From positions 2,485,742 to 2,549,741 of the forward strand of contig NC_014216.1 of assembly GCF_000092205.1 (NCBI RefSeq): a DNA stretch of 64,000 nucleotides, written 5' to 3'. Position 1 is the stretch's first letter. Each line of letters begins with the position of its first letter. The notes under the pieces are model-generated. The model saw nothing but the letters and a program-made list of their open reading frames with translations, was not told the origin of the DNA and did no database searches. Source of the DNA: Desulfurivibrio alkaliphilus AHT 2. Lineage in GTDB: Bacteria > Desulfobacterota > Desulfobulbia > Desulfobulbales > Desulfurivibrionaceae. Below, one piece after another: positions 1 through 64,000 of this stretch. Position numbers and translations under genes: made by a program.

Positions 1-1
1 A

Positions 2-613
2 GGTAAAACCCCCATCTTGGTGGCGGTGGATGACCAGCCGGCCGGGTTGCTGGCGGTGGCCGACCCGGTCAAGGAATCTTCGGCGGCGGCCATTGCCGCC
101 ATGCGCAAGCTCGGCCTGACGGTGGTTATGCTCACCGGCGATGCCCGCCACACCGCCGAGGCCATCGCCGCCAAGGTGGGGATCGACCGGGTGATGGCGG
201 AGGTGTTGCCAGAAGACAAGGAGTCGGCGGTCAAAGACCTGCAGCACGAGGGGCGGCTGGTGGCCATGGTGGGCGACGGGATCAACGACGCCCCGGCCCT
301 GGCCCGGGCCGACGTGGGAATCGCCATCGGCACCGGTACCGATGTGGCCATGGAAGCCGGCGATGTTACCCTGATTTCCGGCGATTTGAACGGGGTGCCC
401 ACGGCCATCCGGCTCTCCCGGGCCACCATGCGGATGATCCGGCAGAACCTGTTCTGGGCCTTTTTTTACAACATTGTGCTGATTCCGGTGGCGGCCGGGG
501 TGCTCTACCCCTTCTGGGGCATTATTTTAAACCCCATGCTGGCCGCCGCCGCCATGGCCTTCAGCTCCATCTCGGTGGTGCTGAATACCTTGCGCCTCCG
601 CTGGTTCCACTGA
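2..613 (+). CDS. Heavy-metal (copper-type) P1B ATPase, C-terminal part
   Basis: This is the 3' end of a metal-exporting P-type ATPase; the reading frame is open at the left edge, so about 200 C-terminal residues are visible. The part of the HAD-like phosphorylation domain that is present carries [13 protein letters not shown] and the hinge motif [18 protein letters not shown], both diagnostic for P1B ATPases such as CopA. Two closing transmembrane helices follow, ending in the usual [15 protein letters not shown] tail of copper and silver exporters. The metal-binding CPC motif and N-terminal domains lie outside the window, so Cu/Ag specificity is inferred from the tail sequence only. The stop is followed by a long inverted repeat (616-720). 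Confidence 0.93.
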
Positions 614-615
614 TG

Positions 616-720
616 CGGAAGCCCGGCAGCACCGCATCTTTGGGCGATCGGCCCGGCTTGCGTACCGGGGTACGCGGCGCCGTTCCGCTTGCCCAAACCT
701 GCGGCACTGCCGGGCTTCCG
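616..720. repeat. Long inverted repeat, copy 1 of a four-member family
   Basis: A 14-bp arm CGGAAGCCCGGCAG (616-629) is matched exactly by CTGCCGGGCTTCCG (707-720), with further imperfect pairing inward (TTGGGC with GCCCAA) around a GTAC-rich loop. The 35 bases from about 628 to 662 also occur in the copy after groEL (54,871-54,999). Such a structure may also stop transcription of the ATPase gene. It is REP/BIME-like and has no coding potential that I trust. Confidence 0.8.
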
Positions 721-971
721 CCGGGGCATTGTTTTATGCAATCACGGACTGTTCTTGGGCGAAAAGCAAGCCGCGTGATCCCTGGACGGGGGCCGCGGAA
801 ACCGGTAGCGGCGGGTTTGGCGGCGGCCGGGCACATGGACGTGCAGGAGGCCGCCGCCACCTCGGAGGCGGGCAGGATGCACGCCGAGAATGAGCCGCTA
901 CCGGTTTTCGCGGCCCCCACCCCCTGGCCACAACCAAAGACCTCAAAGGGACGATGTAGAGGGTGCGGAGT
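721..971. other. Intergenic region with a second, unrelated long inverted repeat
   Basis: No credible gene is seen here. A 25-bp arm (788-812, beginning GGGGGCCGCGG) is matched with one mismatch by 894-918 (ending CGCGGCCCCC). The spacer is GC-rich and contains GGCGGCCGGG and CACGTCCATG-type partial palindromes. The arms differ in sequence from the four-member family. The ribosome binding site AGAGGG at 958-963 belongs to the next gene. Confidence 0.6.
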
Positions 972-3695
972 ATGAGCAAACAGTACGATACATTGTCAGA
1001 AATGCTCGATTACTTGGCGGGGTATGGGGAGCAGCAGGCCCTAATCCTGGTGGAGGCCGAAAGCACCCGCTTGTGGTCGTATCAACGTTTGAGCGAGCGG
1101 GTTGATGAAGTGGCCGGGGCGCTGCTGGCCATGGGGCTTGAGCCCGGCGGGCTGGTGGGGCTGCTGGGGGAAAACCGGCCGGAATGGATCATCGCCGCCC
1201 TGGCGGTGTTGCGTGCCGGCGGAGTGCTGCTGCCCCTGGACGCCCAACTGGACGACGACGGCCTGGCCCACGTGGCGGCGGACAGCGGCGCCCGTTATTT
1301 TTTCGTTGGCACCGGCCAGGAGTCGCGCTTTGCTAAAATTAACCAAAACAACTCATCGGCTCCGGCGGAGCTTAAACTGCTACCCTTAAACGACTTGCCC
1401 ACCGGCTCCCCCCCGGCCGCTTTCCCTAAGCGCCGGCCGGAAGACCCCGCCGCCATGTTTTACACCTCCGGCACCACCGGACCGCCTAAAGGGGTGCCTT
1501 TAACCCATGCCAACCTGGCCTTTCAACTCAATACGGTGGCCGCCGCCGGCCTGGTCACCGCCCGCGACCGGGTGCTGCTGCCGCTGCCTCTGCACCATGT
1601 TTATCCCCTGGTGGTGGGGCTGCTCACCCCGCTGGCCCTGGGGCTGCCCCTGATCATGCCCGATGTGCTCACCGGCCCCCGGATTCTGCGGGCGGTGAAG
1701 GCTGGCCGGGCCACCGCCCTGATCGGCGTGCCCCGCCTTTACCAGGCCCTCTACCAGGGGGTTGAAGATAAGGTGGCCGACGGCGGCGCGGCGGCCCGGC
1801 TTTATTTCCGCACCGCCCTGGGCCTTAGTGCCTGGTGCAAGCGTCGGCTGGGGCTGCGGGCGGGTAAAATGCTGCTGGCGCCCCTGCATCGCCGCTTCGG
1901 CTCTTCCCTGCGGCTGCTGGCCTCCGGCGGTTCGGCCCTTGATCCGGAGCTGGCCCGGCGGCTGGAGGCCCTGGGCTGGCAGGTGGCCATCGGCTACGGG
2001 CTGACCGAAACCGCGCCCCTGCTCACCATCAACCCTCCCGTGGGTGGGCGGCCCGGCAGCGTCGGCCGGGCGGTGCCGGGGGTGGAACTGCGGCTGGAAC
2101 CACTGGCGGAAGACTCCTCGGAGAGTTCAGATGCACCGCCCATGGGCGAAGTGCTGGCCCGTGGCCCCAACGTCTTTGCCGGCTATCACAACTTGCCGGA
2201 GCAGACGGCGGCGGCCCTTAAAGAGGGCTGGTTTCGAACCGGCGACCTGGGTTATCTCGATCGGGACGGTTTTCTTTTTCTGGTCGGCCGGGCCTCCAGC
2301 CTGATCGTTACTGCCGGCGGCAAGAATATCCAGCCCGATGCCTTGGAAGATCGGCTGACCACCCATCCCTTCATCCGTGAAGCCGGCGTGCTCAGTCGGG
2401 ATGATCGGCTGGCGGTGCTGCTGGTGCCGGAACTGGCCGCCCTGCGCCGGGCCGGTCAACAGGACGAAGAGGCGGCCCTGCGCCAGGCACTGCTGGAGGT
2501 TTCCCACCGCCTGCCTTCCTACCAGCGCCCCGACGAGTTCGCCCTCAGCCGCGAGGCTCTGCCCCGCACCCGGCTGGGCAAGATCCGTCGCCACCTGTTG
2601 CCGGGACGTTATCAACAGGCCCGAGCGCAACAGCACCATGCCGACAAGACCGGGCCGATGCCGCTTAACGAGATGTCCGATCACGACCGGGCCCTGCTGG
2701 AAAACCGGTCGGCCAGCCGGGTCTGGGAATGGCTGGCCCGGCGTTACCCCAAGGTGCGGCTCAGCCCGGACACTAGCCCGCATTTGGACCTGGGGGTCGA
2801 TTCTTTGGGCTGGCTCAACCTGGCCGCCGAGATCGGCCAGCAGGCCGATGTGCAACTCACCGAGGAGGTCATCGGCCGGGTGGAAACGGTGCGGGACTTG
2901 CTGCACGAGGTGGTGGAATTAAGCGTGCATGGCAACGGCGGCGGCCAGGAGGGGGGGGTGGCCGATCCGCTGGCCGACCCGGAAGCGGTGCTCAAAGAGC
3001 AGAGCCGTCGCTGGCTCAAACCCTTAAACCCCCTGCAGGTGGCCTTGGTGTGGGGATTGTACCAGCTCAACCGGCTGCTTTTTCGGCTCCTGTTCCGGCT
3101 GCGGGTTGAGGGGTTGGAGCACCTGCCCGATGATAAACCTTTTATTCTGGCCCCCAACCATGTCAGTTTCCTGGACTCCTTTGCCATCGGCGCGGCGCTG
3201 CCATTTGCCCGGTTTCGCCAAACCTATTACGCCGGTAACGCCGAGGTGGCTTTCCGCAACGCCTTTTTTCGGCTGGTCTGCCGCCTGGGCCAGGTGGTGC
3301 CCATTGATCCCCGGCGGGCCACCGCCACCAGCCTGGCTTACGGGGCGGTGATTCTGGACCAAGGATGCAACCTGGTCTGGTTTCCGGAAGGGGAGCGTTC
3401 CTGGGAGGGGCGACTGCAGCCCTTCCGGGCCGGCATCGGGATGCTGCTTGACCGCAAGAGGGTTTATGTGGTACCAGCCCATATCGCCGGCGCTTACCAG
3501 GCCTGGCCTCGAGGCCGGAAATTGTTCCGGCCGCACCCCATCAGCATCAAGTTCGGGCCGGCCCTGACGGCCCAACAATTGCTGGCCGGACGGCAGGGGG
3601 GCGGGGAGGCTTCGGCAAACGATCGCTCCGGCATGATCGCCGCCGCCCTGCGGGAACAGGTAGCCGCTTTGGCGCCTGAATCGGACGAATCGTAA
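972..3695 (+). CDS. Fused acyl-CoA/ACP synthetase - carrier protein - PlsC acyltransferase
   Basis: This is a three-domain enzyme of about 907 residues. Residues 1-560 are an AMP-forming acyl ligase with the P-loop-like YTSGTTGPPKGVPLTH, the GYGLTETAP motif and a GWFRTGDLG signature. Residues about 590-670 look like an acyl carrier domain with a phosphopantetheine serine in LGVDSLGW. Residues about 715-905 are a PlsC-type acyltransferase with NHVSFLD (the H-x4-D box) and FPEGERS. The likely role is to activate a fatty acid, hold it on its own carrier domain and transfer it to a lysophospholipid or another acceptor, as in Aas-type lipid repair; the acceptor cannot be told. ATG 972 is preferred over GTG 963 because AGAGGG sits 8 bases upstream. 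The protein is presumably associated with the inner membrane. Confidence 0.88.
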   Translation: MSKQYDTLSEMLDYLAGYGEQQALILVEAESTRLWSYQRLSERVDEVAGALLAMGLEPGGLVGLLGENRPEWIIAALAVLRAGGVLLPLDAQLDDDGLAHVAADSGARYFFVGTGQESRFAKINQNNSSAPAELKLLPLNDLPTGSPPAAFPKRRPEDPAAMFYTSGTTGPPKGVPLTHANLAFQLNTVAAAGLVTARDRVLLPLPLHHVYPLVVGLLTPLALGLPLIMPDVLTGPRILRAVKAGRATALIGVPRLYQALYQGVEDKVADGGAAARLYFRTALGLSAWCKRRLGLRAGKMLLAPLHRRFGSSLRLLASGGSALDPELARRLEALGWQVAIGYGLTETAPLLTINPPVGGRPGSVGRAVPGVELRLEPLAEDSSESSDAPPMGEVLARGPNVFAGYHNLPEQTAAALKEGWFRTGDLGYLDRDGFLFLVGRASSLIVTAGGKNIQPDALEDRLTTHPFIREAGVLSRDDRLAVLLVPELAALRRAGQQDEEAALRQALLEVSHRLPSYQRPDEFALSREALPRTRLGKIRRHLLPGRYQQARAQQHHADKTGPMPLNEMSDHDRALLENRSASRVWEWLARRYPKVRLSPDTSPHLDLGVDSLGWLNLAAEIGQQADVQLTEEVIGRVETVRDLLHEVVELSVHGNGGGQEGGVADPLADPEAVLKEQSRRWLKPLNPLQVALVWGLYQLNRLLFRLLFRLRVEGLEHLPDDKPFILAPNHVSFLDSFAIGAALPFARFRQTYYAGNAEVAFRNAFFRLVCRLGQVVPIDPRRATATSLAYGAVILDQGCNLVWFPEGERSWEGRLQPFRAGIGMLLDRKRVYVVPAHIAGAYQAWPRGRKLFRPHPISIKFGPALTAQQLLAGRQGGGEASANDRSGMIAAALREQVAALAPESDES

Positions 3696-3738
3696 AAAGA
3701 GTGCCCGCAAGCGAGCAGGGGTAGCCGGGAAATTTTTA

Positions 3739-4431
3739 ATGGATGATGTGCACAAATTAAAAAAGTTAAAAAAACGCCGGCCTTCCTACCAGCTACTGTT
3801 GCTGGTGGCCCTGTTGTTGCTGGGATTGCTGGCGCAAAAACTTGATTTGGTGGACTGGCTGGAGGTGCTGGAAGTCAGCCGCCACTACGCCCACCACTGG
3901 TGGTTCCCTCCTTTGCTTATTCTGGCCATGGCGGCTTTTTACGCCCTGGCCCTGCCGGGTTCCTTTTTCATGTGGCTCACCGGCGCCCTTTTCGTGCCGA
4001 TTGTGGCCACGCTGATCATCGTCATCGGCGGGGTCGGCGGCGCGGTGGGGGGATATTTTGTTTCCCGGCGGCTGGCCCGCCGGGAGTGTGCCCGGATCAA
4101 ACATCAGCCGCTGTTCAATTTCATCCGGCGCCATGGTGATTTTGTTGCCCTGTGCGCGGTGCGGACTTTTCCCAGCTTTCCGCACTCGGTGATCAACTAC
4201 GGGGCCGGGGTGCTGGGGTTGCCGCTGGGTTACTTCGTCCTCTCCACCATCATTGGCTTCACTCTCAAGGGGTATCTCTATTCCGCCGCCATCTATCAGC
4301 TTACCACCATGGATGAACCGGGAGAGTTTCTCTCCTGGCAGTTGCTGGCGCCGCTGATCATGCTCTCTCTGTTGTTCATCGCCGCCAAGCTCATCTTCGG
4401 GCGCAAGCCATCGCTGGCCAACGGCCCGTAA
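3739..4431 (+). CDS. TVP38/TMEM64 (VTT/DedA-like) family membrane protein
   Basis: This is a 230-residue polytopic membrane protein. A basic N-terminus (KLKKLKKRRPSYQ) is followed by about five hydrophobic segments. The central segment has the family's conserved glycine-rich part (GSFFMWLTGALF, GGVGGAVGGYFVSRRLARR) and the re-entrant motif F..VRTFPSFPHSVINYGAG. VTT-domain proteins are linked to lipid scrambling or carrier recycling. It lies 43 bases after the acyltransferase fusion on the same strand, so a joint role in membrane lipid homeostasis is a reasonable inference. Its 3' end converges with the deaminase gene, leaving only 14 bases between the two stops. Confidence 0.85.
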   Translation: MDDVHKLKKLKKRRPSYQLLLLVALLLLGLLAQKLDLVDWLEVLEVSRHYAHHWWFPPLLILAMAAFYALALPGSFFMWLTGALFVPIVATLIIVIGGVGGAVGGYFVSRRLARRECARIKHQPLFNFIRRHGDFVALCAVRTFPSFPHSVINYGAGVLGLPLGYFVLSTIIGFTLKGYLYSAAIYQLTTMDEPGEFLSWQLLAPLIMLSLLFIAAKLIFGRKPSLANGP

Positions 4432-4445
4432 GCGTTCAGCCAATA

Positions 4446-4967
4446 TTACTCCTGCTCCAGGGTATAACGGGCCAGCAGGCTGTCCTGCCAGTAGCTGTTG
4501 GTGGGCCGGCGGAAGAAATCCTGGAACAGGGCCAGGCTTTCCCGCCGTCTGATGTGGGGGGTGATCTCTACGGCCGGGGCCATTTCCCGGTAGAGGGGAT
4601 TAAGCTCGGTCAGGGGCAGGGAGGTGCCGCCACCCATGGCGTCTTCATAGGCGTAAACAATGCGCCGCACCCCGTTGAGCAGCAGGGTGGCGTAACACAT
4701 CAGGCAGGGCTCCATGGTGGCATAGAGGGTGAGTCCGCCCCGCTCAATCTCCGGTTGCCGCGCAAGCAAGCCGCGCAGGGCCACGATTTCGGCATGGTCC
4801 AGCTCGGTGGGCGCCGTGCCGCCGCTGTTTTGCCGGTTGCCCTCGGCCACCACCCGGCCGCCGGCGACGATCACCGCCCCCACCGGGAACTCCCCGGCCT
4901 GTAACGCCACCCGGGCCTGCTCCAGGGCCAGCCCCATGAAATAGTGATGCTGCTCGCTTTGGTCCAT
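4446..4967 (-). CDS. Cytidine/deoxycytidylate-family nucleoside deaminase
   Basis: This is a 173-residue zinc deaminase. The catalytic and zinc ligands are visible as DHAEIVALR (HAE) and TMEPCLMCYATLL (PCxxC). The protein resembles the nucleoside/guanine deaminase branch more than TadA, because the usual AHAEI and EPCxMCAGAI spellings differ. The start at 4967 (MDQSEQHH) is chosen because the conserved domain begins there and CGGAG lies upstream. An in-frame extension to 5078 is possible but adds no recognisable domain. The substrate is not determinable from sequence. Confidence 0.85.
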   Translation of the reverse strand: MDQSEQHHYFMGLALEQARVALQAGEFPVGAVIVAGGRVVAEGNRQNSGGTAPTELDHAEIVALRGLLARQPEIERGGLTLYATMEPCLMCYATLLLNGVRRIVYAYEDAMGGGTSLPLTELNPLYREMAPAVEITPHIRRRESLALFQDFFRRPTNSYWQDSLLARYTLEQE

Positions 4968-5090
4968 GGCGGTTGATCTCCGAGTAAATTGTCGCGACAG
5001 TTCAGCGTAATTGCAAGCTGATAGCTTAACCGCATAGCGGTGGCAGAGCAACATTTGATATGGGTCGGTGCCGCCCAAGGCGGCGCCGGC

Positions 5091-5627
5091 CTACCACCAG
5101 AAAACCGGGTAGCGGCGGGAAGCGGGGATGTTGTTGATCAGCAGGGCCACCAGCAGCATGATCAGCGCGCCGCTGGCGATGGGAAAGAGCAGGTACCAGT
5201 AGCCCAGTTGATGAATCTCCTCGCCGCCGATGACCGCGATTAAAGCGGTGGCGCCGCCGGGCGGATGCAGGGTTTTGGTGAGATGCATCAGGGCGATGGC
5301 GGTGGCCACCGCCAAGGCGGCGGCCAGCCAGAGCTGGGGGGCGAAAAACTGCAGGCAGGCCACTCCCACCAGGGCGGAAACCAGATGCCCCCCCAGCAGG
5401 TTGCGCGGCTGGGCCAGAGGACCGGCCGGGGCGCCGTAGATCAGCACCGCCGAGGCCCCGAAAGAACCGACAATCAGCAGCAGGTCGCTGCCCTCCAGCC
5501 ACCGGTAGTGCAGCAGCGCCACCGCCGCAATACCCAGAAAGGCTCCCAGCCACGACCAGAAAATCTCGCCGGCGCTTACCCGGGGCGGGCTTTTTTCACC
5601 GCCCCGCATTTTGGCCCAGTATGACAT
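5091..5627 (-). CDS. HPP family integral membrane protein
   Basis: This is a 178-residue protein with four to five hydrophobic helices and the name-giving motif LHPPGGATAL near residue 120. Members have been linked to nitrite or other anion transport, but the function is generally unproven. A strong ribosome binding site (AAGGAGGAGC) precedes the ATG. It lies 21 bases downstream of the RND pump gene on the same strand and may be the last gene of that operon, together with the deaminase. Confidence 0.85.
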   Translation of the reverse strand: MSYWAKMRGGEKSPPRVSAGEIFWSWLGAFLGIAAVALLHYRWLEGSDLLLIVGSFGASAVLIYGAPAGPLAQPRNLLGGHLVSALVGVACLQFFAPQLWLAAALAVATAIALMHLTKTLHPPGGATALIAVIGGEEIHQLGYWYLLFPIASGALIMLLVALLINNIPASRRYPVFWW

Positions 5628-5648
5628 GGTTGCTCCTCCTTGGCTTAA

Positions 5649-8600
5649 TTAGGATGAAACGGACCGTGGTTGGTCGGAGTGGTGAAAGCGGCTTAAAAGC
5701 AGTTGCATCAGCACCGGTATAACCACCAGGGTCAGCAGGGTCGAGGCTAAAATGCCGCCGATAATCACCGTGGCGATGGGGGAAAAGCGTTCCGAGCCCA
5801 CCGCCAGCTCCAGGGCCAGGGGCAGCATGCCGGCCACGGTGGAGAGCGCGGTCATCATTACCGGCCGGAAGCGGGCCGCCACGGCGGCCGGTACGGCCTG
5901 GTCCAGGGGCATGCCCTGCCGGCGGCGGGCCAGGATGAAGTCCGCCAGGATAATGCTGTTGTTGACCACGATCCCCACCAGCAGCACAATCCCCAGCAGA
6001 GCCGGCATGGAAAGGTATTTACCGGCCAGGGTCAGGGCGGCGGCCACGCCGATGAACTGCAGGGGGATGGCGGTCATGATCACCAGTGGCAGCAGGGATG
6101 AGCGGAACTGGATCATCAGCAGCAGGTAAACGGCCAGGGCGGCGGCGCCCAGGGCCCGCAGCAGCCGCCCCCGGGCCTCGGCCAGGTCCTGCTGCTCGCC
6201 GCCAATGGCCATACTGTAACCCGCCGGCGTTTCAATTTCCGGCAGGCGCCGCTCCAGGTCCGCCACCACCTGGGACAAAGGCCGCCGGCCATCGGTCCAG
6301 GCCCGGACCTCCAGGGTACGGCGGAAGTTTTCCCGCGAGACCAGGCGGGGGCCGTAAACCGGCTCAAAGTTGGCCAGGTCGACCAGGCGGATATTTTCCC
6401 CCGCCGGTCCGGGCAGCACCACGTTTTCCAGATCCTGCTGCTGGCGCCGATCCTCCGGCTGGTAGCGGAGGCTGATGTCCAGGTCTCGCAACCCCCGCTG
6501 CCGGTAGGCCGTTACCCGCTCGCCGTCCATGGCGCGGCGTACGGTGGCGGCGATGGTGCTGCCGTCCAGGCCCAGTTCGGCGGCCCGCTCCCGGTCAATG
6601 ACCACCAGGGTTTCCGGCCGGTCCAGGTCCCAGTTGCGGTAGGGATCGCGCACACCGCCCACGGCCTGTAGCAGGGTTACGGTTTGTGCTGCCAGCTCGG
6701 CCAGGGCCTGCGGCTCCGTGCCGTTGATCTCCACGATGATGGGGGCGGCGGTGGTGGCCCGGGCCGTGCCGCCCTGTTCCTGGAATACCCCCAGGGTAAC
6801 CCCGGGCAGGGCCTGGACCTGCTCGCGCAGGCGCTCCATGATCGCCCACTGGCTCTCGGGCCGGCGATTGCGGGGAACCAGGTCAACGCTGATTTCCGCC
6901 TGGTGACTGTCCATGGCGCCCCGTCCGCCCAGGTAGCGCGCCCCGGTTTCGTAGCCGATCCGGGTGGAAACCGTCTCCACCGCCGCTTCAGCCAGGATTT
7001 TTGCCTCCACCGCGGCCACGATTTGCCGGGTTTCCCCCAGCGGGGTGCCGGGAATAACGTCCAGCAGGACCCGGAAGCTACCCGAATCGAAACGGGGCAT
7101 CATCTCGCTGCCGCCGGCCCGGATCAGGCCCAGACCCGCCAGCAGCAAGACAAAGGCCAGGATAAAGGTAACCGCCGGTCGCCGCCCGGCAACGGTCAGC
7201 AGTTGCAGGTAAAGCTGCCTGGGGGCGGAGAGCAGATGATCGCTCACGGCGGGCTGTTTTTTGCCGCCACCGCCCTGCTGGCCGAAAATGATCACCGCCA
7301 GCAGCGGCACCAGGGTCAGGGCCGCCACCAGGGAGGAGGCCAGGGCAAAGGAGAGGGTCAGGGCCAGGGGGCGGAAGAGTTCGCCGATGAAACCACCCAG
7401 CAGGGTCAGAGGCAGCAGCACCGCCAGGGTGGTCACAGTGCCGCCGATCTTGGCGGCGGTGACCTCGCCGGTGCCCTCGATGGCCGCAGCTTCCGGGGCC
7501 AGACCGGCTTCCCGTTGCCGGTGGATGTTCTCTAAAATCACAATACTGTCGTCCACCAGCAGGCCGATGGCCAGGATGATCGCCGACATGGTGACCATGT
7601 CCAGTTGCAGGCCGGCCAGGCGCATCAGGGCGAAGGTGGCCAGAAAGGTGACGGGAATGGTGGCGGCCACCACCAGGGCCTGGCGGAAGCTGCCGAGAAA
7701 GAGCAGCACCACCAGCATGGTCAGGCCGATGGCGCCGGCGATGGTGGCGGTCATGCTGGTGATTACCACCCGGGTGAAGGCCGAGTCATCCTCGGCCACG
7801 GCGAAAGATACGGCCGGTTCTTCCGCTTGCAACTCCTGCAGCAGGGTGAAAACCCGATCGGCCACCGCCACGGTGTTGGCCTCGCTGCGCTTCAGCACTT
7901 GGACGGCGATGGCCGGCTGGCCGTTATAATGGAAGGCGGCCCGGTCTTCGCCGGGTGTCAGGCGCACCCGGGCCACGTCGCCCAGGAGCAGCAAATTTTC
8001 GTCCTGGCGCTGCAGGACCAGCGCTGCGGCATCGGCGGCATCGCGCAGGGGGGTGTCGAAGCGGACCACCGTCTCCCGGCCGCCTTCCCGGCTGCGGCCG
8101 CCGGCGGCGGTGAGGTTCCAGCCCTGCAGGGCGTTGATCACCTGTTCCTGGCTCAGGCCGTAAGCGGCCATCCGGTCTCGCTGCAACTGTACCTCCAGTT
8201 GCAGGCGGTTGCCGCCGACCACATCCACCGCCGCGACGCCGTCGATCAGGTTCAGCCGGTCCTGCACCCGGTTCTCCGCCAACTGCCGCAGTTGAGGCAG
8301 CGACAACTCCTCGCTGGTCAGGGCCAGGGTGACAATGGGACGCTGGGCCGAGGAGAATTCCTGGATCTGGGGATCGCCCATGGCGGCCGGCAACTGCGGG
8401 CGAATCCGGTTGACGGCGTTCTGCACCTCCATGGCCCCGATGGTGCTGGAGAAGCCGTAGTGGAATTCCACCTCCACCACCGCCAGACCCTCGCGGCTGG
8501 TGGAGCGCAGGGTGCGGACCCCGTCGATGCCGGCAAACTCTTCTTCCATCAGTTTGCTGATGTTTTCCGCCACCTCTTCCGCCGCCATGCCGGGATAAGG

Positions 8601-8750
8601 GGTGATCACCGTAACCATGGGCGGGTCGGTGTCGGGAAAAAGCTGGACGGGCAGTTGCAGGCGGGCATCCAGCCCGAAGATCAGTACCGCTATCAGGGCG
8701 GCCAGCACCGCGTGCCGGTGGCCCAGCAGCCAGCGTGGCAGGGAGTTCAT
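5649..8750 (-). CDS. RND efflux pump, inner-membrane permease (HAE-1/AcrB-like)
   Basis: This 1033-residue protein is the normal length for an RND permease. It has an N-terminal helix, two large periplasmic loops and two sets of transmembrane helices. TM4 carries LLVDDSIVILENIHRQRE, with the twin aspartates of the AcrB proton relay, which points to organic-compound rather than metal export. GGTVTTLAVLLPLTLLGG and a C-terminal LLVGIVVNNSIILADF are typical. It starts inside the stop of the adaptor gene (ATGA overlap at 8747-8750), so the two are translationally coupled. No outer-membrane channel is encoded in this operon; the TolC homologue of the divergent operon is the likely partner (inference). 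Confidence 0.94.
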   Translation of the reverse strand: MNSLPRWLLGHRHAVLAALIAVLIFGLDARLQLPVQLFPDTDPPMVTVITPYPGMAAEEVAENISKLMEEEFAGIDGVRTLRSTSREGLAVVEVEFHYGFSSTIGAMEVQNAVNRIRPQLPAAMGDPQIQEFSSAQRPIVTLALTSEELSLPQLRQLAENRVQDRLNLIDGVAAVDVVGGNRLQLEVQLQRDRMAAYGLSQEQVINALQGWNLTAAGGRSREGGRETVVRFDTPLRDAADAAALVLQRQDENLLLLGDVARVRLTPGEDRAAFHYNGQPAIAVQVLKRSEANTVAVADRVFTLLQELQAEEPAVSFAVAEDDSAFTRVVITSMTATIAGAIGLTMLVVLLFLGSFRQALVVAATIPVTFLATFALMRLAGLQLDMVTMSAIILAIGLLVDDSIVILENIHRQREAGLAPEAAAIEGTGEVTAAKIGGTVTTLAVLLPLTLLGGFIGELFRPLALTLSFALASSLVAALTLVPLLAVIIFGQQGGGGKKQPAVSDHLLSAPRQLYLQLLTVAGRRPAVTFILAFVLLLAGLGLIRAGGSEMMPRFDSGSFRVLLDVIPGTPLGETRQIVAAVEAKILAEAAVETVSTRIGYETGARYLGGRGAMDSHQAEISVDLVPRNRRPESQWAIMERLREQVQALPGVTLGVFQEQGGTARATTAAPIIVEINGTEPQALAELAAQTVTLLQAVGGVRDPYRNWDLDRPETLVVIDRERAAELGLDGSTIAATVRRAMDGERVTAYRQRGLRDLDISLRYQPEDRRQQQDLENVVLPGPAGENIRLVDLANFEPVYGPRLVSRENFRRTLEVRAWTDGRRPLSQVVADLERRLPEIETPAGYSMAIGGEQQDLAEARGRLLRALGAAALAVYLLLMIQFRSSLLPLVIMTAIPLQFIGVAAALTLAGKYLSMPALLGIVLLVGIVVNNSIILADFILARRRQGMPLDQAVPAAVAARFRPVMMTALSTVAGMLPLALELAVGSERFSPIATVIIGGILASTLLTLVVIPVLMQLLLSRFHHSDQPRSVSS

Positions 8751-9898
8751 TCTGGTTCCCCGCCCGGTGCAGCGACCCGTACCGGCTCACCGTCGGCCAG
8801 GTCGGGATAGGGGGTGGTGATAAGCTGCTCGCCGGCCCGCAACCCCGCTTCGATCACCACCCGGCCCTCGGCTTCCGGGCCCGGCTGGACCTGACGGCGG
8901 CGGGCCTGGCCGTTTTCCACCACAAAGACCTGGGCATGGTCGCGGCGGCGGTCAAGGGCCTCTACCGGGATGGCCACCACCTGCTCCCTTTCCAGGGCCA
9001 GCACCCGCACCGAGGCGATCATGCCGGGCCGCAGGATGTTGGGCCGGCGATCGCCGGGCCCCGCCGGCAGCAGAATCTCGGCCCGGGCGCCCCGGCCCGG
9101 GGGTTTGAGGTCGGGGTGGAGCCGGTCCAGCGAGCCGTGCCATTCCCCGTCGAAACCGGGTACGGAAACCCGGACCGGCCGCCCGGGGGTAAGCCGGGCC
9201 AGTTCTTGTTGGGGGACGACAAACTCTGCCTTCAATTGCTCCCCGTTGAACAGTTCCAGCAGCGGTTGTCCCAAAACGGCCTGATCGCCCGGCAGGGCTT
9301 GAAGCCGGCCGACGGTGCCGGAGAAGGGGGCCTTGATCCGAGTGTAGCCCAAGCGGGTGGCGGCTGCCTGCTCGGCCTGGCGGCCGGCGGCCAGGCTGGC
9401 GGTGAGGGTTTGCACCCGGGCCTGGCTTTCCTCTAAAGACTCCAGGGTGATGGCGCCTTCACGGTGGAGTTGTTCCCGCCGGGCCAACTGTTGCCGGGCC
9501 AGCTTGAGTTCAGCCGCGGTGGCTTCGGCCTGGAAGGCCAGCCGTTCATGCTCCTGGCGCCATTCCCGGTCATCCAAGACAACCAGCAGGTCGCCGGCCT
9601 TTACCCGTTGCCCGGCCCGTACCGGCAGATCCCGGATGGGAGCGGAGAGCCGGCTGCTGATTACCGCCTCCTGTTCCGCAGCAATGACGCCGGGGTAACG
9701 TTGCCAGAGTTGGAAGGTCTGGGGGGTGACGGTCATGGCGGCCACGGCCCGGGGCGGGGCCGCTTCCGGGGGCGGCGGCTGCAAGGCGGTGCGCAGGCGC
9801 TCGGCGGCCGCCAGCCCCAGCCAGAGCAACAGCCCCAGCAGCAGCAGGGCCCCGAGCAGCCGGGCGCTTCGGTTCAGTTTGGTTTGGTTGTTTGGCAT
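8747..9898 (-). CDS. RND efflux periplasmic adaptor (membrane fusion protein)
   Basis: This is a 383-residue adaptor. It has an N-terminal membrane anchor (LLGALLLLGLLLWLGLAAAE), a split lipoyl half-domain (VRAGQRVKAGDLLVVLDD), an alpha-helical hairpin rich in A, E, Q and L (residues about 120-180), the second lipoyl half (YTRIKAPFSGTVGRLQALPGDQAV) and beta-barrel and membrane-proximal domains. It should bridge the pump at 5649-8750 to an outer-membrane channel. It lies 18 bases after the tetR stop on the same strand, so the regulator and pump form one operon. Confidence 0.92.
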   Translation of the reverse strand: MPNNQTKLNRSARLLGALLLLGLLLWLGLAAAERLRTALQPPPPEAAPPRAVAAMTVTPQTFQLWQRYPGVIAAEQEAVISSRLSAPIRDLPVRAGQRVKAGDLLVVLDDREWRQEHERLAFQAEATAAELKLARQQLARREQLHREGAITLESLEESQARVQTLTASLAAGRQAEQAAATRLGYTRIKAPFSGTVGRLQALPGDQAVLGQPLLELFNGEQLKAEFVVPQQELARLTPGRPVRVSVPGFDGEWHGSLDRLHPDLKPPGRGARAEILLPAGPGDRRPNILRPGMIASVRVLALEREQVVAIPVEALDRRRDHAQVFVVENGQARRRQVQPGPEAEGRVVIEAGLRAGEQLITTPYPDLADGEPVRVAAPGGEPE

Positions 9899-9916
9899 TT
9901 TTCTAATAATAATAAA

Positions 9917-10525
9917 TTATTGCGGGTTAATGATGCCGCGTTTAAAGAGGGCAAAAACCGCCGGCGCGCTATCCTGCATCTGTTCCGGTCGCCCGGCCAG
10001 CAGTGACTGCACCACCAGGCCCTGGATCATGCCCACAAAGAGCACGGCGGCGGCGCCGGCTTCAACTTCCGGGGCGATTTCACCGGCCTTTTGGCCCTCT
10101 TCGATCAGTTGCGCCAGCCTTTGCCGGTAGCGCTCAACCAGCTTGCGGGCCAGGTTTTTGGCCGCTGAGTCGCCGGGGTGCTGCAGCTCGTTAAAAAGCA
10201 TCCGGGGAATCCCGGGATGAGAAACCACAAAGGAGATGTGCGCCTGAAACATCGCTTCCAGGCCCGCCAGGGGGCCGGGGGCTTGGCGGGCCGCCTTTTC
10301 CACCCGTTTGAGCAGTTGCTCGGCCACCCAGGTCATCACCGCCTGCCAGATCGCTTCCTTGTTGGGAAAGTGGCGAAACAGCGCCCCCTGGGTCAGGTTC
10401 ATCTGACGGGCGATGGCGGCGGTGGTGATTTTACCCGGGTTGAGTCGGGCGGCCAGTGCAAGCACCGCGTCGACGGTGGCGGCCCGGCGCTGTTCGGCGG
10501 GCAGATGTTTACCGGGATTGGTCAT
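9917..10525 (-). CDS. TetR/AcrR-family transcriptional regulator
   Basis: This is a 202-residue regulator. The N-terminal helix-turn-helix is visible as ITTAAIARQMNLTQGALFRHFPNKEAIWQAV (residues about 35-65), followed by an all-helical ligand domain with a TetR_C-like FVSHPGIPRMLFNEL. The start at 10,525 is chosen because GGAG lies just upstream and the upstream in-frame codons cross the palindromic operator region. It is probably a local repressor of its own operon (adaptor and pump) and, given the shared 163-bp divergent region, of the second RND operon. The ligand is unknown. Confidence 0.92.
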   Translation of the reverse strand: MTNPGKHLPAEQRRAATVDAVLALAARLNPGKITTAAIARQMNLTQGALFRHFPNKEAIWQAVMTWVAEQLLKRVEKAARQAPGPLAGLEAMFQAHISFVVSHPGIPRMLFNELQHPGDSAAKNLARKLVERYRQRLAQLIEEGQKAGEIAPEVEAGAAAVLFVGMIQGLVVQSLLAGRPEQMQDSAPAVFALFKRGIINPQ

Positions 10526-10545
10526 GGGCTGCTCCGGGTAAAGTG

Positions 10546-10559
10546 AGTAATTGATTACT
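10546..10559. promoter_or_regulatory. Candidate TetR operator, AT-rich palindrome
   Basis: AGTAATTGATTACT is a 14-bp near-palindrome (6-bp arms AGTAAT/ATTACT) located 20 bases upstream of the tetR start, inside the divergent promoter region. Position and symmetry suit autoregulation by the adjacent TetR protein. Confidence 0.5.
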
Positions 10560-10564
10560 ATCTT

Positions 10565-10580
10565 ATCCTGCCGGCAGGAT
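10565..10580. promoter_or_regulatory. Candidate operator, perfect 16-bp palindrome
   Basis: ATCCTGCCGGCAGGAT is a perfect palindrome five bases from the AT-rich one, between the two divergent RND operons. Either could be the site of the TetR-type regulator; the pair may allow separate control of the two directions. Confidence 0.5.
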
Positions 10581-10688
10581 ATGTCAAGGGGCAGGAACAT
10601 CCAGCCAGCGCCATTGTCTTTCCGATGGTATGGTAAGGGTGCGGTAATATTTTTTACAACTCAGGCCGGATTTATTATCATTAAAAAT

Positions 10689-11897
10689 ATGAAGAACAGA
10701 GCAACCCTGAAAACCTTGATCGGCGCTGTGCTGGCGCTTTTTTTGCTGACCCTGGCTTATTGGTGGCTGAACCGGGAGGGAGACGCTACCGGTCCGGCCC
10801 CCGGCATGCCCGGTCGCCCCGGCGGAGAGCCGGCGGTGGCGGTGGAGGTGGCGCCGGTGCAGTGGGGTGAAATTGTCGAGCGCCGGGTTTTTACCGGCAC
10901 CCTGCAACCGGTTTCCCGCTTTGATGTGGCTGCCCGGGTGGGCGGCCGGCTGCTCAAGCTTTATGTCGACCTGGGGGATACCGTTCGGCGCGGCCAAGTG
11001 GTGGCCCGGTTGGATGGCGATGAATATCGCCTGGAGGTGGCCAAGGCCAAGGCCGAGCTGGAAGTGGCCAAGGCCGGGCTGGCCGAGGCGGAGAGCGTCC
11101 TGGCCACTTCCAGGCGGGAGTATGAGCGGGCCCAGAGTTTGCGCCGCCAGGGGGTGGCCTCCGAGGCCGAGCTGGACAGCGCCCTGGCCAATTACGAGGT
11201 GCAGCAGGCCAAGGCCCAGGTGGCCGCGGCCCAGGTCTCCCAGCGCCGGGCGGCCCTGGCCGCCGCCGAGTTGCGTCTTTCCTACACCGAAATCCGGGCC
11301 GACTGGTTGGGCGGCGAACCCGAGCGGCTGATCGCCGAGCGCTTTGTCGATGAAGGCTCGCTGCTGGCCGCCAACACCCCGCTGTTCTCCCTGGTGGGCA
11401 TTGACCGCCTGGTGGCGGTGGGCCATGCCCCGGAACGCGATTACCCGCGGCTGCGCCCCGGCCAGGAAGTGGCGGTGCGGGCCGATGCCGTGGGAGAGCG
11501 GGTCTTTGCCGGGCAGTTGGCCCGCCTGGCGCCGGTGGTGCGGGAGGCTTCCCGCCAGGCCCGCCTGGAGGTGGAGGTGGCCAATCCGGAGCAGATATTG
11601 AAGCCCGGCATGTTCGTGCGGCTGGAAATCGAGGTGGCGCGCCGGGAAAACGCCCTGTTGGTGCCCCGGGCGGCGCTGCTCGAGCGCCCCGGCGAATACG
11701 CTCTGTACCTGGTTGATGAAGAGAGCCTGACCGCCCGCTTTGTACCGGTGCAACTCGGGCTGCAGAGCCGGGAGCAGGTGGAGATCCTGGTCCCGGAAAT
11801 CAGCGGCCGGGTGGTTACCCTGGGGCAGCACCTGCTCAGCGACGGCGCCAAAATCACCATTCCCGAAGCGGCGGCGCCTGGAGAGCGCAGCCGATGA
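10689..11897 (+). CDS. RND efflux periplasmic adaptor, second system
   Basis: This is a 402-residue membrane fusion protein. ATG 10,689 is chosen because the signal-anchor (LKTLIGAVLALFLLTLAYWW) begins there; an in-frame extension upstream would run through the operator palindromes. Visible elements are the lipoyl half-motif LYVDLGDTVRRGQVVARLDGDEYR, a long helical hairpin (residues about 120-200), YTEIRADWLGGEPERLIAERFVDEGSLLAANTPLFSLV and a beta-barrel domain. No clear Shine-Dalgarno sequence precedes it. It ends overlapping the pump start by 4 bases and is transcribed away from tetR. Confidence 0.9.
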   Translation: MKNRATLKTLIGAVLALFLLTLAYWWLNREGDATGPAPGMPGRPGGEPAVAVEVAPVQWGEIVERRVFTGTLQPVSRFDVAARVGGRLLKLYVDLGDTVRRGQVVARLDGDEYRLEVAKAKAELEVAKAGLAEAESVLATSRREYERAQSLRRQGVASEAELDSALANYEVQQAKAQVAAAQVSQRRAALAAAELRLSYTEIRADWLGGEPERLIAERFVDEGSLLAANTPLFSLVGIDRLVAVGHAPERDYPRLRPGQEVAVRADAVGERVFAGQLARLAPVVREASRQARLEVEVANPEQILKPGMFVRLEIEVARRENALLVPRAALLERPGEYALYLVDEESLTARFVPVQLGLQSREQVEILVPEISGRVVTLGQHLLSDGAKITIPEAAAPGERSR

Positions 11898-14800
11898 ACC
11901 CGGCCCGCTTCACCGTTCATCGCCCGGTTTTCACCATCATGCTCACCCTGATTGCGGTGATCATCGGGGCGGTTTCCCTGGCCCGGTTGCCCATCGACCT
12001 GATGCCCGAGGTCACCTATCCCACCCTGACCATCTCCGCCAGTTACGACAACGCCAGCCCGGAGGAGGTGGAAGAGCTGATCACCCGCCCCATTGAACAG
12101 GCGGTGGCGGCGGTTTCCGGTATTGAGAGCATCAACTCCAACTCCTCGGAGGGGATCAGCAACGTCCGGGTCTCCTTTGCCTGGGGCACCGACATCGACG
12201 CGGCGGCCAACGACCTGCGGGATCGGCTGGACCGGGTGATGAACCAATTGCCCGACGACATCTCCCGCCCCCAGGTACGCAAATTCGATCTTTCCGCCAC
12301 CCCGGTACTGATCCTGGGGGCGGCCAGTCCCCTGGACCCCCTGGAGCTGCGGCGGCTCATCGACGAGCAGATGAGCTTCCGCATCGAGCGGGTGGCGGGG
12401 GTGGCCTCCCTGGATGTCTGGGGCGGGCTGGAGCGGGAGATCCAGGTCAACCTAAAGGCCGACAAGATCGCCGCTTTGGGCCTGACCCTGGACGGCCTCC
12501 GCCAGGCCCTGCGGGACGCCAACATCACCGTGCCCGCCGGCGAAATCGAGCGGGGCCGGCTGGAGGTAACCCTGCGTACCCCCGGCCAGTTCACCAGCCT
12601 GGAGGAGCTGGCCGCCACCGTGCTGGCGGTGCGGGATGGCGCGGCCATCACCCTGGACCAGGTGGCCGAGGTGGTGGATACCCACCGTAAGGTCAGCCGG
12701 ATCGTGCGGATCAACCACCAGCCGGGGGTGCGCTTGGCGGTGCGCAAGCAGCCCGACGCCAATACCGTGCAGGTGGCCCGGGAGGTGCTGCGCGAGGTGG
12801 AGCGGCTCAACCGGGATTTTCCCCAGGTGGAGATCGTTCCCATCATCGATTTTTCCGAGTACATCCAGCGTTCCATCGACAACGTGGGCCGTTCCCTGCT
12901 CTACGGCGGCTCGCTGGCGGTGCTGGTGCTGCTCTTTTTCCTGCGCAGTATGCGTTCCACCCTGGTGGCGGCCACCGCCATCCCGGTGGCGGTGATTTCC
13001 ACCTTCGCCCTGATCTATTTCGGCGGTTTCACCCTCAATTTGATGACTCTGGGCGGCCTGGCCCTGGGGGTGGGAATGATGGTGGACAGCGCCATCGTGG
13101 TGCTGGAAAACATCGCCCGCCTGCGGGACAAGGAAAAAATGGCCGCCACCCAAGCGGCGGAACAGGGCACCGGCGAGGTGGCCGCCGCGGTGATCGCCGG
13201 CACCCTGACCACCCTGGTGATCTTCTTCCCCATTCTCTTTGCCCAGGAACTGGCCGGGGTGCTCTTTCGCCAGTTGGCCCTGGTGGTGGGTTTTGCCCTG
13301 CTGGCCTCCCTGATCACCGCCCTGACCCTGACCCCCATGCTGGCCGCCCGCCTGGTGCGGCCGGCGGCGGTGGCCGGCGAGGGGGAGCGAGGGGCCAAGG
13401 CTGTCCTGCTGCGGCTGACCACCGGGCTGTTCAACGGCCTGGAAAATTTTTACCGGCGCAGTCTGGATGGGGCTTTGAACAATCGTGGGCCGGTGGTGAT
13501 CTTTTTTGTCGCTCTTTTTGTCCTGGCTCTGATGTTGCTGCCGCACCTGGGCAGCGAGTTCATGCCCCAGGCCGACGAAGGCCAGGTGCGGGTGGAGATC
13601 GAGATGGAAACCGGTACCCGGCTGGCCCTGCTGGACCAGACGGTACAGAAAGTGGAAAGTATTATTCTAACGGCGGTTCCCGAGGCTCGGGCCTCCGAGG
13701 TCGTGGTGGGGGGTGTTTCCTGGCGCACCGGGGAGCCCTCCACCGCCCGTATCCGCCTGGCCTTGGTGCCCATGCGGGAGCGGGAGCGCTCCAGTGAGCA
13801 GATCGCCGCCGATTTACGGCCGCTGCTGCGAGATATCCCCGGGGCCCGGGTCCGTACCCGCACCGGCGGTCTCTTTATCCTGCGCCTGGCCGCCGGGGCC
13901 GAGGATGAACGACTGGTCATCGAGGTGCGCGGTTTCGACCTTGACCAGTTGGATCAGGTGGCCCGACAGGTGCGGAACGCCATCGCCGAGGTCGAGGGCA
14001 TCTCCGATTTGCGCTTGAGCCGCGAGGGCCGGGTGCCCATGGAACTGCTGCGCATCGACCGCCAGCGGGCCGCCGACCTGGGCCTGTCGGTGGCCAGGAT
14101 CGCCCGCACCATCGAGATCGCCATGGCCGGGGCCACCGCCGGCGAGTTCCGCGACGGGGGCAACGAGTACCGCATCTTTGTCCGCCTGGAAGACGCTGAA
14201 CAGCTTGATTTCGACGATATTTTAAATATTACCGTGCGTAATGACGACGGCGAATTTGTCGCCCTGGCCAACGTGGTCACCGTGGAGCGGGCGGAAGGGC
14301 CGCTGACCATCGAGCGCCAGGATCAGCAGCGGGTCAGCCGGGTGCAGGCCAACCTGGCCGGCCGCGACCTGGGCTCGGTGGTGGCCGATATCCGCCAGCG
14401 GCTGGAAACCATTCCCACCCCGCGGGGGATTGACATTACCTTCGGCGGCGATTACGAACAGCAGGAAAAGGCCTTCAGCGAAATGGCCCTGGGACTGCTG
14501 CTGGCCGTGCTGCTGGTATACATGGTGATGGCCAGCCTGTACGAATCGCTGCGCGACCCCCTGGTGGTGATGTTTGCCGTGCCCATGGCCCTGATCGGGG
14601 TGGTGTTGATGTTGCTCTTTACCGGCACCACCCTCAACGCCCAGTCCTATATCGGCGGGATAATGCTGGTGGGAATTGTGGTCAACAACGCCATCCTGCT
14701 GGTTGACCAGGCCACCCGATTACGGCGGGACGCCGGCTGGTCGGCCCTGGAGGCGGCCAGAGAGGCCGGGCGGCGGCGTTTGCGGCCGATCCTGATGACC

Positions 14801-15004
14801 ACCCTGACCACCACCTTTGCCATGCTCCCCCTGGCCCTGGGGCTGGGTGAGGGCAGCGAGCAGCAGGCCCCCATGGCCCGGGCGGTGATCGGCGGCCTGC
14901 TGAGTTCCACTTTCATCAGCCTGCTGCTGATCCCGGTCCTGTACTCCCTTGTTTACCGCAACCGTCAAGGTCGGGAAGATGAGTCTGCAAAAGCAATCAG
15001 TTAA
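11894..15004 (+). CDS. RND efflux pump, inner-membrane permease, second system
   Basis: This is a 1036-residue RND permease with the usual duplicated topology. TM4 reads LGVGMMVDSAIVVLENIARLRD, with one aspartate where the other pump has two. The N-terminal sequence (FTVHRPVFTIMLTLIAVIIGAVSLARLPIDLMPEVTYP split over the first helix and loop) and EEVEELITRPIEQAV are typical of the hydrophobe/amphiphile exporter group. It begins in the adaptor stop (ATGA, 11,894-11,897) and is followed 22 bases later by the outer-membrane channel, giving a complete tripartite pump operon. The substrate is not predictable. Confidence 0.93.
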   Translation: MNPARFTVHRPVFTIMLTLIAVIIGAVSLARLPIDLMPEVTYPTLTISASYDNASPEEVEELITRPIEQAVAAVSGIESINSNSSEGISNVRVSFAWGTDIDAAANDLRDRLDRVMNQLPDDISRPQVRKFDLSATPVLILGAASPLDPLELRRLIDEQMSFRIERVAGVASLDVWGGLEREIQVNLKADKIAALGLTLDGLRQALRDANITVPAGEIERGRLEVTLRTPGQFTSLEELAATVLAVRDGAAITLDQVAEVVDTHRKVSRIVRINHQPGVRLAVRKQPDANTVQVAREVLREVERLNRDFPQVEIVPIIDFSEYIQRSIDNVGRSLLYGGSLAVLVLLFFLRSMRSTLVAATAIPVAVISTFALIYFGGFTLNLMTLGGLALGVGMMVDSAIVVLENIARLRDKEKMAATQAAEQGTGEVAAAVIAGTLTTLVIFFPILFAQELAGVLFRQLALVVGFALLASLITALTLTPMLAARLVRPAAVAGEGERGAKAVLLRLTTGLFNGLENFYRRSLDGALNNRGPVVIFFVALFVLALMLLPHLGSEFMPQADEGQVRVEIEMETGTRLALLDQTVQKVESIILTAVPEARASEVVVGGVSWRTGEPSTARIRLALVPMRERERSSEQIAADLRPLLRDIPGARVRTRTGGLFILRLAAGAEDERLVIEVRGFDLDQLDQVARQVRNAIAEVEGISDLRLSREGRVPMELLRIDRQRAADLGLSVARIARTIEIAMAGATAGEFRDGGNEYRIFVRLEDAEQLDFDDILNITVRNDDGEFVALANVVTVERAEGPLTIERQDQQRVSRVQANLAGRDLGSVVADIRQRLETIPTPRGIDITFGGDYEQQEKAFSEMALGLLLAVLLVYMVMASLYESLRDPLVVMFAVPMALIGVVLMLLFTGTTLNAQSYIGGIMLVGIVVNNAILLVDQATRLRRDAGWSALEAAREAGRRRLRPILMTTLTTTFAMLPLALGLGEGSEQQAPMARAVIGGLLSSTFISLLLIPVLYSLVYRNRQGREDESAKAIS

Positions 15005-15026
15005 CCAACGAAAAGAGGTCGCTGTG

Positions 15027-16703
15027 ATGTTTGCTCACCCAAAACGGCAATTGGTAGGGCTGCTTTTCGGGCTGGCTTTGGCGCTGCCGCCGGCGGCGGC
15101 CGCCGCAGGGCCCGATGAAGGGATGAAATCGCTGCCGCCGTCGGGCGGTCAAACAGCGGTGACCCCGGCGGAGGCAGCCAAAGAGGCGGCGGCCGCCGCC
15201 CGCCGGGTGGACCTGGCCCGTTACCTGCCCCGGGCGGCCACCGATCACTTTCCCAAACCCGATGAGCAGGGGCGGCTGGAGTTGTCGGTGGAAGAGGCGG
15301 TGGTAATGGCCCTGGCCAACAACCGCTCGCTGGGGATTCAGCTTTACCGGCCGCTGATCAGCGGCACCTTTGCCGAACAGGAGCGGGCGGTGTTTGACCC
15401 CTCCCTTTTTGCCGAAGCCGCCGCCGGACGGGAAAAAATTCCCCAGGGTGACGATTATCGGCGTATCGAGACGGAAAATTACCGGCTGGGGGTGGAGCAG
15501 GACCTGGCCACCGGTACCGCTTTGGAACTGGCCCTTGAGCAACGGCGCAGTGATCCCGACAACATCACCGGCGATCTCAGGCACCGCGCTGGTGCCAGCC
15601 TGAGCCTGACCCAGGCCCTGTTGCGGGGCGGCAATCGCCAGGCCAACCTGGCCGGGGTGCGCCAGGCCGACCTGGAGGTACTGGTTTCCTTGCATGAGCT
15701 GCGCGGCTTTACCGAAAGCCTGGTGGCGGAGGTGGAACGAGCCTACTGGGATCTGGTGCTGGCCGAAAGCCGGATCGCCATCTACCGGGAGTCTTTGCAA
15801 TTGGCCAAATCGCAGCTGCAGGATGTGATGCGGCGCATTGAAGTAGGCACGGTGGCGGAGGTGGAGCGGGCCGCCGCCGAGGCCGAACTGGCCTTTCGCC
15901 GCCAGAGTCTGATCGACGGTGAAAGCCGCCGGGACCAGGCCCGCCTGGCCCTGATCAACCTGGTCAATCCCGCCCCGGGCCGTGCCGCCGGCCCGCCCGA
16001 GCGGCATGATCAGCCGGGAGCCGGGGGCATCTGGGAGCTGCGCCCGATTCCCCGGGAAACCCCTTATGTTACCGAAACCGAGCCTGACCGGGTGGAAGAT
16101 CATCTGGCTTTGAGCCGGCAGATGCGGCCCGATCTTGACGAGGCCCGGCTGCGCCTGGAGCAGGGTGAGCTGGAGGTGGTGCAGACCCGTAACGGCCTGC
16201 TGCCCCGGCTGGATCTGTTCATCACCCTGGGTAAAACCGGTTATGCCGACAGTTTCGGCCGCTCTTTTCGCGAAATGGTCGATGATTCGACCTATGCCGG
16301 TTCCGCCGGCCTGCGTTTTTCCATGCCGCTGGGGGGCAATCGGGCTGCCGCCGCCCTGGACGCCCGGGCCCGGGTCGGCCGTGATCAGGCCGAGGCCAGC
16401 CTCAACAACCTGATTCAGTTGGTGGAGCTTGACGTCCGCAAGGCACACCTTGAAGCCCGGCGGGCCCGGGCCCAGATCGACGCCTCCGCCGAACGCCGCC
16501 GCCTGCAGGAAGAGGTGCTGCGGGTGGAGGAGGTCAAATTCGAGGTGGGGCGCAGCACCGCCCTCAACGTGGCCCGGGCCCAGCGCGACCTGCTGGAAAG
16601 CCAGCTCAACGAGGTGGACGCCAAGGTAGCCTATCGCCTGGCCCTGACCGAACTTTACCGCCTGGACGGTTCCCTGCTGGCCCGCCGCCAGATCACTACC
16701 TAA
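15027..16703 (+). CDS. TolC-family outer-membrane efflux protein
   Basis: This is a 558-residue protein with a clear signal peptide (KRQLVGLLFGLALALPPAAAAAG). Two outer-membrane efflux protein repeats follow: LSVEEAVVMALANNRSLGIQL opens the first and a second long amphipathic helical region (residues about 380-550) closes the protein. MFAHPKRQ at 15,027 is chosen as the start because the signal peptide begins there and AAAGAGGTC lies upstream; the frame is open further into the pump gene. It is the third gene of the rightward RND operon, and possibly the shared channel for the leftward pump, which lacks its own. Confidence 0.9.
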   Translation: MFAHPKRQLVGLLFGLALALPPAAAAAGPDEGMKSLPPSGGQTAVTPAEAAKEAAAAARRVDLARYLPRAATDHFPKPDEQGRLELSVEEAVVMALANNRSLGIQLYRPLISGTFAEQERAVFDPSLFAEAAAGREKIPQGDDYRRIETENYRLGVEQDLATGTALELALEQRRSDPDNITGDLRHRAGASLSLTQALLRGGNRQANLAGVRQADLEVLVSLHELRGFTESLVAEVERAYWDLVLAESRIAIYRESLQLAKSQLQDVMRRIEVGTVAEVERAAAEAELAFRRQSLIDGESRRDQARLALINLVNPAPGRAAGPPERHDQPGAGGIWELRPIPRETPYVTETEPDRVEDHLALSRQMRPDLDEARLRLEQGELEVVQTRNGLLPRLDLFITLGKTGYADSFGRSFREMVDDSTYAGSAGLRFSMPLGGNRAAAALDARARVGRDQAEASLNNLIQLVELDVRKAHLEARRARAQIDASAERRRLQEEVLRVEEVKFEVGRSTALNVARAQRDLLESQLNEVDAKVAYRLALTELYRLDGSLLARRQITT

Positions 16704-16809
16704 GAGCATCCGGGGCACCCCGCCTTGCGACAAGCAGCCCGGCTTGCGTACTGGTGTACGCGGCGCCGGTCTGCTTGTCGCAATTCGGGGTACCGCGGAT
16801 GCCCTTAGG
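16699..16809. repeat. Long inverted repeat, copy 2
   Basis: The outer arms CCTAAGaGCATCCG and CGGATGCcCTTAGG enclose CGGGGcACCCCG-type arms and CGACAAGCAG/CTGCTTGTCG. The centre GGCTTGCGTAC/GTACGCGGCGCCG matches the centre of copies 1 and 4. It sits just after the tolC-type gene and may act as its terminator. Confidence 0.75.
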
Positions 16810-16834
16810 TGTCTGCTAATCCCTAAAAGACCTC

Positions 16835-16863
16835 TTGACGAATTAGCTGTGTCGTGTTATTTA
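16835..16863 (+). promoter_or_regulatory. Possible sigma-70-type promoter for the ferredoxin-like gene
   Basis: TTGACG (16,835-16,840), a 17-base spacer and TATTTA (16,858-16,863) precede the 4Fe-4S gene by about 50 bases. The -35 is good and the -10 is weak. Confidence 0.35.
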
Positions 16864-16916
16864 ATTGTTTGGTTAAATTGTTTAGTGCTTAAACAGTGTT
16901 TCAAGAGGCGGTTGTT

Positions 16917-17564
16917 ATGAAAACCATCAAAGAAAAAAAGAATCGCAGAATAGCGCAGTATTTTCTGGCGCCGCTGGTGCCGCTGGTGATCATCGGCGGG
17001 ATTTATCAGCCATATCTTGGTTATCTAGCTTTGGCGTTGATGATCACCATGATCGTCATGACCTTTTTCTGGGGGCGGTGGTACTGCGGTTGGCTTTGTG
17101 CCATGGGGGCCTTTCATGAGCGGGTGTTGAGCAAGGTCAGTCTGCAGCGGGAGATGCCGGAGCTGTTTAAAAAAACCTGGTTCCGTTGGCTCTTTTTTGT
17201 GCTGTTGATGGGCCTTATGATCAGCCGCCTGATCGCCTCCGGTGGTGATCCGGCCAAAATCGGAGCGGTTTTTGTAATGATGTGGACAGTGGCCACCACC
17301 CTGGCGGTGGCCTTCGGGCTCTACTTCAAACCCCGCTCCTGGTGCAACTTCTGCCCGATGGGCTCAATGCAGGGGGTGGTAGCGCCCAAAGTCAACCTGC
17401 TCAAGGTTGGGGAAGATTGCAAGCAGTGCGGCCTCTGCCGCCAGGCCTGCCCCATCCAGACCTACCCGGGGGCCTACAAAGAACAGGGTTATGTGCCCAG
17501 CCTGGAGTGCATGCGCTGCGAAAACTGCGTGGTCAATTGCCCCAAGAAGGCCCTGTCGCTTTAG
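16917..17564 (+). CDS. NapH-like 4Fe-4S membrane ferredoxin protein
   Basis: This is a 215-residue polyferredoxin of the NapH/RdxA/NosR type. Four hydrophobic helices hold two membrane-side cysteine motifs (GRWYCGWLCAMGAFHE and RSWCNFCPMG). The C-terminal domain has two 4Fe-4S clusters: CKQCGLCRQACPIQ and CMRCENCVVNCPK. It should pass electrons across or along the inner membrane to a partner reductase that is not encoded nearby. The start at 16,917 is set by AAGAGGCG about 8 bases upstream; it is monocistronic by context. The specific reductase partner is unknown. Confidence 0.88.
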   Translation: MKTIKEKKNRRIAQYFLAPLVPLVIIGGIYQPYLGYLALALMITMIVMTFFWGRWYCGWLCAMGAFHERVLSKVSLQREMPELFKKTWFRWLFFVLLMGLMISRLIASGGDPAKIGAVFVMMWTVATTLAVAFGLYFKPRSWCNFCPMGSMQGVVAPKVNLLKVGEDCKQCGLCRQACPIQTYPGAYKEQGYVPSLECMRCENCVVNCPKKALSL

Positions 17565-20290
17565 ACTCGGTTATCCAGGGCATTTCGGACCGCCAGGACT
17601 ACATCGACGGTGGCAAAAGGTTTCTGAATAAAGGGAAACCCGGCAAAGTCCATCTTCTTCTGCTTCATAATTGTCTCGTTGTAGCCCGACATGAACAGCA
17701 CCTTGAGGTTGGAGCGTTTAGCTGCCAGTTGCTGGTAAAGATCCATGCCGTTGCCGCCAGGCATGATCACATCGGTGAATAACAGGTCGATCTCCGGTTC
17801 GGCGGTAAACAGCTCTTCCGCTTCGGCCGGGTCTCGGGCCGTTATAATCTTGTAGCCCAGGGTTGCCAGGGTGCGATTGAGGATGTCGCGCACCGCCGCT
17901 TCATCCTCCACCAGCAAAATAGTTTCCCGGCCTTCGGGCAGATCCGGAAATACCCGGGTGGTCAGGGCGTGGTCAGGTTCCGTTGTCTGTGGCAGGAAGA
18001 TTTTGAACACGGTCCCGCCGCCGATCTCGCTGTATACCCAGATACTGCCTTGGTGTTGCTGGATAATGCCGTACACGGTGGCCAGGCCCAACCCGGTCCC
18101 GGCTCCCACTTCTTTGGTGGTGAAGAACGGCTCGAAAATGTGTTCCTGGGTCTCAGGGTCCATGCCGCTGCCGGTATCGGAAACGGTCAGCATTACGTGA
18201 GGGCCGGGCGTCATCCCGGGATGACGGGCCGCCTGCTCCGCATCCAATTCGACGTTGCCGGTGGTTATGACAATGGTGCCGCCGGTGGGCATGGCATCCC
18301 GGGCGTTGACCACCAGGTTTAGGATTACCTGCTCCAGTTGTCCCGGGTCACCGTTAACGTTGCCGAGATCAGGGCTGAGATTGAAGGTGACCTCGATATC
18401 CTCGCCGATGAGGCGGCCGAGGGTTTTCATCAGGTTCTCCACCAGCTCATTGAGTTTGAGCGGTTGCATCCTGGCCTCCTGCTCACGGCTGAAGGCCAGG
18501 AGTTGGCGGGTCAGGCCCGCCCCTCGCCGGCCCAGTTCCAGGATCCGACTGATATCATCCCTTAAGGCGGGGTCGCTGGTGTTGCCACGCAGAATTAATT
18601 CGCTGTAGCTGAGGATGCCGGTGAGAATATTGTTGAAGTCGTGGGCAATTCCTGCCGCCAGGGTCCCTACGGCCTCCATTTTTTTGGTTTGCTGGAGCTT
18701 GGCCTCGAATTCCTTTTGGACGGTGATATCCCTGGCTACATGCACCACGCCGCGGCAAACGCCGTCGTTGCCGATCAGGGGCGAGGCGGAAACCAAAAAG
18801 GTTTTACCCAGAGGGGAATGTTCGATCTCGCAAATGTGTTGCCGGTGGTCGGCCAAAGTTTGCGCCACCGGACAGCCTTCACAGGGCTCGCCCGCGTCCC
18901 GGTACAGTTCGTAACAGTGCCGGCCGACCAGTTGTTCCGCAGGTTGCCCCCAAAGCTCACCGGTTGCCCGGTTGGCCCGCACAATGCGCAGTTCGGGGTC
19001 CAGGATAGTAACGGTATCGGCCATGGCGTTAAAGGTTTCTTCCCACTCCTCTTTGGCGCGGCGCAACTCTTCCCCGGTTTGCTGCCGCTCGGCGACTTCC
19101 CGCTGCAGCGCCTGGTTGGTATCGCCCAGGGCTTGAGTCCGCTCGGCCACTTGGCGCTCAAGATCTTCCTGCAACCGGCGAAGAGCGGTTTCGGTATTTT
19201 TCCGGCTATCGATTTCGTTGAGCAAGGACCGTTTTTGTTTTAACAAGGTGGCTTGGATCCGGCCGAGAAAGAAAAAGAGAAAGGTAAAGACCGTGATGGC
19301 CGTACTTCCAGTAATCACCAGAAAAAAAAGGCGGAGCCGGTTAAGCTCGGCGATCAGCCCCGAAGTGTCGTCAAGAAAGAAAATTTCGCCGATTTCATGG
19401 CCGGTGGCGTCCCGCAAAGGAACCTGACCGCCCTGTATCGGCCAGCCTTGCTCGGTGGAGGTGAACGTTTTCAGGGCACGTTGTTCGCGGGGTAAGGCCA
19501 TAAAGTCGCGCAGGGCCGGCGGGATATCCTTGCGGCTGCCGCTCAGCACCACCAGCCTAGCCAAGCGCCCCCACTCCTCGACCCCACCAGGCCCGGTCAG
19601 ATGCAGCCAGTCTTGCCGGTCAAGTTGTTCTTTGGCGGTGACCAGCCAGATATCACTGCCCACCGAGCGTTGGAGAGTTGTCGTCAGACCATGAATTTCA
19701 ACGCTAAGATCGATAAAGCCCGCCGTTTTTCCATCTAGCCGGAGAGGGTGCACCAGCCGTAGCAAAAGTATACCGGTCGGATCAAGTTCCAGCCCATGAG
19801 CCGGATCGCCCGATTGTACCGCCTGGGCCAGGACCTCGCTGTCAGAACGTTCGTGGGCCCATAAGGGAATTTGCCGGTGAAGAAACAAAGTGTGGTCAGG
19901 TTGCCGCAGAGAGATGTCGATGAATTCATGGCGCGACTTGAGCCCATCGAATATTGGGGCCATTCGGGCCTCCAGGGTGTGGAGGTCGCCGGTCAGCCAG
20001 GCTTGCTGAAAGTTTGGGCAGCTGGCTAGACCGTTTAAATTGGCGTGTAGTTGGAGAACTTCCTTGTTCAGAAGGGTCGGCAGCAGTGTCTGGATTGCCC
20101 ATTGGCGCTGCTTTCCTTCGCTGGCCACATGTAGGCTATGGATGTGGAGGCCGGCGAAAATGGTAACCACTATGCTTAGCAGGAGCGCAAGGCCGAGGGG
20201 CAACAGAACGTGGCGCCGGAGGGCGCTTCCGCTCGGGGGCACTCTCGATTTTTTTGGCGATGCCACTTTGCGGTCCTCCGTGACAACCAT
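17561..20290 (-). CDS. Hybrid sensor histidine kinase with C-terminal receiver
   Basis: This is a 909-residue membrane sensor. TM1 is at about residues 25-47, a periplasmic sensor of about 270 residues follows, and TM2 is at about 320-345 (LFFLVITGSTAITVFTFLFF). Next come a coiled-coil linker rich in E, R and Q, a PAS domain with an unusual cysteine cluster (CYELYRDAGEPCEGCPVAQ), a HisKA box with the phospho-acceptor in GIAHDFNNILTGILSYSE, and an ATPase domain with NLVVNARDAMP, DTGSGMDPE and GTGLGLATVYGI. The end is a receiver domain with VEDEA, the phospho-aspartate in LLFTDVIMPG and a lysine in FIQKPF. No output regulator is adjacent. The PAS cysteines could sense redox or bind a cofactor (inference). 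The stop overlaps the NapH-like gene end by 4 bases (convergent). Confidence 0.92.
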   Translation of the reverse strand: MVVTEDRKVASPKKSRVPPSGSALRRHVLLPLGLALLLSIVVTIFAGLHIHSLHVASEGKQRQWAIQTLLPTLLNKEVLQLHANLNGLASCPNFQQAWLTGDLHTLEARMAPIFDGLKSRHEFIDISLRQPDHTLFLHRQIPLWAHERSDSEVLAQAVQSGDPAHGLELDPTGILLLRLVHPLRLDGKTAGFIDLSVEIHGLTTTLQRSVGSDIWLVTAKEQLDRQDWLHLTGPGGVEEWGRLARLVVLSGSRKDIPPALRDFMALPREQRALKTFTSTEQGWPIQGGQVPLRDATGHEIGEIFFLDDTSGLIAELNRLRLFFLVITGSTAITVFTFLFFFLGRIQATLLKQKRSLLNEIDSRKNTETALRRLQEDLERQVAERTQALGDTNQALQREVAERQQTGEELRRAKEEWEETFNAMADTVTILDPELRIVRANRATGELWGQPAEQLVGRHCYELYRDAGEPCEGCPVAQTLADHRQHICEIEHSPLGKTFLVSASPLIGNDGVCRGVVHVARDITVQKEFEAKLQQTKKMEAVGTLAAGIAHDFNNILTGILSYSELILRGNTSDPALRDDISRILELGRRGAGLTRQLLAFSREQEARMQPLKLNELVENLMKTLGRLIGEDIEVTFNLSPDLGNVNGDPGQLEQVILNLVVNARDAMPTGGTIVITTGNVELDAEQAARHPGMTPGPHVMLTVSDTGSGMDPETQEHIFEPFFTTKEVGAGTGLGLATVYGIIQQHQGSIWVYSEIGGGTVFKIFLPQTTEPDHALTTRVFPDLPEGRETILLVEDEAAVRDILNRTLATLGYKIITARDPAEAEELFTAEPEIDLLFTDVIMPGGNGMDLYQQLAAKRSNLKVLFMSGYNETIMKQKKMDFAGFPFIQKPFATVDVVLAVRNALDNRV

Positions 20291-20460
20291 GCTGTGGTAG
20301 TCTCATCAAAGATGATGCAATGTCTAACAACTAGGAGGTACGTTTTTTTGTGCAGAACGCACATGTGAAGAATTATAAATAAATCGGAAACAAAAAACAA
20401 ACAAAAAAATACCCGGACAGTCAACAGCCACCGGGCAGGGGCGACCCTGTGCAACAAAAA

Positions 20461-20497
20461 AACCCCCGCTTTTCTGTTGGAAAAGCGGGGGTTTTAG
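20461..20497. terminator. Strong hairpin terminator, original terminator of the tRNA-Asn
   Basis: AACCCCCGCTTTT (20,461-20,473) pairs with AAAAGCGGGGGTT (20,481-20,493), with T runs on both sides. On the minus strand it lies directly downstream of the displaced tRNA-Asn 3' end (20,533-20,577), so it was probably the tRNA terminator before the island inserted. Confidence 0.8.
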
Positions 20498-20532
20498 TAT
20501 CGTTCTGGTATCTGTTGATACCGAATTCTCTA

Positions 20533-20577
20533 TGGCTCCCGGGGAGGGACTCGAACCCCCGACAGGGTGGTTAACAG
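20533..20577 (-). repeat. Left attachment site: displaced 3' end of tRNA-Asn
   Basis: These 45 bases are identical to 47,321-47,365, the 3' half of the intact tRNA-Asn including CCA. Identity stops abruptly at 20,578. This is a direct repeat in the same orientation, as produced by tyrosine-recombinase integration into a tRNA 3' end. The integrase gene starts about 200 bases inside it. Confidence 0.95.
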
Positions 20578-20708
20578 TAACCAGATCATGGGTTTTCAGG
20601 TAGTTTCATCTTTTTTCATTCCGCACAAAATCTTGTTGACTTTCCGTTCTAATTGGCTGAATATTAGTTCACCTAGTTTCAGGGCTTTTCACTGTATCGC
20701 ACCCCCAA

Positions 20709-20740
20709 GAGGTTGCACAGAGGTTGCACGGAGGTTGCAC
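20709..20740 (+). repeat. Three direct repeats GAGGTTGCAC, candidate integrase arm sites (left)
   Basis: Exact copies of GAGGTTGCAC lie at 20,709-20,718, 20,720-20,729 and 20,731-20,740, an 11-base pitch close to one helical turn. The same 10-mer occurs twice at the right end (47,253-47,274). Matching arrays just inside both ends of an integrated element fit arm-type integrase or excisionase binding sites. Confidence 0.7.
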
Positions 20741-20779
20741 GAAGAAGACAGGGTGGCCATAGAAAGGGAGAAAAGGGTG

Positions 20780-22009
20780 ATGAAATTTTCTGAAGCCAAA
20801 ATCCGCAATCTTCGACCCCAAAGCAAAAAATATTATCTCCGGGAGGCCAATGGCTTCTCTGTCCGTATTATGCCCTCAGGGGCCAAAACCTGGCTTTTTA
20901 TTTACACGTTTGACGGCAAGCGGAAGGAGATGAATCTTGGGCACTACCCGGCTGTAACGCTGGAAGCAGCCAGGCGCAAATACAGGGCCGCCTTCGACCT
21001 ATTTGAACAGGGGAATGACCCGGTCGCCATGCACCTGGAAAAAAAGGAGGAGCGGCGGCGGACGCCTTTTCTTAGTGATCTGGTTGATGAATATATCAAC
21101 AAGCACGCCATGCGCTTCAAGCGGAGCTGGGCAAAGGACCAGGCGATTCTTAATCGTGATGTAGTGCCGGCCTGGGGCCAGCGGAAGGCGGTTGATATTT
21201 CAAAGCGGGATGTCATCTTGCTGCTGGAAAAAATCGTTGATCGTGGCTCCCCGGGCATGGCGAACAACTGCTTTCAAATCATTCGCAAGATGTTCAACTT
21301 CGCCGTGGACCGGGAGATTCTGGAAATCTCTCCTTGTACCGGGGTGAAGATGCCGGCCCCCAAGATGGCAAGGGACCGGGTTTTATCGGAGGAAGAGATA
21401 AGAGTCCTGTGGTCCGGCCTGGAGCGAGCCAAGATCTCCCACGAGGTCCAACGGGCAATCAAGCTGATCCTGGTGACCGCGCAGCGGCCGGGTGAGGTAA
21501 TGGGGATGGATTTCAGCGAGATCGAGGGCAGGTGGTGGACCATTCCAGCCGATCGGGCCAAGAACGGCAAGGCGCACCGGGTTTACCTTACTGACACAGC
21601 ACTGGAGCTTATTGGGGAGAATACCGGGGGATTCGTTTTCCCGTCACCCCGCCACAGGGAAAATCCTCGCCCTATCGGCAGCAACGCCATGACGGTCGCG
21701 CACAGGCGAAACAAGGATAAAATTCCGCTGGAAGACTTCACCCCCCATGACCTGAGAAGAACGGCAGCAACCTTTATGGCCGAGATGGGGACCATGGACG
21801 AGGTGATCGATGCAATTCTCAATCACAGCAAGATGGGGGTTATCCGGGTATACAACCAGTATCGTTACGACACGGAAAAGCAGGCCACCCTGGAAGCATG
21901 GGAAAGGCGGCTGCAGCGGATACTGGGCGCCGAGAAAAAGGAGCAGGGAGATATAATCAGGCTGAGGGCCCCCATGAGGCTAAAGGACATCAGCGCGGGT
22001 GGAGAATAA
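20780..22009 (+). CDS. Tyrosine integrase (P4-like) of island 1
   Basis: This is a 409-residue integrase. The N-terminal DUF4102-like arm-binding domain opens with KFSEAKIRNLRPQSKKYYLREANGF split over the first strands, then GHYPAVTLEAARRKY. A core-binding domain (residues about 90-190) and a catalytic domain follow. Catalytic residues seen are R in VTAQRPGEVMG, HDLRR, an N in place of the usual second H in LNHSK, and the likely nucleophile Y in RVYNQY. ATG 20,780 follows GGGAGAAAAGGG; the frame is open further left but that part crosses the arm-site repeats. It lies next to the left att site and should catalyse integration into and excision from tRNA-Asn. Confidence 0.94.
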   Translation: MKFSEAKIRNLRPQSKKYYLREANGFSVRIMPSGAKTWLFIYTFDGKRKEMNLGHYPAVTLEAARRKYRAAFDLFEQGNDPVAMHLEKKEERRRTPFLSDLVDEYINKHAMRFKRSWAKDQAILNRDVVPAWGQRKAVDISKRDVILLLEKIVDRGSPGMANNCFQIIRKMFNFAVDREILEISPCTGVKMPAPKMARDRVLSEEEIRVLWSGLERAKISHEVQRAIKLILVTAQRPGEVMGMDFSEIEGRWWTIPADRAKNGKAHRVYLTDTALELIGENTGGFVFPSPRHRENPRPIGSNAMTVAHRRNKDKIPLEDFTPHDLRRTAATFMAEMGTMDEVIDAILNHSKMGVIRVYNQYRYDTEKQATLEAWERRLQRILGAEKKEQGDIIRLRAPMRLKDISAGGE

Positions 22010-22074
22010 TTCTGATCAGTACGCACCACACCGTCATCTGAACATTGTGATAAATCCTGAATCAAGGAGAATGC

Positions 22075-22659
22075 ATGCCCAGGAAAAGAGAGCCCCGAAA
22101 GTTACTGAGCGGGGAATTAGCCGCCAAGGTGGAGGCGGCGGCCGACACAATGCCGGCAGATATTGCTTATCGCCTAAAGGATGTAATTCTCGACGAAATG
22201 GAAGCGGAACAAGCCTCACCGTGGATAGCAAGCTATCTGGAGGACGTACTTCGAGCAGATTATGAGAAAACCCGTAATCCGCTAATCGCATGGCATGCTT
22301 ATCACCATGCCAGGGCACTACGTAAACCAGTTCCGGAGTGGGTGCTGGAATACCTCGACAAGTCAGCGAAAAGGTTGCTCAACCCGGACAACCAACCCAA
22401 GGATATTCCGGCCCTCTTGGGTTTTATGAGGGCCAACTCTTTAGGCGGCGGAGCGCAGGCGTTCAAGCAGTGGGAAACATATTATATTCAATTGATAGCG
22501 GTTCTTATCCTGTCACACATCATGGGGTCAAACCCAGACATGTCTATTGAAAAGGCTTGCGAGCTAACGGAACCTTTCGTCGAAAAAATGAGTAAAGGCC
22601 GTATAACAGCCGACATGTTCACTATTAAAAAATGGTATTATCAGTTCACCAACCCATAA
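22075..22659 (+). CDS. Unknown protein of island 1
   Basis: This is a 194-residue, mostly helical and soluble protein with a basic N-terminus (PRKREPRK) that I do not recognise. The middle has WHAYHHARALRKPVPEWVLEYLDKSA and the C-terminal half has a possible amphipathic or membrane-touching stretch (YYIQLIAVLILSHIMG). AAGGAG at 22,064-22,069 supports the start. It sits between the integrase and the AlpA-like regulator, and a hairpin terminator follows at 22,712-22,755. A small accessory role in the satellite module is likely by position only. Confidence 0.7.
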   Translation: MPRKREPRKLLSGELAAKVEAAADTMPADIAYRLKDVILDEMEAEQASPWIASYLEDVLRADYEKTRNPLIAWHAYHHARALRKPVPEWVLEYLDKSAKRLLNPDNQPKDIPALLGFMRANSLGGGAQAFKQWETYYIQLIAVLILSHIMGSNPDMSIEKACELTEPFVEKMSKGRITADMFTIKKWYYQFTNP

Positions 22660-22711
22660 GTGGACGTAACTTGTGAGGTTGCATCCCTAAACCTTTGCAT
22701 TGCGCTGCAAT

Positions 22712-22755
22712 AAAGTGCCGATAACAGCAATCACGCTGTTCGGCACTTTATTTTT
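22712..22755 (+). terminator. Rho-independent terminator
   Basis: AAAGTGCCGA (22,712-22,721) pairs exactly with TCGGCACTTT (22,740-22,749), and the stem continues with ACAGC/GCTGT. It is followed by ATTTTT. It separates the integrase/unknown unit from the alpA-primase-terminase unit. Confidence 0.8.
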
Positions 22756-22767
22756 GGAGGTAGCGCC

Positions 22768-22959
22768 ATGAAAGCAAAACCGAAGAGGATTATCCGGAAA
22801 CCAGAACTTTGGGTCAAGGTGGGGTTAAGCGATCCGACCATCTGGCGATTGGAAAAAAAGGGGAAATTCCCCAAGCGGCTACGATTGGGCGGAAATTCCT
22901 GTGGCTGGCTTGAGCATGAGGTCAATGAATGGATTAATAACCGCGCGGCGGAACGGTAG
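22768..22959 (+). CDS. AlpA-like helix-turn-helix regulator
   Basis: This is a 63-residue MerR-superfamily DNA-binding protein of the AlpA/excisionase kind. The winged-helix pattern is VKVGLSDPTIWRLEKKGKFPKRLRLGG followed by WLEHEVNEWINNRAAER. In P4-like satellites and PICIs, AlpA controls excision and replication genes. TTTTTGGAGG upstream gives the ribosome binding site. It opens the replication/packaging transcription unit. Confidence 0.85.
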   Translation: MKAKPKRIIRKPELWVKVGLSDPTIWRLEKKGKFPKRLRLGGNSCGWLEHEVNEWINNRAAER

Positions 22960-22969
22960 GGTGACGGCC

Positions 22970-25474
22970 ATGAACACATTAGATAACGGCAGACACCACG
23001 ACTGGGATAGGAATAGCCGCCAAGCGATAAGGGTGAATCACGAAGGAGACTGTGTTTCTCTATTCCGGAAGGAAATGGAACATCACGGCTTGCGGCCACC
23101 GGAATCCATTGTACCAGGGAAGTTTATGCGTTTCCCCGGGGTACACACCAGTGACCAGAGTGTGGCAGGGTACTGCAAAGAGTTTGAAGACGGAACCGGC
23201 GGCATTTTCGGCGACTTTTCTTCCGGCCTCAAGGGAACGTGGCAAGCGAACCAGCCACTCAATGAAGCCGAGAGACGGGTATTCAAACAAAAGGTGGAAG
23301 CGGCCCGAGAACAGGCTCGCAAGGAAATTAAAGCTTGCCATGCCCAGGCAGCAAAAAAGGCCACCATCTTGTGGAAGCAGGCCATGCCTGCTGGTGCCGA
23401 CCATCCATATCTTGTGAAAAAAAAGGTTAAGCCGACGGCTACGTTGCGGGAAATCAACCCTGCCGACGCTAAAGCCCTTCTTGGTTTCCCACCAAAAAGA
23501 GGAGACCAGGTGCTTATAGGCCGCCTGCTGGTTGTGCCGGTCAAAGTAAGCGGCCAAATTGCTAGCCTTGAATTTATTGATGAAAACGGGCTTAAGACGG
23601 CTCTGGCCGGTGGAGCTCGTGCCGGTGGGTATTGGGCAACCGGCCCCCTGCCGAAAGGTGATGGCGCCGATGAAACCTTGCTGCTTGGCGAGGGCGTGGC
23701 CACGGCCCTAAGCGCCTCTGAAGCCACCGGTTATCCGGCGTTGGCCGCGCTATCCTGCGGCAATCTCAGGGCGGTTGCCGCCCAGTTGCGAAGTCAATAC
23801 CCAAAAGCCCGCCTGATCATCTTGGGCGAGCCCGGCAATGGTCAATCCCACGCGGAAGAAGCGGCACAGTCAGCAGATGGCCTTGCCCTTTGGGAAGGTG
23901 GAGACATCAACGACTTACACGTTGATCAAGGACTTGATGCGGCCAGAGAACTCATCGAAAAGGCCGGTCTCTGCAAGGCTGAAACGACTTCCCGCCGCAC
24001 GCCGATCCCGCTTCCGGAACTCCCTCCCGTAGAACCGTTCGATCTTCGCCTGTTGCCGGACGCTCTCCGTGCCTGGGTGATGGATATAGTCGAACGTATG
24101 GGTTGCCCGCCCGATTTCGTGGCGGTGGGCGTAATGACCGCCCTGGCCAGCGTCATCGGACGAAAACTCGGGATCAGGCCACAAGCTCAAACCGACTGGA
24201 CCGTTATTTGTAATCTCTGGGGGTTTATTGTCGGTCGGCCTGGCGTATTAAAAAGCCCGGCCCTGGAAGCAGCTCTGGCTGCCCTAAACCGACTGGTTGC
24301 CCAGGCAATGGAGGACTTCACCAGGGTGATGGAAGAGTATAAAAAGCTCCAAGCCCTTGCCAAACTGCGAGCTGAGGCCGCTGAGAAGGCCGTTAAAAAA
24401 ATACTGCGTGATGATCCTCATGCCGATGTTTCGGCCCTACTGGCGGTTGAGGAACCTGATGTTCCCACCCTGCGGCGCCTCAAAACCAACGACACCACCC
24501 CTGCTTCCCTGGGAGAATTACTGCGACAAAATCCAAATGGCCTGTTGGTGTACCGGGATGAGATGGTTTCATTGCTCCGAGGGCTAGACCGCGAAGACCA
24601 GGCCGAAGGAAGGGGGTTCTTCTTAACGGCATGGAATGGCGATTCCCCTTACACCTTTGATCGGATCGGGCGCGGCCTTAATCTGCATATCGAAGCGGCC
24701 TGCATTTCCATGTTGGGCGGCACCCAGCCCGGTCGCCTGGCCGAATACATTCGGCACGCCGTCAAAGGAGGGGCAGCAGACGACGGGCTGATCCAGCGCT
24801 TTGGGTTATTGGTCTGGCCTGATCCCGCGGGGAGTTGGAAAGAAGTTGATCGACCACCGAACATCATGGCCAAAAACGAGGCCTTTGCGGTTTTCGCCAA
24901 TTTAGACCGACTCGATCTTGAAGCCATAGGTGCTGAGCAGGATAAAGACCTGGAGGGCAATCCCGAGGGAGTACCATACCTGCGCTTTGCCCCGGACGCC
25001 CTTGCCCTCTTTCGAGAGTGGCGAAATGAGCTTGAAGCTCGGCTGCGGAAAGGTGATCTCCACCCGGCCCTGGAAAGTCACTTCGCAAAATACCGTAAAT
25101 TAATACCCGCTCTGGCCTTAATTATCCATTTGGCCGATGGGGGCACCGGTCCTGTCAGCAGGGTAGCAACCTTGCAGGCATTAGGCTGGGGCGACTACCT
25201 GGAGAGCCATGCCCGCAGAGCTTATGGGGCGATCGCCCAACCGGAAGTAACCGCGGCCAAGGCAATTCTGGCACGGATTAATAAAGGTGACCTGCCCCAG
25301 TCCTTTTCGAGCCGGGATGTCTGGCGTCAAGGCTGGTCCATGCTCTCCGACAGGCATGAAGTAGCCAGTGCCCTCGACATGCTGGTTGACTATGGGTATC
25401 TCCACCTTGAACGAAAAGAAACCGGTGGCCGGCCAGCGACTATTTACCATTTTATCGCGGGGGCCGAAGAATGA
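22970..25474 (+). CDS. Toprim/DUF3987 replication protein (primase-helicase-like)
   Basis: This is an 834-residue protein. The N-terminal part (residues about 50-130) recalls the DNA-binding region of phage primases. A Toprim-like segment at about 230-300 reads LLLGEGVATALSASEATGYPALAAL and LIILGEPGNG; the usual second acidic pair is replaced by GEPGNG. The DUF3987 part starts near residue 355 and has a Walker-A-like GRPGVLKS at about 419. It should drive replication of the excised element. ATG 22,970 is chosen because the frame further left overlaps alpA. Its stop overlaps the next gene (ATGA). Confidence 0.82.
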   Translation: MNTLDNGRHHDWDRNSRQAIRVNHEGDCVSLFRKEMEHHGLRPPESIVPGKFMRFPGVHTSDQSVAGYCKEFEDGTGGIFGDFSSGLKGTWQANQPLNEAERRVFKQKVEAAREQARKEIKACHAQAAKKATILWKQAMPAGADHPYLVKKKVKPTATLREINPADAKALLGFPPKRGDQVLIGRLLVVPVKVSGQIASLEFIDENGLKTALAGGARAGGYWATGPLPKGDGADETLLLGEGVATALSASEATGYPALAALSCGNLRAVAAQLRSQYPKARLIILGEPGNGQSHAEEAAQSADGLALWEGGDINDLHVDQGLDAARELIEKAGLCKAETTSRRTPIPLPELPPVEPFDLRLLPDALRAWVMDIVERMGCPPDFVAVGVMTALASVIGRKLGIRPQAQTDWTVICNLWGFIVGRPGVLKSPALEAALAALNRLVAQAMEDFTRVMEEYKKLQALAKLRAEAAEKAVKKILRDDPHADVSALLAVEEPDVPTLRRLKTNDTTPASLGELLRQNPNGLLVYRDEMVSLLRGLDREDQAEGRGFFLTAWNGDSPYTFDRIGRGLNLHIEAACISMLGGTQPGRLAEYIRHAVKGGAADDGLIQRFGLLVWPDPAGSWKEVDRPPNIMAKNEAFAVFANLDRLDLEAIGAEQDKDLEGNPEGVPYLRFAPDALALFREWRNELEARLRKGDLHPALESHFAKYRKLIPALALIIHLADGGTGPVSRVATLQALGWGDYLESHARRAYGAIAQPEVTAAKAILARINKGDLPQSFSSRDVWRQGWSMLSDRHEVASALDMLVDYGYLHLERKETGGRPATIYHFIAGAEE

Positions 25475-25935
25475 AGTTTCTTGACATGCTGAAAAAGGAA
25501 AAAACCCTCCCCGACGAACTGTCAGAGGGATCGAAAGCCAAGAAAATCCCCCAACCAGGTACTGCCAAAAGTGCCAAAAGCCCTTTTGACGGTTTTGACA
25601 GTACCACCAGTAGGGCTTTTTCGGAAAATATTCCCGAGTTATCGTCTGATTGCCAGCAATGCCCGGCCCTGGAACTGATCGACGCATCAGGTGCGGTACT
25701 GGCTGGTTGCGCCAAAACCCTGCCCCCTGGCTCACCCTGGCGGCAGGAGTGGCGGCGAATATCCGAAGGGTCGGCCAGTTGCCCGGACAAGCCGAAAACG
25801 GCAACAGGCTATGGCTGCGGGCGTTGCGGCTCGCCCAACTATACCCAGGGTCCCGGAGGCTGGTGTTGTGATGGCTGCGGGAAAATCTACCACATCATTG
25901 GCGGCTCACGTGGCCCGAGATTGGTGATCCATTAA
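25471..25935 (+). CDS. Small zinc-ribbon protein coupled to the replication gene
   Basis: This is a 154-residue protein that starts in the stop of the replication gene. The first half is charged and low in complexity (MLKKEKTLPDELSEGSKAKK). The C-terminus has four cysteines in a zinc-ribbon spacing: CGRCGSP...WCCDGCGK. An extra cysteine pair (CQQCPALE) lies near residue 67. Translational coupling suggests a helper of the primase-helicase, for example a DNA-binding or loading factor (inference). I do not recognise the family. Confidence 0.72.
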   Translation: MKFLDMLKKEKTLPDELSEGSKAKKIPQPGTAKSAKSPFDGFDSTTSRAFSENIPELSSDCQQCPALELIDASGAVLAGCAKTLPPGSPWRQEWRRISEGSASCPDKPKTATGYGCGRCGSPNYTQGPGGWCCDGCGKIYHIIGGSRGPRLVIH

Positions 25936-25945
25936 GAGGTGCGAA

Positions 25946-26533
25946 ATGCCGGGAAAAAAAGGAGTTGTCAGGTCAAAAGCAGGGACCTCGCGAGCAGCGG
26001 CCGCCCACCGGCGCAAGCTCTTTGTCGAGGCTTATATTGCATGTGGGGGCAACGCGACCGAGGCGGCCATCGCGGCGGGCTACAGCGTGAAAACCGCGAC
26101 CTCACAAGGTTCCAGGTTGTTAACAGAGGTTAAGGTTTTGGCGATGCTTAAAGAGCGCCAGGAGGAGATTGCCCGGCGATACGAGGTTAATGCCGAGACC
26201 GTCATGAAATCCATGGCTGCAGCGATCCATTTCGATCCGCGCAAGCTGTTTGATGCCGAGGGCCGCCTGAAGCCGATCACCGCCCTGGACGACGACACTG
26301 TCCTGGCCTTGCAAAGCTTCAAGCTTGCAGCACCGAAAGGAACGGGGGGCGAGGACGATATCCCCCTGCACGCGGCAGAGATCAAGTGGGAGTCAAAAGC
26401 GACGGCCCGAGATCAGGCCTGTAAAATCCTGGGACTCTACGAGAAGGACAACCGGCAGAAGGGGCAGGGTGGCGACAGTATCTACCGGATGAGCATGGAG
26501 GAACTGGAGAAAATTGCGCGGGGCGAGGCGTAG
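25946..26533 (+). CDS. Phage terminase small subunit
   Basis: This is a 195-residue protein of the Terminase_2 type. The basic N-terminus is followed by the family motif LFVEAYIACGGNATEAAIAAGYSVKTATSQGSRLL split over the DNA-binding helices. A central helical region (LKERQEEIARRYEVNAETVMKSM) follows. Terminase small subunits recognise packaging sites, and phage satellites of the PICI type carry their own copy to redirect a helper phage. No large terminase is present, which supports satellite behaviour. GAGGTGCGAA precedes the start. Confidence 0.85.
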   Translation: MPGKKGVVRSKAGTSRAAAAHRRKLFVEAYIACGGNATEAAIAAGYSVKTATSQGSRLLTEVKVLAMLKERQEEIARRYEVNAETVMKSMAAAIHFDPRKLFDAEGRLKPITALDDDTVLALQSFKLAAPKGTGGEDDIPLHAAEIKWESKATARDQACKILGLYEKDNRQKGQGGDSIYRMSMEELEKIARGEA

Positions 26534-26627
26534 TTGCTGCGGGAGCAAGCGGCCTACAGGTCATGCGGTGCCGGCGAGGACCGCAAAGCTTCACTGTGCT
26601 TAGCCGAATCAAACTCAACGGAGGAGA

Positions 26628-27173
26628 TTATTGAGCCACCATCCCAGGCAGGGCGGTGATGGCCATCAGGATAGTCCCACAGATCACCAGCAGAGCTCCT
26701 ATGGCCCGCTGGCCAGCAGGTTTAACATCAAAGTCGTCTATCTTCTCGTTGAGACTTACAGTCTCAGTATGAAGGTCCTGCGTCAGTCCGTCCAGGCGAG
26801 CAAAAAGTTTGGCCACATCCGCTACGCGGTTGGCTTCTTCCTTCTTCATCATATGTTGCAGGGTGTCGGTTCGAGCTCTCAGTCTTTCTATAGCGGCAGG
26901 GAGATCAATACCTTCGGGAACTGAGTTCCAGGAATATGCTGAACAACTTCCGGTGAATGTGCCTACGCCAACGCCAGACAACACAGCGTGGCCTTCTGCC
27001 CGCTTTGGCCGTTTCCAGATCCGCGACCATTGCCTTCGTAGCCATCGCAGAACCCATGCCAGCGCCATGGTAAGGGTTTCAAGAACCCTTTTACAGAGCT
27101 TTGTAAGGTCCCGTGAGGAGCCGATAACTATACCTGTGAGGTTCATGAGCAATCCGACGATGAACAAGGTCAT
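26628..27173 (-). CDS. Two-helix membrane protein with coiled coil, downstream of brxL
   Basis: This is a 181-residue protein I do not recognise. It has an N-terminal membrane helix (MTLFIVGLLMNLTGIVIG), a very basic stretch (WVLRWLRRQWSRIWKRPKRAE), a coiled-coil region at about 90-150 (AIERLRARTDTLQHMMKKEEANRVADV split in heptads) and a C-terminal membrane helix (AIGALLVICGTILMAI). GGAGGACAGCC before the ATG is a good ribosome binding site, and only 18 bases separate it from brxL on the same strand, so it is probably the last gene of the BREX operon. An effector or membrane-sensor role is possible but unproven. Confidence 0.72.
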   Translation of the reverse strand: MTLFIVGLLMNLTGIVIGSSRDLTKLCKRVLETLTMALAWVLRWLRRQWSRIWKRPKRAEGHAVLSGVGVGTFTGSCSAYSWNSVPEGIDLPAAIERLRARTDTLQHMMKKEEANRVADVAKLFARLDGLTQDLHTETVSLNEKIDDFDVKPAGQRAIGALLVICGTILMAITALPGMVAQ

Positions 27174-27191
27174 GGCTGTCCTCCGGCGATA

Positions 27192-29249
27192 CTAATCCAC
27201 CATCGCTTTGAGCAGGGCGTCGCGGGCGTCGGCGTAGAACTGAATGTCGATTTTGGTGGCCATGTCGTCGGAAAGATCGAACAACTGGCGGCGGCAGGTC
27301 ACGGGCATCAGCAGCACGGTCGCGCCCTTTTCAACCGCGATCTCAGCCATGGCCACCGGGTTGTGAACCGGCTCGATGGAGCCGCCCAGATTGATTTCGC
27401 CCACCACAATCAGGCCCCCCCGGACACTTTTGCGCAGCAGGGCGGTACTCAGGGCGATCAGGGCGGCAACCCCCAGCTTGGCCCCGGACTTCGAGGCATC
27501 AAAGGCCCGCAACTGGACGGTAAACTCATGGTGGCGCGGGTCTTTATCCCCCACCAGCTGTATCGCCCGGGCGTAGAGGTTCTGCTCGGCGTAGCCCATC
27601 GATTCGCGGAAGGCCGGCGGGACCGGCTTGTTGAGAATTTTTACCCCGTTGCCCGCCCCTTCATTGACCTCGATCCGGTATAGACCGGGATGTTCCTCGT
27701 CCCCGCCGGGGCTGATGGCCCAGACCTGCCCCGGCTCCAAAGGATCGCCACCGATGCTGTTTTCGCTCTGCAGCTCCGGGGTGGAGACAAATTTTTCCAC
27801 CCCATCGGCCCCCATAACATAGCTGAAGTGGGTATTGCGAAACTCGGCCGCTCCAATCCGTTTCTGTTGCTCCTTGACCCGGCGCCGGGCTTCCAGGGCG
27901 ATCCGCGCCGCCCATTCTAGGTCCTCGTCGGGAATCACGGCATCCTGACCGGGATAGAGCAACTTGAGCAGGCCGCTGATGGTCTTGTGCACCGCGTTGG
28001 TGTCCCGCCCCGAAAGTGCCCCGCCCAAATAAAGCCGATTTTGCAGGCTGCCCAGCCGGCTCTGACTGCGCAGCCGGCTCCAGCATTCGGAAAGAAAGTC
28101 GCTGACCAGGCCGAAATGACCGGTCAGCAGCTCCTTGCTGATCTTGGGCACGTCCCAGCCCGGCAGGAAGGCGTGGATCCGATCCATGAAGGCGGTATCA
28201 TCCCGCATTTCGGGCGGCAGGGGGCCAAGGAGATGGCCGAGCCGCTGCTGGTGCTCCACATCGACCCCGAAGTTGCCGACCAGGACAATACTGCCGTCGG
28301 CCCGGATACTTTCCTTGCCCCGGCTGAACTCCCCGGACTCCATGTAGCCCTTCATGATGTTGACCCCGTCCTTCTGGTCGAAGGAGATCCCGGAAACCTC
28401 ATCGAAGCAGACCACATCATACTGGCAGACCAGGCCCCGTTGGCCGGTGCCCATATGAACGAACATCCGGGCCACGGTGGCCTTGCCGCCGGAAATCAGG
28501 TGGGCGTAAGGGGAAACCTGCTGAAAGAGATGGCTCTTGCCGGTCCCCCGAGGCCCCAGTTCCACCAGGTTGTAGTTACGCTCCACAAAAGGCACCATGC
28601 GCAGCAAAAAGGCGTCCACCTGGCGCGGCGTCAACCCGGCCGGCTCGATTCCGATGGAGCGGAGCAGGAATTCTTTCCACTCGGTGGTGGAAAAATTTGC
28701 CCGGGCGGCAGCCAACTGGTCCAGCACATTGCGCTGGGAAAGCTGAATTTCGCGCAGGCCGGCAACCCCGAACGGCCGACCGTTTTTTTCCTGGGCGATT
28801 ATCGGATCATAATCAAGGGTGATCTCGGCATAAAACCCGCCGGTCAACATTCTTTCATGGCGACTTACCAGCTCGGCGTCAATGCGGGCATCGGTCAGGC
28901 GCAGGCTGGGCAGCGTGGCCAGGTAGGAGTCGGTCTTGGCGTCCAGCCGAGCGGTGATCAGGTCGATAATCTTGACCTCCCCCTGTTCCCGGGCCCGGGA
29001 CTTGAACAGCTCCTCTTCCCCGGCCCGCACCGTCCGGTCGCTTAGTTGGCGTTGGACGATCTCCAGACCCTCTTCGATCTCCTCCTGCTCGATGCTGGCG
29101 CAGTAACGGCCCAGCAGAAATTCAACCACGTAGGTCGGGACCGGAAACTGGCGGCTGAAGGTCCGGACCAGGTCCTTGCGGACCAGGTAGCCATCCAGCG
29201 CGGCGGCAGCTTTGCGATCAATCTGGTCAAGAGTCAGGGTGTCCATCAT
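27192..29249 (-). CDS. brxL: BREX Lon-like protein BrxL
   Basis: This is a 685-residue AAA+ protein. It has an N-terminal domain, Walker A in LGPRGTGKSHLFQQ (about residue 240), Walker B in VVCFDEVSGISFDQKDG, and a C-terminal Lon-like domain with VVGEINLGGSIEPVHNP. The usual PSAG serine motif of Lon appears as SGAKLG, so protease activity is doubtful. BrxL is needed for defence in type I BREX and binds DNA as a ring. It starts within the pglZ stop (ATGA overlap at 29,246-29,249). Confidence 0.93.
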   Translation of the reverse strand: MMDTLTLDQIDRKAAAALDGYLVRKDLVRTFSRQFPVPTYVVEFLLGRYCASIEQEEIEEGLEIVQRQLSDRTVRAGEEELFKSRAREQGEVKIIDLITARLDAKTDSYLATLPSLRLTDARIDAELVSRHERMLTGGFYAEITLDYDPIIAQEKNGRPFGVAGLREIQLSQRNVLDQLAAARANFSTTEWKEFLLRSIGIEPAGLTPRQVDAFLLRMVPFVERNYNLVELGPRGTGKSHLFQQVSPYAHLISGGKATVARMFVHMGTGQRGLVCQYDVVCFDEVSGISFDQKDGVNIMKGYMESGEFSRGKESIRADGSIVLVGNFGVDVEHQQRLGHLLGPLPPEMRDDTAFMDRIHAFLPGWDVPKISKELLTGHFGLVSDFLSECWSRLRSQSRLGSLQNRLYLGGALSGRDTNAVHKTISGLLKLLYPGQDAVIPDEDLEWAARIALEARRRVKEQQKRIGAAEFRNTHFSYVMGADGVEKFVSTPELQSENSIGGDPLEPGQVWAISPGGDEEHPGLYRIEVNEGAGNGVKILNKPVPPAFRESMGYAEQNLYARAIQLVGDKDPRHHEFTVQLRAFDASKSGAKLGVAALIALSTALLRKSVRGGLIVVGEINLGGSIEPVHNPVAMAEIAVEKGATVLLMPVTCRRQLFDLSDDMATKIDIQFYADARDALLKAMVD

Positions 29250-31585
29250 TTTGCTCCCCCGATTACGGTAACAACCTGCGCGGCCAGGGCGCCATCAGCG
29301 GTGAGCAGCACCAGTGCCGCCTCCTGCCCCTCCAGTTCCTCATCTTCCACCACCACGGAAGCGGTACCGTTGCTTTTCAGCCCCTTGGTGCCCACCACCA
29401 CACTGGAGGCCGGATCGCCGGCCTGCCGGCGGATGTCCAGGGTCAAACCGGCAAAATTGCCGGCCACCGCCACCGTGCAGCGCAGGCCTTTCCAGACGAT
29501 GTCGGTAAACTCCAGCGCCTCTGCCGCTTCCGGGGTCTCAGCCGACCGGCGGACAGAAAGCTCCAAGGCCAGGCATTCCTGCAGGCTCAAGCCGCCATGG
29601 GCATATTCCTCACCCCGCCGGTAACAGCAGATTCCGTCGGCCAAAGCCACCTGCTGTTCCGGATTCCAGTACCAGGGATACAGGTGCTCGTCGGTGGCGG
29701 CGCCCTGTTTGATGGTGGCGCAGCGCCCCCATTTGCTGTCCACCAGGCAGGCCGGCAGCTCGATTTTGGGCAGGCCCCCGGGCAACAACAGCCAGCCGTG
29801 ATCGGTTACGACCCGCACCCGCACCCGCCCCCAGCCGGCAGCCAGCAAGGCCATGATCCGGTCCCGTATTTCCTCCAGCAGGGGATCAACCTGGCGGGCA
29901 AGTTTCCAGCCCCGGCCATGCCCTTCATGGTCGATGTCGCCAAATTCGCACCAGGCGTTGCCCTGGCCGTCACCGTTGTCGTTGCGCTCCAGAATCTGCC
30001 AGCCCTGCTCGATGATAAGTTTGCGCAGCAGATAGGATGTCATCGGTTCAAAGTTGTAACCCGCCGTTCCTTCCCCCAGCTCGGGGGAAGCCAGAATGGG
30101 GGCCATGGCCGGTTTGCCGGTAGCGGTAACGCTGGGCAGGGGCACCCAGTAGGGGCGTTGGCCGATTTCATAACCCTTGGCCGTCAGCATGCTTTGCAGG
30201 CGCCGGGCCAGATCAAAACGCAGACCATCCACGAACATCAGGCATTCCCCCGGCTGGGGTGGCGCCACCTTCCTGGTCACGATGCTGCCGCCTGGATAGC
30301 CGGCCGCGGCAACCGACTGCTGCAGATAGCGAGCGGACTCCTCCGCCCAGGGGAGATAAACCGCCCGGATGGCGGCAGTCAGTGCTGCCAGGTCCGCCGG
30401 GGCGGTCACCTTTGCCAGCGCCCGCAACAGGGCGTCGTCGGCCTGCCAGCCCTGCTGACCATAGCGGTCCGCCAGGTCAGCAGCGGTGCCGGCAACCAGG
30501 CCGGAAGCGGTGATCCCGGCCAGAACCGCCAGATGCTCCAGGGCCAGGGCCAGGGGCGCTTCCCCAAGTTCGGCCCAGACCAGCTCCCGGCGGAAACCAT
30601 GCTGTTTTTCCAGCTCCGCCAGCTTCTGCCGGGCCGCCGGGGCCGCAACCTCGGCCAGCCCCTGCAATTCGCGGCGCAGGATATTTTCCTGGCTTTCATT
30701 CCATTGCGGCCAGCCGTGATTAACCGGAGCGGCGGTCAGCCACACCAGGGAACCACTGGGCGGCTGGCATTTCCGGATTTGCGCGGGAATGCCGGGATAG
30801 CGGAGCGGAGCTTCACAAAAACGCTCCCAGACCCCCTGCCAGGGACCCTGCCGGCTGGCCAGCCTGGCCGCTCCCGCCAGGATCCCTTGCTTGGCCGGAT
30901 CAAAGCCCAGTTGAGATTTGCAGACCTCGACCATGGCCTGCCGCTCGTTGGCGTTGCGGTCAGCCAGAAAGTTTTCACCCTGATCGAGCCACTGGAGCAA
31001 ATCCCGCACCGGATCACCACCGGTCAGCAAGGTATTGAAATAATCCTTGTCCAGCCGTTTATCCCGAAGCCGCTCCACCTCCTCATCCAGCAAGCGGTAG
31101 AGGGCCAGTTGCATGGCTTTTCTGGCCTCCTGGTCCTGGGCCACATCAAGGCCCAGCCCGCCCTGGTCCGTTTTCAGCCAGGCCAGAATGGTCCAGTCCT
31201 TGGCATTGATCTGGGACCAGATCACCCCGCGATACTGCAGCTCGGCCAAAGGCTTTAATGGTTCCGGGCAGCTTTCGATGGCCCGCAGATCCTGGCGGCT
31301 GACTCCGGGCAGGTAAAGAATGGGGGGACGATGGGCGGGTGGCGCCACTTCCTCGATCTTGCCGGCAACCACACAGCGCAGCCAGATAGCGGGGCCGGTG
31401 CGTTGCTCCGGGGCATAATCGCCCAAAACAAACAACTCCGGCAATTCCGCCTGCAAGCGGGGAATGACGGCCTCCCATTGGCGATCATGGTCCGGCCAGA
31501 GGATACAGGCCGGCGCCACCTGGACCTCCGGGTTGTAAACCGCTGCTCCGCGCACTGCCTGTAGAAGCTGATCAATTACTCGCAT
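29246..31585 (-). CDS. pglZ: BREX alkaline-phosphatase-like protein PglZ
   Basis: This is a 779-residue PglZ. The metal-binding core of the alkaline phosphatase fold is visible as FVDGLRFDLARRL (near residue 450), TATGKPAMAPI (near 490) and VVTDHGWLLLPGG (near 596). PglZ is a core BREX component, present in all BREX types, and interacts with the methyltransferase. It follows the DUF4276 gene by 30 bases and is coupled to brxL. Confidence 0.94.
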   Translation of the reverse strand: MRVIDQLLQAVRGAAVYNPEVQVAPACILWPDHDRQWEAVIPRLQAELPELFVLGDYAPEQRTGPAIWLRCVVAGKIEEVAPPAHRPPILYLPGVSRQDLRAIESCPEPLKPLAELQYRGVIWSQINAKDWTILAWLKTDQGGLGLDVAQDQEARKAMQLALYRLLDEEVERLRDKRLDKDYFNTLLTGGDPVRDLLQWLDQGENFLADRNANERQAMVEVCKSQLGFDPAKQGILAGAARLASRQGPWQGVWERFCEAPLRYPGIPAQIRKCQPPSGSLVWLTAAPVNHGWPQWNESQENILRRELQGLAEVAAPAARQKLAELEKQHGFRRELVWAELGEAPLALALEHLAVLAGITASGLVAGTAADLADRYGQQGWQADDALLRALAKVTAPADLAALTAAIRAVYLPWAEESARYLQQSVAAAGYPGGSIVTRKVAPPQPGECLMFVDGLRFDLARRLQSMLTAKGYEIGQRPYWVPLPSVTATGKPAMAPILASPELGEGTAGYNFEPMTSYLLRKLIIEQGWQILERNDNGDGQGNAWCEFGDIDHEGHGRGWKLARQVDPLLEEIRDRIMALLAAGWGRVRVRVVTDHGWLLLPGGLPKIELPACLVDSKWGRCATIKQGAATDEHLYPWYWNPEQQVALADGICCYRRGEEYAHGGLSLQECLALELSVRRSAETPEAAEALEFTDIVWKGLRCTVAVAGNFAGLTLDIRRQAGDPASSVVVGTKGLKSNGTASVVVEDEELEGQEAALVLLTADGALAAQVVTVIGGAK

Positions 31586-31615
31586 CCGAATACCCGTTTC
31601 ACTCAGTGCTCAGCG

Positions 31616-32257
31616 TCATCTGCTAATACCCTCCAGTCGCTTGATCCAGCCGTCAAACTTCGGGCATTCCCTCCGTATGGCATCGAGTCCGATTTCCAGC
31701 GCTACCAGCGAACCATGCAGGGGTTTGTCGTAATCGGGACAGATCGCGAGGATCCTTTTGGATGGTGCAGTTTGCGCGCCGTCGTTGATATGTTCCGGCG
31801 ACGAAAAATGGGCCCGCACCGTGGTCAGTCGGCTGACAACAACTTCCGGCTGTTCGAACCACCTTCCAAAGGCTTCCGGTTCGCTGAACAGCAGGCCTTC
31901 AAATTCGTGGATCACCAGATTGGCAATGAAATTTGCCTGAGCGATGTCGTTCTGGAAGGCATGTTCAGCCACAACAGCCCGGTCAAACGAAGAGCCGGCC
32001 GTGGCAAGCGATGGAAAATCCCCGGGCAACCCATAGAAATCGAGGAAGGTTGTGACCCAGGAGTTTGGGTCTTCTTTGCATTTCTTCACAACCTGTCGTT
32101 TGATTTTTCCATAGCTGGAGACGCCACCCCGGCCATGCGGTCCGGTGCGAACGATGATGGGGTTCAGCCAGACGCCAAGTCCAAAATGCGGACGCAGCAC
32201 TTCACGGACAAAAACATCTTCTGTCAGCCCCTCGCAAAAAATATGTACTCTGGTCAT
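31616..32257 (-). CDS. DUF4276 (Toprim-like) protein embedded in BREX
   Basis: This is a 213-residue protein with the DUF4276 pattern: VHIFCEGLTEDVFVREVL at the N-terminus (the acidic EG.TE of a Toprim-like fold), VTTFLDFYGLPGDFPS and LVIHEFEGLLFSEPEAF. It is paired with the AAA ATPase through an ATGA overlap. ATPase plus Toprim nuclease pairs are established defence effectors (OLD, PARIS). In Salmonella BREX the PARIS pair occupies this same slot between pglX and pglZ, so this pair is probably a nested effector module. Nuclease activity is inferred, not shown. Confidence 0.82.
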   Translation of the reverse strand: MTRVHIFCEGLTEDVFVREVLRPHFGLGVWLNPIIVRTGPHGRGGVSSYGKIKRQVVKKCKEDPNSWVTTFLDFYGLPGDFPSLATAGSSFDRAVVAEHAFQNDIAQANFIANLVIHEFEGLLFSEPEAFGRWFEQPEVVVSRLTTVRAHFSSPEHINDGAQTAPSKRILAICPDYDKPLHGSLVALEIGLDAIRRECPKFDGWIKRLEGISR

Positions 32258-33336
32258 TGGGAAGGCCTCCCGCCCAGAATATTTTTCTGCCACAGCTCAG
32301 CCAGGGAGTATTCTTCAAGCCAGCTTGCCAATGAGGGCCTATCCAGGCGGTGTAAATGGGTCCCGCCTTCATTGCGGTCGACAACGATTACATCCTCCGG
32401 GCTAAATTCGTTCAAAAGGTCGGCGGACTGGGTGGAAACGATTACTTGGCGTTTTTTAGAAACCGAGCGCAGCATGGAGGCCAGCAGGTGGATGGCAAAG
32501 GGATGCAATCCCAACTCCGGCTCATCGATCAGGATCGTTTCGGGCTGAAATTCTTCCGGCTGCATCAGCACCGTTGCAAGACAAATAAAACGCAGGGTGC
32601 CATCGGAAAGAAGATGCGCCTTGAAGGGAATATCTTCGCCTTTCTCCGTCCATTCCAGCTCGATTTGATCTTTATTGGCGGGATTGGGGCGAAGGTAAAA
32701 ATCGCCGAAAAATGGCGCCACCAGCTTGATAGTTTTGACGATGCGCTCGTAATGGATCGCACGCTGGTTTTTCAGCAAAAAAAGGAAGGGGGCAAGATTG
32801 CGGGCATCAGGCCGCAGGTAGGCATTGTCGTTGATCCCTTGGAGTTGCTTGAGCGGAGCGCTGTCGCTGGTGTCGTGGAAGTGGTAGACTCGCCAACTTT
32901 TGATCGCAGGCAACACATAGTGATCGATTAAAGTCCCCGTCCCCTCATGGATTCTCGACTCGAAATGCCCGGTCCCGATGGATCGGTTACCGCCCAGGTT
33001 CCACCCAAAATTTTCCTCGGCAAACATCATCCGATTATCCAGGGTGGGCTCCAGCACAAAATTGTAACCGTTGTTGCCGAAATACAGTTCCGCACTCAAT
33101 TTCTCCGTTTTTTTGCGGCCAAAATAGAGCAGGGCATCCGGCCCGCCTTGCTTGCTGACATGGTGTTGCAGATTCCCGGCCTGCATCTGCTGAATGAGAC
33201 GAAAAAAACCGATGAAATTTGATTTGCCGGCGCCGTTGGGGCCGATCAGCACATTCAGCTCTTTAAGTTCCAGGTCGCACTGGCGAATCGACTTGAAACC
33301 TTGCAGCACGATGCGTGATAACTGGTTCGGGTTCAT
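32254..33336 (-). CDS. AAA (ABC-type, RecF/OLD-like) ATPase embedded in BREX
   Basis: This is a 360-residue SMC/RecF-type ATPase. The N-terminus has IVLQGFKSIRQCDLELKELN and Walker A IGPNGAGKSN (residues 31-40). The C-terminal half has Walker B plus D-loop TILIDEPELGLHP and a switch QVIVSTQSADLLNEF. ATG 33,336 overlaps the pglX stop (ATGA), and the protein's own stop overlaps the DUF4276 start. This three-gene coupling shows that the pair is translated with the methyltransferase. By analogy with AriA of PARIS it may hold the DUF4276 protein inactive until phage is sensed. Confidence 0.88.
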   Translation of the reverse strand: MNPNQLSRIVLQGFKSIRQCDLELKELNVLIGPNGAGKSNFIGFFRLIQQMQAGNLQHHVSKQGGPDALLYFGRKKTEKLSAELYFGNNGYNFVLEPTLDNRMMFAEENFGWNLGGNRSIGTGHFESRIHEGTGTLIDHYVLPAIKSWRVYHFHDTSDSAPLKQLQGINDNAYLRPDARNLAPFLFLLKNQRAIHYERIVKTIKLVAPFFGDFYLRPNPANKDQIELEWTEKGEDIPFKAHLLSDGTLRFICLATVLMQPEEFQPETILIDEPELGLHPFAIHLLASMLRSVSKKRQVIVSTQSADLLNEFSPEDVIVVDRNEGGTHLHRLDRPSLASWLEEYSLAELWQKNILGGRPSQ

Positions 33337-36300
33337 CCTGCATGCTCCTTTTCTAGGGCCAGACGTTTCTCGGCCAGGGTCAGGTGGTGGTCGTTGATGC
33401 GGCCGCCTGGTTGGCCGCCGTATTGGGGGCCGAGGTGATACCAGGGGGCTGATTCTACATCTTTGCCCCGGTCTTTGTTCCACTTGATGTTGGGTTTGTC
33501 GCGGAGGATGCCGGCGCCCTTTTTGGCGATGTCGGGGACGGTGAGGAAGGGGCGGATGTTGAGGCGGACCCCGTCGTTGAGGTCGGGGTGCCAGCCGATG
33601 GGTTGCTGTTCCAGGGGCTTCCAGCGGATGAAGATGTCGTGGGGGGCTTCGCCCGCCAGGATCAGCTCCAGCCTTTGCCGCAGGCTCTCGGCGGCGGCGA
33701 TTTTTTCGCCGGCCCCGTCCACCCCTTCGGCCAGGTCCCGGCGGCAGCGGTCGAGCCAGTCGCCCAGGTAGGTGTAGGTCAGGGTTTCGAGTTTTTTGTA
33801 GTCAAGGCGATGGTAGTTGACCAGGGCCGAGAAGCCGTCGGGCAGGCCGTCCCAGATCTGCCAGATGAAGGGGCGGTGGTGGAAGAGCTTGCAGTGCTGG
33901 CTGAAAAATTTTTCCCGCAGCCAAGTTTCCAGGGTCTTGCCGGCATGATCGGCGTTGTTGAGCAGACGGGCCAGGGTGGCGCCCCCCCAGGCCTCACCGT
34001 AGGCGGCGGCCAGCAGGTTGAGCAGGCGGTCGGAGGCTGCGGCCTCGCCCCGGACCGGGGGGATGCAGACAATGCCGTCCTCGTCGGCGTGGGGCAGCAG
34101 GAGGGCGCTGCGCTGGACCCACTCCCGCTGCTCGGCGGCCAGCTCCATTTCGCCATCCAGTTCGGCGGGCCAGCGGTAGCCCAGGAGGCGGGCGACGGCG
34201 ACCTGGAGGACGGTGGCATCGTGGCGCAGGGGGCCGGGGGCGGTTTGTTTGGCGGTTTCATCCCAGACCACCGAGCCGCAGGGGTGGCCGTGGAAGATCC
34301 ATTGGCTGGGGTCGTCGGAATAGGGTTGGGGCAGGCCGTGAGGGTATTGTTCGGCGGCGACCTTGGTCCAGTGGTCGAGGTCGAAGGGGACTACTTCAAA
34401 TATCGCTTCTGCAACCCTCAATTTCTGATTAATTTCCCGAACTGCTGTGAAAAATTTTTCAGATGAACAATACGACCAAAGAGCAAGATGATGTTCGACT
34501 TTCTCTGGAACTAAACACGCGCAATTTCTGCACCAGCTTTCACCCAGACTTAATGAAGCTGCGTTGTTGCCCATTGTGGATACTGTTACGCCAGGCTTTC
34601 CCCAAAATTTAACATTTCGAATACTACCTCCAGGGCATTTTGATAGTGAACCCTGTCCATTTTCAAAAAAAAGAATATTTTCACGACCACCATATTCGAT
34701 TGTTACATTTACGCTATTTAGCTGATAAATCCATCCGTCCAAGAGTCTGGGGTGTTCCCAATGCCTGAACATGAATCGCTGAGAATCTCCACTGTCAACA
34801 CCAGCTAAACTTCTTGCATGCTTCCCTAATAAACTCAGAGAATTTATTTCCGAAAAACTTATCACGGCATCCGGGTTATCCAACTGCCGGGCCTGTTCCA
34901 CCTGTTTGAGTTCGGTGGTGAGCAGGGCGGCGGCCTTGGCGGCAGCGGTGCGGGGGGCGGAGACATCGAGGCCGGCGATCAGGTGCGGGGGGGGCGGGTT
35001 GGCCGCCGGGTTGGCGGCGGCCCACAGCGGTCCCGGCCCGCCGCCTTGGATGGCTCCCCGGCTCAGGGTGAGGAGTTGGACATTGAAGTCCCACATCGGC
35101 GTTTGAAAAGCCTGCGGCCCCAAGCGGGCAATCAGGTGCCAGGTCTCGTTTTGCAGCAGCTTTTCCCGGAGCTTCCGGTAGCTGGTCAGAAAGAGCCAGT
35201 TCTGGGGCAGGACCACGGAAACCACGCCCTGGCGCCCCGCCCCGCCGGCCAGCCCCGAACTTTCCCGCCCTGGTGCGGGCGGGGCGGCTTTTTCGTGGAC
35301 GCACAGTTCCAGGCAGCGCTCCAGAAAAACCGTGGCCAGGTCGTTCTTGGCCGCGGGGTAGTGGCGCTGGCAGAAGTCGCGCAGGCGTTCATCCTGTTTG
35401 CCTCGGGCCAGATAGGGCACGTTGGTGAGCAGCCAGTGATACTTGCCGGTCAGCAGGGCGGCGGCCTTGGTCAGGCCCTGGGCCACCACCGCCACTTCCT
35501 GCTGTTCGGCGCTCTGCTCCTGGTTCAGGGCCCGGTCCAGGGCGGCGCTCAGTTCGTCCCAGGGGGCGATCCGGGCGGCCTCGGTTTTGGCCGGGTCCAG
35601 CAGGCTGCCCAGCACCGGGGCCTCCTGGAAGGTGTCGTGGAGCCACTCCAGGGCCAGGCGCAGGTTGGGTTTGCTTAGATTCAGTTGTTTCCACTCCTCC
35701 CGGGCCAAGCCGATGGCCAGGCCCGAACAGGCCAGGTGCAGCTCCGGCAGGGGGCGGTAGCCCAGGGGGGCCGCACCCCCGGCTCCGTCGGCTGAAAACG
35801 AGGGGGCAGCCGGGGAATCTTGCGCGGAGGGGGCGGGGAGATCGGGGTAGCGCCAGGCGGTGAGGGCCAGGGCGAAGGCGGCCAGTTCGACGCAGCGGCG
35901 GTCCAATTCCAGGCCGTGGATATTGTCCCGCAGTACGGCCGCCACCGCCTGGCGGGAGCTTAAGTTTTCCAGGGCCATGCGCAGGGGGACCAGCATCAGG
36001 AAGGCGGCCACCAGAAAATGGCCGGAACCGCAGCAGGGGTCGAGGATTTTGAATTGGCTCAGCTCTTGGGGCCAGCCGGCAAAGGTGCCGGCGGCGGGGG
36101 TCCAGGCTTCCCCCTCATCCCGGCCCTCTGCCGCCGGGGCAGCGGGCATCTTGATGAAACGCAGATACTCCAGGGGCAGGCCGGGGATGGCGGCCCTGGC
36201 TCGCAGCTCCTCTTCGTCGGCGGCGCCGGCAAGCTCAGCCGGGCTCAGGCGGCGGGTCGCCCACCAGGCCCCCAGGGCGTTGTCCAACAGGAAGGAGACC

Positions 36301-36953
36301 ATGTAGGGCTCGGTGAAGAGCTGGGTGACGGCGGGCAGTTCCCGGGCGCCGATTTTGACCTCGGCGGCGTTGACTTCCTCCTTACGCTTGGATTGCCAGA
36401 ACTGGTAAACCCAGCCCAAGGAGTCGGCGGCGGTAAACACTTCCCGAGGCAGCTCGGTTATCAGCCGCTCCAGGCGTTGTTGATGTTCCGGCGGCAGAAT
36501 CAGTTGGAACACCGGTGAGTCGAGCCGGAAGATCTGGGGCAGCATGGCGGTGGCCAGGCGAGCGGCCAGTTCCCATTCATTGCGCAACCCCTCGTCTCCG
36601 GCCAGCTCGGCGCACTCTGCCAGGCTGACGGCGACCCCATCATAGAGCAGCAGGTCGTTTTCGGCCAGAAAGCGGGCAAAGAGCATCCGGTGCCAGTGTT
36701 CATAGGCCACTTCTTCAATAAGCCGCTCCATGGTGTTGCGCTTGCCGCCGTTGAGTACATCACCCAACTGGCGGCCGTGGGCCCGCAGCCTGAGCCGCAA
36801 CGCACGCTCCAGCTTACTCAGGTGCGGCGGCGGGGTGGGTTCCGCCACCCCGAGCTGCTCCAAAGCGGCCCGGGCGGCATTCTCGGCAATCTCCCGGGCC
36901 TCCTGGACGCTGCGTTCCAGGAGGTTTCTTAATGTTTTATCCAGTGGCTGCAT
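33333..36953 (-). CDS. pglX: BREX adenine-specific DNA methyltransferase PglX
   Basis: This is a 1206-residue type I BREX methyltransferase. The SAM-binding motif is LDPCCGSGHFLVAAF (about residue 305) and the catalytic motif is TNVPYLARGKQ (about 511; NVPY in place of NPPY, as usual in PglX). It methylates an asymmetric adenine site that marks self DNA. The segment at 34,390-34,870 (residues about 695-855) is strikingly AT-richer than the rest of the gene and falls in the target-recognition part, which suggests exchange of the specificity domain. Its stop is coupled to the AAA ATPase. Confidence 0.94.
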   Translation of the reverse strand: MQPLDKTLRNLLERSVQEAREIAENAARAALEQLGVAEPTPPPHLSKLERALRLRLRAHGRQLGDVLNGGKRNTMERLIEEVAYEHWHRMLFARFLAENDLLLYDGVAVSLAECAELAGDEGLRNEWELAARLATAMLPQIFRLDSPVFQLILPPEHQQRLERLITELPREVFTAADSLGWVYQFWQSKRKEEVNAAEVKIGARELPAVTQLFTEPYMVSFLLDNALGAWWATRRLSPAELAGAADEEELRARAAIPGLPLEYLRFIKMPAAPAAEGRDEGEAWTPAAGTFAGWPQELSQFKILDPCCGSGHFLVAAFLMLVPLRMALENLSSRQAVAAVLRDNIHGLELDRRCVELAAFALALTAWRYPDLPAPSAQDSPAAPSFSADGAGGAAPLGYRPLPELHLACSGLAIGLAREEWKQLNLSKPNLRLALEWLHDTFQEAPVLGSLLDPAKTEAARIAPWDELSAALDRALNQEQSAEQQEVAVVAQGLTKAAALLTGKYHWLLTNVPYLARGKQDERLRDFCQRHYPAAKNDLATVFLERCLELCVHEKAAPPAPGRESSGLAGGAGRQGVVSVVLPQNWLFLTSYRKLREKLLQNETWHLIARLGPQAFQTPMWDFNVQLLTLSRGAIQGGGPGPLWAAANPAANPPPPHLIAGLDVSAPRTAAAKAAALLTTELKQVEQARQLDNPDAVISFSEINSLSLLGKHARSLAGVDSGDSQRFMFRHWEHPRLLDGWIYQLNSVNVTIEYGGRENILFFENGQGSLSKCPGGSIRNVKFWGKPGVTVSTMGNNAASLSLGESWCRNCACLVPEKVEHHLALWSYCSSEKFFTAVREINQKLRVAEAIFEVVPFDLDHWTKVAAEQYPHGLPQPYSDDPSQWIFHGHPCGSVVWDETAKQTAPGPLRHDATVLQVAVARLLGYRWPAELDGEMELAAEQREWVQRSALLLPHADEDGIVCIPPVRGEAAASDRLLNLLAAAYGEAWGGATLARLLNNADHAGKTLETWLREKFFSQHCKLFHHRPFIWQIWDGLPDGFSALVNYHRLDYKKLETLTYTYLGDWLDRCRRDLAEGVDGAGEKIAAAESLRQRLELILAGEAPHDIFIRWKPLEQQPIGWHPDLNDGVRLNIRPFLTVPDIAKKGAGILRDKPNIKWNKDRGKDVESAPWYHLGPQYGGQPGGRINDHHLTLAEKRLALEKEHAG

Positions 36954-37054
36954 GGCTTCTCTATATTGGCGTTATATGTTGCGCTTCACATTAAGTGCAA
37001 CATTAACACAATTCAATGTGGCAATACAATGCGACATAACATTCCCGGCAACAT

Positions 37055-38779
37055 TCAATCCATTCGGTTGGCGTGTTTGTAAATATAGACCGCATGCTTG
37101 CCTCGGCCAGGCGGCTGAATGGCACTGTTTTCCCGCATCAATTCCTTCATGAGGCGAATCACCTGATAGCGGCTATAATGGGTAATCTGGCGGATTTCTC
37201 TATTGGATAATCCCGCATCCCCGCGCTGGGCCCGGTCCATAAGAATGCTGAGGACTCTGGTTTTGGCCGCATCCCAGTTAATCCGGCGGCTGTGCTCCAA
37301 GGTACCGCTCTCCTGCAGGCGACTGTGCAGCTCGGGGGATAAAGTCCAGTAAGTGCCTTTGCCGCTTCCGCCCCGCTCCAGGTAATGAAGGTGCTCCATA
37401 TCGGCCAGCACGCCGCGCGCCTGCTCTTCCGACCGCTGGCAGATTCTGGCGGCGGTGGCAGTATCCATCTCGAAATGCTTCAGGAGATACTGAAGGATCA
37501 GGAGCCGGTCAACACCTAGCAGGCGGCCGGCCTGGCTTTCCTCGGCAACAAACAGTCGGAAAGAGCCGGAGAGATTGCGGTGCAGAAAGGTCACCGTCAC
37601 CGACTCCCCGATTTCCCGGATGGTTGGCGGCTCTTTTCCTTCGATCAGCAGAGCCTCGAACATCCGGCTTACCCCCAAATTACTTCGATTGACCAGCCGC
37701 AGGCGGGCCAGGGCTTCAACCAGCAGCGGGTTGCGGGCCGCAGGCTGATGATGGAGGATGTTTTCCGGGGTAATACCGGCGATAAAACCGCCATTGTTGC
37801 TGATTTCAAGACGATCCGGGAACTGCTTGACCATGATGGGGCCGGACAGCCGGTAGTCGGCATGGCACAGGGCGTTCAGCAGGGCTTCCCGCAGGGCGAT
37901 CTCGGGGTAAACCCGGTACTCGAAATGAAAAAGACCGTGCTCCAGGGTGGTGATGGGGTTGTCGGCATTGATCAGTTCCTCCAGCCGTTCCAGGGCGATG
38001 GGCAGAGCTGAGCGGCTATCGACCCGGTTGCTGTAGTGGGTGTCTGATTCCATGCGCAACCAGGTCCAGACATAGCCCTGCATCAGGTTTTGCAGGGCCT
38101 CTTCCTTGCCGGCCAACAGCAGGCCGGCCCTGGTCAAAGCCCCATGCTTGAGCAGTTCCAGGGCCGCCAGTAATTCGTGGTCAGACAGACGGAGCAGATC
38201 GTCCGGGGCTCTTTCCTTACGGGCTTGGTTGCGCAGCTTTTCCAGGGCGGACGGGGAAAGCAGATCCCGGGTGGCCCCCGGTACGGTTTCAGCGGTGAAA
38301 TCGGTCTCCCCGGTTTCCACCGCAATCTTGCGGCGCAAGGTTCCGGTAAGCGGTCGGCACTCCTTGCCGATACGCACGGTTCCGCGCCCCGAGGTATCGG
38401 TATAGGGCGGCATGCCGGGGTGAATCTGCATAATCAGCAGGCGACCCGTGCCTTCGGGAACCCGCAGCTCCTCAAACACCGGCATGATTTTGGGGTCGGT
38501 CTGGTCATAGACCGCTTTCTTGAGCCGGTTGACATCAACCTCAAGCGGGACGCCAAGCACGGCCTGGCTGCGGCCTTTGACCGTGTCGGCCACTCCGAAA
38601 ACCACCGTCCCGCCCCCGCCATTGGCCATGCATACGGCCATGCGGATCAGCAATTGCACTGCTTTGTCCATGCTTTTGCCGTCCCACTGCTTGAAGTCCA
38701 GGTCCTGGTCCTCAAGCTCATCGGCAACGCGCTGGTCCAGTTCCGGCAGGAGCTGTTCTATTTGCTGAGGAGTTTTCAT
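37055..38779 (-). CDS. AlbA/Schlafen-domain ATP-binding protein embedded in BREX
   Basis: This is a 574-residue protein. Residues about 20-150 form an AlbA_2/Schlafen-like domain (DLDFKQWDGKSMDKAVQLLIRMAVCMANGGGG split over the start, VVFGVAD). Residues about 290-400 are a GHKL-type ATP-binding domain as in RecG-like AlbA proteins (REALLNALCHADYRL, FPDRLEISNNGGF, NLGVSRM). The C-terminus has winged-helix segments (LSNREIRQITHYSRYQVIRLMKEL). It lies 9 bases after brxC and about 100 bases before pglX on the same strand, inside the operon. It may regulate BREX or act as an extra effector. The family assignment is good; the role is unknown. Confidence 0.83.
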   Translation of the reverse strand: MKTPQQIEQLLPELDQRVADELEDQDLDFKQWDGKSMDKAVQLLIRMAVCMANGGGGTVVFGVADTVKGRSQAVLGVPLEVDVNRLKKAVYDQTDPKIMPVFEELRVPEGTGRLLIMQIHPGMPPYTDTSGRGTVRIGKECRPLTGTLRRKIAVETGETDFTAETVPGATRDLLSPSALEKLRNQARKERAPDDLLRLSDHELLAALELLKHGALTRAGLLLAGKEEALQNLMQGYVWTWLRMESDTHYSNRVDSRSALPIALERLEELINADNPITTLEHGLFHFEYRVYPEIALREALLNALCHADYRLSGPIMVKQFPDRLEISNNGGFIAGITPENILHHQPAARNPLLVEALARLRLVNRSNLGVSRMFEALLIEGKEPPTIREIGESVTVTFLHRNLSGSFRLFVAEESQAGRLLGVDRLLILQYLLKHFEMDTATAARICQRSEEQARGVLADMEHLHYLERGGSGKGTYWTLSPELHSRLQESGTLEHSRRINWDAAKTRVLSILMDRAQRGDAGLSNREIRQITHYSRYQVIRLMKELMRENSAIQPPGRGKHAVYIYKHANRMD

Positions 38780-38788
38780 GGCGGCCTG

Positions 38789-41700
38789 TCAGCGAATGAT
38801 GATTGGCCCCTGGGGCAGGGCTTTCTGGAGTTGTTGTTTTACCTCCACCAGCCAGGCGTCGATTTCCGCTTCGGTTTTCAGGGTGGGGCGGGGGATGGTG
38901 ACAAACTGGACCTCGGGCTCGCACAGTTCGGCCGCGGCGGCGGCGACGTTGTCAAAGCGGGCCGGCATGGCTGCCACCCGATCGGCAAACATGGCCAGGG
39001 AGCAGTTATCAAGGGCGGCCAGAATATCGGCCGTGCTTTGCAACTGGACCTTGGGCCGGGCGGCATCGTGGAGAAGTTCGGTGGCCAGCAGTTGGTGGCG
39101 CTGCTCGGGTTCGAGTTGCTGCCAGTTGCTGTCGGAGCGCAATCGTTCCATGCCTTGCCGGTGACGACTGACGTATTCCGCGTCCAGACGATTGAGTTCA
39201 GTGCGCAGCAGTTGGGTTAGAGCCGCCAGCAGCGGCGCCACCGGGTCTGGTTCGGCCAGCAGTTGGCGTTGGTGCTCGATGGTCTGGACCTGAGCCATGA
39301 TGACCTCGGCATCCGGCAGGCCGGCGGCATGCTCCAGCAGGCGCTTGAGGGTGAGCCAGTTGGGCTGGCGCTTGGCAATGCGGGCCGCCAGATCGGTCCA
39401 GGCCGCAAAATTCTGGGCAAATTCGTCGCGGCGGTTGTAAAGGGCCAGCAACTGCTCGTTGCCGGCGGTCAGGCGGATTTCATGCAAGGCGGTGGTGTCC
39501 GGCTGGGGCGGTCGGGGCGGATCGCCGCCGGCTTCCGCGGCCAAGTCCAGCATCTTTTGCAGAAATTGTTGAACCTGGGGCAACTCCTCACCCTGCCGGG
39601 CATTGATGCCGGCCTGCTGCAGGAGCTTGCGGATCTGAATCCGCTGGGCGGTGCTGACGGTGGTCGATTCCACCTTGAAGATCACCTTGCCGAGGGCATT
39701 GCGATCCAACTCCCGCGGGTCGATGGCCTGGCCGCGTTCGTCCTGGGCTCGCACCAGCCCGGCGATCAGCAGCACGTGCAGGCCGCCATCCACCGCATCA
39801 CGGGACCAGCCGTAAGGGGGGCCGCCGAAATGGACGCGAATATCGGCGCCCTTCTTGCCGCCGGCAATGAAAGCCAGGATGGCCTTGCAAACCGGATTCC
39901 GGGCCGGCTCCCCGTCATCACCCACCGCCTTCAGGGCATCCGGGGCGCCGGACTTGGCCTTGTCATATACTTTGCCCCAACCACCATGGTCGGCCAGGCT
40001 GAACTGATGGTAAAGGCGCTGGAGGGCGTTTGCAGCGGCTTCGGTGATCATCTCCTGCAGGTCATTACCCAGGGTTTCACTGCCCCCCGCCTGGAAAACC
40101 CGGGCACCGGAGAAAGCCTCGGCCAGCAACTCGCTAATTCGCCCTTCAGCCGTTTGCCGGGTAGTTTCCATGGCTGCTCGGGCTTCGGCGCCTTCCGGGT
40201 TGCCGGGCACCCCCTTTTTCTCCAGGGTGGCGGCGGCGGCTTTACAGTCGATGAGAAAACGGCGCAGATCATCGGCGGAGCGCTTGGGGATGAAAACGAA
40301 GACCGTGGAGGACTGATTCCCCGCCTGACGGGCATCAGCCCGGATCGAGTTCTCGTCGCTGCTCCAGCCGTCACGCACCCAGACATAGACCCGATGGTCG
40401 GCGTCGTTGGGCAACTGGGCATCGAAAATCGGGAAAATCTCCCGGCCGACCCTGGAGGTGCCCTGGCCCAGGGAGAGCTTGCGCACCATCTCGCCAAACT
40501 TTTTGCGCATCCGGTCGTTTCGTTCGGCATCAATCCGGTGGGCTTCGCTGGCCAGGCTGGAGCACTGGCTCAGAAATTCATCGTTCCAGGCCGTGCTTTC
40601 CGCGGTCTGGATTCGGTATTCGTTGCCGATTTTCATCAGCAACTTACATCCATCCAGCAGGGCCGGCAACCGGCGCCGCAAACTGCCGGAGCCGGCGGCC
40701 AGGTCTTCCAGCAACAGATCCGCTACGGTATCGACGGTGGCGTGAATACCGATTTCTTTGTTGCTGCCGGCCAGCTTGTTGATCAGAAAGACCAGGCCGC
40801 AGGCCCGGGCCAGGATTTGCTGGTCCTCATTGCCCCGGCTCCAGACTACGGTCTGTTCATATACTTCCCGGGGCAGAATCCGGGTTCGCAACAGTTTGTC
40901 GGCGGACTCGAAATAAAGGTAATCCGCCGGCACCATATGACCCAAGGGGCGCTCCAGGTTGGTTTGGATCACCTTGTGCACCATGCTGAGCTGGTTGCGA
41001 AGCTGGCTGTCGGTGCCGGTCTGGTCCAGAACCCGCAGGGTATTTTCCCAGAACCGTCGCCGAACCGGCAGGATTGGATAATCCTGGGGAAAAAAAGGCA
41101 GGTCTGACTGGCGATGGGCGATGGAGGTGCCGGCCAGATGGCGGGAAATCTCTCCCAGGTTGGCCGTCATGATCTCTTCGATGGGGGCCTTGGCGGCCGG
41201 CTTCTTGGCCAGGACCACCTGGCGGATCACCGCGTCGACGTCGGTATCGGAAAGCTCCACCCGGATGGTGAAGCGCCCCTGGAGGCGAGCGAGGTTGGAG
41301 GTGCCGGTAACCGCGGTCTGGCCGGTGCCGATAAAGAGGAGCTTGCCGCCAATCTCCTTGGTAATCGACTCCACCATCTCCTGCACCGCCAGGGACCGGT
41401 CGGGGTCCTCTCCGATGAACTGCTGAACTTCGTCCAGCACGATCAGGGTCAGGGGAAACTTGTCGCCCAGGGTCAGGGCCTGGCGGATGGCCTTGATCAT
41501 TTCCGAGCTGCCCACGTCCTGCACGAACGGGTAGAGATTGTTCAGGGTTTCAACGCAGGCGGCGGGAGTGGTGAAAAGCTGGGGCTTGGCCTGGGCCAGG
41601 GCCTGGTGCAGACCTTCGGCGACATAGAAATTATCCAGTTCCTCTTCCCAGTCCAGCCCGTGTTGCTCGACCAGGTCGCGCACCTGTTGGTGGACGCCTT

Positions 41701-42226
41701 CGTGTTGCAACCACATGACAAAACGGGCGACTGGATATTGCTCGGGCAGGCCGACGGACCGGAAAACTACCCGGAGCAGCGCCAGGCGCACGCTGCCGCT
41801 GGCGCCGGCGCCCAGGGTACCGGAAGCGGCCCGCAACCCGCCATGGCGTTTGGCCTGGGTGCTTAATTCCTTGAGCTGGTCTCTGATATGCTGGGGCAAA
41901 TTGGCGATGCCGCGGGCAGTGGCGCCATCGGCAAAAACCGTATCCACCCACAGAGCCCGCAACATTTTGACCAGATGGGATTTACCGGAACCATAAAAGC
42001 CGCTGACCCAGACCGCCGGCTGCTGGGCCTGATCAATATTTTTCAGGTAGGTTTCCAGGATGTGGCTTAATCCCTTTTCATACTGGCCGTCGCAGACGAA
42101 GGTTTCCAGTTCATAGCGGAGAACCTCCAGGGCCTGGCTGGTCTGCTCGTCGTTGACCATGGCCACCCCTTCGTTGACCAGCTTGCGGGTGGTTGGATCC
42201 TGCTGGTAAATATCGCGGTTTTTCAT
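38789..42226 (-). CDS. brxC: BREX P-loop ATPase BrxC
   Basis: This is a 1145-residue BREX ATPase (DUF6079/BrxC-PglY type). Walker A is VSGFYGSGKSHLVKMLRALW (about residue 77) and Walker B is LTLIVLDEVQQFIGEDPDRSL (about 260). A long helical C-terminal region rich in E, Q and R follows, with two-winged helix stretches. The length matches the family norm. BrxC is essential for type I BREX defence and modification. It sits 27 bases after brxB. Confidence 0.93.
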   Translation of the reverse strand: MKNRDIYQQDPTTRKLVNEGVAMVNDEQTSQALEVLRYELETFVCDGQYEKGLSHILETYLKNIDQAQQPAVWVSGFYGSGKSHLVKMLRALWVDTVFADGATARGIANLPQHIRDQLKELSTQAKRHGGLRAASGTLGAGASGSVRLALLRVVFRSVGLPEQYPVARFVMWLQHEGVHQQVRDLVEQHGLDWEEELDNFYVAEGLHQALAQAKPQLFTTPAACVETLNNLYPFVQDVGSSEMIKAIRQALTLGDKFPLTLIVLDEVQQFIGEDPDRSLAVQEMVESITKEIGGKLLFIGTGQTAVTGTSNLARLQGRFTIRVELSDTDVDAVIRQVVLAKKPAAKAPIEEIMTANLGEISRHLAGTSIAHRQSDLPFFPQDYPILPVRRRFWENTLRVLDQTGTDSQLRNQLSMVHKVIQTNLERPLGHMVPADYLYFESADKLLRTRILPREVYEQTVVWSRGNEDQQILARACGLVFLINKLAGSNKEIGIHATVDTVADLLLEDLAAGSGSLRRRLPALLDGCKLLMKIGNEYRIQTAESTAWNDEFLSQCSSLASEAHRIDAERNDRMRKKFGEMVRKLSLGQGTSRVGREIFPIFDAQLPNDADHRVYVWVRDGWSSDENSIRADARQAGNQSSTVFVFIPKRSADDLRRFLIDCKAAAATLEKKGVPGNPEGAEARAAMETTRQTAEGRISELLAEAFSGARVFQAGGSETLGNDLQEMITEAAANALQRLYHQFSLADHGGWGKVYDKAKSGAPDALKAVGDDGEPARNPVCKAILAFIAGGKKGADIRVHFGGPPYGWSRDAVDGGLHVLLIAGLVRAQDERGQAIDPRELDRNALGKVIFKVESTTVSTAQRIQIRKLLQQAGINARQGEELPQVQQFLQKMLDLAAEAGGDPPRPPQPDTTALHEIRLTAGNEQLLALYNRRDEFAQNFAAWTDLAARIAKRQPNWLTLKRLLEHAAGLPDAEVIMAQVQTIEHQRQLLAEPDPVAPLLAALTQLLRTELNRLDAEYVSRHRQGMERLRSDSNWQQLEPEQRHQLLATELLHDAARPKVQLQSTADILAALDNCSLAMFADRVAAMPARFDNVAAAAAELCEPEVQFVTIPRPTLKTEAEIDAWLVEVKQQLQKALPQGPIIIR

Positions 42227-42253
42227 CTATTCTCCCCTTTCCTGGTACTCCGT

Positions 42254-42805
42254 TTACCATTCCTTGTCGGCGGTGAGGGGCACGGCCAGATAGTTCCAAC
42301 CGTCATACCCGTCCAGCAGTCGGTAATTGTTGTTTTCGTAGCTGCCGGGGAAAAAGACCAGTAGCCGGCCGGGGACCAGAGGCGCCAGCTCCTCGACAAC
42401 ATCCTTGACCTTTTGCAGCCCGAATAGCGAACCCACGCCGGCGAGAGCCACCACGGTATTGGCATCAGCCCTGTTCTGAGCCAGGAAGGCCCGAAACTGA
42501 TCGCCAATATAGGCCCTATATTTAGGCAACAGAGTGGCCAGCAGGTGCGGTTTTTGAAAATAGCTTGCAGCGTAGCGCTGGGAGGTCAGCCAGGCGGCAA
42601 AGGTGTCGGTAAGATCAAAAGCGGCCCATTCGTGGCCGGCCTGGCGGGTGGCGATTTCAAACTCATCAATTTTCGCCCGTAAGCGGAGTTCCTCGGTCTC
42701 GTGATAGACGCAGAAAATAACCCGCTGGGGGGCGGCGGCATCATCCCGCCAGGGAACCGCGATGTATTTGCGGTATGACTGAACCAGACGTTTAACCCTG
42801 CTCAC
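42254..42805 (-). CDS. brxB: BREX protein BrxB (DUF1788)
   Basis: This is a 183-residue DUF1788 protein with the family features KYIAVPWRDDAAAPQRVIFCVYHETEE near the N-terminus (split), LFGLQKVKDVVEELAPLVPGRLLVFFPG and DGWNYLAVPLTA at the C-terminus. It overlaps brxA by 14 bases and precedes brxC. The short final residues (ADKEW) are normal for the family. The biochemical role of BrxB is not settled. Confidence 0.92.
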   Translation of the reverse strand: MSRVKRLVQSYRKYIAVPWRDDAAAPQRVIFCVYHETEELRLRAKIDEFEIATRQAGHEWAAFDLTDTFAAWLTSQRYAASYFQKPHLLATLLPKYRAYIGDQFRAFLAQNRADANTVVALAGVGSLFGLQKVKDVVEELAPLVPGRLLVFFPGSYENNNYRLLDGYDGWNYLAVPLTADKEW

Positions 42806-43583
42806 GCAACCACCCCATTTCCTGCTCGTTGATCAGATTCGGGAAAAGCACCTCGATGACATCGCCAACCCTTTTGCAGACCAGCCAACCCCTCTGGGAA
42901 GCCTCCTGGGCCAAAGCCACGGCCCGGTCAAAGGAGCAGTCCAGGAGTTTGACGTATTCACCGTGAAACAGGCTGCTGCCGCGGACCCCGGTCAGATAGG
43001 CAAGCAACAGGGCATAGGCCAGCGGGCCGCTTGTGGTGGTGGGGTGGGACCGTTTTTTATTGGTCCGGCCCCGGAGGTGGCCTGACTGAGTCCAGGTCGA
43101 GTTGATATTTTTGGCGTTGGAGGCAAGCTTGCCGGGGCTGTAGCGGCCTGGCGCCAGGGAATCCAGAAATTCTTCGGTGCTTTCTCTGGTGACCGCCGCT
43201 CCCGCAGGGAGGGGCAGAATATAGCGGGAACTGGCTCGCAGCAATGAGTCCCGGGCATAAGCGCAGAGCAGCGCCAGCAAGGGTCGGCCGGCGGGATCGC
43301 GGCGCCAGTAAAAAAGCAGGGCGCGAAAAAGCAGCAGCTCGTGGTCGAGAGCGTACAGTTCCAGCAGATAACGCTTGCTGATCAGGCGATTCCTTTCGGT
43401 CCGCTTGTTCAGGCAATTATCCTCGACGATGGCCTGGATATAGTCGGCCCGGCTGGCGGCGGGATCCTGGACATAATCTAGCAGCAGCGTTAGCTCAGCC
43501 AGCATCATGGTCCGGGAGACATGGGGACTGCCGGCCGGGAAAGCAAAACCGAAACTGGCCAGGTTATCTTTTTTTCGGGTCAT
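42792..43583 (-). CDS. brxA: BREX protein BrxA (DUF1819)
   Basis: This is a 263-residue DUF1819 protein related to NusB-like folds. ATG 43,583 follows GGGGGAGACA, and the protein begins MTRKKDNLASFGFAFPAGSP. Motifs shared with the family are RYLLELYALDHELLLFRALLF and LAYLTGVRGSSLF. BrxA proteins bind DNA. The start lies inside the upstream HTH gene (20-base overlap), so the two are coupled. Confidence 0.92.
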   Translation of the reverse strand: MTRKKDNLASFGFAFPAGSPHVSRTMMLAELTLLLDYVQDPAASRADYIQAIVEDNCLNKRTERNRLISKRYLLELYALDHELLLFRALLFYWRRDPAGRPLLALLCAYARDSLLRASSRYILPLPAGAAVTRESTEEFLDSLAPGRYSPGKLASNAKNINSTWTQSGHLRGRTNKKRSHPTTTSGPLAYALLLAYLTGVRGSSLFHGEYVKLLDCSFDRAVALAQEASQRGWLVCKRVGDVIEVLFPNLINEQEMGWLREQG

Positions 43584-43773
43584 TGTCTCCCCCACGAGTC
43601 CGACCTGCACCTCCCTTGCGTACCCAATCATCAACGTCAGCTATTTTGAACTTCCACAAGCGTCCGACTTTGCTGGCCGGCATGGCTTTTTCGCTGATCC
43701 ACTTATAAACTGTGTCTCGCTTGACGCCGAGATAGGTACCAATCTCATCCACGGACAGCCATCTGTCTTCCAT
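43564..43773 (-). CDS. Excisionase-like helix-turn-helix protein, first gene of the BREX operon
   Basis: This is a 69-residue MerR-type helix-turn-helix protein: WLSVDEIGTYLGVKRDTVYKWISEKAMPASKVGRLWKFKIADVDDWVRKG. CCCGGAGCTGAAAGC precedes the ATG. It overlaps brxA by 20 bases and could regulate the operon or serve as the element's recombination directionality factor. Its position at the head of the operon suggests the former; it differs from the separate AlpA-like gene at 22,768. Confidence 0.85.
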   Translation of the reverse strand: MEDRWLSVDEIGTYLGVKRDTVYKWISEKAMPASKVGRLWKFKIADVDDWVRKGGAGRTRGGDNDPKKR

Positions 43774-43990
43774 GCTTTCAGCTCCGGGAAAAGGCTATGC
43801 GGCAGGTAGGCTAACAGTCTGGACTTAGAGTATATTAGCAGGTTTCCGGCCATTTGGGGTTGTGGAATACTGACGGAAAACTACGAGGAGGGGGGGGAAA
43901 AGTCAAGCGAGAGTTGCCAGTTTAACCGAATATGTCCGGATGGAGTCTTGGAGTGTCGCCCCAGTTATTCGGACAGGTTTGGGCTTCAGC
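43774..43990. other. BREX promoter region, spacer to the next gene
   Basis: On the minus strand TAATATACT (complement of about 43,829-43,837) is a plausible -10 sequence upstream of the BREX operon; no good -35 is seen. The rest holds a G-run (43,892-43,899) and no gene. Confidence 0.3.
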
Positions 43991-44716
43991 TCAATCCTGC
44001 GGAATCCCAAGTAATTCATTTCTTAGCATGTTAAGTGTGCTGTTTTCTTCAAATTCGCCTGTTGACAGCCAAAAAATCCATTCGTGGATGATTTCCATAG
44101 CCTCTTCTTTTAAAACATAATCCGTCAACTCGTAGGAATCATGGTGTCGACCTATGGGCTGTAAATGGTCGAATCTGAGAATAGAGGATTCAGTATCACC
44201 GGGTACCGGCAAAGTATCCCAAAGGTACTGCGGATATTCGCATTTGATAATTCTTTCAACGAACGGTTGAAACCATTTGCTGACCCCTTTTTTTTGGCAC
44301 CCATAATATGGTGCCACAACAAGGGTAGGGTCAGTGTGCCACTTCGGCTTCATAGACGAACGCATCTCTTTTGGGATGTCCGCTCCGCCAATACTTATTA
44401 AGAGGCAATATCTTTTTTTGGATCTGTGGACAGTGAAACACTCACCGGGATAACATGCCAAGCCTGCGACTGGGAGGTCATAGGTTCTCGGGGGGGCATT
44501 GATTCTGAGAGGATAAATTTGGTAGTTCGCCTTACCATGATTGCCAGCCTCTTCCTCCGGCCGGCCGATCGGGGTTAGTCTTTTCGGAGTAACGGCGACA
44601 TGAGGAATGAAGGCTCGCAATAATCGACCTGGCCTGAGCTGCTTATCTGTTGCTTTCCTCCACCAATTAAAGTCGTCGTAATATCTTTGAATGCATTCCT
44701 CAGGGTAAGTCAGCAT
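43991..44716 (-). CDS. Unknown protein, partner of the Panacea-domain gene
   Basis: This is a 241-residue soluble protein I do not recognise. ATG 44,716 is chosen because GGAGAAAAG precedes it and it overlaps the upstream gene's end by 17 bases. Visible features are an N-terminal YPEECIQRYYDDFNWWRKA, a basic/aromatic middle (YCLLISIGGADIPKEMRSS; PTLVVAPYYGCQKKG) and an acidic C-terminus. The composition is AT-richer than that of the BREX genes. Tight coupling to a Panacea (antitoxin-type) protein makes it a toxin or effector candidate; no known toxin motif is evident. Confidence 0.7.
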   Translation of the reverse strand: MLTYPEECIQRYYDDFNWWRKATDKQLRPGRLLRAFIPHVAVTPKRLTPIGRPEEEAGNHGKANYQIYPLRINAPPRTYDLPVAGLACYPGECFTVHRSKKRYCLLISIGGADIPKEMRSSMKPKWHTDPTLVVAPYYGCQKKGVSKWFQPFVERIIKCEYPQYLWDTLPVPGDTESSILRFDHLQPIGRHHDSYELTDYVLKEEAMEIIHEWIFWLSTGEFEENSTLNMLRNELLGIPQD

Positions 44717-45488
44717 CTTTTCTCCAATTCGATTTCCATATTTCTTTGGAGATGGACAACGTGCCTTCACTATTGGGAATTTCTTCCCCGGCTAGGGCAT
44801 CTAGCTCTGCAACGCCATTATAAAATACCTCGTCATAACGTGGCGGGACTGGCTTAATTCTACTTTTTCGTTTTTCCTCTCTCATGGCGGCCATTATTGT
44901 CTTAATCTTCTCAAGCCGGTCCTTCTTTTTTTTCTTTTCTCGGGCTGTCAGAGCTGTTCTGGGGGTGGATGGAGATTGGCGAGGACTGCATTGTTCTGCA
45001 AAATAGGCGTAGTTGAAATCTAATAGTTGCCCAGGCGCGGCATTGGTCATGGGTGGCGTCAAATATACATAATGGAGGAGATCGTAAGTTGCCGCGCCAT
45101 ATTTCCGAATGTCGGCCCGCAACCGAAAGAGGATGTAGGGGGGAATTGGTTTCGAGGCTGACTTATAATCTGGATGGTCATCAGGCAGTGACCAATTTTT
45201 GCCTTCATCAGTGTACCGGCTTTCAAATATCCGAAGATTGGCACCTATCGCTTTGGCCGCGTTAGGCAATTCTTTGTGAAGCTCTAGATTCCAAGGGCCT
45301 AATTTATAAAATTGCCAATCTATGTCGGTAAAGCAACGCCCTTCGTTCTTTGCGGCATAGTACAAGTCAGCGAGATAGATGTACTTGATCAGCTGAATAG
45401 GCCCAAGCTCTCTGTTTTTGTAGTCTTCATCTTGCCATGCTTCGGCAAGGATGAATTTAATGAGTTCCTGAACGCGGGCTTTATTCAT
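44700..45488 (-). CDS. Panacea (DUF4065/SocA-like) domain protein
   Basis: This is a 262-residue protein. The N-terminal half matches the Panacea/DUF4065 pattern: QLIKYIYLADLYYAAKNEG, DIDWQFYKLGPWNLELHKELP and a helical continuation. The C-terminal part is highly charged (REKKKKKDRLEKIKTIMAAM). Panacea proteins act as antitoxins for diverse toxins (SocA, PanA). It is the first gene of a two-gene minus-strand unit with 43,991-44,716, next to the BREX operon. The charged tail is longer than in most small antitoxins. Confidence 0.75.
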   Translation of the reverse strand: MNKARVQELIKFILAEAWQDEDYKNRELGPIQLIKYIYLADLYYAAKNEGRCFTDIDWQFYKLGPWNLELHKELPNAAKAIGANLRIFESRYTDEGKNWSLPDDHPDYKSASKPIPPYILFRLRADIRKYGAATYDLLHYVYLTPPMTNAAPGQLLDFNYAYFAEQCSPRQSPSTPRTALTAREKKKKKDRLEKIKTIMAAMREEKRKSRIKPVPPRYDEVFYNGVAELDALAGEEIPNSEGTLSISKEIWKSNWRKDADLP

Positions 45489-45497
45489 GGCTATTGT

Positions 45498-45511
45498 AAG
45501 CGTTAGCGCTT
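45498..45511. promoter_or_regulatory. Inverted repeat in the leader of the Panacea gene
   Basis: AAGCGttagCGCTT sits 10 bases upstream of the start codon, downstream of a minus-strand promoter candidate (TTGACG at the complement of 45,587-45,592, a 17-base spacer, TATTTT at the complement of 45,564-45,569). It could be an operator for autoregulation. Confidence 0.4.
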
Positions 45512-45695
45512 GCGGAGGGAAGAGGTGCTTAGCTTGACTTTCTAATATATAGAAGTATCGGAAAAAATAAAAGGGTTATACAGGGCCGTCAAGATTAATC
45601 GAAGCACACGAGAGACACAAGCCTGAATCCGTGTCATGTTTTCTGCGCAGGTCGTTGTAACGGGGAGTCCATTTCAGGAGACAGGAAACCTGTCC

Positions 45696-47080
45696 GGGTT
45701 ATAGTCAAATCTGGTGTATGGGATAACTGAGGAAAATGGCGTATCATCCAGGTTGATTGATCACCACGACGATCACAGCCAACACAGGAGGATACGCCAT
45801 GACCAAGTCTACCCCAACCGCTCTTTCACAACAAGGAAACAATGTCGCCGACCCGCTTACCGACCTTTTGCGCGATGGTGCCAGGATGCTGATTGCCCAG
45901 GCCGTAGAAGCTGAATTACAGGCCTTCATGGCCCAATACTCCAGCCGCTTGGAAGATGGCCGCAGGACAGTGGTCCGAAACGGCTATCTTCCCGGTCGCA
46001 CGATCCAGACCGGAATCGGCGATGTCGAGGTCAAAGTTCCCAAGGTGCGAGATCGTAGCGGCCAAGGCCTCAAGTTCAACAGCAGTTTGTTGCCGCCTTA
46101 TCTGAAGCGGGCGCGCAGTGTCGATGAGTTGCTGCCCTGGCTTTACCTGCGAGGAATTTCCACCGGCGATTACCAGGAGGCCCTGGCCGCACTCCTCGGG
46201 GAACAGGCCAAGGGGTTGTCGGCCAACACCATCTCCCGCTTGAAAGCCAAATGGCTGGCCGAGCACACCAAATGGCGGCAACGTGACCTGAACGGAAAAC
46301 GCTACGTTTACTGGTGGGTGGATGGCATCTACAGCAACGTCCGCATGGATGACAAGCTTTGCCTGCTGGTGATCATTGGAGTTACCGACCAGGGGCACAA
46401 GGAACTGATAGCGGTGGAGGATGGCTACCGGGAGTCAAGCGACAGCTGGTATGAACTTCTCGCCGGGCTGCGGGCTCGGGGCCTGACCACAGGCCCCGAG
46501 TTGGCGGTTGGCGATGGTTCCTTGGGGTTCTGGAACGCCTTGGGCAGGGTCTATCCGAAGACCCGCCACCAACGCTGCTGGGTTCACAAAACGGCCAACG
46601 TGCTGAACAAGATGCCCAAAAAGCTTCAGCTCAAGGCCAAGGCTGATTTGCATGATATCTGGATGGCTGAGACCAAGGAAGATGCCAGCCAGGCTTTTGA
46701 TCGTATGCTGGCCCGTTTCGAAGACAAATACCCCAAGGCCATGGAGTGCCTGGCCAAGGACCGGGACGAGTTGCTGGCTTTTTACGATTTTCCAGCCGAA
46801 CACTGGGTGCATATCAGGACCACCAACCCCATCGAGTCGGCCTTTGCCACTGTGCGCCTGCGCAGCAAGAGATCACGGAACTGCGGTTCCAGGGACACCA
46901 CCCTGACCATGGTCTTTAAGCTGCTGCAAAGCGCTGAAAAAAGATGGAAAAAGATCAAGGGATTTCGCCGGCTGGCTGAGGTCGTCACCGGCATACAATT
47001 CAAAAACGGAATCAAGGTGTCAGATCAACCTATGCGGATGGCCGCCTGAGGACTCCGTACACCAGATTTGACAATAACTC
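45696..47080. mobile_element. IS256-family insertion sequence with 9-bp target duplication
   Basis: The 26-bp terminal inverted repeats (GGGTTATAGTCAAATCTGG... on the left; the complement of ...CCAGATTTGACAATAACTC on the right) differ at only four positions. The 9-bp direct repeat AACCTGTCC flanks both sides (45,687-45,695 and 47,081-47,089), fitting the 8-9 bp duplications of IS256. Total length is 1385 bp. The insertion is inside the island, between the Panacea pair and the right att site. Confidence 0.92.
45799..47049 (+). CDS. IS256-family transposase (Mutator-like)
   Basis: This is a 416-residue, apparently intact DDE transposase. VDGIYSNVRMDDKLCLLVIIG holds the first catalytic aspartate, LAVGDGSLGFW the second, and RTTNPIESAFATVRLR contains the glutamate in the IS256 signature. 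The N-terminal DNA-binding region starts after MTKSTPTALSQ. ATG 45,799 follows CAGGAGGATACGCC. The intact frame and near-perfect ends suggest recent arrival. Confidence 0.95.
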   Translation: MTKSTPTALSQQGNNVADPLTDLLRDGARMLIAQAVEAELQAFMAQYSSRLEDGRRTVVRNGYLPGRTIQTGIGDVEVKVPKVRDRSGQGLKFNSSLLPPYLKRARSVDELLPWLYLRGISTGDYQEALAALLGEQAKGLSANTISRLKAKWLAEHTKWRQRDLNGKRYVYWWVDGIYSNVRMDDKLCLLVIIGVTDQGHKELIAVEDGYRESSDSWYELLAGLRARGLTTGPELAVGDGSLGFWNALGRVYPKTRHQRCWVHKTANVLNKMPKKLQLKAKADLHDIWMAETKEDASQAFDRMLARFEDKYPKAMECLAKDRDELLAFYDFPAEHWVHIRTTNPIESAFATVRLRSKRSRNCGSRDTTLTMVFKLLQSAEKRWKKIKGFRRLAEVVTGIQFKNGIKVSDQPMRMAA

Positions 47081-47252
47081 AACCTGTCCCTGATCATGCA
47101 AAGCAACGATGGTCCCCACCGCGTAATGAGTTGAGTCGCGTCGGACCGGCAGCTTCTTTTTTGTCCACCACCTGGCGGAAAGGCTAGGTATAAATTTTAC
47201 TGATCGAGTGTTACGGGTTTAGGGGCGGATAAATCAGTAAAAAAATGCATTG

Positions 47253-47274
47253 GAGGTTGCACCAGAGGTTGCAC
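47253..47274 (+). repeat. Two direct repeats GAGGTTGCAC, candidate integrase arm sites (right)
   Basis: Copies lie at 47,253-47,262 and 47,265-47,274 (12-base pitch), identical to the three copies near the left end and in the same orientation. They sit about 50-70 bases from the right attachment site. Confidence 0.68.
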
Positions 47275-47282
47275 AAACAAAA

Positions 47283-47312
47283 AAGGAGTTATGGCCGAAA
47301 CCATAACTCCTT
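47283..47312 (-). terminator. Terminator for tRNA-Asn supplied by the island
   Basis: AAGGAGTTATGG (47,283-47,294) pairs exactly with CCATAACTCCTT (47,301-47,312). On the minus strand a T run follows, directly downstream of the tRNA-Asn 3' end. It appears to replace the tRNA's original terminator left at 20,461-20,497. Confidence 0.75.
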
Positions 47313-47320
47313 GATTTTGC

Positions 47321-47396
47321 TGGCTCCCGGGGAGGGACTCGAACCCCCGACAGGGTGGTTAACAGCCACCTGCTCTACCGGCTGAGCTACCCGGGA
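47321..47396 (-). tRNA. tRNA-Asn (GUU)
   Basis: This 76-base gene includes encoded CCA. The acceptor stem TCCCGGG pairs with CCCGGGA, the D arm is GCTC/GAGC, the anticodon stem-loop is GGTGG-CTGTTAA-CCACC with anticodon GTT, and the T arm has GTTCGAGTC. Its last 45 bases (47,321-47,365) are duplicated at 20,533-20,577, so it is the right junction of island 1 and has been reconstituted by the integration. Confidence 0.97.
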
Positions 47397-47645
47397 ACGA
47401 AAGCAGCAACTATAGCAAGCCGGCGGGGCTGCGTCAACAGTTTTACATGGCGCTTGCTCGGTGGCGGGGCTTTTTGTTCGGCCGCGGTCTCAAAACCCTT
47501 GGCCACAAAGAGGTTACGGCGTAGCCTGCCGGTTCGTCCTGTCGCGAATTGCTTGCGACAATCATATAGTGGTCCGCCCCCTTCAGCCGCTTTCTCCTTG
47601 ACCTTAAACCGGGCGGATGCTAATAAATCATTCCTTCCAAAATGT
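47397..47645. other. Spacer between two tRNA genes
   Basis: No gene or strong repeat is seen. Open frames here run through the tRNA genes and are not credible. Confidence 0.5.
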
Positions 47646-47722
47646 CGGGGCGTGGCGCAGCCTGGTAGCGCGCCTGCCTTGGGAGCAGGAGGCCGGAGGT
47701 TCGAATCCTCTCGCCCCGACCA
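47646..47722 (+). tRNA. tRNA-Pro (UGG)
   Basis: This 77-base gene includes encoded CCA. The acceptor CGGGGCG pairs with CGCCCCG, and the anticodon stem-loop is CCTGC-CTTGGGA-GCAGG with anticodon TGG. It is convergent with the transferase gene that ends at 47,738. Confidence 0.97.
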
Positions 47723-47737
47723 TTGCTGTATCTTTCT

Positions 47738-49183
47738 CTACCGGCGGTAAAAACGAGCCAGGCGCTCGGGGCTGATCCCCAGCCAATAGCCCAGCACCAT
47801 CCCCTGATTGATCAGAAAGGTCCGCAGGACTCCCTTTTGTTGCCAGCGCCGGGCGCTGGTGTGGGCCTTTTCCGGCCGGAGGGCCACGTGCCCCCGCCGG
47901 TGCAGCCGCCGAATGAGTTGAAAGTCTTCCATGATCGGCACCGGCGGGCAACCGCCAAGTTCGTCGAACACCCTTTTGCAAAGAAAAATTCCCTGATCGC
48001 CGTAGGGCAGGCCCAGAAACCGGGAGCGCAAATTGGCTCCCCGCTCCATCAGGCGCAGCAGAGGACCGGCAGCGTCGATACGTAGGCTGAAGGCTCCCGC
48101 CACCGTGGCCGGATCGGCCAGGGTTTTGAAGATCAGCTCCGGATAGCCCCGGGGCGGCAGGGTGTCGGCGTGCAGCAGGAGCAGCGCCTGCCCCCGGGCC
48201 CGGGCGGCTCCGGCATTGAGCTGGGCCGCCCGGCCGCCCGGTTGCCCCGTTGCCCCTGGGAGCTCGATAACCGTGGCGCCGTGGCGCCTGGCCAGCTCCC
48301 GGGTCTGATCGCGGCTGCCGCCGTCGGCCACCAGGATTTCCGTTTCTACTTGCATCCCGTCGGCCGCCTGCCGCAAATGCGTAAGGGTGGCCGGCAACAC
48401 GGCGGCTTCATTAAGGGTGGGAATAATCACCGAAAGCAGGGGAGGGTGCCCGAAAAAATCGGTAAAGCGATTGTCATCGGCCAAGACCTGCAGGTCTTCA
48501 GCCCGATCAATATCCCGCCTGGTCGGCAGCAAGGCCACACTCAGGCCGAGGCGGGCGGCGGCGGCGCGGGTTTGCTCGCCCACCCGGCCGGAGCCCCAGT
48601 TGATGTCCTGGAAAAGTTCCGGGCGCGGCTCCTTCAGGCCCAGCAGGTAGTAGCCGCCATCTTCAGCGGGGCCCAGCACCAGATCGTGGACTTTCAGTTG
48701 CGCCACCGCCTCCTGCAGCAGTTCCGGCGTCAGCCCCGGCAGATCGGAACCAAACACCAGGGTCATCTCGATTTCATTGCCGTAGCGGCGATCCTTTAAG
48801 GGCGTGCCGCACTCCAGGCCGTCGCAACTCTGGTTGGCCAGCCGCGGCCGGAAGGAGAGGTCGATGGCCTGCTGTAAGCGCCGACCCAGGTCACCTTCCG
48901 CCTGGCGTTGATACTCCAGGTCATCACCCAGCCAGGCCCGAAAGGAGGCGGACCGCTCGCCGGTGTAGCAAATCCGTATCGTGGCCTCGACCACCTCGGA
49001 ACCCCGGAGGAGTTTTTGCAAACCGCGCGCCGTCTGCACCGTCGCTTCACTCATCCGGCGCTGCAGGCGGGCGGCTTCCGTAGCGCCCAGGGCGGGGATC
49101 AACCGGCTTTTGACCATGCCGGGGGCCGGGTAACGGGTAAAGACCAGCAGTTTCAGGTGAATGGGCGAGTAGGGTGGCATCAA
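47738..49183 (-). CDS. Fused rSAM/selenodomain-associated transferases 1 and 2
   Basis: This is a 481-residue fusion. The N-terminal half (residues 1-220) is a DUF2064/TIGR04282-type transferase: VFTRYPAPGMVKSRLIPALG, FGSDLPGLTPELL and LGPAEDGGYYLLGL. The C-terminal half (about 245-480) is a GT2-like TIGR04283 transferase: LSVIIPTLNEAAVLPATL, EILVADGGSRDQT and LLLHADTLPPRG. The two usually occur as neighbouring genes with radical-SAM partners that are linked in some bacteria to arsenosugar or related small-molecule glycosylation. No such partner is visible here. The start could also be M2. Confidence 0.85.
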   Translation of the reverse strand: MMPPYSPIHLKLLVFTRYPAPGMVKSRLIPALGATEAARLQRRMSEATVQTARGLQKLLRGSEVVEATIRICYTGERSASFRAWLGDDLEYQRQAEGDLGRRLQQAIDLSFRPRLANQSCDGLECGTPLKDRRYGNEIEMTLVFGSDLPGLTPELLQEAVAQLKVHDLVLGPAEDGGYYLLGLKEPRPELFQDINWGSGRVGEQTRAAAARLGLSVALLPTRRDIDRAEDLQVLADDNRFTDFFGHPPLLSVIIPTLNEAAVLPATLTHLRQAADGMQVETEILVADGGSRDQTRELARRHGATVIELPGATGQPGGRAAQLNAGAARARGQALLLLHADTLPPRGYPELIFKTLADPATVAGAFSLRIDAAGPLLRLMERGANLRSRFLGLPYGDQGIFLCKRVFDELGGCPPVPIMEDFQLIRRLHRRGHVALRPEKAHTSARRWQQKGVLRTFLINQGMVLGYWLGISPERLARFYRR

Positions 49184-49217
49184 ATGTCCGGCTGGTAACA
49201 GATTACAAGATTAAATT

Positions 49218-49982
49218 TTAGATGGGGTTTGCTAACCGGGGCAGGACGGTGATGAGCAGCCGGCTCAGCTTTTCCAGGTTGCCCCGGAAGACCGCCACCA
49301 GTTCCGGTACCTGCAGGGGCGGCTCATCCTCCTTCCAGGAGTCGTAGTCGGTGACCATGGCCACCACGGCGTAAGGCAGCCCCAGTTCGGCGGCCAAAAC
49401 GGCCTCCGGGGCGATGGTCATGTTGACCAGGTCCGCCCCCCAGAGCTGGAACATCCTCGATTCGGCCCGGGTGGAAAAGCGTGGTCCTTCAATGGTCAGC
49501 ATGGTGCCGCCATCGTGCAGCGGCAACTCCAGGTGGCGGCCGGCCATAAGCAACTGCTTCCGGATCTCGGCGGCAAAGGGGTCGGCCAGGGCGGTGTGCC
49601 GGGCATTTTCTATGCCCGGCGGGAAATGGTCGTGGAAGGTAACGGCCCTGAAGCGGGTAAAGTCGATCAACTGGTCGGGGATGACAAGTTCGCCGGGGCC
49701 GATATCCTGGCGCAGGGAGCCGCAGGCGGCGCTGGCCAGCAGATGGGTGCAGCCCTGTTCCTGCAGGGCCAGCAGGTTGGCCCGGTTGTTAACCTGAGAG
49801 GGGGGGATGGTGTGTTCCCGGCCGTGGCGGGCCAGCAGTGCCACCTCCCGGCCGCCGATTCGGCCCCTCAGCAAAGGGGCCGAGGGCGGGCCGTAAGGGG
49901 TATCCACCGTAACCTCTCGGGCGTTTTCGATAAGTTGGGGGTTTTCCAGGCCGGAACCGCCGATGATGCCGACAATGCTCAT
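49218..49982 (-). CDS. mtnP: S-methyl-5'-thioadenosine phosphorylase (MtnP type)
   Basis: This is a 254-residue phosphorylase of the PNP/MTAP class-2 fold. Motifs are GIIGGSGLEN, RHGREHTIPPSQVNNRANL, HDGGTMLTIEGPRFSTRAES, VNMTIAPEAVLAAELGL and VTDYDSWK. It cleaves methylthioadenosine to adenine and methylthioribose-1-phosphate in methionine salvage; some homologues prefer hypoxanthine-type nucleosides. The start at 49,982 is set by the beginning of the domain. It overlaps the end of the AI-2E gene region closely and may be co-transcribed. Confidence 0.88.
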   Translation of the reverse strand: MSIVGIIGGSGLENPQLIENAREVTVDTPYGPPSAPLLRGRIGGREVALLARHGREHTIPPSQVNNRANLLALQEQGCTHLLASAACGSLRQDIGPGELVIPDQLIDFTRFRAVTFHDHFPPGIENARHTALADPFAAEIRKQLLMAGRHLELPLHDGGTMLTIEGPRFSTRAESRMFQLWGADLVNMTIAPEAVLAAELGLPYAVVAMVTDYDSWKEDEPPLQVPELVAVFRGNLEKLSRLLITVLPRLANPI

Positions 49983-49986
49983 GTTC

Positions 49987-51150
49987 TCAATTTTTACGGG
50001 TTGAGGTTTTTGGGGCCGAGGGGGAATCAATGCCGCTCTTTTCCTCGGTGCCGGCGCCGACTGAGCTCCAGGCAGCGCCGGGCAGTTTAACGTAGCGATC
50101 GTAATTGGCCAGGTAAATTTCCGCCAGGGTCAGGAAGGCGGTGACGATCAGCGGGCCGTAGATGATACCGAGAAAGCCGAAGGTGTTCAAGCCGCCGATG
50201 ATGCTCAAAAAGACCAGCAGGATGTGCATCTTCGCCCGGTCACCCACCAGTTTTGGTTTGAGCAGCGATTCAATGAAGAGGGTGATGATGCCGTAAAGAA
50301 TCGCCAGCAGGATGGCATCCACCAGGTTGCCCTTGATCAGCAAAAAAAGGACCGTCGGCACCATTACCAGGCCGATACCGACGATGGGCAGAAAGGCCAG
50401 CACCGCCATGATCGCTCCCCAGAGCACCGGCGGCCCCAGGTTGAAGGCCCAGAAGATCAGGCCACCGATAATCCCTTGAATCACCGCACAGATTCCATTG
50501 CCGATTAGTACCGCCCCGGTGATTTCATCGAACTTGGCAAACAGTTGCCGCTCCTGGTCGTCGGGCAGCGGCGAGAGGCGGAAAATATAGTTAAGCAGGC
50601 GGTCGTGCTCCATCAGCAGAAAAAAGATGGTGACAATGGTCAAAAAGAAGCCCAGCACGAACATCATCAGGTTGGCCGCCCAGGTGCTGGCCTGGTCGTA
50701 GAGAAACAGTCCCAGATCCCGGGCGGTTCCGGCCAGCGCCCGGCCGATGTCTTCCGGTTGCAGGGAATAGCCCAGCAGGGCGGCGGTTTCCTGCAGGTGC
50801 ACAAAAAGCGGGGTGGTCTGAAACTCCCGCAACCGGGCCCCCAGGGTGGCCCCCGCCCCCCGGCCCCAGTTGTAAAGCCCGTGGGCTTCCTGGGCCAGGG
50901 CCATAACAAAGAAGACCAGCGGGATGAAGACCAGCAGTACCACCAAGGTGCAGGTGGCCAGCGAGGCAAAGAAGTCCGGCAGCCGGCGATTGATGAGCTG
51001 GTAGATGGGCCGAAACAGCCTGGTCAGCAGATAGGCCAGCACCAGCACGGAGATAAAGGGCCAGAACAGCCATCCCACCAAGACACTGGAGATCGCGAAA
51101 AGGAACAGGAAGTAGCCCAGGACCATGGGCGATGGAGGAGATTTTTGCAT
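49987..51150 (-). CDS. AI-2E family (PerM-like) transporter
   Basis: This is a 387-residue membrane protein with about eight hydrophobic segments. It has the family's typical LLLVFLSIIGGLNTFGFLGIIYGPLIVTAF near the C-terminus (split), GNGICAVIQGIIGGLIFWAF and an extended central soluble loop. Family members export small molecules or act as sodium/proton antiporters; the substrate is unknown. AAGGCAGAGCA precedes the ATG. Its stop is 5 bases before the mtnP start, suggesting one operon. Confidence 0.88.
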   Translation of the reverse strand: MQKSPPSPMVLGYFLFLFAISSVLVGWLFWPFISVLVLAYLLTRLFRPIYQLINRRLPDFFASLATCTLVVLLVFIPLVFFVMALAQEAHGLYNWGRGAGATLGARLREFQTTPLFVHLQETAALLGYSLQPEDIGRALAGTARDLGLFLYDQASTWAANLMMFVLGFFLTIVTIFFLLMEHDRLLNYIFRLSPLPDDQERQLFAKFDEITGAVLIGNGICAVIQGIIGGLIFWAFNLGPPVLWGAIMAVLAFLPIVGIGLVMVPTVLFLLIKGNLVDAILLAILYGIITLFIESLLKPKLVGDRAKMHILLVFLSIIGGLNTFGFLGIIYGPLIVTAFLTLAEIYLANYDRYVKLPGAAWSSVGAGTEEKSGIDSPSAPKTSTRKN

Positions 51151-51182
51151 TGCTCTGCCTTACCGAAAGATCATTGACGGAC

Positions 51183-51292
51183 CGTAACCGTTCAGCAGTG
51201 CCGTAGATTCGGGCAAGCAGCCAGGCGCAGCGTACCCCTTGTACGTAAGCCTGGCTGCTTGCCCGAAGATGCGGTGCTGCTGAACGGTTACG
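51183..51292. repeat. Long inverted repeat, copy 3 (reverse orientation)
   Basis: The outer arms CGTAACCGTTCAGCAG and CTGCTGAACGGTTACG pair exactly, and an inner 18-bp arm TTCGGGCAAGCAGCCAGG (51,208-51,225) pairs exactly with 51,250-51,267. The right arm carries GATGCGGTGCTGCTG, the complement of the arm in copy 4. It lies between divergent genes, so it is not simply a terminator. Confidence 0.8.
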
Positions 51293-51495
51293 ACCACTTT
51301 AGCTGAAAGCTGCCGCCACTGCCAGGTGAATTGCGCGTGGTCGGATTAGTTGCCGGGCCGCAAAATAAGTTGTTTCCCTGGTGCCGGAACTTCGTTATAT
51401 TGCGGAAAATTTTTACTTAAAACGAGCTGTTTGCCAATTTGTCGAAAAAACACGACGGCGGCGACGATCTCTTTGATAAAGCAACAGGTTGCCAG

Positions 51496-52566
51496 ATGGA
51501 AATCAAAACTCAAACCCTTCCCCCGTCCCAGCGGCGCACCCGTCCCGATGATCAACAACTGGGGTTCGGCAGGATCTTTACCGATCACATGCTGGTCATG
51601 CCCTTTGACGCCAAACGCGGCTGGCACGACCCGGAGGTGCGGCCATACGCGCCCTTTTCCCTCGACCCGGCGGCCATGGTGCTGCATTACGGGCAGGCGA
51701 TCTTTGAAGGCCTGAAGGCATACCGGGGCCGGGATGACGGCATTTATCTCTTCCGTCCGCTGGCCAACCTGGAGCGCATGAATCGTTCCGCTGTGAGGAT
51801 GTGCATGCCGACCCTGCCGGTGGACACCGTCTTTGCCGGGCTCAAAGCCTTGCTGAAAGTGGACGGCGACTGGGTGCCGTCCGCCGACCACGGGGCCTCC
51901 CTTTATATCCGTCCCACCATGGTGGCCACCGAGGCCGGCCTGGGGGTGCGGCCGGCCCAGGAATATCTCTTTTACGTCATCCTCAGCCCGGTGGGGGCCT
52001 ATTACCCGGAAGGCTTCAACCCGGTGAAGATTTACGTTACCGATAAATACGTGCGGGCCGTGCCCGGCGGGGTGGGCGAGGCCAAGACCGCCGGCAACTA
52101 CGCCGCCAGCATCATGGCCGCGGTGGAGGCCCAGCAGGCAGGTTATACCCAGGTGCTGTGGCTGGACGCCAAAGAGCGGCGGCTGGTGGAAGAAGTCGGT
52201 ACCATGAACATCTTTTTTGTCTTTAAAGACCGTATCGTCACCCCGCCCCTTTCCGGCACCATTCTGCCCGGCATTACCCGGGACTCGGTGCTCCGGCTGC
52301 TGGCCGACTGGGACTTGCCGGTGGAAGAGAGGAGTATCGCCATCGACGAGGTCTTTGCCGCCAACGAGCGCGGCGAATTGCAGGAGGTCTTCGGCACCGG
52401 CACGGCGGCGGTGATCTCCCCCGTCGGTTCCCTGCATTACCGGGGCCAGGATTGCCAGATCAACCAGGGTAAAATCGGGGAGCTGGCCCTGAAGCTGTTC
52501 AACGAACTTACCGCCATTCAATATGGCCGTAAGGCGGATCCTTACGGCTGGGTTATCCGACTCTAG
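51496..52566 (+). CDS. ilvE: Branched-chain amino acid aminotransferase
   Basis: This is a 356-residue fold-type IV PLP enzyme. The start MEIKTQTLPP is chosen at 51,496 because the family domain begins there; the frame is open further left with a TTG codon. Motifs include FGRIFTDHMLVM, YGQAIFEGLKAYRG, the PLP lysine in GEAKTAGNYAAS, EEVGTMNIFFVF and GTGTAAVISPVG. It transfers the amino group in leucine, isoleucine and valine synthesis. It is followed by an alternative hairpin/terminator region before groES. Confidence 0.92.
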   Translation: MEIKTQTLPPSQRRTRPDDQQLGFGRIFTDHMLVMPFDAKRGWHDPEVRPYAPFSLDPAAMVLHYGQAIFEGLKAYRGRDDGIYLFRPLANLERMNRSAVRMCMPTLPVDTVFAGLKALLKVDGDWVPSADHGASLYIRPTMVATEAGLGVRPAQEYLFYVILSPVGAYYPEGFNPVKIYVTDKYVRAVPGGVGEAKTAGNYAASIMAAVEAQQAGYTQVLWLDAKERRLVEEVGTMNIFFVFKDRIVTPPLSGTILPGITRDSVLRLLADWDLPVEERSIAIDEVFAANERGELQEVFGTGTAAVISPVGSLHYRGQDCQINQGKIGELALKLFNELTAIQYGRKADPYGWVIRL

Positions 52567-52574
52567 GTATAAGC

Positions 52575-52625
52575 GCGGTCACGGGGCGCGCCGTGGCCGC
52601 TTACAGAAGGCCCCGTATTTTTTTT
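52575..52625 (+). terminator. Terminator of ilvE, with overlapping hairpins
   Basis: GCGGTCACGG (52,575-52,584) pairs with CCGTGGCCGC (52,591-52,600). A competing stem ACGGGGC (52,581-52,587) with GCCCCGT (52,610-52,616) is followed by ATTTTTTTTT, so it is the better terminator. Confidence 0.65.
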
Positions 52626-52705
52626 ACGGTGTTCAGCTCGTCATGGGCGGCGCGAAAACTTTTGATTTTGCGCTGGTTTGCCGGTGCTGGAAAAAAATAC
52701 GGGGC
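52610..52705. repeat. 15-bp inverted repeat in the groES leader region
   Basis: GCCCCGTATTTTTTT (52,610-52,624) is exactly complementary to AAAAAAATACGGGGC (52,691-52,705), 66 bases apart. It competes with the ilvE terminator stem for the same GCCCCGT. The remaining bases to 52,859 hold the groES ribosome binding site and no CIRCE element. Confidence 0.6.
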
Positions 52706-52859
52706 GGCTCTTGATTTTTCCTTATCCCGTACATAGTGTTTGCGCCATCCTGTGGCAGATGGTTGCGTTTGCAATGTTTCCGGGCCCCCGCTGGGCGGTC
52801 CGGTTTATCGTTATGCAACCCCATTAAATATCAGATTAACGTAGAGATGGAGGTAGTCC

Positions 52860-53150
52860 ATGAAAATTCGGCCATTGAATGACCGTATTCTGGTCAAACG
52901 ACTGGAAGAGGAAGAAAAAACCAAGGGCGGGATCATTATCCCCGACAGCGCCAAGGAAAAACCGGCGGAAGGTACCGTGGAAGCGGTGGGCAACGGCCGC
53001 CTGAACGACAAAGGCGACCGGGTTCCGGTGGAGCTGAAGGTTGGCGACCGGGTACTGTTTTCCAAATACGGCGGCACCGAGATTAAGATCGAGGGCGAGG
53101 AGTACTTGATCATGCGCGAGGACGACATCCTCGGCGTGGTGGAGAAGTAG
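52860..53150 (+). CDS. groES: Co-chaperonin GroES
   Basis: This is a 96-residue co-chaperonin of standard length: [28 protein letters not shown] split over the first strands, the mobile-loop region and [15 protein letters not shown]. It caps the GroEL ring in the cytosol. GGAGGTAGTCC precedes the ATG. It is followed by groEL after 64 bases that hold a tandem 14-bp repeat (CCCGGATGTAACAG at 53,170-53,183 and 53,185-53,198). Confidence 0.98.
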
Positions 53151-53160
53151 ACTGAACTGA

Positions 53161-54870
<1,710 letters not shown>

Positions 54871-54999
54871 GAAAACGTCCAGCAGCACCGCATCTTTGGG
54901 CGATCGGCCCGGCTTGCGGAGGGGACAGTTTTGAAAACTGTCCCCGATTACGCGGCGCCGGTTCGCTTGCCCAAATCTGCGGCACTGCTGAATGTTTTT
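54871..54999. repeat. Long inverted repeat, copy 4, with an extra 25-base palindrome in its loop
   Basis: CAGCAGcaCCGCA...TTGGGC (from 54,880) pairs with GCCCAA...TGCGGcaCTGCTG (to 54,990). In place of the short loop of copy 1 it holds a perfect 25-base hairpin at 54,921-54,945 (arms GGGGACAGTTTT and AAAACTGTCCCC, one-base centre). The structure follows groEL and may end its transcript. Confidence 0.82.
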
Positions 55000-55154
55000 C
55001 GTCCGTGCCAGCCTCTTTTTTTAGGCAGCTACGTTTTATTGTTTTTACAACGCCCTTGGCCGGGTTCCTCTTGGCCGAGGGCGTTTTTTTTGCTGCATCC
55101 GGGCGGGAAAACCGTTATCCTGCCCCGATTGCTGTTTGGTGGTTTTTGCTGATG

Positions 55155-55231
55155 GCGCCCGTAGCTCAGCTGGATAGAGCACCGGCCTTCTAAGCCGTAG
55201 GTCGCAGGTTCGAATCCTGCCGGGCGCGCCA
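55155..55231 (+). tRNA. tRNA-Arg (UCU)
   Basis: This 77-base gene includes encoded CCA. The acceptor GCGCCCG pairs with CGGGCGC, and the anticodon loop CTTCTAA has anticodon TCT. The T arm has GTTCGAATC. The first anticodon-stem pair is a C-T mismatch. It is immediately followed by accessory region 2; no duplicated 3' end was found inside the window. Confidence 0.95.
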
Positions 55232-55240
55232 GAAAAAAAT

Positions 55241-55279
55241 AAGGCAAATCAAGTAATTAAGCTTGGTTTGCCTTTCTCT
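55241..55279 (+). terminator. Terminator after tRNA-Arg
   Basis: AAGGCAAATCAAG (55,241-55,253) pairs with CTTGGTTTGCCTT (55,262-55,274), with one wobble, followed by TCTCTTTTT. Confidence 0.7.
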
Positions 55280-55425
55280 TTTTGTACCACAAATTTTCTC
55301 AAAAACAGCCCTTTTTGTGTCCCAAGTGTCCCAAGAGTGTCACCAAATATTTTATCTTTCGGTTTGTGATTTTACGTCACATTTTCCACTGTCCCAAAAT
55401 TGTCCCATCGGTCAAAAAAGATTGC

Positions 55426-55768
55426 GTTACTGCGTAACGACAAAAACCACTACCACCACCACCCGGCGGCACCAGCCGCCGATACCACCCTTCTATTTCC
55501 GGGAAGGCTGAGAACTCCCCCTGGTGCAGAATTTTCACCGGGTTAGTGGGTGGTGAAAATTCTGCACCACCCTGGTGGTGAAAAATTTGCACTGGGGTGG
55601 TGAAAATCCTGCACCAGGGTGGTGAACGACGTTCACCCTGAACCAGTCATTGGAACCAGTCATAAAAACCACCACCCCCTTTCCCCCTCCCCCATGGACG
55701 TATGGTCGAGGTGCAGGCAGTAGGTCCGTAATGGTGATGGGAGGAGGTGGTGTTACTGCGTAACGACA
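55426..55768. repeat. Iteron-like repeat field, candidate replication origin or control region
   Basis: This gene-free stretch holds a 17-bp direct repeat GTTACTGCGTAACGACA (55,426-55,442 and 55,752-55,768). GGTGAAAATTCTGCACC occurs at 55,552-55,568, with near copies at 55,577-55,593 and 55,599-55,615, and an exact inverse at 55,523-55,539. There is also a palindrome GGTGAACGACGTTCACC (55,621-55,637) and tandem GAACCAGTCAT (55,640 and 55,653). It lies next to a gene with a DnaA-like domain. No CDS is seen from 55,280 to 55,800. Confidence 0.65.
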
Positions 55769-55800
55769 GCAGGTGGGTGTAGGGGGAAGCTTAGAAATGA

Positions 55801-56217
55801 TTAAGATTTATTAATTTGCTTTGCGAGCTGCTCAATGAAGTCAAATACGCAATTCGCTGTCTTTGTGCGCTCTCTCTGTGTTAGTTCGGATAATAACTCG
55901 TCAACAGACTCGGCTATCGCTAAAGACTCAGGAAGAAAACGGTCTGTTGTGATTTTTGACCTCAGAAACTCCTGATTTAATTCAAAAATTATTTGATCAT
56001 CTTGAAATATTCTTCCTCTTCCAGTTTCCCACCACTCGATATTTATCCCAAGTTTGTTCAATAGCTTCTGCTCAAGTCCACGACTAGGTCGCCTTCTTCC
56101 AGAAAGCAAGGAAGACACATGTGAACGAGAGACACCAATTGCATGAGCTACTACTTCCTGTGTTAAATGTTGAGGGGCTTCGGTCATAACAATCCGAAGT
56201 TTTTCAGAAAAATCCAT
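55801..56217 (-). CDS. XRE-family transcriptional regulator
   Basis: This is a 138-residue regulator with an N-terminal Cro/CI-type helix-turn-helix (LTQEVVAHAIGVSRSHVSSLLSGRRRPSRGLEQKLL split over four helices) and a helical C-terminal region. The gene is AT-richer than its surroundings. GGAAGGATC precedes the ATG. It is divergent from the HTH/replication operon at 56,357, and a palindromic site lies between them, the usual layout for a repressor of an integrated element. Confidence 0.85.
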   Translation of the reverse strand: MDFSEKLRIVMTEAPQHLTQEVVAHAIGVSRSHVSSLLSGRRRPSRGLEQKLLNKLGINIEWWETGRGRIFQDDQIIFELNQEFLRSKITTDRFLPESLAIAESVDELLSELTQRERTKTANCVFDFIEQLAKQINKS

Positions 56218-56272
56218 AATGATCCTTCCTGCAAAAAAAAGTTGCGAATAACAACAAAAAACAATACATTAT

Positions 56273-56285
56273 TGACACAGTGTCA
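56273..56285. promoter_or_regulatory. Palindromic operator between divergent genes
   Basis: TGACACAGTGTCA is a perfect 6+1+6 palindrome overlapping a TTGACA box (56,272-56,277) between the XRE gene and the HTH/replication operon. It is likely bound by the XRE protein. Confidence 0.5.
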
Positions 56286-56356
56286 TTTCGTGTCGTTTCG
56301 TAGTGTATCGGGCCTGGTCAGTTCTCCAAATTAGTTATACTCAAAAGGGTGCAAAA

Positions 56357-56632
56357 ATGTCCACATCCAAAATCATCTACAGTCAATATCCCGGGCGAAT
56401 CACGCTGACGCCTGACGAGTTAGCTGGCTTATTGGCTGTTAGTGCTCACAGGATACGGCTCGCTGTAGCACGGGGGCGGTGGCCCATCCCCCACCGTAGG
56501 ATAGGCCGGCGGATTATGTTCCCGGTGGCGGCGGTCGTCGAGTATCTCGACCATGGCGGTTCGGCGCCACCCCGGAGAGGTCCGGGCCGCCCCCGAAAAG
56601 CCGATCAGGTCCAGGCCAATCAGGGGAGGTAA
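56357..56632 (+). CDS. Small helix-turn-helix DNA-binding protein
   Basis: This is a 91-residue protein with an excisionase/MerR-type pattern: ITLTPDELAGLLAVSAHRIRLAVARGRWPIPHRRIGRRIMFPVAAVVEYLD, then a proline/arginine-rich, AT-hook-like tail (PPRRGPGRPRKADQ). ATG 56,357 follows AAAGGGTGC. It precedes the replication gene by 3 bases and may control excision or copy number. Confidence 0.82.
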   Translation: MSTSKIIYSQYPGRITLTPDELAGLLAVSAHRIRLAVARGRWPIPHRRIGRRIMFPVAAVVEYLDHGGSAPPRRGPGRPRKADQVQANQGR

Positions 56633-56635
56633 TCC

Positions 56636-57490
56636 ATGTCGATGGAGATGATGGTCAGGGCTCTCCAAGTCCGCGTCGGCAATCCAACCAGAAAATTAAT
56701 CCTATTAAAGTTGGCTGACAACGCCAACGACGCAGGCGAGTGCTGGCCATCCTACCAGCATATCGCGGATCAGTGCGAAGTCAGCAGGAGGTCAGTTATT
56801 CATCATGTTGCTGCACTATGTAGTGCCGGGCTGATAACCAGAAAACACCGCAACCAACCCGATAAAACCCACACCAATGCCAGCAATCTCTACATTCTCC
56901 GTTTGTCCCCGATGTCGGATGCCGACATCGACCCGCCAACATCATTTCCATCCAAGTCGGGTGCCGACAGCACCCCGGCCAGCAAGTCTACAGCAACCGC
57001 AAATGAGCCACCAGATACCGTGTCCCAGGCGGACTCAGAGGAGATTGATGAATATGTACACCTAGCCGAACGCCACGGCGGGCCAGAAAAATGCCGTAAT
57101 CCTCGTGGACTGCGGCGGTATCTGCGCCGGCACGGCCTCACTGATGACCACCGGGCCGAAATGGTAGAATGGCGGGCGGCTGATGAGGCAGCCCGGGGCC
57201 TACAAGAGACCATCGCAGCAGCAGAGGCAGACGATCATCCTGATCACCCACCGGAACCGCCGCAAGAGTGGGTGGCGGCACGTGAGCATTTGCGGTGCCG
57301 GGTGCCGGACGGTGAGTATCATCTTTGGATAGAGCCGCTTCGCGCCAAAACCCATAACGGAGAACTATTAATCCTGGCCGACAATAAGGAGTGGGCCGCC
57401 CGAGTGCGGGATCGATACGGCGACCTCATCAGAGCCTCAATAGAGGCCGCCGGCGGCGGCGAATACAGTATTACGGCAGCACCATTATAG
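56636..57490 (+). CDS. Replication-type protein with HTH and DnaA-N-like domains
   Basis: This is a 284-residue protein. Residues 1-90 form a helix-turn-helix domain as in replication initiators (NPTRKLILLKLADNANDAGECWPSYQHIADQCEVSRRSVIHHV split). A linker follows, and the C-terminal 75 residues resemble DnaA domain I (EWVAAREHLRCRVPDGEYHLWIEPLRAKTHNGELLILADN split, ending in DRYGDLIRASIEAAG). GGGGAGGTAATCC precedes the ATG. With the repeat field at 55,426-55,768 it may form a plasmid-like initiation system for the element. Confidence 0.78.
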   Translation: MSMEMMVRALQVRVGNPTRKLILLKLADNANDAGECWPSYQHIADQCEVSRRSVIHHVAALCSAGLITRKHRNQPDKTHTNASNLYILRLSPMSDADIDPPTSFPSKSGADSTPASKSTATANEPPDTVSQADSEEIDEYVHLAERHGGPEKCRNPRGLRRYLRRHGLTDDHRAEMVEWRAADEAARGLQETIAAAEADDHPDHPPEPPQEWVAAREHLRCRVPDGEYHLWIEPLRAKTHNGELLILADNKEWAARVRDRYGDLIRASIEAAGGGEYSITAAPL

Positions 57491-57583
57491 GACACCAGAG
57501 ACCGCCCACGCTGACGCGAGAGGGCGACAGAGTCCGCACCCTGCCCCAGACGATTACTAACCCCCATAAGAGGTATTGAGATC

Positions 57584-58495
57584 ATGAGAGGCAGCATCAA
57601 ATGGCAGGTGCAAGAAATCAGTAAGAGCGTCAACCACATTGGGACAAGCCGCCACTCTGCAAAGGAGACCGCCAGGTCGGCCGGGGCCAGGACTTCGGCG
57701 CAGGTGGCCGAAAAGACAGGCATCCATTCCTATCGTACCCGGGAAGCGTATTTGAAGGTGTGGCGACAGTGCCTGTCTCACTCCAAAGAGCACCACGGTG
57801 TGAAAGACATCACCAAACTGACCGGCGAGCATGTGCAGTCGTTTCTTTCGTCGAGAATTGCCGACGGCGTTAGCCGCCAGACTTACGGCCAGGCGGCGGC
57901 AGCCTTGGGCAAGCTGGAAAGTGCGTTGAATAGCTATGCGACTTCCAAGGGGCTGGAGCGAAGCTATGACTTCCGCACTGAGATCCGGACACTCCGCCAT
58001 GAGGCCCGCGATTTGAGGACTATGGAGGCCGGCAGGGCTTTCCGCGATCCGGACCGGGTAATGGCGGGGCTGCGTGATCCAGATTACCGCCTGACGGCGG
58101 CGATCCAGCGAGAAACCGGATGTCGGCTCAGCGAGGCCACGCTTATCCGCGCGGAGCAGTTGCGGGGTGGCGGCCAGGTCGAGATCCGGGGCAAGGGCGG
58201 CAAGGAGCGGACGTTGCGGATGTCAGCCGATACCTATCGGCAGCTGGCGGCCAGGATCGCGGAGCAAGGAGAGCACCGCGTCAGCCGTGACGCCTATCGG
58301 GCCGCAGTTAGCAGGGCCGCCGAGGCGGCCGGAGAGCGTGGCAGCAATCATGGTTTCCGCCACCTCTGGGTCCAGGAGCGGTTTCGGGAAAAAATAGGGT
58401 ACGGAATGAGCAGAGAGCAGGCCATGGCAGAGGTTAGCCGGGAAATCGGTCATGAGCGGCCGGATATCACCCTACACTACCTAGGAGGCCGCTAA
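57584..58495 (+). CDS. Tyrosine recombinase/integrase, accessory region 2
   Basis: This is a 303-residue recombinase. A SAM-like N-terminal domain (TREAYLKVWRQCLSHSKEHHGV, ITKLTGEHVQSFL) precedes the catalytic domain with RETGCRLSEATLI (R), IRGKGGKERTL, HGFRHLWVQERF (H-x-x-R variant) and GHERPDITLHYLGGR (H and Y). The gene is collinear with the HTH and replication genes, a layout seen in small mobile elements. It probably mobilises region 2, but its target site is not identifiable here. Confidence 0.88.
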   Translation: MRGSIKWQVQEISKSVNHIGTSRHSAKETARSAGARTSAQVAEKTGIHSYRTREAYLKVWRQCLSHSKEHHGVKDITKLTGEHVQSFLSSRIADGVSRQTYGQAAAALGKLESALNSYATSKGLERSYDFRTEIRTLRHEARDLRTMEAGRAFRDPDRVMAGLRDPDYRLTAAIQRETGCRLSEATLIRAEQLRGGGQVEIRGKGGKERTLRMSADTYRQLAARIAEQGEHRVSRDAYRAAVSRAAEAAGERGSNHGFRHLWVQERFREKIGYGMSREQAMAEVSREIGHERPDITLHYLGGR

Positions 58496-59059
58496 GTTGC
58501 GGCTATGTCGATTTGCCGCAGGGTAGCGCGTATTCGTTGCCCCGCGCCGGGTGGTGGTGGTGAGTTTGAAGCATTTTTTATCGAGGTAGCTTTCCTCGTC
58601 TATATCAACAGCATCACAGTCCGCCTCTGCGGTACTGGTTTTCGGCTTGCTGGAGCCGCCATGGGTTGGGTCACGGGCCATGGTCCGTGTCTGCTCGCCA
58701 CCGGGAGAGGTTCGCAACTGCGATTAAACTTTGCCGGTGGTGACGTGTTGGGAGACCAACCAAGTACGCCTCTGCGCTTAAACTGGTTGGGTTTTTCCGA
58801 ACGCTGACGTGAGCAGATATTAGTCGGGTCAGCAACGGGTCGCGCTAGGGCGACAGGTACAGCTACTGGGGTTGTTATCGCCACATTATCGACATGATAC
58901 TGCAGCAGTCAAGAATTTTTTTGGGCAGGAAAGGTGCCGGATGCGATGGCGTCCCCGTTTATTTCGCGGGTGCTCAATAAACGGGGACGCGCGCCGTACC
59001 TGCGATTGCTGGCGGTGGCCTTCGTTTATCATAAACACAAATAATAAATGCCAAAATAA
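58496..59059. other. Gene-free stretch with terminator and REP-like hairpin
   Basis: No credible gene is seen. CCAACCA (58,756-58,762) pairs with TGGTTGG (58,784-58,790) before GTTTTT, a terminator for the recombinase unit. GCGTCCCCGTTTATT (58,949-58,963) is exactly complementary to 58,976-58,990 and forms a 15-bp hairpin with a 12-base loop. Confidence 0.65.
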
Positions 59060-59617
59060 ATGGATGTGGCCAAATTGGATACGCTGACGGGAGCTACCGC
59101 CGATGATCGGCGGCGGCTCCTCAAATGGTACGCAGGCATGTCCGACGCGCAGCGCGTCGTCGTTGCGGCGCATCAGACTACGCTGATGCGCCGCCGCCGA
59201 CACTTGCGCGCCGAGGCCGGCCAGGACGTCTTTGCCTATGCTATGTTCGTGGCGGCGCTGTACCAGCTTCGCCACGCAAAAGAATCCCTTGGCCGTCGCC
59301 GGCAGCAGCCGCCTGAGCAGCTGGCGCTGCTGGAGCGGCTGCGGCAGGCCGGCCAGGGATGTCGTCGACCGAAAAAACGTGGACCGGGTGAAAAAGCAGA
59401 GGCGTTTATCCGTGCCCATTATGATTGGCTGCCCTCGGCCATGGAGCGGGAGTCACTGGACAGGGTGCTGGATTTTATCCGGCGGGAGTACCGGCTGCGG
59501 TTTTCTAGATCTACGTTTTATCAGGCGTTCCAGCGGATCCAAAAAAACATGGCTGACTGGGAGGCAGCGTGCGATGACACCAAGGCCGAAAAGGTGCCCG
59601 ACTTCGTCGGTAGCTGA
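59060..59617 (+). CDS. Unknown protein A, accessory region 2
   Basis: This is a 185-residue, strongly basic, helical protein I do not recognise. It has an Arg-rich stretch (TLMRRRRHLRAEAGQDVF), a linker GCRRPKKRGPGEKAEAF and a C-terminal helix-turn-helix-like part (DRVLDFIRREYRLRFSRSTFYQAFQRI). No good Shine-Dalgarno sequence is seen. It overlaps the next gene by 44 bases. A DNA- or RNA-binding role is suggested by its charge. Confidence 0.6.
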   Translation: MDVAKLDTLTGATADDRRRLLKWYAGMSDAQRVVVAAHQTTLMRRRRHLRAEAGQDVFAYAMFVAALYQLRHAKESLGRRRQQPPEQLALLERLRQAGQGCRRPKKRGPGEKAEAFIRAHYDWLPSAMERESLDRVLDFIRREYRLRFSRSTFYQAFQRIQKNMADWEAACDDTKAEKVPDFVGS

Positions 59618-60155
59618 ATATCGGGCCGCCTGGCTGCCGGAGCTGGTACATCCGGCAGCGCCGGCAGCCGGTAATCGCCATAAGCGTTACCCGGGTATTG
59701 CCGGTTTTGAGCTGGCCATCGTCGATCAGATCCGGACCAGGTTGCTGGTGGCCACCGCCACCAACAACTTGGTCAAAAGGAAACCAGGAGAAATCGGAGA
59801 GCTCTTGCAATGGCCGCTGCTGCCACTATGGGACGTCTTCGGGTGCCTGGTCGAACTGCGACCATATCCCGTACTGGATCACTTTGTTGCCATTGGGCGG
59901 AGCGAGTTAGTTGGCCTGATCAGGGGGATGCGGATCGACAAAAAGAAGGTCAGCCAAGGCCAAGCGGTAGAGGCGCTTTTTACCAGCCGGAAGCTAGCCG
60001 TGTGGGGGCACAGCCTGGAGCAATATTTTTACCGGTTTCCAGTCATCGCTGCTTCGGATGGCCGGCCGAGGGAGTTTTTTATTCTTCGTTTTGATGCTGA
60101 AGGCGGCCTGCGGCAGCAGCACAATTCTTTTTTCGCCCCACCCCGCTGGGGGTGA
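59574..60155 (+). CDS. Unknown protein B, accessory region 2
   Basis: This is a 193-residue protein I do not recognise. ATG 59,574 lies inside gene A and follows GAGGCAGCGTGCG. Features are YPGIAGFELAIVDQIRTRLLVATATNN, LWDVFGCLVELRPYP and a C-terminal FYRFPVIAASDGRPREFFILRFDAEGG. The last codons enter a strong hairpin (60,127-60,172) that serves as terminator. It is probably translated together with gene A. Confidence 0.65.
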   Translation: MTPRPKRCPTSSVAEYRAAWLPELVHPAAPAAGNRHKRYPGIAGFELAIVDQIRTRLLVATATNNLVKRKPGEIGELLQWPLLPLWDVFGCLVELRPYPVLDHFVAIGRSELVGLIRGMRIDKKKVSQGQAVEALFTSRKLAVWGHSLEQYFYRFPVIAASDGRPREFFILRFDAEGGLRQQHNSFFAPPRWG

Positions 60156-60172
60156 GGGCGGGGCGAAAAAAG
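60127..60172. terminator. Bidirectional terminator
   Basis: CTTTTTTCGCCCC (60,127-60,139) pairs exactly with GGGGCGAAAAAAG (60,160-60,172). It ends the region-2 plus-strand unit and can also end the HicAB transcript. Confidence 0.8.
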
Positions 60173-60297
60173 AAAATGTTTTGTCAAGGAGTTACCGTCA
60201 GGGTCGTGATTGAGCAGTTGGCGATTGAAGCCGACTAGCTTTCCGTCGCCGGGATGACCGAGCAGGAGTTTGATGATTATCTGAGCGTTACGCATTG

Positions 60298-60633
60298 TTA
60301 GTGGGAGTGTATCGCCTGATCAAGGGTTTCGGCTACCCACTTGTTGATGCTTTTGCCGGCGGCCGCAGCAGTGGCGGCAATTTCGGCGTGCAAGGACGAA
60401 TCGACTCGAACCACGAAACGGCCGGAAAAGGGTTTTTCCGGTTTTCGGCCGGCCTTCTCGCAGCTCTCAATATAAAAATCCACCGCTTCAACAAAGGCCT
60501 TCTTCAACTCAGCGGCAGTTTCGCCGTGAAAACCAACCGTGTCACGAATGCCAAGAAGGTGTCCAAAAAAAATGTTGTCCTCGGGGTCAAAGTCTATTTT
60601 GGCGGTGTATCCCCTGTGTTTAAGAGTATTCAT
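60298..60633 (-). CDS. hicB: HicB-family antitoxin
   Basis: This is a 111-residue HicB protein. The N-terminal RNase-H-like half has YTAKIDFDPEDNIFFGHLLGIRD and TVGFHGETAAELKKAFVEAVDFY; the C-terminal ribbon-helix-helix has FVVRVDSSLHAEIAATAAAAGKSINKWVAETL. It neutralises HicA and represses the operon. It overlaps hicA by 4 bases (ATGA). Confidence 0.93.
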   Translation of the reverse strand: MNTLKHRGYTAKIDFDPEDNIFFGHLLGIRDTVGFHGETAAELKKAFVEAVDFYIESCEKAGRKPEKPFSGRFVVRVDSSLHAEIAATAAAAGKSINKWVAETLDQAIHSH

Positions 60634-60884
60634 GGCTTGATCCCCGCTCTTGTTAAAAAATCTCTGGCGTCACGAACCTGATAGCGTTTCGCTTCCTTGG
60701 CTGGATGCGGTCTATGGAAGTCTCCTTTTTCGCCTTTGAGGATAAAGGCTACCCGCGAACCATCACCTTCAATAACCTCGGCGCCCAGGGCCTTGAACAA
60801 GGCTTCAATGCGTCTCCACTCAATGCCGGTCGGAGTCGGCTTGGCAAAAATGGAGGCAAGTGTATGGTGATGTCTGCTGTTCAT
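60630..60884 (-). CDS. hicA: HicA-family mRNA interferase toxin
   Basis: This is an 84-residue HicA toxin, of usual length, with SIFAKPTPTGIEWRRIEALFKALGAEV (split), GSRVAFILKG and the catalytic histidine in FHRPHP. Its start codon lies about 10 bases from a near-consensus -10 box, leaving almost no leader, and no Shine-Dalgarno sequence is present. It cleaves mRNA when HicB is depleted. Confidence 0.92.
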   Translation of the reverse strand: MNSRHHHTLASIFAKPTPTGIEWRRIEALFKALGAEVIEGDGSRVAFILKGEKGDFHRPHPAKEAKRYQVRDARDFLTRAGIKP

Positions 60885-60893
60885 CGCACAGAA

Positions 60894-60922
60894 ATGATAC
60901 TAATTGGCAGTATCGTTGTCAA
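60894..60922 (-). promoter_or_regulatory. hicAB promoter with overlapping operator
   Basis: On the minus strand TTGACA (complement of 60,917-60,922), a 17-base spacer and TATCAT (complement of 60,894-60,899) form a near-consensus promoter. An inverted repeat GATACT (60,896-60,901)/AGTATC (60,909-60,914) overlaps it, the expected place for HicB binding. The predicted start of transcription is within a few bases of the hicA ATG. Confidence 0.7.
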
Positions 60923-60929
60923 TGGAATT

Positions 60930-61351
60930 GGCTGATCGCCGCCGGCGTCTCGCAGGGGCGTTTACCCAATCTCTTAGGTGATTGAGAAAGCAAAAGTTGA
61001 ACAAGGCGCCATTTTACCCTTGAAGCTACCGAAAAATTTGAGTAGCTTTTCCTATAAAGTGCGTAGATAAGCCAAAATGCCAAGCCGGGGTAAGGCATGA
61101 TTAAACCGAATTTCACACAAGGCAACGCATCAAGCCACAGCCGCTCTGGGTATACCACCCTGGGCGGCTTTTCTGTGTTTTGTGAAATATCAAGCCGTTC
61201 GAGCCACTGCGCTTCTCAGCAGCATCGCAAGCAAGCTTGCTCAGCTACCTGCGATGCTTGAGGCTCAACGCCTGTGCCGTTGGGCACCGAGGGCAAGCTT
61301 TCTGCGAGCCACAGGCTGGACACCTTTAATCAAGGAGGTCTCTAAGTCAAC
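60930..61351. other. Gene-free stretch with hairpins upstream of the methyltransferase
   Basis: No gene is seen. AGCCGC (61,139-61,144) pairs with GCGGCT (61,164-61,169) before TTTTC, a terminator-like hairpin. AGCATCGCA (61,221-61,229) pairs with TGCGATGCT (61,250-61,258) around a perfect palindrome AGCAAGCTTGCT (61,230-61,241). AAGGAGGT about 12 bases before 61,352 is the ribosome binding site of the methyltransferase. Confidence 0.55.
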
Positions 61352-62443
61352 ATGATGCTAATGACAGAAACACGAAGATCCGAAGCCCCTCAGCCCTGTG
61401 GCGAAGTTGTTGACCTATTTTGTGGTGTAGGTGCGCTGAGTCATGGCTTGCGAAATGCCGGACTTAAAATATTGGCCGGATATGATGTGGATGCTCGTTG
61501 CAAGTACGCATTTGAGACAAATAATTCAGCTAGCTTTTTCTCACGGGACGTAGGAAAGCTCACCGCAGCAGAGCTAAAGAGCCATTTCAGCGGAAATGTG
61601 CCATCAGTACTAGCGGGATGCGCCCCATGCCAACCGTTTTCCACATATAAACAGCGGTATGACGAAGACCCGCAATGGGGCCTTGTGCATAAGTTCGCTG
61701 AACTCGCAGTTCAGGTAGACCCCGACTTCGTAACCATGGAAAATGTTCCTGCGCTTTTGAGATACAAGAAAGGCATAGTCTTTGAGAAATTCTGTAAGAG
61801 CCTTACCAACGCTGGTTACAAAGTCGATTGGGTAATAGCAAGATGTGAAGAGTTTGGCGTGCCTCAAAGGCGTAGGCGATTGGTCGTGATCGCATCAAAA
61901 GAAGGTCAACATTGTCCTTTAAACCCCACTCACGCAGCAGCTGTGACCGTTCGTGATGCAATTTCCAGCCTAAGTAGATTGAATGCTGGCGAGTCTGACC
62001 CAAATGACCCTCTCCATACCGCAGCATCTTTGTCTGAAATCAACTTACGTCGAATACGTGCCTCTGTGCCTGGCGGAACGTGGCGTGACTGGCCGGAAGA
62101 ATTACGTGCGCCATGTCATCAACGCGTAACTGGTAAAACTTACCCAGGAGTGTACGCCAGAATGACGTGGGAAGAGCCCGCGCCCACGATGACAACACAG
62201 TGTTATGGGTATGGGAATGGTAGATTTGGACATCCTGAGCAAGATCGTGCCATTTCGTTACGGGAAGCAGCAATTTTGCAATCATTCCCTGCGGAGTATG
62301 AATTTCTACCACCCAATGAACGACATTCGTTCGCTGAGGTTGGTCGATGGATTGGAAACGCTGTTCCAGTCAAATTAGCCGAGGCTATAGGCCATTCTAT
62401 CACGCAATCCAGAGTAATCGGTGGTGAAGCCCATGACAGATAA
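61352..62443 (+). CDS. DNA (cytosine-5) methyltransferase
   Basis: This is a 363-residue C5 methyltransferase. Motif I is VDLFCGVGALSHGLR, the catalytic motif IV is LAGCAPCQPFSTY, motif VI is MENVPALL, motif VIII is QRRRRLVVIAS and motif X is IGNAVPVKLAEAIG. The length is near the family norm. The codon usage and AT content differ clearly from the core genes, indicating recent transfer. It overlaps the downstream GHKL ATPase by 11 bases. It probably protects host DNA within a restriction-type system. The start could also be an ATG three codons further in. Confidence 0.94.
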   Translation: MMLMTETRRSEAPQPCGEVVDLFCGVGALSHGLRNAGLKILAGYDVDARCKYAFETNNSASFFSRDVGKLTAAELKSHFSGNVPSVLAGCAPCQPFSTYKQRYDEDPQWGLVHKFAELAVQVDPDFVTMENVPALLRYKKGIVFEKFCKSLTNAGYKVDWVIARCEEFGVPQRRRRLVVIASKEGQHCPLNPTHAAAVTVRDAISSLSRLNAGESDPNDPLHTAASLSEINLRRIRASVPGGTWRDWPEELRAPCHQRVTGKTYPGVYARMTWEEPAPTMTTQCYGYGNGRFGHPEQDRAISLREAAILQSFPAEYEFLPPNERHSFAEVGRWIGNAVPVKLAEAIGHSITQSRVIGGEAHDR

Positions 62444-64000
62444 GGCAGGCTTCAATTTTGAAATTTCCTTGAGTGTGTTGAACCATCTTGGCCGCAACCT
62501 ATATCGGAATTTTATCACTGTCCTTGGGGAGGCCATCTCCAACGCATGGGATGCCGACGCGAAGAATGTTTGGATAGATATCGATCGTGAAAGCTCCACC
62601 TTTTCGATTCGCGATGATGGAATCGGCATGGACGCCGACGATTTTCAGAATAAATTCCTTAAGATTGGCTATTCCAAGAGAAAAGACGGCGGCATGAAGT
62701 CCGGGGAGAAAAGACCATTCATCGGAGCAAAGGGAATAGGAAAGTTAGCTTTGCTCTCATGTGCTAGACGTGTTTCGGTGTTTAGCCGTAAGGAAGGTGC
62801 CGAATATGTCGGTGGACTCATTGACAACTCCGATTTAGATCACGCAATTCAGAGTGATTTGACACCTGACAAGTATCCGTTGGAAGGCTTGAACTTCGAG
62901 TTGATCAACGGCATCGCCGACCAACACCCACATGGGACAGTTGTAGTCTTTGAGGAAACCAAGGAGCAAATCAGAAATTCAGTTGCCCATATAAAGAAGA
63001 TGCTCGCGCTCAGTTTTAGGTTCGCGCTGATCGACGAAGAGTTTTCGATCCATGTTAACGATGAAGAAGTTTCAATTCGAGACCTTAAGGATTTGGTGCA
63101 GAAGACGGAGTTTTTGTGGGACATTAATGATTGTCAGGATGACTTTATTGAGGCGTTAGCAAGCCTGAAGCACAAGAAGATCAATCTGACAACTGCGCTG
63201 GATATTTCTGGCTTTGTCGCATCTGTTGAACTGCCTCGTCACCTGAAAATTACTGGCACAGACGAGCGCGCGACCGTTGATCTCTTCGTGAATGGGCGAT
63301 TACGAGAAAAGAACCTTCTACGCCATATACCTACCCAGAGAATTGTTGAGAGTTATATTTACGGTCAAATTCACTTTGATGCTATGGATGCTGAGGGCAA
63401 GGATCCATTCACCAGCAGCCGTGAGGGAATCGTTGAAGACGATGAAAATTTTCAAGCGCTTCTGGATTACCTAAAAAGAGATGCGCTTCCTCGCATTTTC
63501 GATGATTGGGATAAATATCGATTGAAGCGTGGAGAGGAAGGAGATGTAGAGAACAAACGTAAAACGAAGAAACAGCGGAAGGCTCGCGATCTCTATACTG
63601 CCACTCAAGAAGAGTACAGACCAGAGGCCGGCGCGCCCGCTGGCGATAAAGTGGATGCTTGGTTAGACGATCTGAGGGACGACGCCGAATTTAACGTATC
63701 TGCTTACGTGGACTGCTTTCTTTCAGAGAATCTGGTTAGAAAATACCTTGATGACAAACAGGTCACGTTGAAAGAGGGTATCATAGCTGAAGCTGCGGCA
63801 TGGCGGGAACGTGAGGATAAGCGGAAGGGAGAAGCGAATATCAGTTTCAAGATTCGCAATTCTAACAGTGACTTAAGTTACCTAGGTATGGACGATCTAG
63901 CATTCAGTGTTGAAGGCAAGAAGGATGCAGGTAAAAGCCAATCACTTTGGTCCGACGCGATCTCGTATAGGCCTGTAAGAAATGTGGTAGGGCATACTGG
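62433..64000 (+). CDS. GHKL (MORC/MutL/Hsp90-like) ATPase, partial
   Basis: At least 522 residues are read without a stop to the right edge. The Bergerat ATP site is clear: N box VLGEAISNAWDADAKNVWID (split), G1 box IRDDGIGMDADDF, and a lid with GAKGIGKLALLSCARRV. A possible S5-like transducer (residues about 250-330) and a charged region (KRKTKKQRKARDLY) follow. It overlaps the methyltransferase by 11 bases (ATG inside its last codons). Bacterial GHKL ATPases next to C5 methyltransferases are known from MutL/MORC-like restriction systems, where they act as the ATPase arm. A nuclease partner would lie beyond the window. Confidence 0.88.
   Translation, partial: MTDKAGFNFEISLSVLNHLGRNLYRNFITVLGEAISNAWDADAKNVWIDIDRESSTFSIRDDGIGMDADDFQNKFLKIGYSKRKDGGMKSGEKRPFIGAKGIGKLALLSCARRVSVFSRKEGAEYVGGLIDNSDLDHAIQSDLTPDKYPLEGLNFELINGIADQHPHGTVVVFEETKEQIRNSVAHIKKMLALSFRFALIDEEFSIHVNDEEVSIRDLKDLVQKTEFLWDINDCQDDFIEALASLKHKKINLTTALDISGFVASVELPRHLKITGTDERATVDLFVNGRLREKNLLRHIPTQRIVESYIYGQIHFDAMDAEGKDPFTSSREGIVEDDENFQALLDYLKRDALPRIFDDWDKYRLKRGEEGDVENKRKTKKQRKARDLYTATQEEYRPEAGAPAGDKVDAWLDDLRDDAEFNVSAYVDCFLSENLVRKYLDDKQVTLKEGIIAEAAAWREREDKRKGEANISFKIRNSNSDLSYLGMDDLAFSVEGKKDAGKSQSLWSDAISYRPVRNVVGHT

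Follow-up and report, generated by a model that had tools for sequence, protein, structure and literature searches.

Downstream of a tRNA-Arg gene of Desulfurivibrio alkaliphilus AHT 2, a compact field of short repeats lies near a gene for a replication-type protein, which raises the question of what the field does and on whose behalf. We analysed it within a window of 64,000 nucleotides, meaning the whole stretch of DNA (G000:C1:2485742-2549741), in a genome that consists of a single contig of 3,097,763 bp. We consider it quite likely that the field serves an integrative island of approximately 18.3 kb as its O-type (lambda-style) origin of replication, from which the excised island is copied with the island's own initiator. 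The field shares homology with the O-type origins of phages, the initiator is of the O type with a DnaA_N tail, and the element is bounded by att sites.

The field and its borders contain the following features:

55318 to 55407, plus strand: TGTCCCA direct repeats (repeat listing)
55426 to 55442, plus strand: left bracketing 17-mer GTTACTGCGTAACGACA, exact copy
55519 to 55669, plus strand: putative O-type origin of iterons and GAACCAGTCA tandem (nhmmer, blastn, stops in all plus frames)
55523 to 55539, minus strand: iteron GGTGAAAATTCTGCACC, inverted, exact (mismatch scan)
55552 to 55568, plus strand: iteron GGTGAAAATTCTGCACC, exact (mismatch scan)
55577 to 55593, plus strand: iteron GGTGAAAATTCTGCACC with 3 mismatches (mismatch scan)
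55599 to 55615, plus strand: iteron GGTGAAAATTCTGCACC with 1 mismatch, 16/17 identity with the in-gene iterons of L029-L040
55621 to 55637, plus strand: fifth iteron, palindromic GGTGAACGACGTTCACC, in the same 22-bp register (profile of origins)
55640 to 55668, plus strand: tandem GAACCAGTCA element, 38% G+C, conserved in phage origins
55752 to 55768, plus strand: right bracketing 17-mer GTTACTGCGTAACGACA, exact copy

Five 17-bp sites of the form GGTG-N9-CAC(C/T) span 55,523-55,637 and are followed by the tandem GAACCAGTCA pair at 55,640-55,662. The preliminary description had listed three direct copies and one inverted copy of a 17-bp unit, and all are present (55,552, 55,577 and 55,599 on the plus strand, 55,523 on the minus strand). 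The further palindrome that it reported is in fact the fifth site, its tandem 11-mer corresponds to GAACCAGTCATTG/GAACCAGTCATAA at 55,640-55,665, and the 17-bp repeat said to bracket the field is exact on both sides. At no more than three mismatches GGTGAAAATTCTGCACC has five matches in the whole 64 kb against 0.17 expected, a count that 0 of 100 shuffles reached; one of the five lies outside the field, at 37,579. Because stop codons are present in all three plus frames, the field is non-coding. A pseudogene remnant of an O gene was rejected as the source of the field, given these stops and no O-like reading of the field by eye. The tandem element at 55640 to 55668 is probably the unwinding region.

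The bracketing 17-mers contain a GTTAC-TGC-GTAAC palindrome and flank the origin on both sides; their 14-bp core occurs exactly twice in the 3.1-Mb genome, at the two brackets, and once more with one mismatch. The TGTCCCA repeats, which also occur 3' of tRNA-Arg in L044, L048 and L050, are probably integrase arm sites.

Sequence comparison shows that this is no generic array of iterons but a homologue of the origins that lie inside O-type (lambdoid-style) phage initiator genes. An nhmmer profile of 87 O-type origins, built without any member of the window's family, matched 55,546-55,669 at E=3.9e-21, its top match in the window and 17 co-searched loci. With the 181-bp field as the only query, BLASTN retrieved Vibrio phage 236O40-1 at 8e-12, within a putative replication gene, as well as two Thermus phages (2e-6 and 4e-3); the field had no match in plasmids. 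The initiator search led to a Serratia prophage and viral contigs whose rep gene carries GGTGCAAATCCTGCACC-type repeats at 21-24 bp spacing, one of them identical to the window iteron at 55,599 in 16 of 17 positions. A scan of IMG/VR for the iteron/GAACCAGTCA motif gave at least 80 loci, of which 76 of the 80 listed are inside an O-like ORF and the other four no more than 120 bp from the start of the retrieved stretch. Exact GAACCAGTCA was present in 10 of 18 phage and plasmid stretches. Against 20 codon shuffles for each gene, in-gene repeats stood above every shuffle in 21 of 22 genes from phages, plasmids, prophages or viral contigs, with L070 as the exception; for the 18 phage and plasmid genes taken up after the Serratia prophage and viral contigs, the same test gave 17 of 18. 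Among the matches listed in a literature search for the GAACCAGTCA string, none concerned phage origins by title. Thermus phage Riverbug (L320:586-1758) has GGTGAAC...TTCACC repeats followed by AGAACCACC repeats within a gene for a 390-aa hypothetical protein; this row is a candidate origin of the O-type class in a distant host.

Pairing of an origin with the initiator gene at 56,636, which the preliminary description had suggested from repeat shape, is still the best reading and now has homology evidence behind it. What changes is the kind of origin, which belongs to the O-type phage class and not to the RepA/pi plasmid class. A plasmid-type oriV with DnaA boxes (RepA/pi type) was rejected, the box count being not above chance: 3.7 kb contains eight one-mismatch matches against 4.95 expected, and 23 of 200 shuffles reach eight.

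The initiator gene has three features of its own:

56636 to 57490, plus strand: initiator of 284 residues, O-type winged-helix front and DnaA_N tail (PHROG 8540 9.7e-39; PF13730, PF11638)
56912 to 56970, plus strand: two 17-bp palindromes with GTCGG/CCGAC halves, 42 bp apart, inside the initiator gene
57269 to 57442, plus strand: DnaA domain-I-like module, residues 212-269 (PF11638 2.4e-7; PDB 2e0g profile match 6.8e-10)

It is the PHROG 8540 match that identifies the front as O-type. The origin sits 1 kb upstream of this gene and not within it, and no GGTG-N9-CACC sites occur inside the gene. The palindromes at 56,912-56,970 occupy the usual iteron place of phage O-type genes and could be either a relic or a further set of binding sites. 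An in-gene origin in the window's rep was rejected, as the two palindromes are present without the iteron plus GAACC pattern. Neither a separate helicase gene nor one for a P-like loader was recognised among the island ORFs. In the phage and plasmid records an annotated helicase or P-like protein adjoins the O-like gene in 8 of 18, and none is annotated in 10 of 18.

The recognition helix of the initiator reads SRRSVIHH and the window sites are GTGAA; a helix of this kind goes with GTGAA-type sites, and the two agree. In a hand-picked table of helices and sites (51 of 81 rows, two of the 51 unclassed, site types assigned by eye and the L219 helix placed in register by hand), GTGA sites accompany x-R-R helices in 13 of 16 rows and x-K/E-R helices in 3 of 33 (Fisher p=9e-7, n=49 classified rows). 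The table omits rows without a motif, out-of-register regex matches, the ATGCC/ATAGC class and helices that have an R ahead of their last H (GTGACA class). The p value of 9e-7 is inflated by relatedness, because the association falls to 6/8 versus 2/8 (p=0.13) when distinct helix-class pairs only are counted. The best held-out case is Vibrio phage 236O40-1, retrieved by DNA alone, which combines SRRSVIDH with GTGAA sites. A structure prediction of the initiator made without an alignment had a mean pLDDT of 42 and was set aside.

The DnaA domain reported for this gene is real (DnaA_N, PF11638, 30.8 bits against a cut-off of 24.6), although "DnaA-domain protein" is better refined to an initiator of the O type that ends in a DnaA domain-I tail. 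Built from four C-terminal parts, a profile matched E. coli DnaA domain I (PDB 2e0g) at 6.8e-10. Residues 212-269 align with that domain and the equivalent of Glu21 is kept, but the equivalent of Phe46 is Glu and the module is fused behind an O-type front, with neither an AAA+ nor a DnaA-box-binding domain after it. In E. coli, Glu21 and Phe46 belong to the patch of DnaA domain I that binds DnaB, and F46A is inactive for DnaB binding (PMC6127211). Direct recruitment of the helicase is therefore uncertain, and weakened, since the residue at this position is Glu.

Full-length proteins other than DnaA that combine the linker with DnaA_N occur in at least 5 of 257 genomes of the order (G000, G012, G026, G038 and G213); among the matches listed, one in G005 is split across two frames and G007 has a partial match. 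Different N-terminal parts are found in four of these, and two of the four (L056 and L321) carry TCGGATGTACATCCGA-type repeats in the gene. The C-terminal half of the initiator has no match in phages, plasmids or viral contigs, so in these searches the fusion came up only in cellular genomes. In the literature searched, no title gave an earlier description of an initiator fused to DnaA domain I, which may be in print elsewhere.

The island itself is defined by these features:

55155 to 55231, plus strand: tRNA-Arg (tct), integration site (ARAGORN)
55185 to 55250, plus strand: attL core, matching attR (genome 2559196-2559261, window-equivalent 73455-73520) at 94% across 66 bp
55801 to 56217, minus strand: Xre/CI-type repressor-like gene (HTH_3; PF01381 2.2e-10), 3' end toward the origin
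56357 to 56632, plus strand: HTH_17/excisionase-like protein (PF12728 3.2e-7)
57584 to 58495, plus strand: tyrosine-recombinase-like gene (TIGR02224 7.2e-9, PHROG 1 4.8e-15, both matches far under the NCBIfam cut-off for XerC)
59060 to 59617, plus strand: 185-aa protein without a family match

The order along the window is groEL, tRNA-Arg, TGTCCCA boxes, field, the Xre-type gene on the minus strand and then the forward gene set. The att copies, attL covering the 3' part of the tRNA plus flank, differ at 4 of 66 positions, and a tyrosine integrase gene (PF00589 1.5e-29) lies just inside attR. ARAGORN places the tRNA-Arg where the preliminary description had it, and integration after it is borne out by the att repeats and the integrase. 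The element is not small: it measures approximately 18.3 kb from attL to attR and reaches approximately 9.5 kb past the window end, with attR beyond the window.

Because an ordinary integrase gene is present at attR, the recombinase at 57584 to 58495 may serve another role. A recombinase-like gene behind rep is also seen in L049:12743-13711 and L050:9026-9994, where the box aligned to HGFRH is HALKH/HGLKH, and by eye a gene similar to that for the 185-aa protein seems to follow it in both. The island cargo includes a HicAB pair (60298-60884), a C5 methyltransferase (61352-62443) and ATPases at L041:7463-9139 and L041:15521-17086; one ATPase resembles type II restriction proteins (REase_II 5.5e-42) and another HEC-04 (2.8e-46). 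An IS21-like and another transposase-like gene were seen inside the island by eye, and in a reading of the ORF lists no transfer genes were recognised in it.

At two other tRNA-Arg genes of the same genome, a stretch of approximately 160 bp with the tRNA-Arg 3' part and the sequence that follows it recurs (L043 at about 5130-5290, reverse strand; L044:4594-4763, the latter with TGTCCCA boxes). These stretches are possible attachment sites of sister elements. Between groEL and the tRNA lies a dispersed repeat of approximately 130 bp (about 54868-55002) with many matches in this genome and in G001, G002 and G013.

Relatives of the initiator are few. At E<=1e-12 it was found in 5 of 257 genomes of the order, its own included, and in a sample of the phylum in 1 of 395, namely its own genome. 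In L048, L050, L051 and L054 the related gene is close to a tRNA-Arg gene, and so is the L052 gene, which has another N-terminus; the L055 gene is near tRNA-Pro. Transfer genes are present in L047 (TraG_N 5.4e-75) and L048 (TraG-D_C 3.5e-6). The repeat pattern, whose loss in close relatives would have counted against the preliminary description, is retained in part. In L047, the nearest relative found, three 23-bp repeats in tandem occupy the equivalent upstream position, but their sequence is different and the origin profile reports no match to this array. The L047 initiator has its DnaA_N part broken into two reading frames (L047:3040-3340), by a frameshift or an assembly error. In L048 the GAACCAGTCA motif, a GAACC tandem, is present but located inside rep, and other repeats lie in the rep of L051 and L054 (CCCCCGCA...TGC type) and of L049 and L050 (TGTCACC type). 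In the shuffle test on five family genes, the repeats of the window, L048 and L050 stood above every shuffle and those of L047 and L049 did not. L049:8619-10667 and L050:5315-7423 each hold a long gene that we take to be similar to BrxL of BREX defence.

We hypothesize that the island would leave tRNA-Arg by excision and that the winged helix of the initiator would bind the five GTGAA-type iterons, forming an O-some-like complex that would help to melt the adjoining GAACCAGTCA tandem. The C-terminal DnaA domain-I-like module would recruit the host replicative helicase, either directly or through host DnaA, and so replace a separate P-like loader or phage helicase. The circle would be copied by theta-type replication, with the Xre and HTH_17 proteins presumably exerting control. 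In short, the most likely role of the field and initiator is to copy the excised island as a pair, as oriV and rep do in SGI1.

Other explanations have to account for the same arrangement. The field might imitate the origin of an infecting O-type phage, titrating O or using it to copy the island, with the island's own initiator secondary. The strong similarity of the field to phage origins and the restriction- and defence-like genes in the island fit this, and ectopic origin copies can arrest lambda (PMC4488673); we nevertheless think it quite unlikely, as the island encodes its own initiator with a recognition helix fitting these sites, and the searches made found no phage of this host with matching sites. 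It is also unlikely, on balance, that the field is a relic, part of an integrative element whose replicon once worked but which is now stuck. The two transposase genes seen by eye, the transfer genes of L047 and L048 that were not seen in the window island and the degenerate att pair (4/66 positions) speak for such decay, yet the initiator frame has kept its full length, and the tandem and all five sites are still present, in register.

A region of control or recombination (repressor operators, Xis or integrase arm sites) instead of an origin is the least credible account and very improbable. The field does adjoin attL, and both the TGTCCCA boxes and the palindromes that bracket it may well be sites of this kind. 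However, the iteron-plus-GAACCAGTCA architecture common to phage origins would be left unexplained, and the field is located on the 3' side of the repressor gene and not at the promoter.

Returning to an O-type origin with its own initiator, we tentatively propose, as an idea with somewhat less than an even chance, that integrative islands of this order possess a distinct kind of initiator. Interchangeable DNA-binding fronts (O-type in the window, unrelated ones in L052/L055 and in L056/L321) would be mounted on one conserved linker and DnaA domain I tail. The tail would take the host helicase directly to the origin, and within this proposal fronts and their cognate iterons could therefore be exchanged as a pair while the tail stays constant. 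In the window, and perhaps in L047, the origin would have been freed from coding sequence. The locus as a whole links phage O-type origins to genomic islands in a distant group of bacteria, and its initiator would be a natural one-protein replacement for the arrangement of O plus P (or O plus helicase). Two questions become testable: can a DnaA domain-I module by itself bring the helicase to a foreign origin, and can the iteron specificity of O-type proteins be read from a few recognition-helix residues?

Among known systems, phage-inducible chromosomal islands share with the window island an integrase, an AlpA/HTH-type regulator and their own rep and origin, as PMC6092414 describes them. They differ in having pri-rep and two iteron sets around an AT-rich region, and in an undirected reading of the window island no packaging or interference genes were recognised. 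SGI1 resembles the locus in being an integrated island with int, an iteron-type origin outside the gene and its own rep, which an HTH_17 gene precedes as in the window; however, SGI1 Rep belongs to a different family (PMC7433901 names RepA_C), its oriV contains a DnaA box, the iteron sequence is different and replication requires a helper plasmid. The O-type origin and O protein of lambdoid phages such as lambda and the Stx phages (PMC7466680) have in common with the locus iterons followed by an unwinding region and a winged-helix O-type front, and many O-like phage genes share the GAACCAGTCA tandem. The window has the homologous iteron array, the conserved unwinding-side element and the O-type initiator front; unlike in the lambdoid system, its origin is non-coding and outside the gene, and its initiator ends in a DnaA_N module with no adjoining P-like or helicase gene. 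Because the in-gene position and the partner gene are absent, we file the window origin as a variant of the O-type class.
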